Made by a program: the position numbers and the translations under genes
Assembly (NCBI RefSeq): GCF_033115175.1
Contig: NC_084827.1
Coordinates: forward strand, 23,430,001 to 23,494,000
Direction of reading: 5' to 3'
Length of the DNA: 64,000 nt
Source of the DNA: Lepus europaeus
Lineage: Eukaryota > Chordata > Mammalia > Lagomorpha > Leporidae
Shown: piece by piece, positions 1 through 64,000 of the stretch
Layout of the letters: every line of letters starts with the position of its first letter
Position numbering within the stretch: position 1 is the first letter of the stretch
The notes under the pieces: model-generated
The model's input: the letters and a program-made list of their open reading frames with translations, nothing else
Told to the model about the DNA's origin: nothing
The model's database searches: none

Positions 1-645
1 TAATTCTATTCATAGATTTTTACCAAAAGAAATGTAAACGTACAAAGCCCATACAAAGTCTTATACATAGATATTGAAAGTAGATTTCTTCTGGGAACAT
101 AGTTCCCAGTTGTTTTATTCTAGGATCTTGTCCTCATGTAAGATAAGAATTCAAAGCAGGAACATAAGTAAAATACAAGAATGAGAGCAGGATTTATTTA
201 ACTAGAAAGTGAGTACACATTCAGAGGTGAGTGAGGGCAACCCCATGAGGAGATGCTTACCATGAAAAGCCAGAGGAAGAGAGAAAAGAAAGAGAGAGAA
301 TTGCCCACAATAAAGAGACTGTGTCTATGAAAGAGAGAGAGCCTCTTAGTGGATCCCTTTATGGCGTACAGGGTAGTACCCTAATTCAGTATACAAGCAG
401 GGTGGCAGTTAGATGGGGTTCAGGTCATGTGATATCTTCTGGGAAGATTTTCATGGGGTCTCCACATGGAGCTCTGTATACATGTGCTCAAGGCATCTGC
501 ATGGTGACAAAGATCAGGTGCATCAAGGGAACGTGTGTGTACTGAACTGCATATAAGGGAATGGAATTAGGTTAAAGGGCTACAGACAGAAATCGTTGGA
601 AACCTCTCAGCTCCTTTGTTCATTTCTATCTATCCATCCCATATT
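1..645. other. No gene recognised; unassigned sequence
   Basis: I see no exon-like or repeat-like structure that I can name. The only local feature is a purine-rich GA patch around 270-340. Short open frames here show no family motif. Confidence 0.5.
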
Positions 646-985
646 TGATTTATTGACAATATGCAAAACGTAATAATAATCTAAATATCCATTAACATTT
701 CTTTTGATAAACACCATGAGATAAATCTCTGTAATACAATACAGTTCATGATTTAAAAAGAAAGAAATTTCTTAGAGTGACAACAAATGGATGAATCTCA
801 AAATCTTTATGCTGAGTGAAAGAAATCAGACAAAAGAGTATACTTTGTAAATGATCCCATTTACACAAGCAAATCTCTATGATAAAAAGCACCTTAGCTT
901 CTCCATAGGGCCAGAAACCAAGGGAATAATCTGTACTCAATACAGTGGTTTAATGAGCATACATAACTGTGAAACTCATTGAATT
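646..985 (+). mobile_element. Old L1 3' end (ancient mammalian L1)
   Basis: The text around 785-830 (a patch reading ATGAATCTCAAAA then ATGCTGAGTGAAAG) and the closing part near 965-985 (AACTCATTGAATTG) match the end of ORF2 and the 3' UTR start of old mammalian L1s. Reading frames are destroyed and no poly(A) tail or TSD is visible, so this is an old plus-strand fragment. Subfamily is not assignable by eye. Confidence 0.65.
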
Positions 986-1635
986 GGATGCAGTCCAGGG
1001 CATGAATGAATATATTATTCACCTATAAAGATGCTAAGAGAAGAGATTAAATCCATAGAATAACAAAATTAAAAAGTAGAAAGAGATATTAAATTGATCT
1101 TGTCCATTCTTTTGGAAAATTAGATTAGCCAACTTTAATGGGGTATAATGTATATTTTGCACATAATTAATCCCAATTACCTAAAACAGTGCCCAAAAGT
1201 TTTAGGAGATTCTCAGTAGCTACTTGTAAAATTAATGCATGTGCACAAAATGGTCATTGACACCATCTCTGATTTATAAGTATTCAGTCTTTGAACCTTG
1301 GTTCCAAAAAAAAGTGTCAATTTTTAGAAATAAAAATATTTTTTTCATACTGAATTTTAATCTATCATCTTATATATTCTACCCTTTGATTCTTATTCTC
1401 CCTCTCTCTCTCAGCTTCTCAAATAAATGCATAATGTTTACAAAAAATATGATACTCTAAAATTCAATTCATTCTTCACTCTTTACTTCTTATGGAATAT
1501 ATGCAATAGATATATTTTAGTATTTTTAAGTTTTTCATTCAATTCCAACCTCAAGTTTCAAAAGCAAAATTCCCCAGAAAGCCAGTCAAAGATCAGATCA
1601 GTGCCCACTCAGAGAGTATAACTGTTATCTTTTCC
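986..1635. other. No gene recognised; AT-rich unassigned stretch
   Basis: Low-complexity AT-rich sequence with a short CT run near 1400-1414. Nothing supports a gene, RNA or nameable repeat. Confidence 0.45.
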
Positions 1636-1711
1636 CAAGAGTTATGATCAGGTGTGTTCTCACAGAATTCATATGCTAACTAGATTGAGGCTTTGAAAAA
1701 GGAATTAAAGT
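1636..1711 (+). mobile_element. Possible 5' half of a MaLR LTR
   Basis: The run from TGTTCTCACAGAATTCATATG through GATTGAGGCTTTG resembles the opening of ERVL-MaLR (MLT1/MST-like) LTRs, which continue into a GGCCTTTGGGAGG-type phrase. It stops where a SINE begins. The matching 3' half of such an LTR lies at 3955-4215 in the same orientation, so this may be one LTR split by later insertions. The 76-bp match is weak on its own. Confidence 0.35.
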
Positions 1712-2022
1712 TGTAATGTAATTAAAGCCTCTGCCTGAAGTGCCAGTATCCCATATGGGCGTTGGTTCCAGACCTGGCTGCTCCACCTCAGATCCAGCTC
1801 TCTGCTATGGCCTGGGAAACCAGTAGAAGATGGCCCAAGTCTTTGGAGCCCTACACCTGCATGGGAAGGGCCGGAAGAAGCATCTGTTGTCATATCAGCC
1901 CAGCTCCGACCCTTCAGGCCATTTGGGGAGTGAACCAGTGGATGGAAGACATCTCTCTTTCTCTCCTTTGCCTCTCCCTTTCTGTAAATCAGCCTTTCAA
2001 GTAAAATAACTAAATCTTCAAA
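1712..2022 (+). mobile_element. Lagomorph C-type SINE, plus strand (type 1)
   Basis: It holds the body landmarks of the tRNA-derived C SINE: CCCATATGGGCG after the promoter region, GGCCTGGGAAA, AGAAGATGGCCCAAG, GGGGAGTGAACCA, a CT-rich run and an AATAACTAAATCTTC tail. The first part of the head, including the A box, is degraded or missing. The copy abuts a younger L1 on its right, and no clean TSD could be paired. Confidence 0.85.
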
Positions 2023-2033
2023 AAGCGAGGGTA

Positions 2034-2483
2034 TCCTGTTAGAATGGCTCACATTCAGAAATCTACCAACAATAGATGTTGGAGAGAATGTGGGGAGAAA
2101 GGGACACTAACCCACTGTTGGTAGGAATGCAAACTGGTTAAGCCACTATAGAAGTCAGTCTGGAGATTCCTAGGAAACCTGAATATAACCCTACCATACA
2201 ACCCAGCCATCCCACTCCTTGGAATTTACCCAAAGGAAAATAAATTGTCAAACAAAAAAGCATCTGCACATTAATGTTTATTGCAGCTCAATTCACAATA
2301 GCTAAGACCTGGGACCAACCCAAATGCCCATCAATAGTAGATTGGATAAAGAAATTATGGGACATGTACTCTATAGAATACTATACAGCAGTCAAAAACA
2401 ATGAAATCCGGTCATTTGCAACAAGATGGAGGAATCTGGAAAACATCATGCTGAGTGAATTAAGCCAGTCCCAAAGAGACTGA
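2034..2483 (+). pseudogene. L1 ORF2 C-terminal remnant
   Basis: The translated text contains the end of L1 ORF2p: the Cys-rich end with a His/Cys pattern near 2080-2130, then an open stretch at 2274-2483 with the MFIAAQFTIAKTW and EYYTAVKNNE landmarks. It ends at TGA 2481-2483, earlier than in the copies at 23203 and 53808, because about 20 bases before the usual end are deleted here. EN and RT domains are absent, so no activity is possible. Confidence 0.85.
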
Positions 2484-3123
2484 TTGGCGACAACTAACTG
2501 AGCACCAAAGGGGAAACCTGTTGAAGTGAAATGGACACTATGAGAAACAGTGACTTGATCAGCTCTTGTCCTGACTGTTGATGTACAATGTAAATCTTTA
2601 TCCATTTTAGTATTTTTTTGTTCTAGTACTAGTAGTTGAACTCTGTAATTAACACACAATTATTCTTAGGTGTTTAAATTCTAACTGAAAAGTGATCCCT
2701 GTTAAATATAAGAGTGGGAATAAGAGAGGGAGGAGATGTACAATTTGGGACATGCTCAATCGGACTTGCCCCAAAGGGTGCAGTTAGAAACGTGCCAGGG
2801 GATTCCAATACAATCCCATCAAGGTGGCATGTACAAATGCCATCTCACTAGTCCAAATGATCATCTTCAGTTCACAATTGATCACACTGATAGGTCTAAG
2901 AGTCAAAGGGATCACACAAACAAGACTAGTGTCTGCTCATACTAACTGATAGAATCAAAATGGGAGAGAACGATCCAATATGGGAAGCGGGATACACAGC
3001 AGACTCATAGAATGGTAGATATCCTAAATAGCACTCTGGCCTCAGAATCAGCCCTTAAGGCATTCGGATCTGGCTCAAGAGCCCATGAGAGTATTTTAGG
3101 CATGGAAAACCAAGACATTCTGG

Positions 3124-3152
3124 AAAAAAAAAAAAAAAAAAAAAAAAAAAAA
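3124..3152. repeat. Poly(A)29 tract inside an L1 3' UTR
   Basis: An uninterrupted run of 29 A residues in the middle of the 3' UTR, not at the element's end. The same UTR position carries different A-rich repeats in sister copies (32940-32985 and 54427-54481). Confidence 0.95.
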
Positions 3153-3413
3153 CAACCCTAAATGAAAGATCTCTGTGAGTGAGATCCCAGTGGAAAGAAT
3201 GGGGCCATCAAAGAAGGAGGTACCTTTCTGTGAAGGGAGGAGAGAACTTCCACTTTGACTATGACCCTGTCAGAATAAGATTGAAGTCGGCGAACCCTAA
3301 AGGCTTCCATAGCCTTGGCAACTCATGACCAGAGCCTAGGGAGATTACTGTCGCCATAAACAAGAGTGTCAAATTGTTAAGTCAACAACAGGAGTCACTG
3401 TGTACCTACGTTT

Positions 3414-3806
3414 CATGTGGGATCTGTCCTTAATGTGTTGTCCAATGTGAAGTAATGCTATGACTAGTACTGAAACAGTATTTTTACACTTTGTGTTTCT
3501 GTGTGGGTGCAAACTGATGAAATCTTTACTTAGTATATACTGAATCGATCTTCTGTATATAAACATAATTGAAAATGGAAAAAAAAACTTGGTGTTAAAT
3601 TGGAAATAGCATAGAAAATTAATCAATTTTTACAAAATATCATGTAGGATCTCTGTCCTTAATGTGCTGTACATTGTGATTTAATGCTATAACTAGTACT
3701 CCAACAGTATTTTTCACTTTATGTTGCTATGTGGGTGCAAACTGATGAAATCTTTACTTAATATATACTAAACTGATCTTCTGTATATAAAGAGAATTGA
3801 AAATGA
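3414..3806 (+). repeat. Tandemly repeated block in an L1 3' UTR
   Basis: A block starting TGTGGGATCTGTCCTTAATG (about 3415) and ending in TGTATATAAACATAATTGAAAATGG recurs from about 3642 as TGTAGGATCTCTGTCCTTAATG through TGTATATAAAGAGAATTGAAAATG. A 64-bp spacer containing AAATTGGAAATAGCATAGAAA separates the two. The same duplicate plus spacer occurs, inverted, in the L1 at 22257-22910. Other L1 copies in the window carry the block once. Confidence 0.85.
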
Positions 3807-3954
3807 ATCTTGATGTGAATGGAAGGGGAGATGGAGCTGGAAAGGGGAGGGTTGCGGGTGGGAGGGAAGTTATGGGAGGGGGAAGCCATTGTAATCCATA
3901 AACTGTACTTTGGAAATTTATATTCATTAAATAAAAGTTTTTTTTTTTTAAAGA

Positions 3955-4215
3955 GGGGGTGTGATGAGATAATCTGGGTCTATTCTAACCCAACATGGCT
4001 GGTGCCTTTAAAAAGAGGTTAGGGCACAGAATTATTTGCATACTGAAAGAAGACCTGGTGAGGACATAGCAGAAAGGTGACTGTCTGCAGTCAAAAGAGG
4101 ACTTTGGAAAGAAACATATTCTGCCAATGCTTTGGTATGGGGCTAACCCTTGGAACTCTGAGAAGTTCCTGTTGTTTATGCCACCCATTCTGTGTTATTT
4201 TATTATCTAACCCTA
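3955..4215 (+). mobile_element. MaLR LTR, 3' half (MLT1/MST-like)
   Basis: The order of landmarks matches MaLR LTRs: GATGAGATAATCTGGGT, CCTTTAAAAAGAGG, GGTGAGGACATAGCAGAAAGGTG, GGAACTCTGAGAAGTTCCTGTTGTTTATGCCACCC, then a TATTTTATTAT end. It is diverged but collinear over about 260 bp. The left end is cut by the L1 at 2034-3953. Confidence 0.75.
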
Positions 4216-4707
4216 GCAAGGTAATGTAACCAGTGAGAAGAATGTGATTCAGCTTAAGCAAACAGATTAATTGGACAACACAGAGATAACTCACTTGCTT
4301 TTGGAACACCATTTATGTAAGAACATTGATAAGGTGAACTAATGTATATAGGTTTTGCTCTCTTGCATATTTCTTTGAATTCAGAAGATGGGTACTTGCA
4401 ACGTACTAGAATCTACCAAACAACTCCAGAGCCTCATTCCAGAATTTCTCATACCAGAGAGGAAAACAACCTCTTCCGTTAGTTATACGTAATGGAATTC
4501 TGGATCATTACTGAGATGTGCAAAACTATACAACATCTTAAGATTTAAAATTTTATTTAAAAAAGAGTAAAATACCTCATTAATGACTTTTATGTTGATT
4601 GAATATTTAAATTATAACACTTATTATACATGGAGTTAAATGTGGTGTATTTAGTTTTACCTGTTTGTTTTAGTTTTTCCATATGACTAATTGAAGCCTG
4701 AAAATCT
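4216..4707. other. No gene recognised; unassigned AT-rich stretch
   Basis: Sequence between the MaLR LTR and the next SINE. No motif, RNA or repeat family recognised. Confidence 0.4.
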
Positions 4708-5022
4708 GGGGTGGGCATTTGGGCTAGTAGTTAAGATGCTGGTTGGGACGACCATATTTCATATTGAGTGACTAGGTTCAAGTGCTGCCTGCACTCCTGA
4801 TTATAACTTCCTGTTAATGCACACCTTTGGAGGCAGTAAATGATGACTCAGGTAGCTCAGTCTCCACCATCCAAATGAGAGATCCAGGTTGAGCTCCAGG
4901 ATCCCTATTTCAAGCTGACCCAGTCCTGGCCATTGAGGGCATTGCAAAGTGAATAAGCAGATAGAAGATATCTCAGTGCTCTCTGTCACTCTGTCTCTAT
5001 TTCAGATAAATAACTTTAAAAA
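4708..5022 (+). mobile_element. Old, diverged C-type SINE, plus strand
   Basis: The head GGGGTGGGCATTTGGGCTAGTAGTTAAG, the CTTCCTGTTAATGCACACC middle and the ATAAATAACTTTAAAAAG tail fit an older C-SINE subfamily that uses TTAATGCAC in place of the CTATGGCCTGGGAAAG of younger copies. Full length, heavily mutated, no TSD found. Confidence 0.75.
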
Positions 5023-5069
5023 GAAATACTGATATTAAATCTGTAGTTCACATCTGTGGCTCACTTTCT

Positions 5070-5400
5070 TTTCTTTTTTTTTAAAGATTTATTTTATTTA
5101 TTTGAAAGAGTTACAGAGAGAGGTAGAGACAGAGAGAGGTCTTCCATCTGCTGGCTCACTCCCCCAGATGGCTGCAACAGCCAGAGCTGCACCGATCCAA
5201 AGCCAGGAGCCAGGAACCTTCTCTGGGTATCCTATGTGGGTGCAGGGACCTAAGGACTTGGCCCATCTTAAACTGCTTTCCCAGGCCATAGCAGAGAGCT
5301 GAATCGGAAGTGTAGCAGCCGGGACCAGAACCGGCGCCCATATGGGATGTTAGTGCTTCAGGCCAGGGCTTTAACCCACTGCCCCAGAGCCCTGGCCCCA
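5070..5400 (-). mobile_element. Full-length C-type SINE with perfect 15-bp TSD
   Basis: The minus-strand copy runs from the poly(T)/AAAGATTTATTTTATTTATTTGAAAGAG tail on the left to GGCGCCCATATGGGATG and GCCCTGGCCCC on the right. TGTGGCTCACTTTCT at 5055-5069 is repeated exactly at 5401-5415, so the insertion limits are certain. Confidence 0.95.
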
Positions 5401-5841
5401 TGTGGCTCACTTTCTAATTCTTTATAGCATATCAGCACAAAGAGTAAAATTAAAACTATTGGTTCCTTAACTAGCATTTAGGTTGATTCTCCTCAACTAA
5501 CAACAAATAACTGGATGTGGTTCACCCGATTGGCAGAATCCATATAGGTGATACTACAAATACACATGACAACAAAATCTTCACTATGTCAGCTGGCTAC
5601 TTAACACTGCAATTCTGCAGAACTGATGCTTATCAATATAAAATTCAGTGAGAATTTTAACTATGCTTAGAGAAAAATTTCAAGCAAATATGAAACTGTT
5701 CCTTACTTTAACTTCTATAATATTCAGGTGCTTGCTCCTGAACATCTTATTGATTTTTAATTGTATGCATCTGTTCTCTCTAGAGATCTTATGGATATAT
5801 TTTTCACTGAATTTTATTGTTGTTGTTCAAAAGAAACCCTA

Positions 5842-6127
5842 AGGGGGCCGTCACTGTGGCATAGCAGGTAAAACCGCCACCTGCAGTGCCAGCATCCCCT
5901 ATGGATGTCGGTTCGAGTCTGCTACTATGGCCTGGGAAAGCAGTAGAAGATGGCCCAAGTGCTTGGGTCCCTGCACCCGCATGGGAGACCCAGAAGAAAC
6001 TCCTGGCTCCTGCTTCAGATCGCTGTACCTCCGATCATTGAGGTCATCTGGGAAATGAACCAGCAGATGGAAGACCTCTCTCTCTCTGACTCTACCTTTG
6101 AAATAACTAATTAAATCTTTAAAAAAA
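5842..6127 (+). mobile_element. C-type SINE with internal deletion
   Basis: The promoter region is well kept: GTGGCATAGCAGG near the A box and GGTTCGAGTC (5910-5919) as B box. Immediately after it about 35 bp are missing: GGTTCGAGTCTGCTACTATGG jumps directly to the CTATGGCCTGGGAAAG landmark. The rest of the body and the AAATCTTTAAAAAAA tail follow. No TSD paired. Confidence 0.9.
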
Positions 6128-6458
6128 TGTCCTCTCTTTCTTATCCCTGAATTTGCTTGACCTTAAATTTGACTTCAGTTTCTTTCTCCATGTCTTTACT
6201 AGCAACATTGCCACTCAGCCATAACTTTGTTCCTAGGTGAGGTCAGATTCTTTAACCTATGAATAGAACCATAGTAATTAAAGTGGTAAAAGGATGATGT
6301 AACATATTGTACAACATATCACTAATTACCAGTAATATTTTAAACACTGTGCATTTTTTAGGAAATAGTTAAAACATCTCTGGTGCTATAAATATCCCAA
6401 TAGAAACAAAAACACAGATATCATATAAGGATTACAAATACTTTAAAGAGAGATTCAT

Positions 6459-6856
6459 ATAGGGGTCTAGTGTTGTGGCATAGTAGGCAAAGCCACCACC
6501 TGCAATGCTGGAATCCCTTATGGGTGCCACTTCATGTCCTGGCTTCTCTACCTCTTCTCATCCAGCTCCCTGCTAAGATGCCAGGGAAAAGCAAAGGAAG
6601 ATGGCCCAAGTGCTTAGGTCCTTGCCATCCATGTGGGAGACTTGGAAGAAGTTCCTGGCCCAGTCAGTACTGACCATTGCAACCATCTGCAGAGTGAATC
6701 AATGGATAGAAGATATCTCTCTCTCTCTCTCTTCTTGTGTCTTCCTCTTTCTGCAACTCTTTCAAACAAATAAATGAATCTTTAAAAAGATAAATGTGTG
6801 TGTATGTGTGTGTGTGTGATGCAGAGAGAGAGAGAGAGAGAAAGAGTGGGAGAGAA
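6459..6856 (+). mobile_element. C-type SINE whose tail grew into a microsatellite
   Basis: Body 6459-6792 with the CTGCTAAGATGCCAGGG variant. The tail AAATAAATGAATCTTTAAAAAG runs on into GT and GA repeats up to 6856. AGAGATTCAT at 6449-6458 recurs at 6857-6866, so the microsatellite lies inside the TSD and is part of the inserted or tail-derived sequence. Confidence 0.85.
6793..6856. repeat. (GT)n-(GA)n compound microsatellite
   Basis: GTGTGTGTATGTGTGTGTGTGTG (split by one A) followed by GATGCAGAGAGAGAGAGAGAGAG and a degenerate GA run. It sits at the 3' tail of a SINE. Confidence 0.9.
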
Positions 6857-6866
6857 AGAGATTCAT

Positions 6867-7439
6867 TTATAATAAATACATTAAAAGGAGTTGTAGGTGA
6901 CCTAACAAAATGCCAGTTGCCAGTCCTGCAAATTTCAATTTAATATGAGGAATTGGAGCTGCTATTTATTCTTGCAACTTTGTCCTTAACATTCTGTATT
7001 TGCTATGTAAACAAAGAACTTCACAATTCTAAACAATACATTTGTGTAGAGAGTAAAGTTCTTAAATTCCAGCAGGAACATACATTAAAATGATGGTCAC
7101 ATTATTATATAGGTTTCAGATAAGAAAAGTAATTAGATACAAAGAATTTATTTGTTGCAAAAAGACTAGTGATTTTAGAAATATATTAGATTCCTGTTAT
7201 AAATAAAAATACCTAAGTCTGCCTTTCAATTGAAAATCTGGAAAGTACAGAGTTTAATAGTAGAATGTTCTATATACAAATACCTTTATAATTGAAAATA
7301 TATTATTATGAGGGAAAATTTCAAGACACTATTTCAAAGTTAAAATAAGGTATTCTTTCTAAAAAAGTATTAGAAATTTTATGAGTTGAATAGTATTTGA
7401 GGAGGATATACTTTCAAACCTCCTATTTAGTACCCTGCA
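6867..7439. other. No gene recognised; unassigned AT-rich stretch
   Basis: AT-rich, with no frame, repeat or RNA motif that I can name. Confidence 0.4.
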
Positions 7440-7745
7440 TTGTAGAACAGTGCATTAAACACTGCGTCCTAAAGAGTGCTAGCTGGAGTCCTGGCTACTC
7501 CACTTCTGATCCAGCTCCCTGCTACTATGCCTGGGAAAGTAGCAAATTATGACCCAAGTGCTTGTGTCCCTGCCATCCACATAGGTGATCTGCATGGAGT
7601 TCCCAGATCTTGGTTTCAGCCTAGCCTAGCCCTGGCACTTATTGCCATTTTGGGGAGTGAAACAGGGAAAAGAAGCTCTCTTTCTCTGCCTCTCCCTCTC
7701 TCTCCATCAGTCTGTCTTTCAAATAAATAAATTAAGTCTTTAAAA
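7440..7745 (+). mobile_element. Diverged C-type SINE, plus strand
   Basis: The head is degraded (CAGTGCATTAAAC). Downstream landmarks are clear: GGAGTCCTGGCTACTCCACTTCTGATCCAGCTCCCTGC, then GGGGAGTGAAACAGG, a CT run and a TTTCAAATAAATAAATTAAGTCTTTAAAA tail. No TSD could be paired. Confidence 0.8.
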
Positions 7746-8781
7746 CCCTTCCTTTTGTTAAATAGAATTTATATTCATAGATAATACTTCAATTGAGATT
7801 AAGAAAATATGACTCACTAGTGCTAAAATTAATTAGCTTTTTAAGAAAACACAAAGAGCAGTGTCTAGAGACAATGAATCATTCATTAATAACTGCTAAA
7901 AAGCACAATGGGGAAAATGTTCAAAATTATTTATCACGGTGATAACCTTCCATCATATGATTTCTCTTGCATAAAGGCCAGTAATATAAATGGAACACTC
8001 ATTTGTTTTGCATTAAAAGAATGATTTACTCTAACAGAAAATTAAAAAAAATAAAATTAGAATTATTTAGGTGAACTATCAAGTGGTTGAACTGGTCAAG
8101 ATTTGATTATAAATTACCAATATGGATTTATAGAATCGGTCTCATTTTTGCCTTGAACACTGGAATATTTCCTACAAGAAAAGCACTCTTAAACTTAGGT
8201 TATAGTAAAACTAGCAAGTATAGTTTGTGCTCGAAAATGGATAATGTAAAAACTAATTTGAAGGTAATCACAAGGAAATAAGAAAAACCCCTTGAATGAG
8301 TTACATTGAACAGTATTGTGGAGAAAAGCTGAAACCTTGGTCGTGGCAATTCCAATAATAAATCAATAATAAATAATGTGGAGCAGAGTCCTTTTTTTTT
8401 TTTCTACCTCTAGCCTGTTCCTTGTCTTTTTCTTAATGCTCTGTAAAATTGGTAAGGTAATTTCATGGGCTGTGTTTTCAAGTCTCCCTTATTCCAGCTG
8501 GATTTCTCAAATGAGAGAATAGAAAGATTACAAGAAGAAGCAGTGCAGGGTATTTATCCCCTCTTTCATCATCACCACCAACCACATGATCACATCCAAG
8601 CTACCTACATCTCCTTCAACGCACCAGCATCCATCATGTGACGTTGCCTCAGAGCTCTTGAAATACTGCCTCATCATTACGTCCCTGATGTATAGGGAGG
8701 GTGGCATCCTCTTGCTATGGCTCCTTTGTGGATTGCCTCATCACCATAGGCTCCTGTTTGTTAGATTTTCCAAACCTGTGT
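7746..8781. other. No gene recognised; unassigned 1-kb stretch
   Basis: No nameable repeat. The part 8560-8790 is somewhat more GC-rich and open on the plus strand (8586-8783, 65 codons), but it lacks splice, homology or domain support. Confidence 0.4.
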
Positions 8782-8796
8782 AAATAGCAATGTACA

Positions 8797-9138
8797 AGCC
8801 GGCACCACGGCTCACTAGGCTAATCTTCCACCTGCAGTGCTGGCACACCGGGTTCTAGTCCCAGTTGGGACGCCGGATTCTGTCTCGGTTGTTCCTCCTC
8901 CAGCCCAGCTCTCTGCTTTGGCCCAGGAAGGCAGCGGAGGATGGCCCAAGTGCTTGGACTCTGCACCCACATGGGAGACCAGGAGGAAGCACCTGGCTCC
9001 TGGCTTCAGATCGGCGCTGTGTGCCAGACGCAGCGCACTAGCCTCAGTGGCCATCGTGGGGTGAACCAACAGAAAAAGGAAGACCTTTCTCTCTGTCTCT
9101 CTCTCTCACTGTTCACTCTGCCTGACGACAAAAAAAAA
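8797..9138 (+). mobile_element. CpG-rich SINE lineage (type 2), full length, with TSD
   Basis: The head GCCGGCACCACGGCTCACTAGGCTAATC and B-box-like GGGTTCTAGTCCC mark a second SINE lineage. It differs from type 1 by its head and by ending in CACTGTTCACTCTGCCTG followed by poly(A). AAATAGCAATGTACA (8782-8796) matches AAATAGCTATGTACA (9139-9153) with one mismatch, giving exact limits. Confidence 0.95.
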
Positions 9139-9215
9139 AAATAGCTATGTACATTAAATTACATTTTAAGTATTTTGAGTTCAGATTCAATTATGAGGAT
9201 AAAAACAGCACCATT

Positions 9216-9345
9216 AGGAACTGAATATATGTGTCCTCCTAAATTCCCACGTTGAAATCCTAACTACAATGCAATGGCATCAAAAGGTAGGACCTTTGGA
9301 ACATGATGATGTGATGAGGGTGAACTTCCCTCCTCATAGATGGGA
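9216..9345 (+). mobile_element. MaLR LTR 5' fragment (MLT1/MST-like)
   Basis: ACTGAATATATGTGTCCTCCTAAATTCCCACGTTGAAATCCTAAC, then a variant of the GGTATTAGGAGGTGGGGCCTTTGG phrase and GATGTGATGAGGGTGAAC, is the classic first 130 bp of a MaLR LTR. The match fades after about 9345. Confidence 0.75.
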
Positions 9346-9950
9346 AATTCTTCCAACTGGCTCCTTTCCTATTTCTTTTTATCCACTTCCGGCTTTTCAG
9401 GGTCCCCTCTTTGGAGTGTTTGCCCAAAGGAAGTAAAATCATGACTGATAATTCCATTAACACTAGATTATTGATTCTTTTAGAGTACATAAAGTGTAAT
9501 TGCTTGATATGTTGCTTGATATGTTAATAAAATAAATTTAAAAATAAAGTGGTTCAAAACCACTACAAATTTGTCAGATTCCCTAATTTATAGGAGTATT
9601 ACTTTTGCAAAATGTGAACACATAAACCATCAGAAACACCATATGATCCTTTTCAGATTTCCTTGAAACATTTTTTATTTTAAAAAAGAATTAAAGCTTT
9701 TTATTTCTATGAATCAAAAAAAAAAAGTAGGATAACAGCAGAATTTTCCATGTGACAGAGGGCAAGATACCACAGTACATAGGAGCACAGGCCAGTTTTA
9801 TTCCTGTTGACTCTATTTCTGCCATTTGCATGTAAGGTAAATGTGTCTAGATATATAACCTACTTGTTCCTCAGCTATACAACTTTAAAATGAGGAAAAG
9901 AAGGTAATCTCCACAGTGAACTGACAAATAGTAGTATTTCTTGTTGCAAT
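9346..9950. other. No gene recognised; unassigned stretch
   Basis: AT-rich, with two close direct copies of TTGCTTGATATGTT at about 9502-9527. Nothing else recognised. Confidence 0.4.
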
Positions 9951-10274
9951 CTTTTTTTTAAGATTTTATCATTTATTTGAAAGGCAGAGTTACAGAGAGA
10001 GAGAGAGAGCACAAGAAAGAGATCTTCCATCCACTGGCCCACACCCCAGTGGCCGCTACAGCTGGTGCTAGTCCAGGATGAAGTAAGAGATAAGAGCTTC
10101 TTCTGGGTCTCCCACATGGGTGGCAGGGGCCCAAGTATTTGGGCCATCTTCGGCTTTTTTTCCCAGGCTCATTAGCAGGAAGCTGGATCTGAAGTGGAAC
10201 AGCAGGGACTCTAATTGGTGCACAAATGGGATGCTGGTAACACAGGCAGTGGCTTTGCCATGACACCAGTCCTC
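9951..10274 (-). mobile_element. C-type SINE, minus strand
   Basis: Tail TTTTTTTAAGATTTTATCATTTATTTGAAAGGCAGAG on the left, GA-rich run, GGGCCATCTTCGG in the body and a degraded head (GGGATGCTGGTAACACAGGC) on the right. Full length. No TSD paired. Confidence 0.88.
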
Positions 10275-10660
10275 ACCACAATAAGTTTAAACGTATCTAC
10301 CTGAATTCCAACTTGATGACCACATTGTATTATTATCACTAGATTGAGAGAATTGATCTTTATTTAGAACAAATAAATTAAAAATCCGCCTATGTAAAAA
10401 TATTTAATATTTAAATATGAACATGATCCTTTACTACAGGCCATATCAGAGACTAAATATGCTAGTAAGAATGCTGATGAGGGCAAAGCCAGACTGCAGT
10501 GATTGCCAAATTTAAGTCACATTTTTTTTTTCAGTGAATGTCTAAAGCTAAGTTCTCTCAGCAAACTTAGGAAATCACCCACCTAATTAATTTTAAAGTA
10601 TCTTCATCATTATTACAAAGCGTTGTAAGGCTTATAAAATTATTATGAAAATATTTTACT
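10275..10660. other. No gene recognised; AT-rich spacer
   Basis: Sequence between two SINEs with no motif recognised. Confidence 0.4.
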
Positions 10661-10975
10661 GGCCGGTGCTGCGGCTCACTTGGCTAATCCTCTGCCTGTG
10701 GCGCTGGCACCATGGGTTCTAATCCCAGTTGGGGTGCCAGATTCTGTCCCGGTTGCTCCTCTTCCAGTCCAGCTCTCTGCTGTGGCCTGGGAAGACAGTG
10801 GAGGATGGTCCAGGTCCTTGGGCTCTGAACCCACATAGGAGACCAGGAGGAAGCACCTGACTCCTGGCTTCGGATCGGTGCAGCATGCCGGCCGTAGCAG
10901 CCATTTGTGGGGTGAACCAACGGAAGAAAGAGCTTTCTCTCAGTATCTCTCTCACTGTCTAACTCTGCCTGTCAA
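10661..10975 (+). mobile_element. Type 2 SINE, plus strand
   Basis: GGCCGGTGCTGCGGCTCACTTGGCTAATCC head, GGGTTCTAATCCC B-box variant, GGTGAACCAACGG and an end in CTCTGCCTGTCAAACAAAAA. Nearly full length. The flanks share only a short TTTACT, so the TSD is uncertain. Confidence 0.92.
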
Positions 10976-11149
10976 ACAAAAACTTTACTTTTACTTACTA
11001 ATTGCAATCTCTTCGTTAGCTAAACCATATAAAGTAATCATCCACATTTATATTTTTAATTTACATGTGCATTTGCATCTTATTTATATTTGCATTTATA
11101 TACATATTTAACTTTATAGTTCATTAGATTTTTAATAAAAGCTTTTGAG

Positions 11150-11475
11150 TTGTTTGTTTTATAAGTTTATTTTCATTGCACAAATGTAAGCAACCATGGC
11201 TGAGATGATGGTTCAATGGTCATCAAGGACTCAGGCTCCATTTGCCATTTTCCCACCATCCTACGTATAACTTCCACCCTCATACAACCTTGTAGTCCAA
11301 GATAGCTGCTAAAACTCAAGTCCTCACTTCCACAAAGAACAAAAACTAAAAGGCCTACCCCTTGCCGCAGCTGGATCAATTCCTTTTCAGTACCCATCCC
11401 GGAAGTCCCATGCAACATTTGGACTTATAATTGATGGCCAGAACTTACTATAACTGTAAGCTAAAAAAAAAAAAA
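11150..11475 (-). mobile_element. Old mammalian repeat of uncertain class
   Basis: The order TTTATTTTCATTGCA, GACTCAGGCTCCATTTGCCATTTTCC, then GGCCAGAACTTACTATAACTGTAAG is familiar from a common, ancient mammalian dispersed repeat. I cannot assign its class from memory. The AATAAA on the minus strand at the left end suggests a minus-strand 3' end. It carries no usable frame. Confidence 0.35.
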
Positions 11476-12058
11476 ATGTATGTAGTCCTCCAAAAATATT
11501 GGAGTTATCTCTCTAAGGAAGAGGCAAGAAGGTGATGATTAAGTAGCCAGTAGGGGTCTACCATTTCTGAATTGTTTTCCTTCTCTTAAGAGAGATGGAA
11601 TCTTTGTGTTTCAATGAACATGAAGTCTGAAACATATATTGTTTCTGAATTCTCAAATTTGGGATATGTCACTAAGCCCATAGGACCATTTGTTGACCAC
11701 AAAGGATATCTTTCACTTGCTGAAGTAAAAATATGCAAGAGGCAAGAACACAGGTGTCTTCTGTTAGAGTTCCACTGTATGTCCAGAAAAAGCTTTGAGC
11801 TAATCTGTGTATCACAGAACATAGTTTTGAAGTACAAAAATTGAAAATTTAAGGAAGCAGTATGTAACTATCAACATATTCTAATGTACTCAAGGACAAT
11901 GACAACTAAGATAGAAGACTTCTTAATATAGAATCAAACAATGAGCACAAGGCAGCTGACTTTATTAGCTTCTATTCCTATGGTTTAAAATCATGCAAAG
12001 GTTATTATTCACTGTTTAGAAATCCAAATTGGGTCTGATTTAGCTAAAATCAAGGCAT
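11476..12058. other. No gene recognised
   Basis: AT-rich unassigned sequence. The open stretch 11614-11844 has no recognisable domain. Confidence 0.4.
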
Positions 12059-12490
12059 TGTAGTAGACAGAAGAGGTCCATTCAATTGGGAAGTCACCAA
12101 ATAACCAAGTTTAAGCAGGCATTTCCGGTAGGGAAGCTTTATTTATTTGTGACAAGAGAAAGAGATAGTGGGAAGATAAAGTTCCCTAAATGAACCACTT
12201 TCCTGAGAAGCAACATGCTGGAGTTACTCATAGCAGAGTTTAGGAGAATGTCAAGGATGTAGAAAATGTAGAGCAGGAGGACTCTTCCTGTTCTAAATAC
12301 ATATATCTTCATATACTACCTGTTAAAAAATCTGAATCACACCAATTTCTTGATGTTTTCCATATTCATGGTAGCCTGGGCACCTCAGGAACAACACTGT
12401 AAGATAAGATCTCTTAAAAATAGGCTCAAGGAGTAAACTGTTTCGGGATCTCTGCTCCTACTCTTGCTACCCCTCTTGCCAAAATTCGAC
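12059..12490 (-). mobile_element. LTR-like copy A of a retroviral element
   Basis: The segment beginning TGTAGTAGACAGAAGAGG aligns by eye, at roughly two-thirds identity, with 14448-14890. Shared landmarks are GCTTTATTTA, GGAAG-TA-AGTTCC, GAGAAGCA, a GGAGAATGTC-like phrase, CTTCCTG and ATCTTCATA. On the minus strand GCTTTATTTA reads TAAATAAAGC, an AATAAA polyadenylation signal placed as in ERV1-type LTRs. Right limit is approximate. Confidence 0.5.
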
Positions 12491-14447
12491 ACTCTTGATA
12501 GGATTCACCAGGCAATCTTTGTCTTCTGTTTGGAGATGAAAGGAATCAGGTTTGCCCTGAGCCTTCCCCCTCTAATGATGGCTTGAACACTCCCATATCC
12601 CTACTGATTGCAGTATGCGCACTGATTGGACATAACCTAGCTGTTGACATAATGGTGGTCCCACATTAGAACCTGGGGTTGCTCACCTGTGGAAGCTTCA
12701 TTTCTCTTCCTGGGTTATCTAAAATAAATTAGAAAGCAAGAGCCTTTATAGTTGCTTGTACCCTTATCATTCTATTACCCCTCCCATTCTGCCATGTTTT
12801 AGCTGTTGAAAACCTTAAACACAATGTCTACCAGATGAGAGGGACTGTTCTCAGGCCCAATAGGCAACTTATATAGCTTATTTTGGATGTCTGTAGCACT
12901 CTGAGTTATGAAGCAGGTGTACAGAATGACCTGACTTCCCTACACTGCAGGGCTCACACTTTTAGCCTTTCTAGGAAACCAGTGGGAATTTACTCTGGTT
13001 CCCACTTTATCTACTATAATGCCCCAATGTATCTCTTTATGTCCATTGTAAATTGCTGTCCCAATCTGGGGTCATCACTGGAACAGATTCCTAAAGCAAC
13101 CTCCTTACCTGGTTATCAGGTTGATTGTCATTCTGCTAGTCAGTTTACTCCTTGGTCTGTACTAGTACAATTGACTTTGCCTCAATTGTCAGAATTGGGA
13201 TCACTTAGATTTGAATGTTTTCCTGAGTAGGACTGTGAAATGTCCTTTACCAATGATGGATATTCAATGTAGTTGTCTCCCCTGTTTCTAATGTGTGCTT
13301 TCCAATTTTACAAGTTAGAAGCAGTAAATCGTACATACACATCATCAACCCGTCTCTATCTGGAACATGTTGACAGGTGGAGGGGGTACACCTTAGCTAC
13401 AGGCTATGACTAGTACCATGCTGGAATAATTCTTGTCATGCTTTTGGGAAGAAATGGATATGGTGTCACTCCACAGCCTCAGAGTCAGAGAACTATGGGG
13501 GTGGGGGTGGTTTGTAGATCCTCTTTCAAGCTGTTCTTTTACAATATTAATGGGCTTTCAGGTAAACTAGAGTTTATTTCTTATTCAACTTTTTTTATTC
13601 ATTCTGGAATGTACCAAAAAACCATATGACAAGGACCCGGATAACTGCATACCTGACTAATACGAGGATGGTACCCCAAAGAGGAAACCTCTTTGTAACA
13701 TTGTTCCAAGATACTTGAGCACTGGATGCTCTTTTTTCGAACTGTGAAGGCATAGAAAACTGGCAGAGCTGGCAAACCATTAGAGAATACACAGGCAAGG
13801 AAGAATAAAATCCACTTGAAATAGTGGAAAGATGAATCAAGACATCATGCTCTACTTTATACCTGCTCCCTATAGAAAACTATAAAGCTGAATAAAATGT
13901 TACCACTCATGTGAAACTGAGAGGGGCAAGGTCAGAGAACCCAGAAACCTGGCTCAGAGATTTTTTTAGACTTGTTTCAGGATCCTCAGTCACCCAGAGT
14001 TAAACTTCACCAGTACAAAGATGTCTCAGACCTCCTTTGTTTTTGCAACCATCAGTCTCCCATAGCAAAATCTGGCACATTTATTCTGGTGTCCCAGGAA
14101 AAGCTATCCCTTTCCAGTTCCCAGGTCTTTACTGCTGTGATTCCTGCCCTGGCTTGCATTTGTAGTACCTCCTAGACATTTATTAAAGTAATGATTCCAA
14201 ATTACTCCTTGATTACTTGAGATGCTGGATGAAAAGGGATTTAGGTGGCCACTTTATCTTTTGAATCTCTACGTCAGCAACTCAGATGGACAGGCATCAT
14301 GCAAAGCTCCATAGTGTAACAGGATGGAGCAACCATTCACCAACAGCAAGTTAGGTCCTGGACAAACTGTCTCTACCAATTATTTTGCTTCCAGTTCCAG
14401 TCACACTACTTCTAGGCTAGGGAATATCCCATCTGGGTTGCCAATCT
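12491..14447 (-). mobile_element. Interior of the LTR-flanked element; no recognised retroviral frame
   Basis: About 2 kb lie between the two LTR-like copies. I could not recognise gag, pol or env on the minus strand. A plus-strand open stretch of 115 codons (12883-13230), antisense to the LTRs, has no known motif. On the minus strand just inside copy B, a TGGCAACCCAGATGGGA-like stretch (about 14428-14445) sits where a tRNA primer site would be. The element is therefore either an internally deleted provirus or two LTR relics around unrelated DNA. Confidence 0.35.
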
Positions 14448-14890
14448 TGACACTGGATGCGAAGGGTCTATTCACCTATGCCCAATTAATCATCCTGAAG
14501 CAGAAATTTCTCAGAAGAAAGCTTTATTTACTCATGACTAGTAAAGGAGACAATGGGAAGGTAGTGTTCCTGAGGGCCTCCATGAGAAGCAGTTTGCTAG
14601 GGCTTTTAGAGCAAGTGTTAGGGGAGTGTCCGTGATGAAGAAAAGGGGGAGCAAGACATCCCTCCCTGCTCAAGCATCACAAATCTTCATGCATTATATG
14701 TTCAAAATTTGATTTGGATTGACTTCTTTTTAGATAGATTTCCTTATTTGTGATGGTCTGGCCCCCTCTAAGAACAAGGTTATAAGTTTAATTTTTCTTG
14801 GAACATCCTCCGAAAATCAAGCTCAAGCAAGCTAACGATTCAAGATTCCCTTCCCAGTGTTCCTCTGTAGTCCGTTCTCTTGGTGATGGA
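14448..14890 (-). mobile_element. LTR-like copy B of a retroviral element
   Basis: It begins TGACACTGGATGCG and contains AAGCTTTATTTACTC, GAGAAGCAGTTTGCTAGGGCTTTTAGAGC, GTGTTAGGGGAGTG and CCCTCCCTGCTC. On the minus strand this reads as a TATA-like CTCTAAAAGCCCTAGC followed about 90 bp later by AATAAAGC, the order expected in an LTR. The high divergence from copy A means the pair is old or comes from different subfamilies. Confidence 0.5.
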
Positions 14891-17172
14891 GTCAGCACAG
14901 CTTGCATTCCTTCTACATGCTGGAAAGGAGAAATACTATTCTGGCTTCATCAGCTTCTGGAAGCTGCCTCTGTTTCTTGAATTGTGGCCCTCTTCCACCG
15001 TCAATAGGAGTAGCACGTTTCTAATACAGACATTAGCTTCTAGTGTCACATCATCTCAATTCTGTCTGCCCAGGATCATTTCTTTGTTCACAAGAACACT
15101 TGTGATCACACTGAAGTCCAGATATTATAGGATAATCTCCCATATCAAAACCCTTACTGTAATCACAACTGCTGAATCCTTTTTGCCATGCAAATAACAT
15201 ATTCATAGATTCCAAAAAATCTATGACAAGCACAAGGACATCCTTGGAGGATCGTTTCTCCTAGCTACCACAGCAACCATTTGGTTCACATTCATCCTGC
15301 ACAACTGAAGACTGTCTTTGAGTTAGCATACATACCTCTCAATTTCCAGAATAATACCAGCAATGATTTAGCTTTTTTGAGTATTGGGAGATTTACTTTC
15401 CAGATGACTGAATAATATAAATAGCTCCAGCAACTGAATTTAAGAAATAGAGGGCAGTATTTTAGAGTTCTTACTGCATACAGTCTACATATACACAGAA
15501 TGATTGTGTCTCACAGTCACTATGTCCATCAATTTAATTTTATCACTTTGTTTTTCCAAACAAGAAAATATTTTATAAATCATACACATTTGTCATCTTA
15601 TTTGTTGCTGCAAGAGGCATGATATGTTAAGTACAAGTATATAGAGTCCAAAGTGATGTATTATCTCTTTTTAATAACTTGTTTCTCCGTTATTCTGTCA
15701 CCTTGCAGCACAATTTCAGAGGTTGCAGTGTTCTCCAATGAGTTGCTATAAATCCAAAGAGGTTTAGGTTTACCACATAAAAACCTGTTTCCTTGATAAT
15801 TTGCAGAATCCATTCTTCACATTAGTTAAACGCTATTTGACCATGAGAGAGCCAATAAAAGCAAATGCCAATTTTGTCAAATTCCCCTTCTGCCGTATCT
15901 GTGCATGGGTCATTACACACCTTCAACACATCATATACGCTAGACACGGGAGCCAGACTTTGTTTATCCAAATCAGTGTGTAATTTATGTAGTTCAGTTA
16001 AGAATTTTTATCTCTAGTGCTTTATAATATTACCCAAGGATTTCCTTTTTTAACAAAACTGATAGAATACTATTCTACCCAAACTGAGAACGATTGCTTT
16101 TATGTTTACTGTCAACCTCACAATAGCTTTGTTTATATTATGAATTTAAATCAATCCACATACGTCACAGATACAGATAATTTGGAGCTCTCTCAGTAAG
16201 CACATGCAGAACGATTAGCAAACTTGTGCTGTAACAGGATAGTGGGCACTCTACGCAGTGCCTTTCATCATCTGTTCTGGCGGGTATCAACATGGGAGAA
16301 GCACATAGGAGATTATTGTTATAGTTCCATAGTTAAGTTCTTTTTGTAAGAACTTAGGTGGATCTGACATACTGTGAATTCTATTGCAGGATGAATTTTA
16401 AATAAGATTTCGCTGTATTCACATATCAAAATGGGACTTTTGATAAGAAACTCATTTTACAACTGTTCCTTCAGAGCTTGCTCTACAAGACTAAAGAATA
16501 AATTACTGATGTGAGAGCAGTGTATTTCTAGAGGACATTTTATTTTAACTTGCCCAAGCATGGTTATCTACTACCCTGTGTCATAGGTGATATTGTAATT
16601 ACCAGTGAACTACAACTAGGGCAATCCCACTGAATGAAACGTGGTGTTATTAAGAGCCTGCAAGAAGTTCATGAGAGCTGAGCAGACTCCAACATTACAG
16701 CATTTAGGAGCGGCTGAGTATCATGCTGATCCACTGTGATACACTGTGATATCAAATGGTATACAAAACAGTCCCTAACATGGAGAAAGTGCATCAGAAA
16801 AACAGGCTAAAGGACTTCCCTTTAATTTGAACAGAAGAGGATGTGGCTGAAGACTGATATAACACGGGTTCATTTGGAAAGGATAGTAGGTAATATCATC
16901 CAGAAAGAGGAAAAGAAATGGCAAAGGAAGGAGAAAAGAATGAAGGTACAGGTGAGTTCTTATTTTGAATCGAAATGAATTACTAGTCTTCAGGCAAAAT
17001 TTGTAGTCAAATCCACGACATAGCTTTTCATAAAAGGATAGGTTTTTTTGGTGCCATAGACATTAGAAATCTAAGATTGCTAGCCACTGCAGGAATTGGG
17101 GAAAATATTCAATGCTGGCTCAGTCATATGAAATTCTTGTTTGCCAACTAGAGTTTTCTGCTGTAGCTGTTT
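14891..17172. other. Long stretch without recognised genes or repeats
   Basis: 2.3 kb without a SINE or L1, unusual for this window. Short plus-strand open stretches (14880-15197, 15801-15983) lack family motifs. I see no splice-consistent exon chain. It may be single-copy sequence, and cross-species conservation would be the informative test. Confidence 0.4.
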
Positions 17173-17182
17173 CTGCATACTT

Positions 17183-17240
17183 TCCTCTTTATAAAAAGAT
17201 TTATTTATTTGAAAGTCATAGTTACAGAGAGAGGTAGTGG

Positions 17241-17293
<53 letters not shown>

Positions 17294-17546
17294 ATCCACT
17301 GCCTCACTCACCGAATGGCTGCAATGACCGAGGATGAACCAGTCTGAAGCCAGGAGCCAGAAACTTGATCCAGGTCTCCCATGTGGGTGGAAGGGGCCCA
17401 AACACAGGGGCTATCTTCCTGAGTTTTTCCTAGGACATTAAAAAGGAGCTGGATCAAAAGACGAACAACTGGAACATGAACTGGTGCCCACATAGGAGGC
17501 AAGTATCACAGATGGAGGTTTTACCCTCTGCACCACAATGCTGCCC
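17183..17546 (-). mobile_element. C-type SINE, minus strand, with expanded GA tract
   Basis: Tail AAAAAGATTTATTTATTTGAAAG, then a GA run, body and head ending in CACCACAATGCTGCCCC. CTGCATACTT (17173-17182) and CTGCACACTT (17547-17556) look like a TSD with one mismatch. Confidence 0.88.
17242..17291. repeat. (GA)25 microsatellite in a SINE
   Basis: A near-perfect 50-bp GA run that occupies the CT-rich region of the C SINE (GA when read on the plus strand). Probably length-polymorphic. Confidence 0.92.
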
Positions 17547-17910
17547 CTGCACACTTATGTCTTTTGAAATGGGTTTCTTTATTATCTTCTGCTTGTCAGT
17601 GAATTTATTCTTGTTTTCTATCTTCTGGTTCCACATTCAAAGGGTTTTATTTTTCTTTCCAATTTATACAGTATAGGTTGCCTCTTTATCTTGTTCCTCT
17701 ACAAATGTTTCCTGCTCTTGATCAACAAAACAATGAAAATCATCCAAAGTCCACAGATCAAATCACCCCAATTTCCAGTTTTCAGAGTTTCCCAAAGATC
17801 TCCTGTATTAAAGTGTCCTGGCTATAAAAATACAAACTCCAAAACCCTATTTTGAAAATATGTGAAGATTCACTTAGAACACGTATACTCAGTAGATTGG
17901 TTTGCATATA

Positions 17911-18221
17911 TTTTTAAAAGATTTATTTATTTATTGGAAACACAGAGTTACAGAGAGAAAGGAAGAGACAGAGAAATCTTCCATCTGAGGATTCACTCCC
18001 CAAATGGCTGCAGCTGCTGGGGCTGGGGCCAAGCAAAAGCAGGTCCAGGAGCTTCTCCTGGGTCTCCACATAGATACAAGGACCCTGGCACTTGGGCCAT
18101 CCTCCGCTACTTTCTCAGGTGCATTAGCAGGGAACTATATCAGAAGCAGAGCAGCCAGAACTCAAACCGGCACTCACAGTGCTATAGGTGGTGTCTAACT
18201 TACTGTGCCACAACATAGGTC
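17911..18221 (-). mobile_element. C-type SINE, minus strand
   Basis: TTTTTAAAAGATTTATTTATTTATTGG tail, CTTCCATCTGAGGATTCACTCC, CTTGGGCCATCCTCC and the GTGCATTAGCAGGG variant of the body. A second-lineage SINE begins 17 bp further right in the same orientation. Confidence 0.88.
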
Positions 18222-18237
18222 CCTGCACAAGAATTTT

Positions 18238-18605
18238 TTTTTTTAGTGTATTTTTTTTTATTTTTTTTTTATTTTTGACAGGCAGAGTGGACAGTGAGAG
18301 AGAGACAGAGAGAAAGGTCTTCCTTTTTTTTGCCGTTGGTTCACCCTCCAATGGCCGCCGCAGCTGGCGCGCTGCGGCTGGCACACCGCGCTGATCCGAT
18401 GGCAGGAGCCAGGTGCTTCTCCTGGTCTCCCATGCGGGTGCAGGGCCCAAGCACTTGGGCCATCCTCCACTGCACTCCCTGGCCACAGCAGAGAGCTGGC
18501 CTGGAAGAGGGGCAACCGGGACAGGATCGGTGCCCCGACGGGGACTAGAACCCAGTGTGCCGGCTCCGCAAGGCGGAGGATTAGCCTAGTGAGCCGCGGC
18601 GCCGG
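18238..18605 (-). mobile_element. Young-looking type 2 SINE with perfect 16-bp TSD
   Basis: Left poly(T)-rich tail, GACAGGCAGAGTGGACAGTGAGAG, a body still rich in CpG (GCGCGCTGCGGC), and the head GAGCCGCGGCGCCGGC on the right. CCTGCACAAGAATTTT at 18222-18237 recurs exactly at 18606-18621. Retained CpGs and an exact TSD argue for recent insertion. Confidence 0.96.
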
Positions 18606-18621
18606 CCTGCACAAGAATTTT

Positions 18622-19050
18622 GACAACACTATGTGATGTCTTCATAATTACTAGAAATGGACACATCTTTGTCTTTTCTTGTCCCAACCCCCATTTGTTG
18701 AACTGAATCCTCTAGATAAGTTGATTCATATAGAAGTAAATAAAAAGAAATGTTCTAAATAGTCACTTTGTAAAACATTACAATTAACTTTAGGAGTCAA
18801 TTTTATATAGCTAACCACAGAGCTGTATTTAAAACTTTATGCTAGTCTCGAGTCTAACCCCGCACATTGCTCAAAACCGCAGATTCCATGCTATATTACC
18901 CATCATTAAGATACAAATTATTTATGTATAAATTAAAAAATAGTTCTCCAGTGTAATGTTGTTTGCCAAAACAACCTCCCACAACCAATCTAAGTTTCCT
19001 TAATAGTAAAGAAAGGTAATAAATTTCAAATCATATAAGAGTATATTATA
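18622..19050. other. No gene recognised; spacer
   Basis: AT-rich unassigned sequence. Confidence 0.4.
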
Positions 19051-19380
19051 GAGGTGGGCATTGTGCAGTGGGTTAAACCACCACTTGAGACAACTGCATC
19101 CCACTCCCTGAGTGCCAGCTGAAGTCCTGGCTCCTCTAATTCTGATTCAGCTTCCTACTAATGCACCCTAGGAGGCAGCAGAGGATTTCTGAAGTGCTTA
19201 GGAGTCACTATCTCCATGTGAGAGACATAGATGAAGTTCCAGACTCCTGACTTCCACCTGGCAAAGCCCAGGCTATTGTAGCATTGGGGGAGTGAACCAG
19301 TGGATGGAAAATCAATTTTTCTCCTCTCTCTCTCTTACTCTACTTTTCAAGTAGCTGAAAAAATAAATAAGATTTTAAAA
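19051..19380 (+). mobile_element. Old C-type SINE, plus strand
   Basis: GAGGTGGGCATTGTGCAGTGGGTTAA head, CTTCCTACTAATGCACCC (old-subfamily middle), GGGGGAGTGAACCAGTGG and AAAATAAATAAGATTTTAAAA tail. ATTATAGA occurs on both sides and may be a short TSD. Confidence 0.82.
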
Positions 19381-20260
19381 GGAAGCATTATAGAAAAGTC
19401 AGAGGATTGATATAGCTGCAATCTAATATTTTAGGTTATATTTTAGATTGCATAGAAATTTATTGTTATAAGTAATGCTTACCAAAACTTTTAATGAAGA
19501 CATGGCAAAGTTATGCTTGAATAACTTTTTTCTGTATAAACTTCTGAGTTTTGCCATATTTATCAATGAATCTTCTTATCTTTCCTGTACCTTTCAAAAA
19601 TACAAAATTATAAAAATCAGATAAAAGAAAAAAACTTTAATGGAGAGTTAAAGATCCAGGTATACTCATGAGGCACTGCAAATTAATTATAGTCTCTGTA
19701 AAAATGTTACAAAAATTACAGTGTTTAAGTGAAGGTATAGACGTGGTTTGAGAAATTGCTGTAGCATGAACACAATCACTGAACAAACTTCAAGATTTAG
19801 TTATTCATTTATATACAGGACATGATTTAGACCCATTCCCACCATTTATGTTGAAAATATTGAATTAACTTTTAAAACTCTGCACTTTGTCAATATATAC
19901 AAATTATTTCAGTGTGCTATTGTGTTTAGTCTAACAACATTTGTTAATAGTTAGGTGATAACTTTTCTCATAGGACTGAATGACTTGAAGTATAAATTAC
20001 TCTCAAGTGACCACGCTGCTGACTCAGGATTAAGGAGTACACAAGAAAGAATAGTAGGAAATAACAACCGAATTGTTTGTACACATGATGGCAATGTAAC
20101 AGGGAATCTGCAGTCACAGCAATGAGTCTTCAGATTAAATTACATTTATCCCAGAATTATCAATGTTCCAAGACAGATGATTAGAGAAAAACCAAAAACT
20201 CTTATGTTTCGTGGTACAGAGAAATTCTGAGTGACAATGTAGTAAAAAGCTACAAAATTA
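19381..20260. other. No gene recognised; 0.9-kb AT-rich stretch
   Basis: No repeat, RNA or coding signal that I can name. Confidence 0.4.
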
Positions 20261-20530
20261 TCTTTAAAATTTATTTATTTATTTGTTTGAAATGGAGAGT
20301 TACAGAGAGAGAGGGAGAGAGAGAGAGAGAAAGAGAGAGAGATCTTCAATTTACTGGTTCACTCCCCAAATGGTCTCATTGACTGGATCTGTTCGGGGCT
20401 GAAACCAGGAGCCAAGAGCTTCTTCGAAGTCTCCCATGTTCAGAATTGGAATAGCTGGGACATCAACTGGCACCCATATGGGATGCCAGCATCGCAGGTA
20501 GCAGCTTTACCCACTATGCCACAACACTGC
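20261..20530 (-). mobile_element. C-type SINE with internal deletion, minus strand
   Basis: Tail, long GA run, and CTTCAATTTACTGGTTCACTCCCC are present. The part that normally carries GGGCCATCTTC is missing: TCTCCCATGTTCAGAATTGG jumps about 75 bp. The head reads GGCACCCATATGGGATGCC. Confidence 0.85.
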
Positions 20531-21224
20531 TGCACAAAATTCTTTTATCCTAATAACACAGCTCGGTTATTTTACTTCAAAATACATAAATGTTTATAAA
20601 GAATTTAGATCAATATTTTATTCATACAGTCACCACAAAAATCTATGGGGGAAGCCTTTATGATTAAAATTCTATAAATGTAATAAATGAGAAGAAAAAA
20701 GAACAAAGCTAAACATTCATATAGGGCGATTATAACATAGGCTGTATTTAAACATCAAGATCTTTCTCCTGGTAACCTGTGGATTACCTGCAATTATAGA
20801 GGGAAATTGTTTTAGGTATAGGATGGTATAACTTTCATACTTAAGTAGAACAACTGCACTCTCTCTAAGACTGACACTGTCACCAAACTAGAGCACTGTT
20901 ACATTATTCATTGCATATAATAAACATTTAAAAGACATGTTTGAACCTCTTTGTTTCTTACTCATTCCACTTCCTGATTCCATAAGACACTGGGTAATCT
21001 AACAGTACCACAAATATAATGACTGATTGACTTTCTGTAAAATAACTTAATATGATTGCTTTTAATATTTATAGTTTCTTATTGATTCTTAAAAATTTCA
21101 TTTTGAATTGTGGAATTTAACCAGTTTCTTTAAAATATAAGCTTTCAAAATATTTAACTTTGACAATAAACAAATTATGGATTGTCTAATACTCACATTT
21201 TCTGAAAACATCAAGTAATTTGTT
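20531..21224. other. No gene recognised
   Basis: Unassigned AT-rich sequence between two minus-strand SINEs. Confidence 0.4.
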
Positions 21225-21239
21225 GTTTTGCAATTTTTA

Positions 21240-21574
21240 CTTTATTTTTAAAAAATATTTATTTATTCATCTGATAGAGTTACAGACAGAAAGAGGGAAA
21301 GACAGAGAAAAAGATCTTCCATCCACTGGTTCACTTCCCAAATGGTCACAACAGATAGTGCTGGGCCAGGCCAAAGCTAGGGGCCAGAAGCGTCCTCTGG
21401 GTCTCTCTGTGGGTACGAGGGCCCAAGCACGTGGACCATCCTCTGCTGCTTTCACAAGCCATTATTGCAGAGCTGGATTGGAACAGGAGCAGCTGGTACA
21501 CTAATCAGCACCCATACGGGATGCTGGTGCCACAGGCAGAGGCTTAATCCTTTATGCCACAGCACAGGCTCCCG
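21240..21574 (-). mobile_element. C-type SINE, minus strand, with 15-bp TSD
   Basis: GTTTTGCAATTTTTA (21225-21239) pairs with GTTTTACAATTTTTA (21575-21589), one mismatch. Between them lies a full-length minus-strand copy, tail TTTAAAAAATATTTATTTATTC on the left and GCCACAGCACAGGCTCCCG head on the right. Confidence 0.93.
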
Positions 21575-21589
21575 GTTTTACAATTTTTA

Positions 21590-22241
21590 AACATGAGATA
21601 TCTCTTTTTTCTGTTTATGCAATTAAGGCAATTTATGTTATGAACATAAAGTCCAGTGAATCTTGGACATTCCTTTTATTAAATCATTTTTATTTTTTGT
21701 AATTTGCCTGATTCCTTTTGAGAATTTAGCAGGTAATGAATTATGAGTGAAGAATTTCAGCTTTGACAACAGGTGCCCTATGCTAACTGCTGTATTCAAA
21801 GCCATCTGTTGATCACAAGTGGTTCTTACTCATTTTATGGTGTCCTTTAGATTCAGTCTCTTTGTTCTTGTTGTATTCCAGATTTTAACTTTGCCAACTC
21901 CCAGTTGTGTCTTCATTAACTCTTGTACTCATTAGATTTTTAGCCACAGATGTCAGCTGCATTTTTACCTGTATTAAGGTCTCCTCTCATCTAAGTAAGG
22001 ACATTTTGCTTGTATGCTTGCTTTTTCATCAAGCAGAAGCTAACCTAGAAACCAAACCCCTTCTATTGATGGAGACATATCTTCCAAAAATTGGCACCAA
22101 TAATATTTGTGGGTGAATGAACTGTATTATACAGAAATAAAATAAAGCAAGGCCAGTGGCTTTGATACTTTTGAGTCATGCACTCATTATACTACTATGA
22201 AAGTCATTCAATCTGTCTCCTTTTCTTTCTCTTCTATTATT
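21590..22241. other. No gene recognised
   Basis: Unassigned sequence. The open stretch 21907-22116 is not recognisable. Confidence 0.4.
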
Positions 22242-22256
22242 ATGATTTTTATTTTC

Positions 22257-23967
22257 TTTTTTTTTCATTTATTAAACTTTTATTTAATGAATATAAATTT
22301 CTAAAGTACAGCTTATGGGTTACAATGGCTTCACCCCTCCCATAACTTCCCTGCCACCAGCATCCCTCCCCTTTCCCTCTCCCTCTCCCCTTCCATTCAC
22401 ATCAAGATTCATTTTCAACTCTCTTTATATACAGAAGATTAGTTTAGTATATATTAGGTAAAGATTTCAACACTTTGCCCCCACATAGCAACACAAAGTG
22501 AAAAATACTGTTGGAGTACTAGGTATAGCATTAAATAACAGTGTATACCACATTAAGGACAGAGATCCTACATAATATTTTTAAAAAAAATTAATTAATT
22601 TTCTATGCCATTTCCAATTTAACACCAGGTTGTTTTTTTTTTTCATTTCCAATTATCTTCATATACAGAAGATCGATCCAGTATATAATTAGTAAAGATA
22701 TCATCAGTTTGTACCCACACAGAAACACAAAGTGTAAAAATACTGTTTCAGTACTAGTTATAGCATCACTGCACATTAGACAACACATTAAGGACAGATC
22801 CCACATGGGATGTAAGCACACAGTGACTCCTGTTGCTGACTTAACAATTTGACACTCCTGTTCATGGCGTCAGTAATCTCCCTAGGCTCTAGTCATGAGT
22901 TGCCAGGGCTATAAAAAAGCCATCTGCACCTTAATGTTTATTGCAGCTCAATTCACAATAGCTAAGACCTGGAACCAACCCAAATGCCCATCAACAGTAG
23001 ACTGGATAAAGAAATCATGGGACATGTACTCCATAGAATACTATACAGCAGTAAGAAACAATGAAACCCGGTCATTTGCAACAAGAGGGAGGAATCTGGA
23101 AAACATCATGCTGAGTGAATTAAGCCAGTCCCAAAGAGACAAATATCATTTGTTTTCCCTGATGGTGACAACTGAGCACCAAAGGGGAAACCTGTTGAAG
23201 TGAAATGGACACTGTAAGAAACAATGACCTGATCAGCTCTTCTCCTGACTCTAGATGTACAATGTAACACTTTATCCTTTTTAGTATTTGTTGTTGTTGT
23301 TGTTGTTGTTCTAGTACTAGTGGTTGAACTCTGTAATTAACACACAATTATTCTTAGGTGTTTAAATTTTAACTGAAAAGTGATCCCTGTTAAATATAAG
23401 AATGGAAAAAGAGAGGGAGGAGATGTACAATTTGGGACATGCTCATGCTGACTTGACCCAAATGGTGGAGTTAGAAATGTGCCAGGGCATTCCAATACAT
23501 TCCCATCAAGGTGGCATGTACAAATGCCATCTCACTAGTCCAAGTGATCAATTTCAGTTCACAATTGATCTCACTGATAGGTCTAAGAGTCAAAGGGATC
23601 ACACAAACAAGTGTCTGCTAATACTAACTGATAGAATCAAAAAGGGAGAGAAGGATACAACATCGGAAGCAGGATACACAGCAGACTCATAGAATGGCAG
23701 ATGTCCTAAACAACACTCTGGCCTCAGAATCAGCCCTTAAGGCATTCGGATCTGGCTGAAGAGCCCATGAGAGTATTGTAGGCATGGAAAGCCAAGATAC
23801 CATGGAAAAGGAAAAAAAAAGAAGAAGAAGAAGACCTAAATGAAAGATCTCTGTGAGTGAGATCCCAGTGGAAAGAAGGGGGCCATCAAAGAAGGAGGTA
23901 CCTTTCTCTGAAGGGAGGAGAGAACTTCCACTTTGACTATGACCCTATCAGAATAAGATCAAAGTCA
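22257..23967 (-). mobile_element. L1 insertion with twin-primed 5' inversion
   Basis: From the left: poly(T) (22257-22265), then the 3' UTR end in minus orientation up to about 22910, then an abrupt switch to plus orientation from ORF2's last codons through the A-rich part of the 3' UTR to 23967. The plus part ends at GACCCTATCAGAATAAGATCAAAGTC, the sequence that in other copies lies just upstream of where the minus part starts (CATAGCCTTGGCAACTC). ATGATTTTTATTTTC at 22242-22256 is repeated exactly at 23968-23982, so both halves entered together. The minus part carries the duplicated 3' UTR block. Confidence 0.93.
22911..23203 (+). pseudogene. L1 ORF2 C-terminal remnant in the inverted segment
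   Basis: About 97 codons of the end of ORF2p, from the TLMFIAAQFTIAKTW landmark through DKYHLFSLMVTTEHQ, ending at TGA 23201-23203. Relative to the 53808 copy the frame runs on past DKYH--FSL because of a change in the last codons. It lies in the opposite orientation to the element's own 3' end because of the inversion. Confidence 0.85.
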
Positions 23968-23982
23968 ATGATTTTTATTTTC

Positions 23983-24454
23983 ATTCTCTTTTCTTTTCCT
24001 CCCCAAACTGTGCTTTTGTTTTTCCTCTGGTAATCAGAGCCAAAAAGCTTCTGATATTGCTTGATGGATAGATCCTATCTTTAGATTTTCTACCATAATA
24101 TAGGGGATTGAAAACTGTGTGTTTTTGTGTTTTCATTGCAATTATTGAGAAGTGAAAACATACCTATGAGTATTTGATGAAGCTTTTCATTTCCAGTAGG
24201 CATGGCCAGTGTTATTTGGAAAGCTGAAGTATTCTTTTGAGGAACAGACCAGAGCTGGATCACTTAAGGAAAGAGAATTGAACACTATGAGTCCCAGAAA
24301 ATTTAACCTCTCACCAAAGGAATAATTGCCTTAATTCATTAGAAAGTATTCTATTTTGAAAAATAATAAAAAATAAATAAAGAACAAGTGAAATTATTAA
24401 AATTATAGCATTTTAATTTCTGCAAACATCAAATATCTTCATTTCTTCAGTGTT
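23983..24454. other. No gene recognised; spacer between two L1-type insertions
   Basis: 470 bp between the twin-primed L1 and the composite element. No features recognised. Confidence 0.45.
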
Positions 24455-24470
24455 GAAAAATGAATTTTTC

Positions 24471-25408
24471 AGAAGTGAGTATTCGAGAGCAGCAAGATGG
24501 CGTAATAGGGAGGGAGCACACTATTAGTCCGGGAGAGAGACAGGTTAATAAAAGTGGAGATACTGCAGAGTCAAGGAAGAGTAGGGGAAGAAACAGCAGA
24601 GGAAACTCTTCCGGAACTAGTGATTCACAGTGAACCTGTGTGGAGAGCGTAGGAGCCCAAGCTCGGGACACCAGCGGCAGACTCAACGCACAAGCGCTGG
24701 AACGCGAGGTGAGCCGAACCTCAATAGCCCGAGACACCAGTGGGAATGCGGAAAGAGGAGACTAGAGGGAACGAGGCTTGAAACTCCAGGGGGGAAAAGT
24801 TCACCAGGCTAACTAGAAGAGAGAGAGAGGGAAAAAAAAAAGTGACCGATACGGACATGAGTTTCTCTCTGTCCGCTCACCCCTCAAAGGCAAGCAATAC
24901 AAAGAGCAGGCACCATTTTGGACATATGTCATAAGCAGGGCGACCTCAGGTCTGCACCAGCCCTGAGCCTAGCAGAAAAACTTGACTCTGGGGGGAGGGG
25001 TGAAATAACAGGAGATTAGCATCTAACTTGGCAACCCAGTGGGAGACTGCAGGAGAATTGGAGCCCACACTGAGGGCAGCACAGATTCCCTGTGTGGTCC
25101 TTGGGAAAGAGCTTCTGATCTCTGGCTCCTGTGGGTATATCATTTGCCTAACTACCTCCAATTACGTTCAGCTGTGCGAATTACTTCCCTTTTGAATCAA
25201 AAAAAGAAAGAAAGAAAGAGAGATTTACCACACCTAACCTGGGAGTGTCATCTTTGACACACCCTCAACCCTGAGGAACCAAACACAGCTCTTAGGCCAC
25301 ACTCATCTCAAGCCTCTAAGGCTCCACTGAAAGCAGACAGTCCACTTAATATAGAGCCATAGTGTAACAAGAAAAAACACCACAGTGAAGAAACCAAATA
25401 TCTCCAAC
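24471..25408 (+). promoter_or_regulatory. L1-type 5' UTR / internal promoter of the composite element
   Basis: 938 bp from the TSD to the ORF1 start codon. It opens with AGAAGTGAGTATTCGAGAGCAGCAAGATGGCG, so the element starts at a normal L1 5' end rather than being truncated. The region is GC-richer than its surroundings and has several CpGs. Promoter activity is inferred from L1 biology, not shown. Confidence 0.75.
24493..24502 (+). promoter_or_regulatory. YY1-type box at the element's 5' end
   Basis: CAAGATGGCG contains the AAGATGG core of the YY1 site found near the first bases of L1 5' UTRs, where it positions transcription start. Its distance here, about 23 bp from the TSD, fits that role. 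Confidence 0.7.
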
Positions 25409-26421
25409 ATGCCATACAACAAACGCAAAAACCGAGGTAACAAGAACAAGGAAGACACTATGATGCCCCCAAATGAAAAAGACACCCCAATTCAAGATTA
25501 TGAAGATGATGAGATAGAAGAAATGCAAGAAGCGGATCTCAAAAAATTGATAAGAACATTAAGAAGTTCTCAAAAACAAATTCTTGAACTACAGAAATCC
25601 TTACTGGACAAGATAGAAAATCTCTCTCGTGAAAATGAAATATTAAGGAGGAATCAAAGTGAAATGAAACAACTAGTGGAACAAGAAACTCTGATAGTGA
25701 TGAGAAATCATAATGAAATGAAGAATTCAATAGATCAAATGACAAACACATTACATTAGAGAGCCTTAAAAACAGAATGGGTGAAGCAGAAGAGAGAATA
25801 TCAGACTTAGAAGACAGAGAACAGGAAAGGAAACAGTCAAATCAAAGAAAAGAAGAAGAAATTAGAAATCTAAAAAATATTGTCGGGAATCTACAGGATA
25901 CTATTACAAAACCCAACATTCGGGTTCTAGGAGTTCCTGAAGGCATGGAGAGGGAGAAATGATTAGAAGGCATTTTCAGTGACATACTAGCAGAAAATTT
26001 CCCAGGTTTGGAGAAGGACAGAGGCATCTTAGTACAGGAAACTTATAGAACCCCTAATAAACATGACCAAAAGAGATCCTCACCACGACATGTTGTAATC
26101 AGACTCACCACAGTGAAACATAAAGAAAAGATCCTAAAATGTGCAAGAGAGAAACGTCAGATTACTCTTAGAGGATCTCCAATTAGACTCACAGCAGACT
26201 TCTCATCAGAAACCCTACAAGCTAGAAGGGAATGGCGAGACATAGCCCAGGTACTAAGAGAGAAAAACTGCCAGCCCAGAAGATTATATCCTGCAAAGCT
26301 CTCATTTGTGAATGAAGGTGAAATTAAGACTTTTCATAGCAAACAGAAACTGAAAGAATTTGTTGCCACTCATCCTGCCCTGCAAAAGATGCTTAAAGAT
26401 GTGTTACACACAGAAACATAG
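25409..26421 (+). pseudogene. L1 ORF1 (RNA-binding chaperone), two disabling lesions
   Basis: ORF1p is the trimeric RNA-binding protein of the L1 particle. Start ATG 25409 (protein MPYNKRKN...), stop TAG 26419-26421; corrected for one insertion this is about 335 codons, normal for L1 ORF1. Visible parts: a charged N-terminus; a heptad-rich coiled coil (about codons 45-160); an RRM-like segment opening with NIRVLGVPEG; and a basic C-terminal domain with REKNCQPRRLYPAKLSF. Lesions: a 5-bp tandem duplication of ACATT (25748-25757) shifts the frame and creates TAG at 25757, and TGA at 25960-25962 looks like a CpG transition of an Arg codon. Otherwise the frame is clean, so decay is modest. Confidence 0.92.
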
Positions 26422-28120
26422 AAACATGGTCACCAATATGAAAGAAGGTAAAGGAAGGAAACCTCGCAGCAAAAGATCACAGGAAGCTAAATTTCCCTTT
26501 GACATAGAATTAAACTCTGATGCTCTGTTAAAGCAATGTGTTACAGTAATCTATTATGTTCTCTTGATGTCTGTTAAATTCTAATTGTTCAAAAACAGCT
26601 GAGTTTTTATTAAGAGCTATGGGTTATTTAAATATGTGCTTATTTTCAAAGATTTGAATAATCACCTGTAACAATGTTCAAATTTGGTCTATATTATGTC
26701 ATGATTTTAAGGAATCTTATTTCAACCAGATATTTTGGATTTTGAGCCTTGCTGGCATTCTTGACAGGCATTCAAAATATTAGAAGTACTCTCAAGATGT
26801 GATGTGGTACCAAACTTTATGTTTCTATAATGGAAAATGCTATTAATACAAATGTTTGAGAATTAAAGTCTAATGATCTTGTGTTACTAGACATGATAGT
26901 TATATTAATGAGAAAGCCCCAGAGACCTAAAGGGTTAAATAATTGTAAAATCATACAGGTGCTTTCAAAAATACTGTGAAGTAAGCAAGTGCCTCTTGTT
27001 GGTTGATGAGTTTATAATTTTAAACATGGCGACTTAAAGTCTTTTGTCATCCACAGTTATATATGATGTGCTGCTCATAAAACTAAAGCGTTGTTGGTTC
27101 TGTGTTTAGCTGTCCTCCTATAGGTTCCTATGGACTTTTTCCAGCCACTTCTATTGTATTCAGTACTTTGGGATGGCTCTGTAAACAGATGAAGCCAATA
27201 ATGTATTAACAGTACCAACTGAGAGAAAGTATGGTTACCTGAGGTTACTAAAAACAAAAAGCAATTCAAATCAATTGGCAATCTACAAAAAGAGTTAAAG
27301 ATTTTAAAAGCTATTATTAAAATTGCTATATTGGTCTATTATGCTATGTTATATGTGTATACATATTGTATGTCCACATGGGGAAATTTTATTAAGAGTT
27401 TTATTTTAAATGGCTTATAGATAAGATTGTCCATAAATTTAAGCTGCTAAAATCAATCAAAGATACATTTTAATTTGTGTGACCTGAATCTGTGTATCAT
27501 ATGTTGTAGACTTGTTGGTAGAAAGAAACTAAAAACATTTTAGATGGTTGTGCTTAAGTTTACTGGCTAAACAAACTACACCATGTTAGATATTTAAGAG
27601 GTGTTTTCAAATACATGATTCTTAAAATTTATAGAAGGCATTGGACCTTCTGGTAAATGTTTTCTTAAGTTGTTATCTAATGGTTGAAACGGTTTGCTAA
27701 GTATTCATTTGATATTGCTATTGTCAGCAAGCGATCTAGGACTTGCTCCCTCATTTCTCTATTCTAAGCCCAACTTGTTCTTTCATTTCTCTATTCTCTT
27801 CAAGGTAGGAAACTAATTCTATTATGAAAGAATCTGTAGGACGCACAATTTAATCTTTAGACCTTATAAAAGAGATGGCTAACATTTTTCTGTAATAGCA
27901 CAGCCAAAATAAGAACTTAAATAATAATCTCATAGCTAGATTCTCTTCTCCATCAGTGAAGTATACAGTAAGTAGAAAAAACCTCCCTTTCAGACCAAAG
28001 GGAAAGAAAGTTTTAAAGGGAGAATATAATTTTCCTCATGGGCATTGTCTACCTTAGAAAAACTACTACAGAACATGCATGTGACTATACACTCTTAGTT
28101 CAGGCCACCAAAGATTAGAG

Positions 28121-28432
28121 ATGGGACTTGGGCACTCCCTTGATTTGCATCCTCTGGTCTGCTTTAACACAAACCAGGAGGAAAAGAAAGCTAGGCATCA
28201 GAAGCAATGGGTGGCAGGCCTATTAATGGCTGATCTGTACAGTGATCTGCCCTCAAGGAGACCCAACAGGCCAGTCCACTGCAGTGGCTTTCAAAGTGGT
28301 AAGCCTGGGCTTCAGCAGAAGTCAGCTTGTGAAGAGCCCTGGCAGCTCTGCCAAGAGTTGGATCACTGGAAATGGACCTGCCCTGGAGTCGAAGGATGCC
28401 CAGGTCAGAGCCACAGATCTTATTGGCTCTAA
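28121..28432 (+). pseudogene. Decayed gammaretrovirus-like gag end (nucleocapsid) remnant
   Basis: The frame is open for 103 codons. It has a charged Gln-Glu-Glu-Lys-Lys-Ala-Arg stretch (about 28170-28200), as upstream of nucleocapsid in gamma-type gag. Two ruined zinc knuckles follow. The second (28340-28381) keeps x2-C-x4-H-x4-C spacing with His-Trp after the middle, but its first Cys is Trp. The first (28286-28330) keeps the GKPG core but has lost two Cys and the His, and its last spacing is one residue long. It cannot work as a nucleocapsid. The assignment is from spacing and context only. Confidence 0.55.
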
Positions 28433-28521
28433 GCTGAAAAGCCCTTCACTCAGCCCAACTTCCAAAGTGACCACTGCAGCTGAGGGGATGGTCAAGTAGG
28501 GTCAGCAACATTGCAGGCAGA

Positions 28522-28585
28522 ACTGTAAATTTCTTGTTAGAGATGCCCCCTGCCTTTACCTGGCCAGCTCTCCTCCCAGGCCAGC
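28522..28585 (+). pseudogene. Possible retroviral protease active-site remnant
   Basis: In another frame from the gag remnant, VNFLLEMPPAFTW resembles the start of an aspartic protease, with the Asp-Thr-Gly triad ruined to Glu-Met-Pro. Its place about 140 bp after the second zinc knuckle is right for a gag-pro order. Too short to stand alone. Confidence 0.35.
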
Positions 28586-29004
28586 CAAGTAATGAAAGTC
28601 AACAGAGTGCCTTCCCCTAGGAGGTTCACACCTCCCTTAGGATGTACCCCATGTGAAGAGATAGGTAGGTCTGGGCCTCTTAACTTACAAGGCCTAAAGC
28701 CCACCAGATTATTATCAAGCCCCTTCTATCAGGTTCTATTTGCCTCTCAATCAGAAAACTTAATTGTAGCTTAGACAGCACCTTTCTTAACTCCTCTAAT
28801 AATGACTCTGTCCTTTTTTCTAGACCCTGTCTAGCACACTTGGGCCTCATTCCTTTGTAATCATAACCTCTACTCTACCACCAATGGCTCTACTCCCAAC
28901 CTGTGTGTACTGATGGTCCTCTTCCCCACTTAATGCTGTATAATTGTTCAAACCTGGTAAATGCCACTCTTAGGATCATTGGTTACTATCCTCACCCTGT
29001 CTTT

Positions 29005-29456
29005 TATGACCTTGTCTAAATATGATCAGAGTCGGCAAACTTGGAAGGCTTCCATAGCCTTGGCAACTCATGATGAGAGCCTAGGGTGGTTACTGGCGCC
29101 ATAAACTAGAGTATCAATTTGTTGGGTCAACAACAGGAGCCACTGTGCACTTGCTCCTCATGTGGGATCTCTGTCCTTAATGTGCTGTACATTTTGATTT
29201 AATGCTATAACTAGTACTCAAACAGTATGTTTCACTTTGTGTTTCTATGTGGGTGCAAACTGTTGAAATCTTTATACTAAATTGATCTTCTGTATATAAA
29301 GAGAATTGAAAATGAGTCTTGATGTGAATGGAAGGGGAGAGGGAGCGGGAGAGGGGAGGGTTGCGGGTGGGAGGGAAGTTATGGGAGGGGGAAGCCATTG
29401 TAATCCATAAGCTGTACACTGGAAATTTATATTCATTAAATAAAAGTTAAAAAAAA
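29005..29456 (+). mobile_element. Terminal L1 3' UTR of the composite element
   Basis: Starts within the UTR (GACCTTGTCTAAATATGATCAGAGTCGGC), carries the CTGTCCTTAATGTGC block once (not duplicated), the G-rich purine tract (29329-29393), AATAAA at 29439-29444 and a short A-rich tail. In L1s this end is what ORF2p engages for reverse transcription, which could explain the composite's mobility. Confidence 0.9.
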
Positions 29457-29513
29457 GAAAAATGAATTTTTCTGCTTCTTATGAACATATTTCAATGAAG
29501 TAGTCTATTTCTT

Positions 29514-29836
29514 AAAAGCTTTATTTATTTGTTGAAAAGTAGAGTTACAGAAAGAGAGAGAGACAGAGAGAGAGACCTTCCATCTGCTGGTTCATTCGCC
29601 AGATAGCCACAAAGGCCAGGACGGGACCAGGCAGAAGCCAGGAGCCAGGAGCTTCTTTCAGGTGTCCCACATGGGTGCAGGGACCCAAGCACTTGGGCCA
29701 TCTTCCACTGCTTTTCCCAGGAAATTATCAGGGAGTTAGAACAGAAGTGGAGCAGCCAGGTCTCAAACCAGCAATGCCTATGGGATGCCAGTATCATAGG
29801 CAATGGATTTATCTGCTAAGCTATAATTCCAGCCCC
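29514..29836 (-). mobile_element. C-type SINE, minus strand
   Basis: Tail GCTTTATTTATTTGTTG, GA run, CTTGGGCCATCTTCCACTGC, and head ending in AAGCTATAATTCCAGCCCC. AAGTAGTCTATTTCT and AAGTGCTCTATTTTT at the flanks may be a TSD with three mismatches. It inserted about 40 bp beyond the composite element. Confidence 0.9.
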
Positions 29837-29851
29837 AAGTGCTCTATTTTT

Positions 29852-31210
29852 AAAAGACCTAGAATTATGTAAATGTGATTATTATTGAGAAGAGTCTCTA
29901 CATTATATGATTTAGGAACATGAAAGGCTTGATTTCTGTTATAATTTTCCAATATGCCAATCAAAATATTTCCCTGCCCTTGAAAATATGTTTGATGATC
30001 TCATATATGTGACTGAGAAAGGAACTTTAGAAAATGTTCTAATGACTCCATGAGTCTCAGTGAAAGAAATCTCTTGGATGTTGTTTTGTTTTTACAGTGC
30101 CTTCCTATATTCCAAATGTTTGTGATGTTATTTGTTCATTCATGATTCCCTCCCTTTGAAGGGAGTCATATTTTTCCTGTGCACAGTATCATTTTTAAGA
30201 TCTTGTAGGTTTGGCTTCTCCATTGGTCACAGCCATCTTACACCAGTGTGTTGCCATACTTCCTAATTGCATTACACAGACCATTAAACATGAAGCAGGG
30301 AGAACTAGAAGCCTGTCCAAGAAACGAATGTAGTGAAAATCATATGCAACTATTCCTCTTACCATTTTAAGTGATTGTAAAAGCTAATGGTTCTGTCCAT
30401 AAACAATGAAATCTTCAATGGAAAGACAAGAAAATTCAATACATGAGAGAAATTTAAAATAAAGCAATCACTTAAGAGGAGAAAAAAAAAAACCTCACAG
30501 TTGGTTACTTAGAAACATCCCCACACACATCCAAGTTTGGCACTTGAATGTATTCCATTTCAAATTTTGTCAAATGGTGATTAAATCTGAAGCAGGCAAA
30601 TTATGTTTAAAGTTTTTTTTTTTTTAAACTAAGACCATTTGAAAAGGAAGCATCCCAGAAACAGTCAGTCCTTTAACTGATAGAAACTATTTTCAGAATC
30701 AAAATGTGCTATCTCTTCCCAGGGTGTTGTGTTTCAGAATTTACCTAGACTTTCATTTTATTTATCCATGTGTTTTGGAAACCATTGCTCTAACATTGAA
30801 TATAGAAAGAGTTACAAATGATAGAGAGGAAACAAGAATGGTTGTTGTACAATATCTTGACTTCATTATCATAAAAATGCTTACAGTGCCTATTCTTAGC
30901 CTCCTTTGCATTAGGATCTAACTAGAAGTCAATTGACTTCTAGAAGTCATTTCTGAGTTCCCTATTTAGAGAAAGGTGGTGAGATCAAATTTCTAGGTTT
31001 ATCTTCTACTTGTTGAATACTTCAATGACTGTCTGTATTTGTCTTCAATTCCCATGCTATAAATAAGGTTGGATTTAACAATGTGAAGAATTTTCACACA
31101 TTGCTAAGTATGAAAAGTGTGTCATAAATGAACTGCATTGCTAGCTTATATTTCCTGAATAAAAGGGTGGATGATTGATGAAATGAGCTAACAATTTGAA
31201 AGTAAGGGTG
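29852..31210. other. No gene recognised; 1.35-kb unassigned stretch
   Basis: No SINE or L1. Only short A- or T-runs (30481-30491, 30613-30625). No coding motif. Confidence 0.4.
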
Positions 31211-31300
31211 TATAATGCACAGACTTGGATCCTGGCTGTGTTTCTTACCATGTGTAACTGCCTGGGGATAATACAGAAATTGCCTTGGCTTCATAGTATA
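31211..31300 (+). mobile_element. Probable MIR fragment
   Basis: ACAGACTTGGATCCTGGCTGTGTTTCTTACCATGTGTAACTG resembles the conserved core of the ancient mammalian MIR SINE. Short and diverged. Confidence 0.4.
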
Positions 31301-31900
31301 AATTTTAAATCAATCTCTCTCAGTTAATCAGAAGGAAAGAGGCTTGTCTGGCTCCTGCCACAGCCCTTATGTTAGTTATTAACTTTGCTCACAGAATTTA
31401 TGATTTATTTATTTTTTAATAACCAACTTGCACAGCATACACAGATGGATCAGCTAAGCTTTAGGGTTCAGATTTCCAGCTTATATATTATACAGGGTTT
31501 TAAGAGCCTTAGAAATGTCACATTACTTTTGAAATCATCACTGATATTTGGTAAAACAATTAGCCACATTTGCACATCTACCTTTGTGCAAAATATATAT
31601 TGAGAAGAAACCAAAAGAAGTATACTTTTTAAAGTATGTGTATAATGTAAAGGGCTTCTATATTATGCACCTGGATGCACTCTCCTTCCTTGCCAAGCAT
31701 ACATTGTCTTTAGCAAATTTCCTTGACATGCTTGGGCTAGAATTTCCTTATGTAGATGTGCCTCAATGGCTGTCCATCAGGAAGCCTAGACCTTTCTCTG
31801 GAACAACACAAACTCCTTGATCTTTCTCTCTCTGAAATACCATCTTTATCTCTTTTGAATCATCAATACTAAACCAACTTTAACTCATCCCCTTTTAATT
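31301..31900. other. No gene recognised
   Basis: Unassigned. Two overlapping plus-strand open stretches (31385-31603, 31548-31820) have no motif. Confidence 0.4.
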
Positions 31901-32150
31901 GGAAAAAAATAGTATATTTATTTGAGAGGGAGAGAGAGTGGTAGAGGCAGAGAGAGGAAAAGCTCCCACCCATGGTTCATTCCCCAGATGCTCATAACAG
32001 CTGAGCTTGGACTGGTAAAATCCAGGAGCTCAATCCAGGACTCTCATTTGGGTGGCAGGAACTCGGCTACTTGAGCCATCACTACTACTCCCCAGAGTCC
32101 GCATTAGGATTTGAGTCACAGGAATCTTAACCACTAAGCTAAATGCTCAG
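31901..32150 (-). mobile_element. Old diverged C-type SINE, minus strand
   Basis: AATAGTATATTTATTTGAGAGGGAGAGAGAG tail with purine run, then TTCATTCCCCAGATGCTCATAACAGC, and a head with ATCTTAACCACTAAGCTAAATGC. Low similarity to the younger copies. Confidence 0.7.
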
Positions 32151-32857
32151 TACCTTGGTCTTCTTTTATATCAATCATCACAAGAATCTTGGATATCCAG
32201 TGTATTCTCCATTCCTCTGATTCCAGTATTCAGGATGCTCTTTAATCTTCTGCTCCTTTTCCTCCTCTCCAACTCCTGAAACCTTGTTACTGGGGTCTTC
32301 AGGACTGACTACATCCTCAAACTAGCCTCTGAGTATTGCCGTCACTGTTTTGCCCCTCTGGGCTCCAGCTTCCCACACAATTAATCTAATTGGTGTTTGT
32401 CTCCTTTCCCACCTCCTCTACTCCCTGAGCTTGGGGTTGCAGCAGCTGTTCCTCGTAAGCATCACCTCCAGCGTGTTCTCTCTTTAAAGACTTTCAGTCT
32501 CAATGATTCAAGTAATTTCTCTTCGTTCTTCCAATTTGATGTCTGAATCACTATTTCTTTCTTAAAATTAACCTCAAATCTACAAAGAGAAATTTCTCCT
32601 TAATCTAGCATCTTCATGTTTCAAATAATGTTGTCTAAGTACTAAGTGACTTTGCCGACTGATCACACTGCAGATATCAAGGCATCAGTTCTGAATGACC
32701 TGCAATGCTGCCTGGACACACAGACCATGCACTCTCTGACTGTCCTAGGTAAGCATTTCATTCACTCTCTTCTCATTTTTAACCCTCTAAGCCTCCCATG
32801 TTCATTCAGTAGAAAATATTGATCCTAATTTCACTGAGTAAAAAGGAGCAATCAAAA
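32151..32857. other. No gene recognised; pyrimidine-rich stretch
   Basis: Moderately pyrimidine-rich around 32200-32480. No repeat family or exon signal assignable. Confidence 0.4.
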
Positions 32858-32941
32858 GATCAGCCCTTAAGGCATTCAGATCCGGCAGAAAAGCCCAGGA
32901 GAGTATTTCAGGCATGGAAAGCTGAGACACTCTGGCAAAAA

Positions 32942-32984
<43 letters not shown>

Positions 32985-33568
32985 AAAAGTAAAAAAAAAT
33001 GAAGTGACCTAAATGAAAGATCTCTGCAAGTGAGATCCCAGTGGAAAGAACAGGTCATCAAAGAAGGAGGCATCTTTCTCTGAAGGGATGCGACAACTTC
33101 CACTTTGACCAAGACCTTGTCTAAATAAGATCAGAGTCAGTGAACTCAAAAGGCTTCCATAGCCTTGGAAACTCATGACAAGAGCCTAGGGAGATTACTG
33201 ATGCCATAAACAAGAGCGTCAATTTGTTAAGTCAACAACAGGAGTCACTGTGCACTTAACTTCTCATGTAGGATCTCTGTCCTTAATGTGTTGTACAATG
33301 TGGATTAATGCTATAACTAATACTCAAACAGTACTTTACACTTTGTGTTTCTGTGTGGGTGTGAACTGTTGAAAGCTTTACTTAATTTATGCTAAATCGA
33401 TCTTCTGTCTATAAAGAGAATTGAAAATGAATCTTGATGTGAATGGAAGGGGAGAGGGAGCGGGACATGGGAAGGTTGCGGGTGGGAGGGAAGTTATGGG
33501 GGGGGGAAAAGCCATTGTAACCCATAAGCTGTATTTTGGAAATTTATATTCATTAAATAAAAGTTTAA
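32858..33568 (+). mobile_element. L1 3' end, 5'-truncated in the 3' UTR
   Basis: Begins at ATCAGCCCTTAAGGCATTCAG and runs to ATTCATTAAATAAAAGTTTAAAA. The CTGTCCTTAATGTG block occurs once. The A-rich part has become an (AAAT)n microsatellite. No clean TSD could be paired. Confidence 0.92.
32940..32985. repeat. (AAAT)11 microsatellite in an L1 3' UTR
   Basis: A tetranucleotide array at the same UTR position where the 2034-3953 copy has A29. Likely polymorphic. Confidence 0.93.
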
Positions 33569-34161
33569 AAGACAGATAATTGTCACAAATTCTCATCACT
33601 ACATATGCCTATTGCTGGCATTTGCCTTATCTTCTGTTCTACGAATGAACTGAACTTTGTTCTTGTTGAAGACTACTTTCCCAATGGACAACGACAACCC
33701 ATCATCTCTTGCCTGACCAGGAGCTGCTCCCACCAATCTGTCCCCTGAATCTTTTGTTTTTACCCTTCTAGCATATCCTCCTCTTTACAATATCAATATG
33801 CAATACCCCCCATGTAAAAATTATATGATCCATTCCCCTGAACTGTTTCTGTATTCCATCTTATGGTCAATTTATTTGTTCTCTCAACATGCTGTCTTTT
33901 GAATCTCTTCTGGCCCCACTAATACTGGAACCCTTTCCCTACAAATACAGTGGAAATAATATACTATTTTGGAGTCACAGTGGCCCCATATTGCTAAATC
34001 AAGGAATCATTTTTTTCCTAATTCATATTCTCATATTCACAAGAAATATTGAAACAATGAATCACTTCTGGAAGCGCTTTCTTCTCTTCTCATTTCCAAG
34101 ATAGCTCAAATTCTAGGCTTTCTTTCCCTCCCATTTCAATAGTCTTACTTCTCATTATTAT
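33569..34161. other. No gene recognised
   Basis: Unassigned. The open frame 33889-34104 has no motif. Confidence 0.4.
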
Positions 34162-34169
34162 TGGTGGTT

Positions 34170-34481
34170 TATTTTATTTGTCATTTTTTGAAAGACAGAG
34201 AGACAGAGAAAGACATATGGGCAGAGAGAGACCATTCATCTGTTGGTTCACTTTTCAAATGCCCACAAAAACCTGGATTGAACCAAGTTTAAATCAGGAG
34301 CCAGTAACTCAATCTGGATTTCCCACATGGTTGACAGGAATCCAAATCTGGGCTGCCTGCCATGGTGCATGTTAACAAGAGAGTGGAATTGGAAGTGCAC
34401 CCAACCCTCAAACCTAGACATTTTCATACAGGATATAGGAGTCATAAGCAGCATCTTGACCACTATGCCAAATATCTTCCC
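34170..34481 (-). mobile_element. Old C-type SINE, minus strand
   Basis: Tail ATTTTATTTGTCATTTTTTGAAAGACAGAG, then GTTGGTTCACTTTTCAAATGCCC and a diverged body. TGGTGGTT at 34162-34169 and 34482-34489 may be a short TSD. Confidence 0.72.
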
Positions 34482-34489
34482 TGGTGGTT

Positions 34490-35135
34490 ATTCTTTAGTC
34501 TTTTCATCTCTTAATGTTGAAATGCTTCAGTGCTGGTACATTTTAGTGTTCTCTTCATTTTTTTTAAATATATACTCACTCTAACCAGTCTCAAGGCTCA
34601 TTTGTATATTGATAACCCCCAAATTTATGCCCCATCCCTTTTTTGTCCTTCAATTTCACACTAATGTCACCTAATGATATCTTGGATTTCTAACTAGCAT
34701 CAGACACTTAACATCCACAAAATTTCACTCTTGACAATTCTAAATCAACTTACTTACAAAACCTTCATTATATCTATAAATAATATCTTTGCCATTATTC
34801 AAAACAAAAACTTTGTCTCACCCTTGATTTGATTTTCTCTCACATCTTATATACAATTTCCTTTTAAGTCATGCTGACAGTATTTTCAGGAAATATCCAA
34901 AATCTAAACATGTCTTACCACTTCCATTACCATTAAATGAATAAAGCCACCCTCTTTTGTCATATAGATAATTGAAACAACTTTCTAACAAATGTCTCTC
35001 ATTCAACTCTCAATCACTTTCAATTTTCTGGTAGCAGTTTTCCTTTGTAAATACATGATATATCAAATCTCTTTATTGCTCAAAAACCTGTAATATTTTC
35101 CAATTTTCCTTGGGGTAATCTAGCTTACACAGTCC
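34490..35135 (+). mobile_element. Ancient mammalian repeat of uncertain class
   Basis: The sequence of phrases (CAAGGCTCATTTGTATATTGATAACCCCCAAATTTATGCC, then a TCACCCTTGATTTGATTTTCTCTCACATC part and ATTGCTCAAAAACCTGTAATATTTTCC) is familiar from a widespread, old mammalian repeat whose class I cannot name with certainty. No frame survives. Confidence 0.4.
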
Positions 35136-36100
35136 TGTTCTATCAAACACCATTGCCACAGTCAATACTCAGTAAACCAATAGAAGAAGATGGCAGAAAA
35201 ATAGTAAGGTTATAGATGATCAGAACAACACTATTGATCAATTTAAACTGACTGAAGTATACACATAAAACATTCCTCCCAACAGTAGTGGAATATTTAT
35301 TCTTTTCAAGTTCACACTGGGTAGTCAACCAAGATAGACATGTTCCAGGCAATAAAATAAACCTTAAAGATTTTAAAAGTACTAGAAGAATGACAAAGAA
35401 TTTAGTCAGATCACAGTGGATTTGATCTGGAAATCAGTAACAGAAAGATATCAGGAAAATCCCTAAATATTTGGTTATTATATAACATTTCTAAATAACC
35501 CTAAGAAGAATTCAAATGGAAAATTAGGAATTATTTCAAAATGCAGCATTTCAAAATCTGGGATTCACTGTGGCTAATGAAGAGTTTAAAAGGAAATTTA
35601 CAGAATTAAGGGTTCGAATGAGAAAAAGAAAAAAAAAACTCAAATCAATGCTTAAAGCTTCCACCTTAAGAAATTAGGAAACAAGAACAATTTAAATTTA
35701 AGGAAATCAGAAGAAGAAGCATAGTCAAAAAGATAAATCAACAAAAAAGAAAAAAAATAAGAAATCAATGAAAACAAAAGGTCCTTGTTTGGAAAAAAAA
35801 AAAAAACAACATCAATAAACTCCTAAGAAGTTGACAGGAAAAAGAAAAATATATAAATATAAAATGTGAAAGAGAAGATATCATTACATATCTTAGAAAC
35901 ATGAATATCTTAACAACAGAATAATTTGAAAATTTCTCCACTCATAAATTCAACTAACTAGATGAAATGGCTCAACCTTTTGAAAGACACAAAGTGTCCA
36001 AAGTTACTCAAAACAAAACTGTTGGTCATGACCAATCTACGCGAATACAGGAAGTTTTATATTTAGTTAGAAACATCCTAGTAAAGAAAGTCCTACTTGA
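35136..36100 (+). pseudogene. Old L1 ORF2 fragment (endonuclease end into reverse transcriptase)
   Basis: AGGAATATTTATTCTTTTCAAGTTCACACTGG, AAATCAGTAACAGAAAGATATCAGGAAAATCCC and GAAATGGCTCAACCTTTTGAAAGACACAAA match, in order, the ORF2 text of old mammalian L1s between the endonuclease and the reverse transcriptase core. Stops and indels occur throughout. It is separated from its probable 3' part (36565-37345) by a SINE. Confidence 0.75.
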
Positions 36101-36202
36101 CTACTGTTCTGGCACAGCACAGACACAGACCAAAGGAATAGAATAAAATGCCAGAAATAGATACATAATTATATGGTAAAATAACTTTTAACACTGATAC
36201 AA

Positions 36203-36554
36203 GGGGTCGGTGCTGTGGCACGGTGGGTTGATGCCCTAGCCTGGGCATCCCATATGGGCACTGCTTCAAGACCCGGCTGCTCCACTTCCGATCCAGCTCT
36301 CTGCTGTGGCCTGGGAAAGCAGTAGGAGGTGGCCCAAGTACTTGGGTTCCTGCACCCACATGGGAGACCTGGTAGAAGCTCTTGGCTCCTGGCTTCAGAT
36401 CAGCGCAGCTCTGGCCATTGCAACCAATTGGGGAGTGAACCATTCGGATGATGGAAGACCTCTCTCTCTTTCTCTTTCTCTTTCTCTCTCTCTCTCTGCC
36501 TCTCCTCGCTCTGTGTAACTGTGACTTTAAAATAAATAAATAAACATTAAAAAA
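36203..36554 (+). mobile_element. Well-preserved C-type SINE with TSD, inside an old L1
   Basis: GGGGTCGGTGCTGTGGCACGG head, GACCCGGCTGCTCCACTTCCGATCCAGCTC, GGCCAATTGGGGAGTGAACC-like end, CT run and AAATAAATAAATAAAC tail. ACTGATACAA at 36193-36202 and 36555-36564 is the TSD. The 158-codon antisense open frame across it (36093-36569) is a by-product of the SINE's low stop density. Confidence 0.94.
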
Positions 36555-36564
36555 ACTGATACAA

Positions 36565-37345
36565 AACAATTCAGTAGAGAAAATGTGGATATTAATAAGG
36601 AAACTTTAAAATGTAGATATTAGTAAGGAAGATATCCACATGATATTAAAAGAAATATATTCAAACGACCAAGGAGTATATAAAAACTAGCTCAACATCA
36701 TTATTAATGAGTTTGTATAAATTAAAATCACACTGAGACAACACTTTGTACATACTAGATTAGGTCAAACTTAAAAATCAGCAATACAGGTCTTTAGTGA
36801 GAAACTGAAGCAACAGGAATTCTTAAATAGTTCCAGAAGGAATAAAAAGTTATTTGGCTCCTTCTCACAAAGTTAATGATACATCTGCCTAAATATCAGC
36901 AGTTACACTCTTAATTACCCAAGAGAAATGAAAATGCATGTCCAAAAAAATGTTCAAGAGTAGTTATGGTTGTCAATTAATAGAACTATGGACATATATT
37001 GGAATATTAATATAATGTTTAAGAATAAAGTATACTTTAATAATAAAAATGAATAGATTATTTGTATATGCAACATATTCATGTGTCTCAGAAATGTTGA
37101 AGTGAGAGAAAGAATTCAGTCATATGATACTACTCTATTTGTATGATGTAGACAAACCAGCAAATCTAATTTATGATCATCTAATGATTGAATGTCTGTG
37201 GGGTAAAGATTGGCCAGGGTGAGACACAAGGAACATTGTAGACTGATGGAATTATTTCATACCTTGATTGAGTTGTTAGTTTCATGGGTATATATGTGTC
37301 AAAACTCATTGAATTATAAATCTCACAGTGATTAAATTTTACATC
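36565..37345 (+). mobile_element. Old L1 3' part (ORF2 end and 3' UTR)
   Basis: It contains AAAATCACACTGAGACAACACTT and TTCATGTGTCTCAGAAATGTTGAAGTGAGAGAAAG, and closes with CAAAACTCATTGAATTATAAATCTCACAGTGATTAAATTTTAC, typical of the end of ancient L1s. Continuous with 35136-36100 across the SINE, but much of ORF2 is deleted. Confidence 0.72.
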
Positions 37346-37733
37346 TATTAAAAAAAATGTTCACTAGAAAGCTCTTGCAATTTTTAAGAACATTTGAGAA
37401 TTTCCCCTAATACTCAGCCTGCAGCAGTGAAGTGATTGGTTGTAAAGAGCTCCATTTGCCAGAAAGCAAGTGCAAATCTTATCAGCCAGTTCATCTGACT
37501 GCAGTGCCTACCTACAGACACTAATAGCTTTGTCCTCATTTCTGACTGCTCTGCCAAATGCAACTTCCCTGATTGGCAAACTCTAACCTGAAACTGCACA
37601 GGAAAGGGAATCTCATTAATGGAAAAGAGTGACAGTGATCCCACATTCCTAATAGAAAATCCAGGACTCAAAAACATGGTGCAAATGAAAGAAATTCACT
37701 GAAAACATCTGTGAAAAATAACATAGCTGAAAC
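37346..37733. other. No gene recognised
   Basis: Unassigned. The minus-strand open stretch 37414-37677 has no motif. Confidence 0.4.
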
Positions 37734-37741
37734 AAGCAATT

Positions 37742-37859
37742 GAGAATTTTGGAGCATGGGCAGTGGGGAGGATAGTGTTGGAAGTATGATCCTAAATCTG
37801 TATATAAGAAATACGTGAAACTTGTATATCTTAAATAAAATTTTTTTAAAAAGAAAAAA
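37742..37859 (+). mobile_element. Very short 5'-truncated L1-like 3' end
   Basis: GAGCATGGGCAGTGGGGAGG to CTTAAATAAAATTTTTTTAAAAAGAAAAAAA reads as the last about 110 bp of a LINE with AATAAA and poly(A), but of another subfamily than the other L1s. AAGCAATT at 37734-37741 and 37860-37867 may be the TSD. Confidence 0.6.
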
Positions 37860-38037
37860 AAGCAATTAGCTCTTTTAAATGTGGTTTTTTTTTTTTCATT
37901 CATATGTGTCTTGTTCTGGTATCACCACAATCAGTAATTTTATTTTCACTTTTCACAACTAATTATAAAATAGATTTACTTCCTTTTGAAATTCCACTGA
38001 AATGACAGTATGACACATATTTTAAAAAGTATTTAAC

Positions 38038-38214
38038 GCCCCTCTGCTATGGCCTGGGAAAGCAGTAGAAGATGACCCAAGTCCTTGGGCCCCTGCACCC
38101 ACGTGGAAGACCCAGAGGAAGTTCCTGGCTCCTGGCGTCCGATCATCAGCACAGCTTTAGTGGTTGCGGCCAATTGGGGAGTGAACCATCTGATGGAAGA
38201 CCTCTCTCTCTCTC

Positions 38215-38247
<33 letters not shown>

Positions 38248-38304
38248 GCCTCTCCTCTCTCTGTGTAACTTTGACTTTCAAATAAATAAATAAATCTTTT
38301 TTTA
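38038..38304 (+). mobile_element. 5'-truncated C-type SINE with TSD
   Basis: The copy starts directly in CCCTCTGCTATGGCCTGGGAAAG, lacking the whole Pol III promoter head. AAAAAGTATTTAAC occurs at 38024-38037 and 38305-38318, so the truncation happened during insertion and not by later deletion. Confidence 0.92.
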
Positions 38305-38529
38305 AAAAAGTATTTAACTCCAGAGATTAGAAGAATAAGATAATATGTATCAATATAACTATAGAAGTTAGAAATTGATCTGTTTGGTAGTAAATAAGAA
38401 AGCCATCACAATAGAAACCTAATTATCTCAGGGCTCAGAGCACAATAATACTAAAGATGACAGCTTGACACAGTGCGTATTTAAAGCTGAAGGAGATTGA
38501 GAAAACCACAGTAGGAAGACCTGCTGCTG

Positions 38530-38850
38530 CCTTTCAGGTCATACAAAAACTCTCTGACCTACCTCCCCTGAAATTGGGTCATAAGCCTGCCATTCCTCCC
38601 TGCTGCCTGGAGATCAAGGAGCTGAACAAACAGGTATTGCTAAGTTCCCTCCCTCCCAATTTATTACTATTAGACCATATCCTTTTTCCTTCAGTCACAC
38701 CTTTGTATGGTTGTTAATAAAAATGCACAGTGCCTGCTGAGCCTCTGAGTCTTCATTTCTGAAGGGTCTCATATCATGAAAAAATTATGTTAAATAAATT
38801 AGCATGCTTTTATCTTGTTAAACTGTTCTCTGTTATAGGGATGTCAGTCA
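38530..38850 (+). mobile_element. LTR remnant, ERV1-like
   Basis: CCTGCTGCCTGGAGATCAAGGAGCTGAACAAACAGG, a CTTTGTATGGTTGTTAATAAAAATGC polyadenylation part (AATAAA about 38717), CTGAGCCTCTGAGTCTTCATTTCTGAAGG, and CTTTTATCTTGTTAAACTGTTCTCTGTTATAGG at the end follow the layout of ERV1-type LTRs (R/U5). The 5' limit is unknown and no second LTR was found. Confidence 0.5.
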
Positions 38851-39157
38851 GAAACCTTGCCACAGGATAAAAAGATGCCAGGTTTTCTCTTCTACATGGC
38901 CAAAAGAAGCAAGTTGCTGTGTACCACAGCATCCTGCAAAGCTGAGGAAGTAGAAACCCTGTCCGAATGTAGGGAAGCAGAAGCTGCAGAAGAAGCAAGA
39001 AGACTGTGAGGGGTTTACCTCCCCCCTCTTTCCACCAGAAAATTAGCCTCCTACACACTGGCAACAGAAAGAATGCTTGTTTTCTGGAGAAATTTAATCA
39101 AAAGTGCTCTGGGCTAAGAAATGGGAGGAGTAGATGGAGCCAGAACGTTGTAACTTA
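38851..39157. other. No gene recognised; spacer between LTR remnant and hAT fragment
   Basis: Could be retroviral interior adjoining the LTR remnant, but no gag, pol or primer site is recognisable. Confidence 0.35.
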
Positions 39158-39325
39158 GGTCTTTGGTACTCAAAGTATGGCCTATGGATTAGCAAGATTG
39201 ACACCTCCTGGGACCTTGCTACAAATTCAGAAGCTCAGATTTTACACTATAGTTATGGAATCAGAATCTGTATTTGATCAATGCCTGTATGTATTTTAAA
39301 ATTTAAGAAGCAATGATTCATGGTA
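39158..39325 (+). mobile_element. MER5-like hAT-Charlie DNA transposon fragment
   Basis: TACTCAAAGTATGGCCTATGGATTAGCA, CACCTCCTGGGACCTTGCTACAAATTCAGAAGCTCAG, then GGAATCAGAATCTGTATTTGATCAATGCC match the order of the MER5A/B non-autonomous hAT element. No terminal 8-bp TSD visible. Confidence 0.72.
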
Positions 39326-39645
39326 TTAATTAAAAAGCATGATGCAATCTAGTTTATGCCAGGTCAACCCCAAGACAAAGATCTATATAAGCTGAGAGTT
39401 GAGGGGAATCCCTATAGTAGAGACAGCTAGCTGCCAACAAAATCATTGATGCCTCTTCCAGAGTACAGAGTTGGTGTTGAGGAGCAGTTGCCCACCTTGA
39501 GGCTATATTTTCCAGTCCACCTTCCCCTGTGAGGCCTTGAGCTATTCTGGCCACTCTAAACCCTGTGTGCAGGTTCCAGATCCAGAATTTAAAAAGCAAC
39601 ATCCAACTTTTCTAAGTTCTCTTTTAGCTTTTGCTATGTGAGTAC
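39326..39645. other. No gene recognised
   Basis: Unassigned. Antisense open stretch 39354-39602 without motif. Confidence 0.4.
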
Positions 39646-40077
39646 TGTAAGACTCAGTGGCTACTGGCATCAGGCACAAGTTATACATGGGCAAACGGGG
39701 AGGAGCCGTAAGACCCTTCCAGGGGCCACACCAAGGACCCTGCTCTCCTCTGTGACCATCTGCTTTATGGTTTAACTTGTGGTTAAAATATTCTGATAAA
39801 ATGAGAGCTCAGCCAAACCAAAGAAGTCTAGTTTTTAGCCACATGTGAAGAGAGCCCAGAAGTATGCAACTCCCAGTTGTCAATCAAAAAGTCAGTCATG
39901 AGCAACACAGCCACATAACCAGTCAACACCTTAACTCTGAGGGATAAAAGTCCCAAATGACGAAGAGGGGTACTATGTTTGCTCTCAACTGGCCTGTTGC
40001 TCTTTTATAAATTTTGCTTTATGTTCTATGCTTTATATTCCAAGAACTCTATGTTCTTCTAATTGAACTGCAATTCA
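39646..40077 (+). mobile_element. Candidate solo LTR
   Basis: Begins TGTAAGACTC and ends near CAATTCA. GAGGGATAAAAGTCCC (about 39940) is TATA-like. About 80 bp further on, CTGTTGCTCTTTTATAAATTTTGCTTTATGTTC resembles the 3' part of ERV LTRs. Ends and strand are inferred, no TSD found. Confidence 0.4.
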
Positions 40078-40419
40078 TTATTCCATTATCAAAAAAGAAC
40101 CAAGGAAAGCAGGCCACCACCAGTGACACTAGGATCATCAGGCAAAGAACATTCACCATTAACAAGAAAAGTGAATAACAGCAATAATAAAACATTAGAG
40201 TTTAACAATTCACACAATAGCAATAATAAAACCATAGAGTTTGACACTTTACACATTTTAGGTCTATTTATTATAGAAACCAGCTTTGCTTTATCAATAC
40301 ACACTTCAGTGAGGTACCTGGCTATGCATCCAATCAACTTATGGTGTAATCCAGCAATCAGGGAGATGAGTTCTGTACAGTTTCCAATTTCCCTGTTAGT
40401 GCTACATTCTTATCTATGA
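40063..40419 (+). other. 118-codon open frame with a 13-residue in-frame repeat, unrecognised
   Basis: The frame starts at the end of the candidate LTR. It contains a 39-bp tandem duplication (about 40180-40257) so that NSNNKTLEF recurs as NSNNKTIEF thirteen residues later. No homology is recognised. The 249-bp open stretch on the opposite strand shows stops are simply scarce here. I do not call it a gene. Confidence 0.25.
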
Positions 40420-40502
40420 ATAGATACCAAATATGATCAGATATCTGAGGAAAGCACCCAAAATGTCTAAAAGAAAGATAGCAGGCTTATAGATAATCAG
40501 GC

Positions 40503-40842
40503 TGAGGCCAATATTGAGGCACAATGGGTTAATGCACAGCTTGCAACACTGGCATCTGATATCAGAGTGCTCATTCCAGTTCTGGCCGAACTGCTTCCAA
40601 TCCCACTTCATGCCAACGCACCTAAAAAGGCAGTGGATGATGGCCCAAGTACTTGAGTCCCAGCCACCCACGTGAGAGACCCAGATGGAGTTTCTGGCTC
40701 ATGGCTTCGTCCTGGCCCAGTCCTGGTTGTTGTGGGCCTTTGGAGAATGAAGCAGCAGATAAAAGATCTCTCTTTTCTGTCTCTGCCTGTCTCTCTCTCA
40801 CTCTGCTTTTTGAATATATAAACAAATAATTTCATTAAAAAA
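40503..40842 (+). mobile_element. Old C-type SINE, plus strand
   Basis: TGAGGCCAATATTGAGGCACAATGGGTTAA head, CTTCATGCCAACGCACC (old middle), AGTGGATGATGGCCCAAGTACTTGAGTCCC and a degraded tail (AACAAATAATTTCATTAAAAAAG). Confidence 0.85.
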
Positions 40843-41249
40843 GAAAACCAAGCATGGGAAGGAAGAATTCTTAATATTCCCAAAAGAAGCTAAGAATTAT
40901 ACAGGAAACAAAAGATAACCAGAACATGTGACAGGATTTGTGTGAACAATATTTATGAAAGCACAATAATGTTAAGTGGTGGACAAATAATTGTAATATA
41001 ATAATACCAGTAGAAAAAAACGAGAGAGTATAATGTGAGGGAGGATATGTGAGAAAGAAATTTTCATTTTCCAACTGAAATTGTATATTGTCTACATTTT
41101 TAAAAATAGGGTATAATATAAGAATTTTATATATGTATACAGAAGTAAATACAAGATGAAGATGACTTAGTTAAAGAGTTAGAAATGTCGGCCTCTGTAT
41201 GTTCAGGTAAGGAGAGATAGAGCAGAATTACTCTAGTTTTGCTATTCTT
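40843..41249. other. No gene recognised; AT-rich spacer
   Basis: Unassigned sequence between a SINE and an L1. Confidence 0.4.
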
Positions 41250-41718
41250 TTCTTTTTTTTTAAACTTTTATTTAGTAAATATAAATTTCCAAAGTACAGT
41301 TTATGGATTATAATGGCTTTCTCCCCCCCATAACCTCCCTCACACCCACAACCCTCCCATCTCCCGCTCCCTCTCCCATTCCATTCACATCAGGATTCAT
41401 TTTCAATTATCTTTATATACAGAAGATTAATTTAGTATATATTAAGTAAAGTTTTCAACAGTTTGCACCCACGCAGAACAGAAAGTGTAAAATTCTGTTT
41501 CAGTACTAGTTATAGCATTAATTCACATTGAACAACACATTAAGGACAGGGATCCTACATGAGGAGTAAGTACACAGTGACTCCTGTTGCTGACTTAACA
41601 ATTTGACACTCTTGTTTATGATGTCAGTAATCTCCCTAGGCTCTAGTCATGAGTTGCCAAGGCTATGGAAGCCTTTTGAGTTTGCCGACTCGATCTTATT
41701 TAGACAAGGTCATAGTCA
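41250..41718 (-). mobile_element. L1 3' end, minus strand
   Basis: Left: poly(T) and AAACTTTTATTTAGTAAATATAAATTTCC. The C-rich complement of the 3' G tract is at 41325-41385. Right: GCCGACTCGATCTTATTTAGACAAGGTCATAGTCAAA. The copy is 5'-truncated in the UTR and has a single, not duplicated, AAGGACAGGGATCC block. Confidence 0.92.
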
Positions 41719-42164
41719 AATTCTAAGACATACAGAACATTTTAACTCTAAATTCTGCACATGTGCAACTAAGATAAATAAAAGTTAATTTAAAATGGAA
41801 AACAACATGAGTGACATTTTATTTTCCCCTTATTTAGATCAACCTAGTAGCATTATACCTTATTTGAACTAGTTAATTCTACAATTCTCTACTCATTGCT
41901 ACCACATCTTACCCATCACCAAAATGTGTCAGATTTCTCAATTTTGAAGAGGAGACTGTTTCATTAGAAAGTTTGCCTGTAAATAATCACAATGCAGATA
42001 GAAATGAGCCATATTTTACTCCATTAAAACTGCTTTTTTGCCATCATACTTCATAAGTTACCTATAAAAGCATGCATTTGATTAGTTAAATTGCTAAAAA
42101 TTTCACAGTGGAATTGCTTCTGTTATTGCATAGTGATTCCCAGAGGAGGTAAGAGGAGATAAGA
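41719..42164. other. No gene recognised
   Basis: Unassigned AT-rich sequence. Confidence 0.4.
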
Positions 42165-42175
42165 AATTAAATAAC

Positions 42176-42507
42176 GGGCTGGCAATGTGGCACAACAGCT
42201 TAAGTCACCACCTGCACTACCAACATCCCACACCTGAGTGCCACTTCAAAGTTCTGGTTGCTAGGCTTCCCATTCAGCTCCCAATTAATGTGCCTGGAAG
42301 AGCAGCAGAAGATGGCCCAAATATTTGTGCCCCTGCCATCCATGTGGGAGACCCACATGGAGTTCTGGGCTCATGGGTTTGGCCTGATCCAGCCCCGTCC
42401 ATTATAACAATTTGGCAAGTGAACCAACAGATGGGAGAACTGTGTGTGTGTGTGTGTGTCCCACTCTCTGTCACTCCACCTTTATAAATATATAAAGTCT
42501 TAAAATG
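42176..42507 (+). mobile_element. C-type SINE with (GT)n in place of its CT run
   Basis: GGGCTGGCAATGTGGCACAACAGC head and full body. The usual CT-rich run near the tail is replaced by GTGTGTGTGTGTGTGTGT (about 42441-42459). AATTAAATAA at 42165-42174 and 42508-42517 is the TSD. Confidence 0.9.
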
Positions 42508-42517
42508 AATTAAATAA

Positions 42518-43324
42518 GAATAAAAGATTTCCATATCAAACCTTAGACAATGTTTCTTCTGATCATATATGCTGGTATGAAGCACTACAAAATTCAGTGG
42601 TGGGGCTTGAACTCTTAATAAAAATATAGTAAGATAAAATATCAATGGTTCCTTTCCCAGAGTGACCTTGGAAGTTATTGTTTGATTCCTTACAAAAGCA
42701 AACTTCATCCATGTGTAAACACTCAGGTCAAATCTTCACAGTAGGAATGATTAAATCCATGTTAGGACAGGCAGAACCAAGAGATTTCAGTCCTAAAATA
42801 GCATAGTTTCAAACTGATAGTGAAACTCTGAGTCATGATATTCAATGTTATAATTGAAAGATTTATTATCAAATATCCAAGAAGTTTTTTTTTAAAAAAA
42901 ATCCTGTGATCGCTTTACATTTATGACAATTTTTTATAACTAAAATTACTAGCAAGATATAAAATGCTCTTGCCAGGGTGGAATACAAATTCTCCAAAGA
43001 TTTACTGCCACAATGTGTTGATGTGTCGTTTCATCACGATAACTGCTGCCACAGATTATAAAAAGGAACATTATTTCTAAAATTCAGTCTGAACAAGCCG
43101 TCTAGACCAGATAGAGGAGCGGAGAGAGAAAGCAAGCTGAGAGTGATTCCTGACATCCTTGCATTTCTAAAAACTGCAGCTTCAAAAAGCAAAGCCCTCC
43201 TATGCAGTAATTATATTTTGTCATTTTACATAATAATATAGCTTGCAGTATACTTCTGTTTTCCAAATCACCTGGGGGTTGCAAATTGTTCCTGCAATTA
43301 TCTGATTTTCTATCTCACCGGGAC
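42518..43324. other. No gene recognised
   Basis: Unassigned. The long antisense frame over this edge (42274-42708) mostly reads through SINE sequence. Confidence 0.4.
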
Positions 43325-43620
43325 AGTGTTTCTCAAACTGTGAGGTTGATCACCCTGGGGAGATGTCAATCTTTTCCTGGGGCTGTGAAAGTCAACTCAA
43401 AGAGAAGAGTAGTGTATTTCTCTGCACACTAATTATTTCACTAATGGCTGAGAAGGCAAAATCATTTAATTAGGAATTTTGAGGGTGAATTTTTATAGGT
43501 GAAATGTAACATTTCTCTTCCACATGCGTCATAAAATATATTTGTGGGTTTTATTTGCATTCATACATTAAAGGATGTAATTTATTTTGACCATCAGTTT
43601 AATTTTTTTGTATTTCAAAA
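43325..43620 (+). mobile_element. Possible hAT-type DNA transposon remnant
   Basis: CAGTGTTTCTCAAACTGTGAGG is the kind of terminal repeat used by hAT-Charlie elements. The following GGAGATGTCAATC and GGGCTGTGAAAGTCAA phrases could be its interior. No opposite terminal repeat was located. Confidence 0.3.
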
Positions 43621-43722
43621 CAGGAAGAATATAAAGATTTGTAAAGAAATACTAAGATTTCAAGGAAAAATTAGAGTTTTGCTTGATTTCTAAATGTACT
43701 TTATGAATACTCAAAGGATTTG

Positions 43723-43770
43723 TTGACAATTGCATCATTTCTTTTTTTTTTTGACAATTGCATCATTTCT
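43723..43770 (-). mobile_element. Tail-only insertion: 20-bp direct repeat around T8
   Basis: A perfect 20-bp repeat, TTGACAATTGCATCATTTCT, at 43723-43742 and 43751-43770 encloses only eight T residues. This is the expected footprint of a LINE-driven insertion on the minus strand that was truncated so early that just the poly(A) tail entered. The right end TTTCT/AAGA resembles the L1 endonuclease target. A plain tandem duplication is the alternative. Confidence 0.6.
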
Positions 43771-44031
43771 AAGATATAATGGTATTCCAATTTCTCTTTA
43801 ACATGATAACTCATTGTCAATTATTTTGTGAGAAGAGTTAAAGCATTGGAGATTATTTTCCTTGTCAGTAACTATAGAATAAGACCTCATAAATGCTATG
43901 TGTTGCTTGCAGCGCAGGCCCTGATGAGATAGGATGTGCTATTAGAAGTAATGGTGCTGCTGAAGGGGGTTTTCTCCAAGGCTGTGTTCTACAAACATGA
44001 GAAATATTTACAGCTCAGTTGATCTATTGCC
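43771..44031. other. No gene recognised
   Basis: Unassigned. 43905-44000 is locally GC-richer but has no motif. Confidence 0.4.
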
Positions 44032-44046
44032 CAGATAAGCATAATA

Positions 44047-44082
44047 CTACACTTGATCTTAGCCAAAAGGCTGAGAAGCAAT
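44047..44082 (-). pseudogene. Truncated U2 snRNA retropseudogene (first 36 nt)
   Basis: On the minus strand this reads ATTGCTTCTCAGCC, then TTTTGGCTAAGATCAAGTG, then TAG, which is the 5' end of U2 snRNA with two changes, both at CpG sites. CAGATAAGCATAATA (44032-44046) and CAGAATAAGCATAATA (44083-44098) flank it directly, a TSD with one indel. There is no poly(A) tail and nothing beyond about nt 36-39. This is the known class of 3'-truncated snRNA pseudogenes and cannot make a functional U2. Confidence 0.88.
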
Positions 44083-44098
44083 CAGAATAAGCATAATA

Positions 44099-44612
44099 AA
44101 CTATTTGCTTTTGGAGTTGACATGTCTGTAGGAATAATTTTAATATTATGACTGGTTAACCAAAAGTCTAGCTATTATATTCCTTATGAGATATTACCTT
44201 TCCACTTTAAAAAATGTGTTGATAGCACCTCTGTTCTATATTTTTTGGAATATATTTTTGTATTTCTTTATTAAAAATCTTTCTTTTATAACTCTACCTG
44301 ATTTTGAATGAAAGATGACAAATATAGAAACAATAGAAGCATTGCAAACTTTTCATATATTTCCTACTTCCAATTTTTATATCTTTGTATTTTCTGAAAA
44401 TAATTATATATGTCTATAATTTTGTATGCTACTTTTTCTGCTTAAATATCCTTTTCTATGCATTCTCCATCTGCGTGAAATTCAAAAGCACATTACTATA
44501 ATTATACCAAAGTCTTCATAAGCATGAAGAAAGTTAATTAACCAATTAAGGCAATTATCTTGACATGTTCAAAGGTGTGTTAACTAAAAAGACTACAAAT
44601 AAGACACAAAAA
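44099..44612. other. No gene recognised
   Basis: AT-rich unassigned sequence. Confidence 0.4.
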
Positions 44613-44935
44613 GTTTGGGCATTTTGGCACAGTGGGTTAAGCCACCATTTCAGATGCCCACATCCCATATGGAAATACTGATTTAGCACTGGCTACTCCA
44701 CTTCTGACCCAGCTTCCTGTTAACACATCCCGTAAGGTAGCTGAGGATGGTTCAAAGTACTTGAGCACCTACCACCCACATGGAAGACCTGGATGGATTT
44801 CTGGGTCCCTGGCTTTGACCTGGCCCAGCCTTGGCATTTATGGATGTTTGAGGAGTGAACCAGCCAGCAAAGGAAGATTCTTGCATATCTTTCTGTGTCA
44901 CTCTGCCTTTCAAATAAATATCTGGTTTTAAAAAG
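44613..44935 (+). mobile_element. Old C-type SINE, plus strand
   Basis: GTTTGGGCATTTTGGCACAGTGGGTTAAGCC head, CTTCCTGTTAACACATCCC middle, GGAGTGAACCAGCCAGC and CAAATAAATATCTGGTTTTAAAAAG tail. No clear TSD. Confidence 0.85.
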
Positions 44936-45547
44936 AGACAGCTATTTCTCTTCACTTTGCACATGATCTAATGGGATACATGCTTCTATAAAAGAATGCA
45001 AAAATCAGATAAATTTAAATTTAATCACATTGAAATGCCAGACTTTACTGAGCTGAAGGAACTCAATTGTATTCAAAATAGACAGAATATTAATGAATGA
45101 ATAAGGTATATCCCATTTAATACAGTAGCAATTTGTAAGAACTATGGAGAATAAAAGAACATATGAGCATATCATACCTATAACTTGTCAAAGAGAATTT
45201 TTCATCCAAAACAGTATGTCTCCAATAACCTGTCCTCAAGTCTCTAGTTTGTAACCTTCAGAAATCCAGTGTGATGGCTTAATTGTGCTTGAAGAGAATT
45301 CCAAAGCATTGCGTTTCATATATGTAATTATAACACTGTCCATAGGCAAATATTAGAGTTTAAATCATTTATTTTATAATATGTATTTCTTTCATTTTCA
45401 TAAATTGTCTTCTATAGCACTTCTACCAAGAAGACATTACTAATTATATATTTGCTATATAATTATGCATACATATTGAATAATTACAGTGTACTAGAAA
45501 ATTCTATACAATCTTTACAACCTCAATTATTTTTAAAGTTTACTTTT
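44936..45547. other. No gene recognised
   Basis: AT-rich unassigned sequence. Confidence 0.4.
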
Positions 45548-45788
45548 TATGATGATTTGTTTATTTGAAAGGCAGAGTTACACAGAGAGGAAGGAGAGGC
45601 AGAGAGAGAGAGAAAGAGGTCCATGTGGGCGCAGGGGCCCAAAGACTTGGGCCATCTTCTACTGCTTTCCCAGGCCATAGCAGAGAACTGGATCAGAAGC
45701 GGAGCAGCTGGCACTCAAACTGGCACCTATATAGGATGTTGGTACTGCAAGTTGTGGCTTTACCTGCTATGCCACAGCGCTGTCCCTG
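45548..45788 (-). mobile_element. C-type SINE with about 100-bp internal deletion, minus strand
   Basis: The tail and purine run (GAGGCAGAGAGAGAGAGAAAGAGGTC) jump straight to CATGTGGGCGCAGGGGCCC. The part that would hold TTCCATC...CCAGGAGC is missing. Head TGCCACAGCGCTGTCCC is intact. A type 2 SINE follows 38 bp to the right. Confidence 0.88.
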
Positions 45789-45826
45789 CTCAAATATTTT
45801 CTTGTGAATCTTGTAAGACTTATTCT

Positions 45827-46149
45827 TTTTTTTTTTTTTTTTTTTTACAGGCAGAGTGGACAGTGAGAGAGAGACAGAGAGAAAGGTCTTCCTTTTGCCA
45901 TTGGTTCACCCTCCAATGGCCACCGCGGTAGGCGCGCTGCGGCCGGCGCACCGCGCTGATCCGATGGCAGGAGCCTGGTCTCCCATGGGGTGCAGGTTTG
46001 GGCCATCCTCCACTGCACTCCCTGGCCACAGCAGAGAGCTGGCCTGGAAGAGGGGCAACCGGGACAGGATCGGTGCCCCGACCGGGACTAGAACCCGGTG
46101 TGCCGGCGCCGCAAGGCGGAGGATTAGCCTAGTGAGCCGCGGCGCCGGC
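45827..46149 (-). mobile_element. Young-looking type 2 SINE with TSD
   Basis: T-rich tail, ACAGGCAGAGTGGACAGTGAGAG, CpG-rich body (GGCGCGCTGCGGCCGGCGCACCGCG) and GAGCCGCGGCGCCGGC head. TAAGACTTATTCT (45814-45826) and TAAGACTTAGTCT (46150-46162) form the TSD with one mismatch. It lacks about 20 bp in the middle relative to 18238-18605 (GGTCTCCCATGGGGTGCAGG then TTTGGGCC). Confidence 0.95.
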
Positions 46150-46162
46150 TAAGACTTAGTCT

Positions 46163-48284
46163 CTTCTATACATTATTCTCAGCCTACATATCATTTGAGT
46201 GTTCTGTGCTAACATTGTTCACTGCCCAGATATGTCATTCATCCGGTTCATACTATAAAAAAAGCAATGCTAAAAACAATTCTTCACCAAGAAAATACCA
46301 TCAAATGTTGAAAAACAAGCAAAAATTATTTTGGAGAAAAATTTAAAGACTATTTGTAAATGAGACCAAAATAAATGTCTTAATGAAATGATGGAGTAGG
46401 AGCTTGAGAGTGCCTGTTAAAAATAAAATTTAAAAAAACCTAGCCATCTAATTTTCAACTTTTGTCATTTATGCATTTTAACCTGAAGTCCTATGATAAT
46501 TTAATTTGAATAAGAATAGCTTTTTCTCTTAGAATTTACTACAAGTGTGTTTGATGATAACTGTGAGAAAATTTAATGTATGGCATTGAATAAAAATCAT
46601 GAATTTTGAATGAAACTGTCCTTCATTAAAATCCCATTCAACCAGTTATATAATCTTTAGTCTCTGGATCAATCTGTACAAAATAAAGAAGAATAGTTAT
46701 TTTTAATATTTGAAAGATCTATGTGGCCTAATAGTTAGGCTCATTTTTTGCACCTCCTTAGCAGAAAAGTGGTTCCCCTTTCAAATGCCATCAAATGTAT
46801 TCTAGGCTCCTAAATAAGGAATTTGCTGAGTCATTTGCAATCAAGCCAAAACTATACCCAGAACAGGTGTCTGATCTTACAAGGATGAACTGCTATCCTC
46901 TTAATGGAAGAAGAAATATTATGTAGTCAACTTGTTATCAAGTAATTAGTCTTATCAGAGAACATTGCCACACATTCTTATTATGAATTAGCCTGGTAAT
47001 ACATATTTTCCTCTCCATTGTGTTTCAGAGTTGACTATGAATGTGGTAGTAATGCAACTGCCATGCATTTTTGTGTTGTAATTACTTATCCATCCAACCC
47101 ATGTTTAACCAACCTCGGCTATGTCCCTCCTCTTTCCACTGATCCCACAGAGCCCTGTCAAACAAGAACTCTGCATATAGGATAAGAGAGGTGTGAAAGA
47201 CTGAGCTATCTGCTCAAAGGTTTATTGATAGCCTTTGGCCATGCTCAGGCTTGATCCTGAATCTATCATTTTCATCTTACAGTGGACAGTTGCGAGCCTT
47301 ATCCAATGTTAGAACTTTTCAGGTCTGAGAAACCATCTCAAAGAAGCATAGTGAATTTGTGTTTCAGAATGTTTTTCTGTCTTGAACAGGGCTCAGTATT
47401 TCAGAAATGCTATACAATTATCTATTGCAGATGATGTGGCTTTGTTACAGAATTTCCACTGAAGCTTGCCTTTTACTTCATATTTAATCTTTTCCCACCA
47501 CTGACATCTCCAACACCACTTGTCTGCTGGGAGCTCAAATCTAAGATTTAGGGAAGATTGTATTGTGACCTGCATCTGATGCAGCAAACTTTCTGGCTCT
47601 GATTATCACTCAGACTGACAGCATTTCATGCCACTCAAGAAATGGGCTAGAGCATTTACCTATTAGTGAATGTGCTACATTTTGAACCAGATGTGGCCTA
47701 TTATGTGCTGTACTTTGTTTTGTGTTACAGGTTGCAAGATGCATATACACTTGGAGTCTATTGCATGGAAATCCTTTAAATAATGGAAATAAACTAACCA
47801 AGTTTGTGGATATCTCTTAAACCATCCTTCTCAGTCAGTTACAAAAGACAGTCATCCCTAAGCTTCTTAGTTATGCTAATACCTCTCAGACTATATTTCA
47901 ATACACTTGGTAAATAGTGTGACCTCTCAGAGCTGTCACAGAACATAACTCTTTTGTAAGTCATTGGTCCACCTCATGGAATGTATATTCAATACTAGCG
48001 TGTTCACTGCCTCCAGCTTTATTCTTTCTTCTAATATCCAATATCAGAACAACTGCATATACACACAGACATCATCCAGATGATATGTATAAATGTGTGT
48101 ATGTATAAACATTCTATAAAATATCTTTGAGATAAAATCCACAGAAAAATTCACTATATAAAATCCATAAAACTCACCTTTCTAAAGTGTATAATGTATA
48201 TATATATACTTAATTATTAATGTACATATAACCCAAATATATTATTTATAATCTATTAATTATCATGGGCATTTACTATGATTT
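46163..48284. other. Long stretch without recognised genes; possible MIR fragment
   Basis: 2.1 kb without SINE or L1. About 46630-46700 may be a MIR remnant. 47380-47800 is less AT-rich and ends GGAAATAAACTAACC, with an AATAAA. It is not recognised and shows no long sense frame, so no exon is called. Confidence 0.4.
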
Positions 48285-49820
48285 CTATTTTTAAAAATTT
48301 TTAATTAATACAAAGAGAACAGATTTTCTGCATTCCAAAGCCACACTTCCAAGAAGACAACCACACTTCTTTCACTCCCCAATCCTTCCCCCCATCTCTT
48401 CATCAGCTTTTGCAAAGACAAAATTTTAATCCACTCTATATTTACAGGCTTAACTCAGCACTAATCATAATCTTCAATGAGTAAAAGTAGGAAGAACATA
48501 GTTCCACAGGAGTATTATCAAGAGCTAAAAATGTCAATAATATCTCAAAATGACCATTTCATTCCTATACATTTGTTGGTATTCTGTCTTAACTATGACA
48601 TATCAAAGAAAACATGATAATTGTACTTTTGAGACTGGCTTATTTCACTAAGCACAATGGTTTCCAATTACATGCATTTTGTTGCAAAAGGCAGAACTAA
48701 TTTTTTTTATGGCTGAATAGTATTCCATAGTGAAATAACTCTTCCTTTTGATGATTTCATTTCATTTCAGTAACTTCCTAGAGTGAGATTGCTGAGTCAT
48801 ATGGTAGACCTATATTCAGATTTATGAGAAATCACCATACTGTCTTCCATAAAGTTTGTACTAGTTTACATTCCCACTAACAGTATTGAAGGTACCTCTT
48901 TACCCACATGCTCGACAGAATTTATTGTTTTATGATGTGGGGGTGATGGCCATTCTAACTGGGTTGAAGTGAAACCTCATAGTGTTTTTAGTTGCATTTC
49001 CCTGATGGCTGGTGATCCTGAGCATTTTTTCCTGTGTCTGTTGGCCATTTGGATTTCATCCTTTAAAAATGGCCTGTGCATGTCCTTTGTCCATTTCTTA
49101 ACTGGATTGTTCATTTCTTGAGTTCTTTCTAGATCCTGGGTAATAATCCTTTATCAATCACACAGTTTGCAAATATTTTCTCCCATTCTGTTGATTGCCT
49201 CATCACATTTTGAGTGCTTCCTTTGTAATACAAATTGTTCTTAGCTTGATGTAATCTCATATGTCTATTTTTGACTTTATTTCCTGTGCTTCTGAAGTCT
49301 TTTCCAAGAAATCTTGTCCTATGTCAATATCTTGAAAAGTTACATCACTATTTTTCTCTAGTAATTTTATGCTTTCCGGTCATAGATTTATATGCTTGAT
49401 CTATTTTGAATGGATTTTTGTGTAAGGTGTAAAATAGGGGTCTTGTTTCATACTTCTGCATGTGTAGATAAAATTTACCTCAACAATTGTTGAAGAGATT
49501 GTCCTTTCTCTAGGGATTTGCCAAACATTAGTTGTAGATGCATGGATTAATTTCTGGGATTTCTTTTCTGTTCCATTAGTATACATGTCTATTTTTGTGA
49601 CAATTCTTGGCTTTTTAGATTATAACTGCCTGGTACTATATCTTGAAATCCAGTACTGTAATGATTCTAGCCTTGTTTATGTTGTTTAAGATTGCTTTAG
49701 CTGTTTGGGGTCTCATCTGTTTCCATATGAATTTTAGCATCATTTTCCCTAGATCTCAGAAGAATGGCATTGGTATTTTCATGGGGATTGCATCAAATCT
49801 GCAAGTATCTTTGTCTTAAG
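48285..49820 (-). mobile_element. Old L1, minus strand (3' UTR and ORF2 C-terminal half)
   Basis: Left part (48285-48760) is a 3' UTR with TTTTAATTAATACAAAGAGAACAGATTTTC. Then TGGCTGAATAGTATTCCATAG, GTAAACTAGTACAAA-type text, GGCCATTTGGATTTC, TGTCCTTTGTCCA and CTTTTCTGTTCCATTAGTATACATGTC are the reverse complement of ORF2. Many stops in every frame. It is a more diverged lineage than the other L1s here. Confidence 0.85.
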
Positions 49821-51771
49821 AATTTAGGTATTAGAGTTGTAGTGTCTCCAGATGTATACACTAAAAAAAGCTGATGTCTCAAAAAGTGAGAATATTTTCT
49901 TTCATTTGTCTTTTACTTTATGGAAATAGAGAACAATGGGTACTCTAATCACAGCATATTTACATTTTCAAATATTGCATTTAATTATACCCTCTGCTTA
50001 AACAAAAAAAGAGACAATTGAAGGTAGTTAGGAGCATTTTCCGTAATGGATTTCTATTATAAGATGTGCTAAACCACTAAGTGGTGAGCATTAGTGTTTT
50101 TGAATTACAATATTGCAAGTCTATTAATTCTCCCTCAGGAAAGAGGAGCTCAAAGAATTGTTTTCATAGTAAAATTTGAATTTTATTAATACTATATCTT
50201 TTTTCATCAAATGGAAAGTCACAAGGATGATTTGTTGATATGTTATCTATTTACATGCGGAAATATGCACATAAACTTAAGAGTATAGGGTTAATTAAGC
50301 TCATTTCTTTCCTAGTGCTAAGACCTCAAGAAATAAAACTCATGATAAATAGACTTCGTAGCAGATCAGTGCATCAAGGTTAAGATTGTTTCAATGAAGG
50401 CTGCAAGGATGACCATTTGTCCTGAAAATTTACTTAACCTACCCTTCATTTCAGGAAAGCAGCTGTTCCTACTGACGTTTTCTGCATTGTGGAATATAGA
50501 TAAATGAAATAATCACTTCTCTAGTTTTAAATTCCCATGTCATCATCATAAAAATGACCCTTAAACTTATTAAAAGCCTCAGAGAAAATTACATTTCAGA
50601 AAGATAGACAAAAATTAGGATTTTCTCTTATTCCTAAAACATTAGTAGTCAAATCTCTTTCCAAACTGACAGTGTCAAACCCCAGTAACGTGACTACTCC
50701 AGTTTTAGGTTTAGATATCAAACTGTGAGCATATTCTGCCCTTAAGGCTCATTGAACCACACTATATAATACAGCAGAGCGCCTTAGACAGAAACCGATC
50801 CCTTTCATCTTCTCCTAAACCTGTCAGCCATGGGTTCTTTTCCAAAGCTGTGCCTAACAGATGTTATCAAATGGATTTCTGTTACCCATTTTTTTCCATA
50901 TATTCAATTCTATATTTATTGTTATCTTAGCTGGAGTTTGCAGAACACTCAGAAAAATTAAAATGAAAAATAATCTCAAACTCTAGATACACTATTCACA
51001 TAGTTTGTACTTGTTCTTGCAGAATTTAAATAAAATATGCTTTGATCTGTCATGTTCAATCATAGAGTAAATTTCAGAATAATGAGCTACTTTCATATCA
51101 GATTTTCTTTGGTTGAGACATGTTTGAAAATATTAGAAGAAAATGTTAAAAAAGAAATTGCTCATTTGGTCATAAAGAACTCAGTAACATTGCTTACATG
51201 TTTTTTTTGAAATACCATTCTTGGAGATAGCAGAATGGCGTGGTTTTAGACATAGTTGAACTAAATTTGCTCTATCGGAAAAATATGCCTCCCTAATTTT
51301 AGTTTTAAGATCAGTTACTTAAACAAGTTATCATGAAATGTGTCATTCTAACTGAGAAATTTTCTGAGTCAAAACTGATAAAAATGGTTTACAGAATGTT
51401 ATCGTTACTAAATAGCATGATATAAAATGAAGCCAGCCCTCTTTTTCTTTTTCTTTTTTTTTTTTTCTATTCATGAGAGATGCTTTTATTGTTCTTTGCT
51501 TTGGGCTTCTAGAGTCTTTAAAACAGCAATAATAACAGAATACAGCAGAATTAGATTCTATTTTCAGTTCGCATTCCATCTTCCACTTTTCTAGAGAGAA
51601 TTATGTTAGGGTGTATGTGAACTGGCAGACACAGCAGAAAGACAAAAGGCCAGTATCCACTAAACAGCAGTGTAAAAGCATGTGGGAAGAACAGGGAGAC
51701 CGTCTGAAGTCCGCACAGAATAAACAAAAACATTCTTTTCTCAAACCAATTTATTAAAAATAACACATTTA
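49821..51771. other. Long stretch without recognised genes or repeats
   Basis: 1.95 kb. I see a pyrimidine run (51442-51468) and the 147-codon minus-strand open frame 51551-51994, which crosses into a SINE fragment and has no motif. Possibly single-copy. Confidence 0.4.
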
Positions 51772-51914
51772 AGACAGCCTTTGGTGCAGCGGTTAGGACA
51801 CGGTGTGGGGCATCTGCATTCCCCATGGGAGTGCCTGGGCCGCAGTTCTGGCTCCACTGCTGATTCCAGCTTCTTGCTGATGCGCATCCTGGGAAGAGCA
51901 GGTGGCCAGTCCTC
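51772..51914 (+). mobile_element. C-type SINE head fragment, 3'-truncated
   Basis: AGACAGCCTTTGGTGCAGCGGTTAGGACAC, CTGGCTCCACTGCTGATTCCAGCTTCTTGCTGATGCGCATCC match the first 140 bp of an old C SINE. The remainder and the tail are absent, so it was cut by a later deletion rather than 5'-truncated. Confidence 0.7.
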
Positions 51915-52626
51915 TTAATAATCTTTTTCTTTGAACCAAAAACCAAATGCTTTCTGACGCATCGTGCACACTTTTTTAGATCTAATGCTAACAAAGATTA
52001 AAATATCTATTTTCCATGGCTGAGAAACAACAGTGGACATTGGTAGGAATTTAAAGTATATTAAAAGTTATTTTTTTTCTTTTGTGAAGACTTTCTCGTC
52101 CAGAGTTTCATAATCAGATCCACAAGCTTCAAACAGCACTAGCTACAAAATGTGTGGAATCCAGTACATAGTGAACATGTGGAGTAATTTGCTTAATAAA
52201 ATTAAGATTTCACAGACAGTGGCAGCAATATAGTAAGGCCAGGGAGAGAGGTCTTTGAAAGCTTGGATCTCACTGGGCTGCATAGATTGAAGGGTTCAAA
52301 ACGGACCCTGGTACTCTGTGTATGAAATTCCTCACATATTTAACTAATGGTCTATGTAACTTTAATCAAATCTGCAAAGTTTTGGGCACAAAAAAGGGGA
52401 GGATAAACTTTCAAAACGTGAGTTATCCTTCTTCTCATTATTGCTTAAGCCCCATGGGAGTTCATACCAAAATTATTGGTGGTTTCCAGGTCTCCAGTCT
52501 CTACCATTTTGGTAGTAGTAGCATTTGATATTGCGACTTTTATTTCTTTTTGATTTTTTAAAAATATGCTGGATCTAAAAATGTAAATGGAGAGTTCTCT
52601 TAAGCAATGATGATCTGAAACTCTAT
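51915..52626. other. No gene recognised
   Basis: Unassigned sequence before the L1 TSD. Confidence 0.4.
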
Positions 52627-52641
52627 AAAATCTGAAGTGTA

Positions 52642-53808
52642 AGCATGGTACTGGTACAGAAACAGATGGATAGACCAATGGAACAGAATAGAAACACCAG
52701 AAATCAATCCAAACATTTACAGCCAACTAATATTTGATCAAGGATCTAAAACCAATTCCTGGAGCAAGGACAGTCTATTCAATAAATGGTGCTGGGAAAA
52801 TTGGATTTCCACATGCAGAAGCATGAAGCAAGACCCCTACCTCACACCTTACACAAAAATCCACTCAACATGGATTAAAGACCTAAATCTACGACCTGAC
52901 ACCATCAAATTATTAGAGAACGTTGGAGAGACCCTGCAAGATATTGGCACCGGCAAAGACTTCCTGGAAAAGACCCTGGAGGCACAGGCAGTCAAAGCCA
53001 AAATTAACATTTGGGATTGCATCAAATTGAGAAGTTTCTGTACTGCAAAAGAAACAGTCAGGAGAGTGAAGAGGCAACCGACAGAATGGGAAAAAATATT
53101 TGCAAACTACCCAACAGATAAAGGGTTGATAACCAGAATCTACAAAGAGATCAAGAAACTCCACAACCACAAAACAAACAACCCACTTAAGAGATGGGCC
53201 AAGGACCTCAATAGACATTTTTCAAAAGAGGAAATCCAAATAGCCAACAGGCACATGAAAAAATGTTCAAGATCATAGCAATCAGGGAAAGGCAAATCAA
53301 AACCACAATGAGGTTTTACCTCACCCCGGTGAGAATGGCTCACATTCAGAAATCTACCAACAATAGATGCTGATGAGGATGTGGGGAAAAAGGAACATTA
53401 ACCCACTGTTGGTGGGAATGCAAACTGGTTAAGCCTCTGTGGAAGTCAGTCTGGAGGTTCCTCAGAAACCTGAATATAACCCTACCATGCAACCCAGCCA
53501 TCCTACTCCTTGGAATTTACCCAAAGGAAATTAAATTGGCAAACAAAAAAGCAGTCTGCACCTTAATGTTTATTGCAGCTGAATTCACAATAGCTAAGAG
53601 CTGGAATCAACCCAAATGCCCATCAACAGTAGACTGGATAAAGAAATTATGGGACATGTACTCTATAGAATACTATACAGCAGTCAAAAACAATGAAATC
53701 TGGTCATTTGCAACAAAATTGAGCAATCTGGAAAACATTATGCTGAGTGAAATAAGCCAGTCCCAAAGGGACAAATATCATATGTTCTCCTTGATCGGTG
53801 ACAACTAA
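52642..53808 (+). pseudogene. L1 ORF2 C-terminal third, broken
   Basis: Open from 52823 to 53278 (about 150 codons). It carries [31 protein letters not shown] and [20 protein letters not shown], the thumb-to-Cys-domain region of L1 ORF2p. Frame is lost between 53279 and 53535, where the Cys-rich motif lies. It is regained at 53536-53808, which ends DKYHMFSLIGDN before TAA. No EN or RT domain is present. Confidence 0.9.
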
Positions 53809-54426
53809 CCGAGCACCAAAAAGGAAACCTGTTGAAGTGAAATGGACACTATGAGAAACGGTGACTTCATCAGCCCTTGCACTGACTGTTGATGAACAAC
53901 TTAATACGTTATCCCTCTTAGTATTTTTTGTTTGTTTGTTGTACTTAATACTATTGGTTGAATTCTGTAATAAATATACAGTTATTCTTAAGTGTTGAAA
54001 CTTAATTGAAAAGTGATCCCTGTTAAATATAACAGTGGGAATAAGAGAGGGAAGAGATGTACAATTTGGGACATGCTCATGCTGATTTGACCCAAATGGT
54101 AGAGTTAGAAACATACCAGGGGATTCTAATTCAATCCCATCAAGGTGACATGTACCAATACCATCTCACTAATCCAAGTGATCAATTTCAGTTCACAATT
54201 GATCATAATGATAGGACTAAGAGTCAAAGGGATCACATAAACAAGATGAGTGTCTGAATAATACTAACCGATAGAATAAAAAAGGGAGAGAATGATCCAA
54301 CATGGGAAGCGGGATGCACAGCAGACTCATAGAATGACCGATGTCCTAAACAGTACTCTGACCTTAGAATCAGCCCTTAAGGCATTCAGATCCAGCTGAA
54401 AAGCCTATGAGAGTATTTCGGGCATG

Positions 54427-54481
54427 GCAAAAAAAAAAAAAAAACAAAAAAAACAAAAAAAACAAACAAACAAACAAAAAA
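54427..54481. repeat. A-rich (AAAC)-type simple repeat in an L1 3' UTR
   Basis: A15 then runs of AAAAAAC and AAAC units. It is the same UTR position as A29 in 3124-3152 and (AAAT)n in 32940-32985. Confidence 0.9.
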
Positions 54482-55066
54482 ACCTAAATGAAGGATCTCC
54501 CCGCGTGAGATCCCAGTGGAAGGAACAGGTCATCAAAGAAGGAGGTACCTTTCTCTGAAGGGAGGAGAGAACTTCCACTTTGACTATGACCTTGTCTAAT
54601 TATGATCAGAGTTGGTGAACTCAAAAGGCTTCCATAGTCTTGGCATCTCATGACAAGAGCCTAGGGTGATTACTGATGCAATAAACAAGAGTGTCAATTT
54701 GTTAAGTCAACAACAGGAGTCACTGTGCACTTACTCCTCGTGTAGGATCTGTGTCTTTAATGTGCTGTACATTGTGAATTAATGATATAACTAGTACTCA
54801 AACAGTATTTTTCACTTTGTGTTTCTATGTGGGTGCAAACTGTTGAAATCTTTACTCAACATATACTAAACTGATCTTCTGTATATAAAGAGAATTGAAA
54901 ATGAATCTTGATGTGAATGGAAGGGGAGAGGGAGCAGAAAAGGGAAGGGTTGCAGGTAGGAGGGTAGTTATGTGGGGGGAGCCATTGTAATCCGTATGCT
55001 GTACTTTGGAAATGTATGTTCATTAAATAAATGTTAAAAAAAAAGTAAAAAAAAATTTGAAGTTTA

Positions 55067-56132
55067 CTTTTATTAATAATTAGCATTAAAATCAATTGAG
55101 AATATAATATTAGTTACGTATGAACTGGAAGTGATTTATCTTTTATCTCAGCATTCAATGCAATCTCATTCACAATGGTAGCCCTTCCACTCTGTTGTGA
55201 AAGAGAAATAAATGAAATGATAGCAGCGTATTCAGAAGGTACAAACTGATAATGAAGAAAAAAAGAACAAGATTGAACTTTCAATAAATTTTAGTTGTTC
55301 AAACTAAATAGGATAGGTGAAAAATCTCCTCAGCCTAGACAAATATCACTGCAATAGATTTGTGTTATTAAGGCTTATTAAGGACTTAACTGAATAGCAA
55401 AGTTAACATCCCTTTCTGTTGATAACACTTTTTTAAAAAAAACTCTTGGAAAAACTGAATGAGAAAAGTCCATAAATCTTAATACAAGTTCAAAAAATGT
55501 AGATAAATTGTGTGAAAGTCCATGTAGGGATTTGATATCTAAAATTACATCCTTTTTTCATGCAGCGATTTATTTGAAGTTTGTTATTTAAAAGCAAAAT
55601 ATATTTATTTTAATATTAAAATTACAAAAATAAGTAGATGGGACATATCTCTCTCTCTCCCCTCTTCTCACTCTGTTTCATAAAAATAAAATTTTACGAC
55701 TTAATAAACTATTTTCTGGAAAAAGAAGGCAATATAGATAAGCAATATGAAAAGTGTCAATTCACCAGTGAATAATGTTTGAATGTGTGCATACATATAC
55801 ATGTATGTCATACACAAAAAAATGATTCAATGAATAATTGCTGTTCTCAGCTCTCAAAGATTATTAAAACTACATCCATCTGTATTTAAGTTTTTCCTAA
55901 ATTTTAAAAATGGCAGATGGAATTATGGTTCACATTTTTGTATTTAAATATTTGCTTATCAATCAATCTATATTTGGATATAATAATGGTAATGGAATAA
56001 GGATATTTACATAAGCACATTTTATATTTTGATTTTCATTGGTGAATACTGATCTAGACTTTAATCAGACTTGCAAAAGTAATGAAGTAGACTAATCCAT
56101 TTCCTTTCTTATTGGATATCACTATTGCTTTT
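55067..56132. other. No gene recognised
   Basis: AT-rich, with a CT patch at 55650-55662. No motif. Confidence 0.4.
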
Positions 56133-56145
56133 AAGAATTTTTTAA

Positions 56146-56456
56146 TATTTATTTATTTGAAAGTGTTAAAACAGAGAGAAGGAGAGAAAGAGAGAGAGGT
56201 CTTCCATCTGCAGGTTCACTCCCCAAACGGCTGCAATGGCCGGAGCTGCACCAGTCCAAAGCCAGGAGCCAGGAGCTTCTTCCGGGTCTCCCACGCTGGT
56301 GCAGGGGCCCTAGGACTTGGGCCATCTTCTACTGCTTTTCCAGGCCTTAGCAGAGAGCTGGATCAGAAGTGGAGCAGCCAGGATATAAACCGGTGCCCAT
56401 ATGAGATGCCAGCACTGTAGGTGACGGCTTTCCTTCTATGCCACAGCACTGACCCC
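56146..56456 (-). mobile_element. C-type SINE, minus strand, perfect 13-bp TSD
   Basis: AAGAATTTTTTAA at 56133-56145 and 56457-56469. Between them tail ATTTATTTATTTGAAAG, CTTCCATCTGCAGGTTCACTCC, CTTGGGCCATCTTCTACTGC and CACAGCACTGACCCC head. Confidence 0.95.
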
Positions 56457-56477
56457 AAGAATTTTTTAAATTATGGG

Positions 56478-56511
56478 TTTTTTTTCTTTCATTTTATTTG
56501 AAAAGCAGAAG

Positions 56512-56547
<36 letters not shown>

Positions 56548-56774
56548 CATCTTCCATTTTGTCACTCTACAAAGGGCCTCAAGAGATAGGGTTCAAGCTA
56601 GGAGCCCAGAACTCAATCTAGGTCTCCCATGTTAATGGCAAGACTCCAGGTATTTGAGATATTATCTGCCCATGCCCAAGGTGTACTTTAGTGAGAAGCT
56701 GGAATTGGAAACAGAGCTGGGACTCAGATAAGGAATACAAGCATCTTTAACCACTACTCCAAACTGTAGACCCC
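56478..56774 (-). mobile_element. Old C-type SINE with long GA run, minus strand
   Basis: ATTTTATTTGAAAAGCAGAAG tail, an uninterrupted GA run (56514-56542), then a diverged body (GGTCTCCCATGTTAATGGCAAG) and TTTAACCACTACTCCAAAC head. It lies 9 bp beyond the TSD of its left neighbour. Confidence 0.8.
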
Positions 56775-56997
56775 AACATACTTTTAATCTAATGGATATA
56801 ACAAGCAAAAATGTGATGTTTCATTCTGGATTTAATTTATATTTTATAAAATTTTAGCTTAATTAAATGGATCTTTGATATCAAAATATTTCATTTCTTT
56901 CTTTTTTCATTGTAATTCCTGTACAAGTTTTCTGATTGTTTCTATTGGTGTTTGTGTTTTTAAATTATATATAAGTACTCTGCATACTTTGGGTGTT

Positions 56998-57321
56998 CCT
57001 TTTAAATATTTATTTATTTATTTATTTGAGAGGTAGAGTTATAGACAGTGAGCGGGAGAGACAGAAATGTCGTCCATCCGCTGGTTCACTCCCCAATTGG
57101 CCACAATAGCCGGAGCTGCGCCAATCCGAAGCCAAGAGCCAGGAACCTCCTCCAGGTCTCCCATGTGGGTGCAGGGGCCCAAGGACTTGGGCCATCCTCC
57201 ACTGCCTTCCCAGGCCATAGCTGCATGGGAAGAGGAGCAGCTGGGACTAGAACTGGCGCCCATATGGGATGCCAGTGCTACAGGCAAAGGATTAACCTAC
57301 TTTACCACAACGCTGGCCCCC
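56998..57321 (-). mobile_element. C-type SINE, minus strand, perfect 13-bp TSD
   Basis: TACTTTGGGTGTT at 56985-56997 and 57322-57334. Tail with four ATTT units, GTCGTCCATCCGCTGGTTCACTCC and GGCGCCCATATGGGATGCC show a well-kept copy. About 15 bp are missing beside CCATAGCTGCATGGG. Confidence 0.95.
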
Positions 57322-57334
57322 TACTTTGGGTGTT

Positions 57335-58498
57335 AATATTAACACTTTCTCTTTATATAGATATGCAAAATATTTTCTAATTTGACAGTTACCTTTTAAT
57401 TTGGTTCATAATAAAATACTATAATGCTGTACTCATATCTATTATATTTTATTTATTTTAATAGTAATCAGATGCAGACTTTTTTCATTAAAAATTATAA
57501 AGGCATTTGTGTATATTTTCTTTTAACATTTTTAATTGTCTATAATTTAATGAAAAGAAATTGATATTTCATGATAAAGATACTGTGCTTACTGTAATAA
57601 TTCATAGAAATATTATAGAAGAAAGAAAAAATACTTCATTAGCAGAGCTTACCAGATATAATTGTAATTGCCAGACATAATCATTGGCAATATATCTTAG
57701 AAACCTACCTATATACCATGCATGCATGTAATTTGCATATCCACAAAACAGACACACACACACACACACACACACGCACTACTTTGTAATTTATTTTTTC
57801 ATTCAAACAATATGCTATTAGGTATTCTTATTTGGGATCAGCATCACGCTATTTTAATGATTACAATGTAGATATATATTTTAATAATTGACAGCAAAAA
57901 TCTTATTTTTCCCTTTTTCAGGTCAGGTTATTTACAATCATTTATTCTTGCATAGAAACTATGAGAGTTTTTTGTCGAATTGAAAAAAAAGCAGATTTTT
58001 ATTTGCAAAGTCTTAAATTCATAAATGAATTTGTAAGATAATTAAGTTATATATTTACAATATCCTAGTCCCACCAATAAATTTGTAATTTTTCTTTAGT
58101 CCAGTCTTATTCTATAATGCTCACTGAAATTGTATCATTGTCTACTTAACATACATTCTGTCACCTGCTGCAATTGTCTGCTAAGGTGCAACTCTAACCT
58201 TGATCCACAAGGCTGAGATTTGCCCCCACTCACCATCAGATCGTTCTCATCTTCAGCTCCAGCCACGGAGCGTTTAAGAGTGCTTATTTCACTTCAGAAA
58301 ATCAGGTGTCCGAGGAAGTAGAGAAAAGAGGTGGAAAACACAGCTCCCTGGTAGGGAGCTTCAGGATTATGCCAAATAGCTTCTTCTTGCCTTTTGGTGT
58401 GGCGGCATTATTTCAGCTGAGCTACAATCTTGTCCCTAGTGGGCTCCCCCATTTTTAGTGTGAGCTCCTCACAGCAGTGTCTCTTCTTTTAAGTCAAG
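57335..58498. other. No gene recognised; contains a (CA)n microsatellite and a GC-richer patch
   Basis: (CA)n at about 57752-57775. 58160-58480 is clearly less AT-rich than its surroundings, with an ATCAGATCGTTCTCATC-type context, but has no recognised repeat or exon. Confidence 0.45.
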
Positions 58499-58812
58499 GG
58501 CCTGGTGTTTGACATAGCAGGTAGGTACAGCTTGGGACATTCACATCACATATTGAGTATCTGATTTGAGTCCTAGCTATTCTGATTCCCAAACAGTTCC
58601 CTGTCAATGTGCACCCTGAAAGGCAGCAGGCAATAGCTCAAGTATTGGGACCTTGCCACCAACATGAGAGACCCAATCTGAGTTCTGGGCTCATAGCTTC
58701 AGCCTGGCCCAGCCCTGGATGTTGTAAGCATTTGTAGAGTTAACTAGTGGATGGAAACTCTCTCTTCATCTCCCTGTTTCTATCTCTCTCTTCTTTCAGA
58801 TAAAATGAAAAG
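58499..58812 (+). mobile_element. Old C-type SINE, plus strand
   Basis: GGCCTGGTGTTTGACATAGCAGGTAGG head, AGTTCCCTGTCAATGTGCACCC old middle, GCCTGGCCCAGCCCTGG and an AAAATGAAAAGAAATTT tail. Confidence 0.82.
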
Positions 58813-58984
58813 AAATTTAAAAAGAAATTTAAAATAATATAGTATTTCAACTACCATTAATCTTAAATACTCTTTCTGAGGGCTTTATAATACATGAATA
58901 TACATGAACAAACTACTAGTCAAAAGTTCCAGCCAACAGGAAATCAGGGAATATTATGCCAGACCTGAATTTGGAAACATTTGC

Positions 58985-59075
58985 AGTAAATACAGATCCA
59001 TAACTCACCACAGATTATATGTGGGTCATTTAACATTCTGAGCCTCAGTTTTAACGTTCATACATGAACAATACT
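58985..59075 (+). mobile_element. Probable MIR fragment
   Basis: GGGTCATTTAACATTCTGAGCCTCAGTTTTAACGTTCATACATGAACAATAC keeps the phrase order of the MIR 3' half. Confidence 0.5.
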
Positions 59076-59345
59076 ATCTTTCAAGGTTTTGCTCAAAGCT
59101 CCACCTTTTTCTCTCAAGATCTTGTAAACTGTCCTTACTCCTAGTCACCCATGTCTTTTATTAATGGTGAGGAGCCACTGCAAATTTGGGCATTTGTCAA
59201 TACAGTCAGATGTCATCTTCTTTATGTGTGCGCTCTTGGTTTCTCACATTAAATAGTACTTCCTTGGAAATAAAAACTGCCTTTTCCTTCTCTTACATTT
59301 ATTAGCTCAGCACCTTGCACATACAGTGGCATGAATAAATAAATA
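59076..59345 (+). mobile_element. L2 LINE 3' end
   Basis: TCAAGGTTTTGCTCAAAGCTCCACC followed 200 bp later by CCTTGGAAATAAAAACTGCC and AGCTCAGCACCTTGCACATACAGTGGC then ATAAATAAATAATTG fits the ancient L2 3' UTR. Adjacent to a MIR, which shares L2's 3' end. Confidence 0.65.
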
Positions 59346-59602
59346 ATTGCAGATTCAGTTGAGCTCCTCCATTTCCTCCTTTTTATAGGCAGCTAATTTT
59401 TAGGATTACTGTTACTCTTCTACTACTCATAAAGACAGTTAATGGTGCCATATTAATGGCACCAAAACTTTCTTTATTTTCAACCACTAAAATACCTATA
59501 CTTTTCAGATTATTTGCATTTCCAATCAATTTCTATGGAAATGTCCTGCTTTGTCTCAGGGCATGAGGAACAAAGTGGACAATAAGAATTAGGAAATATT
59601 CT

Positions 59603-59906
59603 TTTTAAAAATATTTATTTATTTATTTGAAAGGCAGAGAAAGAGAGAGAGTTCTTCCATCTGCTGGTTCGCTTCCCAAATGGCCACAACTGCCACAGCT
59701 GGGCGAGGGTCAAAGTATGGAACCTGGAATTCCATTTGGATCTCCCACATGAGTTCAGGGACCTAAGTACTAGGGCAATCTTTTGTTGTTTCCCAGGTGC
59801 ATAGCATGGAGTTGGGTCTGAAGTGGACCAGTTGGGACTTGAACAGGTGCCCATATGAGATGCTGGCATTATAGTGACAACTTAACTCCTGTGCCACAGC
59901 ATCCCC
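59603..59906 (-). mobile_element. C-type SINE, minus strand
   Basis: TTTAAAAATATTTATTTATTTATTTGAAAGGCAGAG tail, CTTCCATCTGCTGGTTCGCTTCCC, a diverged body and TGCCACAGCATCCCC head. No TSD paired. Confidence 0.88.
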
Positions 59907-60181
59907 AGATGCTGTGTTACAAAAAAACAAAAACAAAAAAAAGAAAAGAATATTGAACTAAATACACAATAATAAATTGCCAAAGACAAAAATTAATAAA
60001 GCACTTTTCATATGCCACAAGTTCAGTGTTTTCCAAGGGAAAATAAAGTACTAAAAAAGAGTTATTTTTTATCATTACTACTCATTATCCTAGGATTAAC
60101 TATTAATTGGTTTAATTTTCTTTTCCACCATTATGTTACTAGTAAGGTGCACACTTCTGTGTCTTCTAAATACATCACGTT

Positions 60182-60331
60182 TGGAGCAGGCAATTAGCCT
60201 AGCAGTTAAGATTCCAATTAAGATGTCCATTTCCATTACAGTTATTTGGAAAGTGAACCAGTGCATGGGAGCTGTGTCTATCGTTCTTGCTTGCTTGCTT
60301 TCTTCCTCTCAAAAAATAAATATTTTTAAAA
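60182..60331 (+). mobile_element. C-type SINE with most of its middle deleted
   Basis: Head TGGAGCAGGCAATTAGCCTAGCAGTTAAG joins directly to the end, GGAAAGTGAACCAGTGCATGGG, with a CT-type run and an AAAATAAATATTTTTAAAAG tail. About 180 bp are missing. Confidence 0.65.
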
Positions 60332-60469
60332 GTCATGTTTAATTAATCTATGTGATCTAGTCACTCAAAAGTGCTAAGAATCAAATATCTAATGAATGAC
60401 TCATACAAGCTAGTTGCTTTTCTTTAAAAAGAAAGTAAACTCTATTTAGACAAAATTAATATACTACAA

Positions 60470-60830
60470 ACTCTATCCATTAAAAGTATACAGTTTAGTG
60501 AGTTTAATTCAAATAATTTTTGCAACCATCACACCAATCTGAATTTAGAATGTTCTCATCATTCCAAAAGAAGTAAAATTGTGTATCCATTACATCATTT
60601 CCCATCGTTCCTGTTGTATTTTATATAAATGAAATCACAAAAATGTGTCTCATGTAGATTCTTTTACATAGCATATTTTCTAGATTTATACATGTAGCAG
60701 CATTTTTTGATACTCCATTCCTTTTTATGATGGAATAGTATTACATGGTGTGGATATACTACATTTTGTTCATCTATTCACCATTTGATGGGTATTTCTA
60801 ACTTTGTGCTCCTATGAATAGTCTTAAGTC
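60470..60830 (-). mobile_element. Old L1 3' part, minus strand
   Basis: GTATACAGTTTAGTGAG, TTGCAACCATCACACCAATCTGAATTTAG, AAATGAAATCACA and GATGGAATAGTATTACATGGTGTGGATATACTACATTTTGTTCATCTATTCACC are the reverse complement of an old L1 ORF2 end and 3' UTR. Confidence 0.7.
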
Positions 60831-60856
60831 TCTCTCTCTCTCGCTCTCTCTCTCTC
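60831..60856. repeat. (CT)n microsatellite
   Basis: TCTCTCTCTCTCGCTCTCTCTCTCTC, with one G interruption. Confidence 0.9.
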
Positions 60857-60959
60857 ATCTGACAGACATTTCAAAGCCCTACCTTCAAGGTAAGATATTC
60901 TTTCCTCTGCATCATATAGGCTGTTGGTAAGGCTTTTCACAATATTTTTTTATTTGACT

Positions 60960-61256
60960 TACTGAATTCTTCATTTCTAATATTTCTGTTTGTTTCTTTC
61001 TCAATATCTCTATCCCTTTGCTGAAACTTTCATTCATGTCTTGCACTTATTTTCTGATTTCATTTAGCTGCTTACCTATCGTCTCTTGTATCACTCTGGG
61101 TAGCCTAACAATCATTCTTTTGAATTCTTTCTCAGGCATCTCATCGATCTTCCTTTTTTCATGGTTTGATATTAGTGTGTTACTGCACTTCCCTTGGGAC
61201 ATAATATTGTCCTGTGTTGATTTTTGTGCATTTAGGGGATCTTTTGTTTCTTTCAC
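60960..61256 (-). pseudogene. Old L1 ORF1 N-terminal part, minus strand
   Basis: Reading right to left from ATG 61256-61254: a charged start (MKETKDPLNAQKSTQ), then MPEKEFKRMIVRLPRVIQET and KQLNEIRK, the N-terminus and coiled-coil start of ORF1 from old L1/HAL1-type elements. Open for 69 codons, then broken by TGA; similarity seems to continue to about 60960. Its partner C-terminal part lies in plus orientation at 62780. Confidence 0.65.
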
Positions 61257-62779
61257 TTTTAGAGAATGTTTTTGTTGTTTTGAGACTTTTTCCTGGAGAT
61301 ATGCCTTTCAGGGTTAGTTTAATAAGCTACTTTGACTTTATTTCCAGTTGGACTCCAAAATCTCCCTATACTTTTACCTTCTGTAGTTGTAGGTATCTGG
61401 GGGACTCCTGTGGATCACTACAGCTCTCCAGTGTTTCCCAAGAAAAGAAACTAGAGTCAGTAGCTTCTCAGTTTTTGGGAACAAGCCCTGTGCTGCTGTG
61501 GTTCTGCACAGGGCAGACTCAGCTAACGCTGAAGCCCAGAGCTGTGGTTTGTGAGATCAACACTGGTTCCAGTAACAAAATGATCTCATGGATTCACAAC
61601 CATTGCCCAATGCCAACAGTAGCAGCAATTCTGGTTTAAGGAGGATTATTCCAGAGATGCTGACTTTTTTTTTTTGACAGGCAGAGTGGACAGTGAGAGA
61701 GAGAGACAGAGAGAAAGGTCTTCCTTTTTGCCATTGGTTCACCCTCCAATGGCTGCCGCGGCTGGTGCGCTGCGGCTAGCGCATCGTGCTGATCCGAAGC
61801 CAGGAGCCAGGTGCTTTTCCTGGTCTCCCATGGGGTGCAGGGCCCAAGCACTTGGGCCATCCTCCACTGCACTCCTGGGCCATAGCAGAGAGCTGGCCTG
61901 GAAGAGGGGCAAACGGGACAGAATCCGGCGCCCAACCGGGACTAGAACCCAGTGTGCTGGTGCCGCAAGCAGAGGATTAGCCTATTGAGCCGTGGCGCTG
62001 GCCTGAGATGCTGTCTTAATGGTTGAATCCAAAAGAGTAATGTTGCTTTGGGGACAATAGAACACGCAGTCCTAGGCCACTTCCTGTGGGCTCATTGTTG
62101 AGTTGAGTGGTGTGGAAGAATCCCAGACTGAAGCCACAAGTTAGCACAGTTGCGTATAAACCTAGAAGCTCCAGGAAGAAGGCCTGGAATCCTAAGCTCC
62201 AAAATGAGCCTGGGTGCAGCATGGAAAATTTGCGTCAGAAGCCCCAGCAAGTGAGCAGTACGTTTGGTCATATGTGGTACAGAAAGCCCAGGCCATCATC
62301 CCCAGTGAACATGCCGAGCTGAGCCAGAAAGTCCAGACTCACAGGAAGAGCAAAAGTTGAGAGTGATGCCCAGATGGACGTCACACAGATTCTCTGGCTA
62401 CTGTCCGTGGGAAGAGCTGCAGTTGAGTGGTATAAAGTTTAGTCTGCGGGATTTTTTCCAGATGGTGTTGGGAGCAAGGTGATTTACTCTTCACATTAAA
62501 TGCACTGTCTTGGGCATATTCACCTTCCCAGACATGTGCATTTTCCAGAACATGGACACTCTCTCCATTGCATGCTCAGACCCTACTGCAACAACCAATC
62601 CTAGTGCAGAAGAATCTCTGATCAGCAGGCAGACTGGACAAGAAAACACGGATTGAGTGCTAGTGTGCACAGATTCCAGTGTGAGCACAGAAACCAGCAA
62701 TGCTTCAAGTAGTTGAGGGATGGGAAGCAGTGGGGAGGAGAATGCTTCTCAGATCTGAGGAGGCAGGAACTCCCATTAC
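61257..62779 (-). mobile_element. Probable old L1 5' UTR, inverted, split by a SINE
   Basis: About 1.2 kb (excluding the type 2 SINE at 61667-62004) upstream of the minus-strand ORF1 start, GC-richer than neighbours, with recurring GTTGAGTGGT and CAGAAAG(C/T)CCAG phrases at 62095-62420. Its place between the two ORF1 halves suggests the 5' UTR of the same element. Sequence identity to a known UTR was not recognised. Confidence 0.35.
61667..62004 (-). mobile_element. Type 2 SINE, minus strand, with TSD
   Basis: GAGATGCTGACTT (61654-61666) and GAGATGCTGTCTT (62005-62017) flank a full copy: GACAGGCAGAGTGGACAGTGAG, CTTGGGCCATCCTCCACTGCACTCC and GAGCCGTGGCGCTGGCC head. Several CpGs have decayed compared with 18238-18605. 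Confidence 0.95.
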
Positions 62780-63832
62780 TGACAGATTTCTCAACAAAGA
62801 CATCACTGGCCAAGAGAGAATGCAGAGATATAGTACAAGTTCAAAAAGAGAAACTGCCATCCCACAGTACATCATCCATCAAAGTTCTCTTTCCTAAATT
62901 AAGGTGGAGAAACAACTTTCTAAGCCAAGCATAAACTGAGAAAATTCATTACCCTCAGACTAGTCTTACAAATGATAACTAAGGATATATTATCTATAGA
63001 CACAGAGAAAAGCAATCTGCATTATGAAAGATTGTGAAAGTATGAAATGGAGTAGAAAAACATCAAAGGATATTCAAAAAAGGGGGGAGTGGGAATTTTT
63101 AAGAAAAAAAATTGGCAGAATCAATCAAGTCATTATTTTTCATGAATAAGCTTGAGTGTAAATTCCCCAATTGAAAGATACAGAGTGGGGGCCGGCCTTG
63201 TTGCTCAGTGAACTAAGCTGCTGCCTTCAATGTCAGCATTCCATATCAGAGCTCTTGTTAAGAGTCCTGGCAGCTCCACTTCTAATTTAGCTCCCTGCTG
63301 ATATGCCTAGGAAGACAGCAGTGAATATCACAAGTACTTGGGCCCCTGCTACCTTTGTGGAATACCCAGTTGGAGTTCAGGTTTCCTGGAAAAGCCAAGA
63401 TCATCCCCAGCCATTGTCATTTGGAGAGTGAATCATTGAATGGATATGTCTCTCTCCCTCTCTATCGCTCTGCCTTTCAAATAAATAAATAAATAAATAA
63501 ATAAATCTTTAAATAATAATAATAATCAGTTACAAACTGGCTGAATGGAATTTTTTTTCAAAAAAGATCCAACTATATGTTGCCTACAAGAAATCTATGT
63601 CAACAGTAAACACACAAACATCATGAAAGTGAAAGAAAATAAAAAAACAATATACTGTATGAAATGGAAATCAGCAGCTAGTAGGGTAGTTTTACCTCTT
63701 TTTCAGACAAAATAGATTTTAAGACAAAATTTGTTAAATAAATAATGCTACTATAGGATGATCAAGGAATCAACTCAGCAATATATACCTATTGCAATAC
63801 ATATGCACCTAATGCCAGACCACCCATTTTTA
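62780..63832 (+). mobile_element. Old L1: ORF1 end, inter-ORF region and ORF2 endonuclease start
   Basis: GACATAGTACAAG-like and AAAGAGAAACTGCCATCCC (62830-62870) fit ORF1's C-terminal domain. Text up to 63185 with AAAGATACAGAGTGG, continuing after a SINE as CTGGCTGAATGGA, GATCCAACTATATGTTGCCTACAAGAAATC and CAGACAAAATAGATTTTAAGAC, is the ORF2 endonuclease region of old L1/HAL1-type elements. Frames are broken. A SINE interrupts at 63187-63527, another SINE at 63833. Confidence 0.72.
63187..63527 (+). mobile_element. C-type SINE, plus strand, inside an old L1
   Basis: GGGGGCCGGCCTTGTTGCTCAGTGAACTAAGC head, CTCCCTGCTGATATGCCTAGG middle, and a tail of seven AAAT units then CTTTAAATAATAATAATAAT. 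Confidence 0.9.
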
Positions 63833-64000
63833 TGAGGACTTATTTATTTGAAAGGCAGAGTAACAGATACAGGAAGAGAGAGGTAAAGAGAAATATTCTA
63901 TTTTCTGGCTCACTCCCCAAATGTGCACAATTACTAGAGTTGTACCAGGCGGAAACTAAGAACAAGGAACTTTATCTGGATCTCTCATGTGGATGGCAGG
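63833..64000 (-). mobile_element. C-type SINE, minus strand, runs off the window
   Basis: GACTTATTTATTTGAAAGGCAGAGTAACAG tail, purine run and CTGGCTCACTCCCCAAATGTGC. The head lies beyond base 64000. Confidence 0.88.

Follow-up and report, generated by a model that had tools for sequence, protein, structure and literature searches.

An element composed of L1 ORF1, a long non-L1 stretch and an L1 3' UTR lies in the window (the whole 64,000-nucleotide stretch of Lepus europaeus DNA analysed here). This arrangement raises the question of whether the element is a chimera assembled in a single insertion or one copy of a retrotransposon family and, in the latter case, by what means the family moves. 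A preliminary description of this DNA had proposed a lagomorph half-L1 family that captured retroviral sequence; the repeats are compatible with the lagomorph label.

Organization of the composite element

The coordinates of the element are collected in Table 1. The bracketing 16-bp target-site duplication (TSD) is exact, as the preliminary description had stated, and its score was reached by 1 of 90 mismatched flank pairs built from the flanks of ten copies. The L1 identity of ORF1 was borne out by Pfam, the piece at 25963-26421 matching Tnp_22_dsRBD (1.6e-26) and Transposase_22 (6.5e-23); the ORF1 of the window copy is not intact, carrying a frameshift near 25757, a TGA at 25960-25962 and a TAG at 26419-26421. 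The return to an L1 3' UTR with AATAAA also holds, since about 450 bp at the 3' end exhibit 80-92% identity with five other L1 3' ends within the window, the matches beginning at 29005 or 29008 in four of the five. Two boundaries required adjustment. The YY1-type box of the proposed L1-type start is present, but the family 5' end lies at about 24485 rather than at 24471. Similarly, the element does leave L1 after ORF1, with the left L1 homology ending precisely at 26491, 40 bp beyond the ORF1 stop codon (26449-26451).

Table 1. Features of the composite element and its flanks in window coordinates
Feature	Position	Strand	Remark
Left TSD, 16 bp, GAAAAATGAATTTTTC	24455-24470	+	Identical to 29457-29472
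Additional 14 bp between left TSD and family 5' end	24471-24484	+
5' UTR, presumed internal promoter	24485-25408	+	5' end conserved among copies
Motif CAAGATGGCG, which we take to be a YY1-type box	24493-24502	+	Within 5' UTR
L1 ORF1, disrupted in the window copy; 345 codons where the frame is open	25409-26451	+	Pfam, ORF listing
Beginning of L1 ORF1-ORF2 spacer	26452-26491	+	Alignment with two L1s stops at 26491
Non-L1 middle, without recognisable protein	26492-29004	+
Site of ~140 bp missing relative to most fetched copies	26776-26777	+	Marker of a small subfamily
115-codon frame, zinc-knuckle-like motif by eye, first Cys lost	28085-28432	+
L1 3' UTR end with purine-rich block	29005-29456	+	Matches other L1 3' ends in window
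AATAAA	29439-29444	+	In L1 3' UTR end
A tail	29449-29456	+	End of element
Right TSD, 16 bp	29457-29472	+	Identical to 24455-24470

The element was compared with 3.1 kb of each of two L1s that contain a long open ORF2 (L074 and L075). The family ORF1 is 91% identical to theirs in DNA and 88% in protein, and homology extends only to 26491, upstream of their ORF2 ATG; both L1s continue into ORF2, whereas the family does not. Moreover, no match was found between the family and four RVT_1 loci (L070-L073). The family 5' end, GGAGAGCGGCAAGATGGCGG, is conserved in other copies. The 5' UTR gave only short weak matches to those of L074 and L075, which consist of GC-rich tandem repeats and are unlike it, so that only its position and motif point to a possible L1 origin.

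The element belongs to a large dispersed family

Genome-wide matching of short patterns revealed that the parts of the element recur together. The join between the middle and the L1 3' UTR (29-mer, up to 2 mismatches) matched 16,893 places, a site at 28202 in the middle 13,065, and the join between ORF1 and the middle (26-mer) 6,139, with 0 matches for the reversed or corresponding control in each case; the family 5' end (26-mer, up to 1 mismatch) matched 1,994 places. The nearer a pattern lies to the 5' end, the fewer its matches, which is the gradient predicted by 5' truncation. The figure of 6,139 is an undercount, because the pattern was that of the window copy, which differs by two bases from the most frequent form, found in 40 of 55 copies.

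A genome search with the middle yielded 2,153 first-look candidates, and all 40 places that were scored matched. When 30 copies, including that in the window, were gathered with a query lying wholly inside the middle, 29 crossed the ORF1 join and 27 the 3' join, with 26 copies crossing both; the single copy lacking the ORF1 join (L018) is 5'-truncated. The fetched copies are the best-scoring ones and hence represent the closer part of the family. On C1:0-45 Mb, the 5' join was located 1,961-1,987 bp downstream of exact 5' ends in 9 of 11 cases, and an exact 3' join followed 1.5-3.5 kb beyond the 5' join in 16 of 81, about 0.1 being expected. Thus, the window element (24471-29456) belongs to a dispersed family that numbers many thousands of copies in the genome. 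Both joins recur at many dispersed sites in copies bearing their own TSDs, which is what the preliminary description had expected of a half-L1 family.

Copies carry the marks of L1-type insertion

TSDs were found in seven of the ten copies having both ends visible. A clear TSD was absent from L062 and L067, that of L066, a copy sitting in an A tail, was ambiguous, and the 11-bp TSD of L018 had a score that 8 of the 90 mismatched pairs equalled or exceeded. Three copies (L012, L049 and L069) contain 5' inversions. Homology begins at 24485 or 24486 in six of nine fetched whole stretches; among the others, L061 begins at 24492, L063 has a 5' deletion and L069 an inverted 5' part. Taken together, the TSDs, A tails and 5' inversions indicate L1-type insertion. 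In being present in many copies inserted through the L1 pathway, with TSDs, A tails and 5' truncation, the family conforms to the HAL1 type, whose members likewise have a poly(A) end and TSDs.

ORF1 was under selection in source elements

Of 45 loci that span ORF1, 11 retain the 345-codon frame uninterrupted and 22 have no ORF1 frame of 300 codons. A first comparison of shared with singleton changes gave a Fisher P of 1.6e-4 (0.006 without CpG-type changes); since pseudo-frames taken from the noncoding middle likewise had a lower shared ratio, the comparison was repeated against a context-matched expectation. Replacements common to at least three copies then numbered 37 of 72 against 52.7 expected (0 of 20,000 draws as low), whereas singleton replacements numbered 238 of 318 against 238.4 expected. 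This depletion of shared replacements, with singletons fitting expectation, indicates that ORF1 was selected in the source elements. No comparable depletion appeared when the 5' UTR and the middle were read as coding, where shared variants are fewer (22-47).

Consistently, dN/dS was 0.21-0.22 between three family members and the two L1s. Within the family, the value among three open copies was higher (0.44-0.61). Decay of copies once inserted would raise it in this way, and the value is not strong by itself. A test of the ORF1 frame in window coordinates (P 0.35, 0.99 and 0.007 for the three frames) was set aside, being confounded by the frameshift of the window copy. The open frames and the selection test thus show that the source copies preserved a coding ORF1, one of the features by which a HAL1 is recognised.

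The non-L1 middle

The middle measures 2.5-2.65 kb across the family. The subfamily lacking ~140 bp, to which the window copy belongs, gave 30 genome matches, and a form ~550 bp shorter also exists; in the tentative reading given below, the middle would change by gains and losses of such blocks.

Searches of its frames against Pfam, PDB, protein and viral-contig collections, including the 115-codon frame at 28085-28432, returned nothing convincing, and pieces from other copies gave a single sub-cut-off Pfam match (DUF2934, E 0.13). An RNA family search found no match. A coding middle was rejected, as none of the frames tested, in 26800-27850 and 28085-28750, gave a sign of coding selection. 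Paired long terminal repeats (LTRs), as in an endogenous retrovirus, were not found, the longest direct repeat among the 20 repeat families listed by a gap-free search of 24000-30000 being 38 nt. The proposed capture of retroviral sequence, for which the zinc-knuckle-like motif seen by eye is the only hint, is therefore not supported by these searches, although the middle might still be a decayed retroviral fragment.

A half-L1 family probably moved by complete L1s

We consider it about 90% probable that the element represents a non-autonomous half-L1 (HAL1-type) retrotransposon family moved with the ORF2p of complete L1s, and enzymes borrowed from complete L1s are the most likely means of its movement. 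The shared joins, TSDs, A tails, 5' truncations and inversions, together with the past selection on ORF1, are accompanied in this genome by open L1 ORF2 frames: frames of 1,274 or 1,300 codons hold dozens of 150 scored RVT_1 matches. The family RNA would start at an internal promoter with the YY1-type box, encode L1 ORF1p, cross the non-L1 middle and end in the L1 3' UTR and poly(A). ORF1p probably binds its own RNA in cis, while, by target-primed reverse transcription, ORF2p supplied in trans would nick the target and prime cDNA synthesis on the A tail.

Alternatively, ORF1 could be a passenger: L1 proteins acting in trans would do all the work of moving the RNA, as they do for processed pseudogenes, and the frame would survive only through the youth of the family. 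The broken ORF1 of the window copy, the many loci lacking a 300-codon frame and the modest dN/dS among the three open copies would fit, but the deficit of shared replacements beside neutral singletons, with no such deficit in the noncoding parts despite their fewer shared variants, renders this explanation improbable.

The probability is negligible for either of two further origins. A one-off chimera produced by template switching in one event would explain why a single TSD encloses all parts in the window, yet identical joins occur at many sites with different TSDs, and the genome counts of the joins refute it. As for spread by segmental duplication instead of retrotransposition, a tandem duplication of ~371 bp is common to L032 and L035, which lie on the same contig (C270), and could mean that a few copies are related by duplication; the copies nevertheless possess their own TSDs and flanks, A tails and 5' inversions, and their counts form a 5'-to-3' gradient.

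Beyond the half-L1 assignment, we tentatively propose, as a possibility we would not favour over its negation, that the family is an undescribed lineage whose ORF1, under selection, diverged from that of complete L1s (dS ~0.26), and whose captured non-coding middle works in the RNA, helping it to compete for ORF2p. If so, this help would explain how the 3' end of the parasite came to rival that of its L1 host in number: by the patterns used, the counts are similar, 16,893 for the family 3' join and 18,665 for the matching stretch of ordinary L1 3' UTR. The family would also matter for annotation, where its 3' end might be taken for that of an ordinary L1.

Comparison with known systems

Mammalian HAL1 (half-L1) retrotransposons were reportedly described by Smit in 1999 and by Bao and Jurka in 2010. 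Half-L1s bear on why a parasite of L1 retains ORF1 although L1 could supply ORF1p in trans; with its open ORF1 frames and selection signal, its many thousands of copies and the long open L1 ORF2 frames of the same genome, the present family makes the requirement for ORF1p in cis testable. In the literature searched, as far as its available parts extend and with Repbase and Dfam outside that scope, no published description of the family was found.

The SVA/LAVA elements of hominoids are, in the available part of their description, composite, non-autonomous and L1-mobilised, with TSDs and poly(A); they comprise hexamer repeats, an Alu-like region, a VNTR and a 3' part, which in SVA derives from the retrovirus HERV-K (PMC7353768). 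The plan of the present family differs from that account in that it encodes L1 ORF1p and lacks a long tandem array, a search for a VNTR domain in 24455-29472 having found only five short low-score arrays of 19-26 bp.

The plan of the family is that of HAL1, which parts of two sources describe as L1-derived, with ORF1 only and ORF2 lost, and as having retained ORF1 for long in guinea pig (PMC3627910, PMC5753468). Both HAL1, so described, and the present family are L1-derived, keep ORF1 and lack ORF2. As far as those descriptions go, the family differs from HAL1 in the non-L1 stretch of 2.5-2.65 kb that separates ORF1 from the L1 3' UTR, and in a 3' join about as common as the ordinary L1 3' UTR. 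The family shows that a half-L1 is able to carry a payload of ~2.5 kb through many rounds.

Structure of the window copy

Re-examination of the composite element at 24471–29456 bore out the 16-bp flanking repeat, the ORF1 and the polyadenylation signal of the preliminary description, which was also right that L1 similarity breaks off within the element and resumes further on. On the left, this similarity stops at 26491 (the ORF1 join), in the ORF1–ORF2 spacer 40 bp beyond the ORF1 stop, and the two L1s compared continue past the equivalent position to the ORF2 ATG. On the right, it starts at 29005 (the 3' join), and from there the 3' UTR aligns with five further L1 ends of the window at 80–92%. 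A truncated L1 3' end at 41714 (minus strand) begins at almost the same base as the 3' join; therefore, the family 3' end possibly came from a truncated L1 copy that was read through and then served as terminator. The 5' UTR of L074 and L075, two L1s of the same genome with long open ORF2, is GC-rich and made of tandem repeats, unlike the YY1-box 5' UTR of the half-L1 family.

The retroviral capture formerly proposed for the middle found no support. Its sole basis was a WxxCxxxxHxxxxC motif recognized by eye in the frame from 28085, and Pfam, PDB, protein and viral-contig searches yielded nothing in its favour. Compared with the four RVT_1 loci, the middle gave no match. No LTR pair was seen in 24000–30000, since none of the 20 repeat families shown for that interval includes a direct repeat longer than 38 nt. 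Tandem arrays in the region of the copy are few and short, and no second copy of the middle was found within the 64-kb window.

An abundant half-L1 family

The window copy belongs to a half-L1 family, a possibility raised in the preliminary description; recurrent joins, individual target site duplications (TSDs) and genome-wide counts confirm that the family is real and abundant. We presume it to be a lagomorph family from the apparent similarity of its L1 3' end and of the neighbouring SINE to lagomorph repeats. Family searches were run over the whole 2.93-Gb genome, in which the window occupies 23430001–23494000 of contig C1. A query lying wholly inside the middle (26600–27600) returned 2,153 first-look candidates, and all 40 of those scored matched, the window at 100% identity and the others at 95–98% over the main piece. 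Ten of the 40, window included, align unbroken, 29 have approximately 140 bp extra at one point, and L018 starts within this block. Among 30 copies fetched from this search, window included, the ORF1 join is crossed in 29, the 3' join in 27 and both in 26. L018 is a 5'-truncated copy, and L008, L011 and L022 stop short of the 3' join. With a query spanning the ORF1 join, 1,077 candidates came up, and the 40 that were scored all matched across 300 or 301 of 301 bases. Under a stricter test, 59 distinct copies (69 loci minus 10 re-fetches) showed the ORF1 join in 57, the 3' join in 27 and both in 25, figures that include 30 loci chosen for the ORF1 join whose fetched stretches stop before the 3' join. 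In L067, a full copy and its A tail are directly followed by a second family piece, from element position 27965.

Pattern matches in the genome numbered 1,994 for the family 5' end (≤1 mismatch) and, with ≤2 mismatches, 6,139 for the ORF1 join (an undercount), 13,065 at 28202 and 16,893 for the 3' join, the reversed control of each giving 0. This increase toward the 3' end is predicted by 5' truncation in target-primed reverse transcription, with the caveat that the patterns are unequal in sensitivity. The corresponding stretch of the ordinary L1 3' UTR, in a pattern derived from L1 copies of the window, had 18,665 matches (≤2 mismatches). Within 0–45 Mb of the contig that contains the window, the ORF1 join lies 1,961–1,987 bp after an exact 5' end in 9 of 11 cases and not in the other 2. 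An exact 3' join follows the ORF1 join by 1.5–3.5 kb in at least 16 of 81, a floor because only exact 3' joins were taken in; 9 of these 16 pairs are spaced 2,641–2,664 bp.

The spacing from the ORF1 join to 28202 was 1,858–1,880 bp in 18 of 31 genome-wide pairs and 1,322–1,342 bp in 7, so the middle has structural subfamilies; the shorter form (7/31) lacks about 550 bp of it. The window copy, at 1,730 bp, carries the version without the 140-bp block; this version has only 30 genome matches, which suits a small lineage that was itself amplified. In two copies on one contig (C270), L032 and L035, about 371 bp surrounding the 140-bp block are tandemly duplicated.

Insertion marks

Both ends were readable in 10 copies, and 7 of them have their own TSDs.

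Target site duplications of family copies with both ends readable
Copy	TSD	Remark
Window copy	16 bp	
L064	17 bp	
L068	16 bp	
L063	16/17 bases alike	
L065	17/18 bases alike	
L018	11 bp	weak alone
L013	63/64 bases alike	unusually long
L066	ambiguous	copy sits in A tail
L062	none seen	
L067	none seen	

Mismatched flank pairs, used as control, scored at most 16, probably owing to A-rich flanks; the L018 repeat is weak because 8 of 90 such pairs attain its score. The 5' part is inverted in three copies (L012, L049 and L069), which is the twin-priming pattern familiar in L1. Divergence from the majority is similar in all parts (medians 1.5–2.05%, 8 to 47 copies), which fits movement of the element as one unit; it does not give the age of the entire family, since the sampled copies are the best-scoring ones.

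Coding capacity of ORF1

ORF1 is covered by 45 of the fetched loci, the window entering twice. A frame of 300 codons or more is open in 23 of these, including 11 with 345 codons; 10 of 46 distinct aligned rows are free of stop and deletion, insertions being left out of this tally. Expected replacements were computed from trinucleotide context with 20,000 draws. Replacements or stops made up 238 of 318 single-copy variants (238.4 expected), that is, chance level, and 37 of 72 variants common to at least three copies (52.7 expected; 0/20,000 draws as low). Thus, the copies that founded others retained ORF1. The same test gave no signal in any frame of the 5' UTR, the AT-rich middle or 28085–28750, where shared variants were fewer (22 to 47). 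Between three family members and the two L1s with open ORF2, ORF1 dS was 0.24–0.27 and dN 0.053–0.056, indicating lines long separate and constrained overall; among the three members, dN/dS was 0.44–0.61.

Comparison with known systems

HAL1, an L1 derivative encoding ORF1p only, is described as having several origins in mammals (PMC5753468). Guinea pig HAL1 is reported to have maintained ORF1 for some 29–44 Myr, read as a need for ORF1p in cis plus ORF2p in trans (PMC3627910). A published listing has named HAL1 families under marmoset and guinea pig; among families <1% divergent, its rabbit row holds LTR families only (PMC3183009). The window's family shares four HAL1 features; an L1-derived 5' UTR and mobilization by ORF2p in trans are putative further ones. 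Its 2.5–2.65 kb non-L1 block, compared with these published accounts and not with repeat libraries, matched no HAL1 described in them. Among composites, the nearest example found to carry captured retroviral sequence is SVA, described as assembled from parts other than those of the family (PMC7353768).
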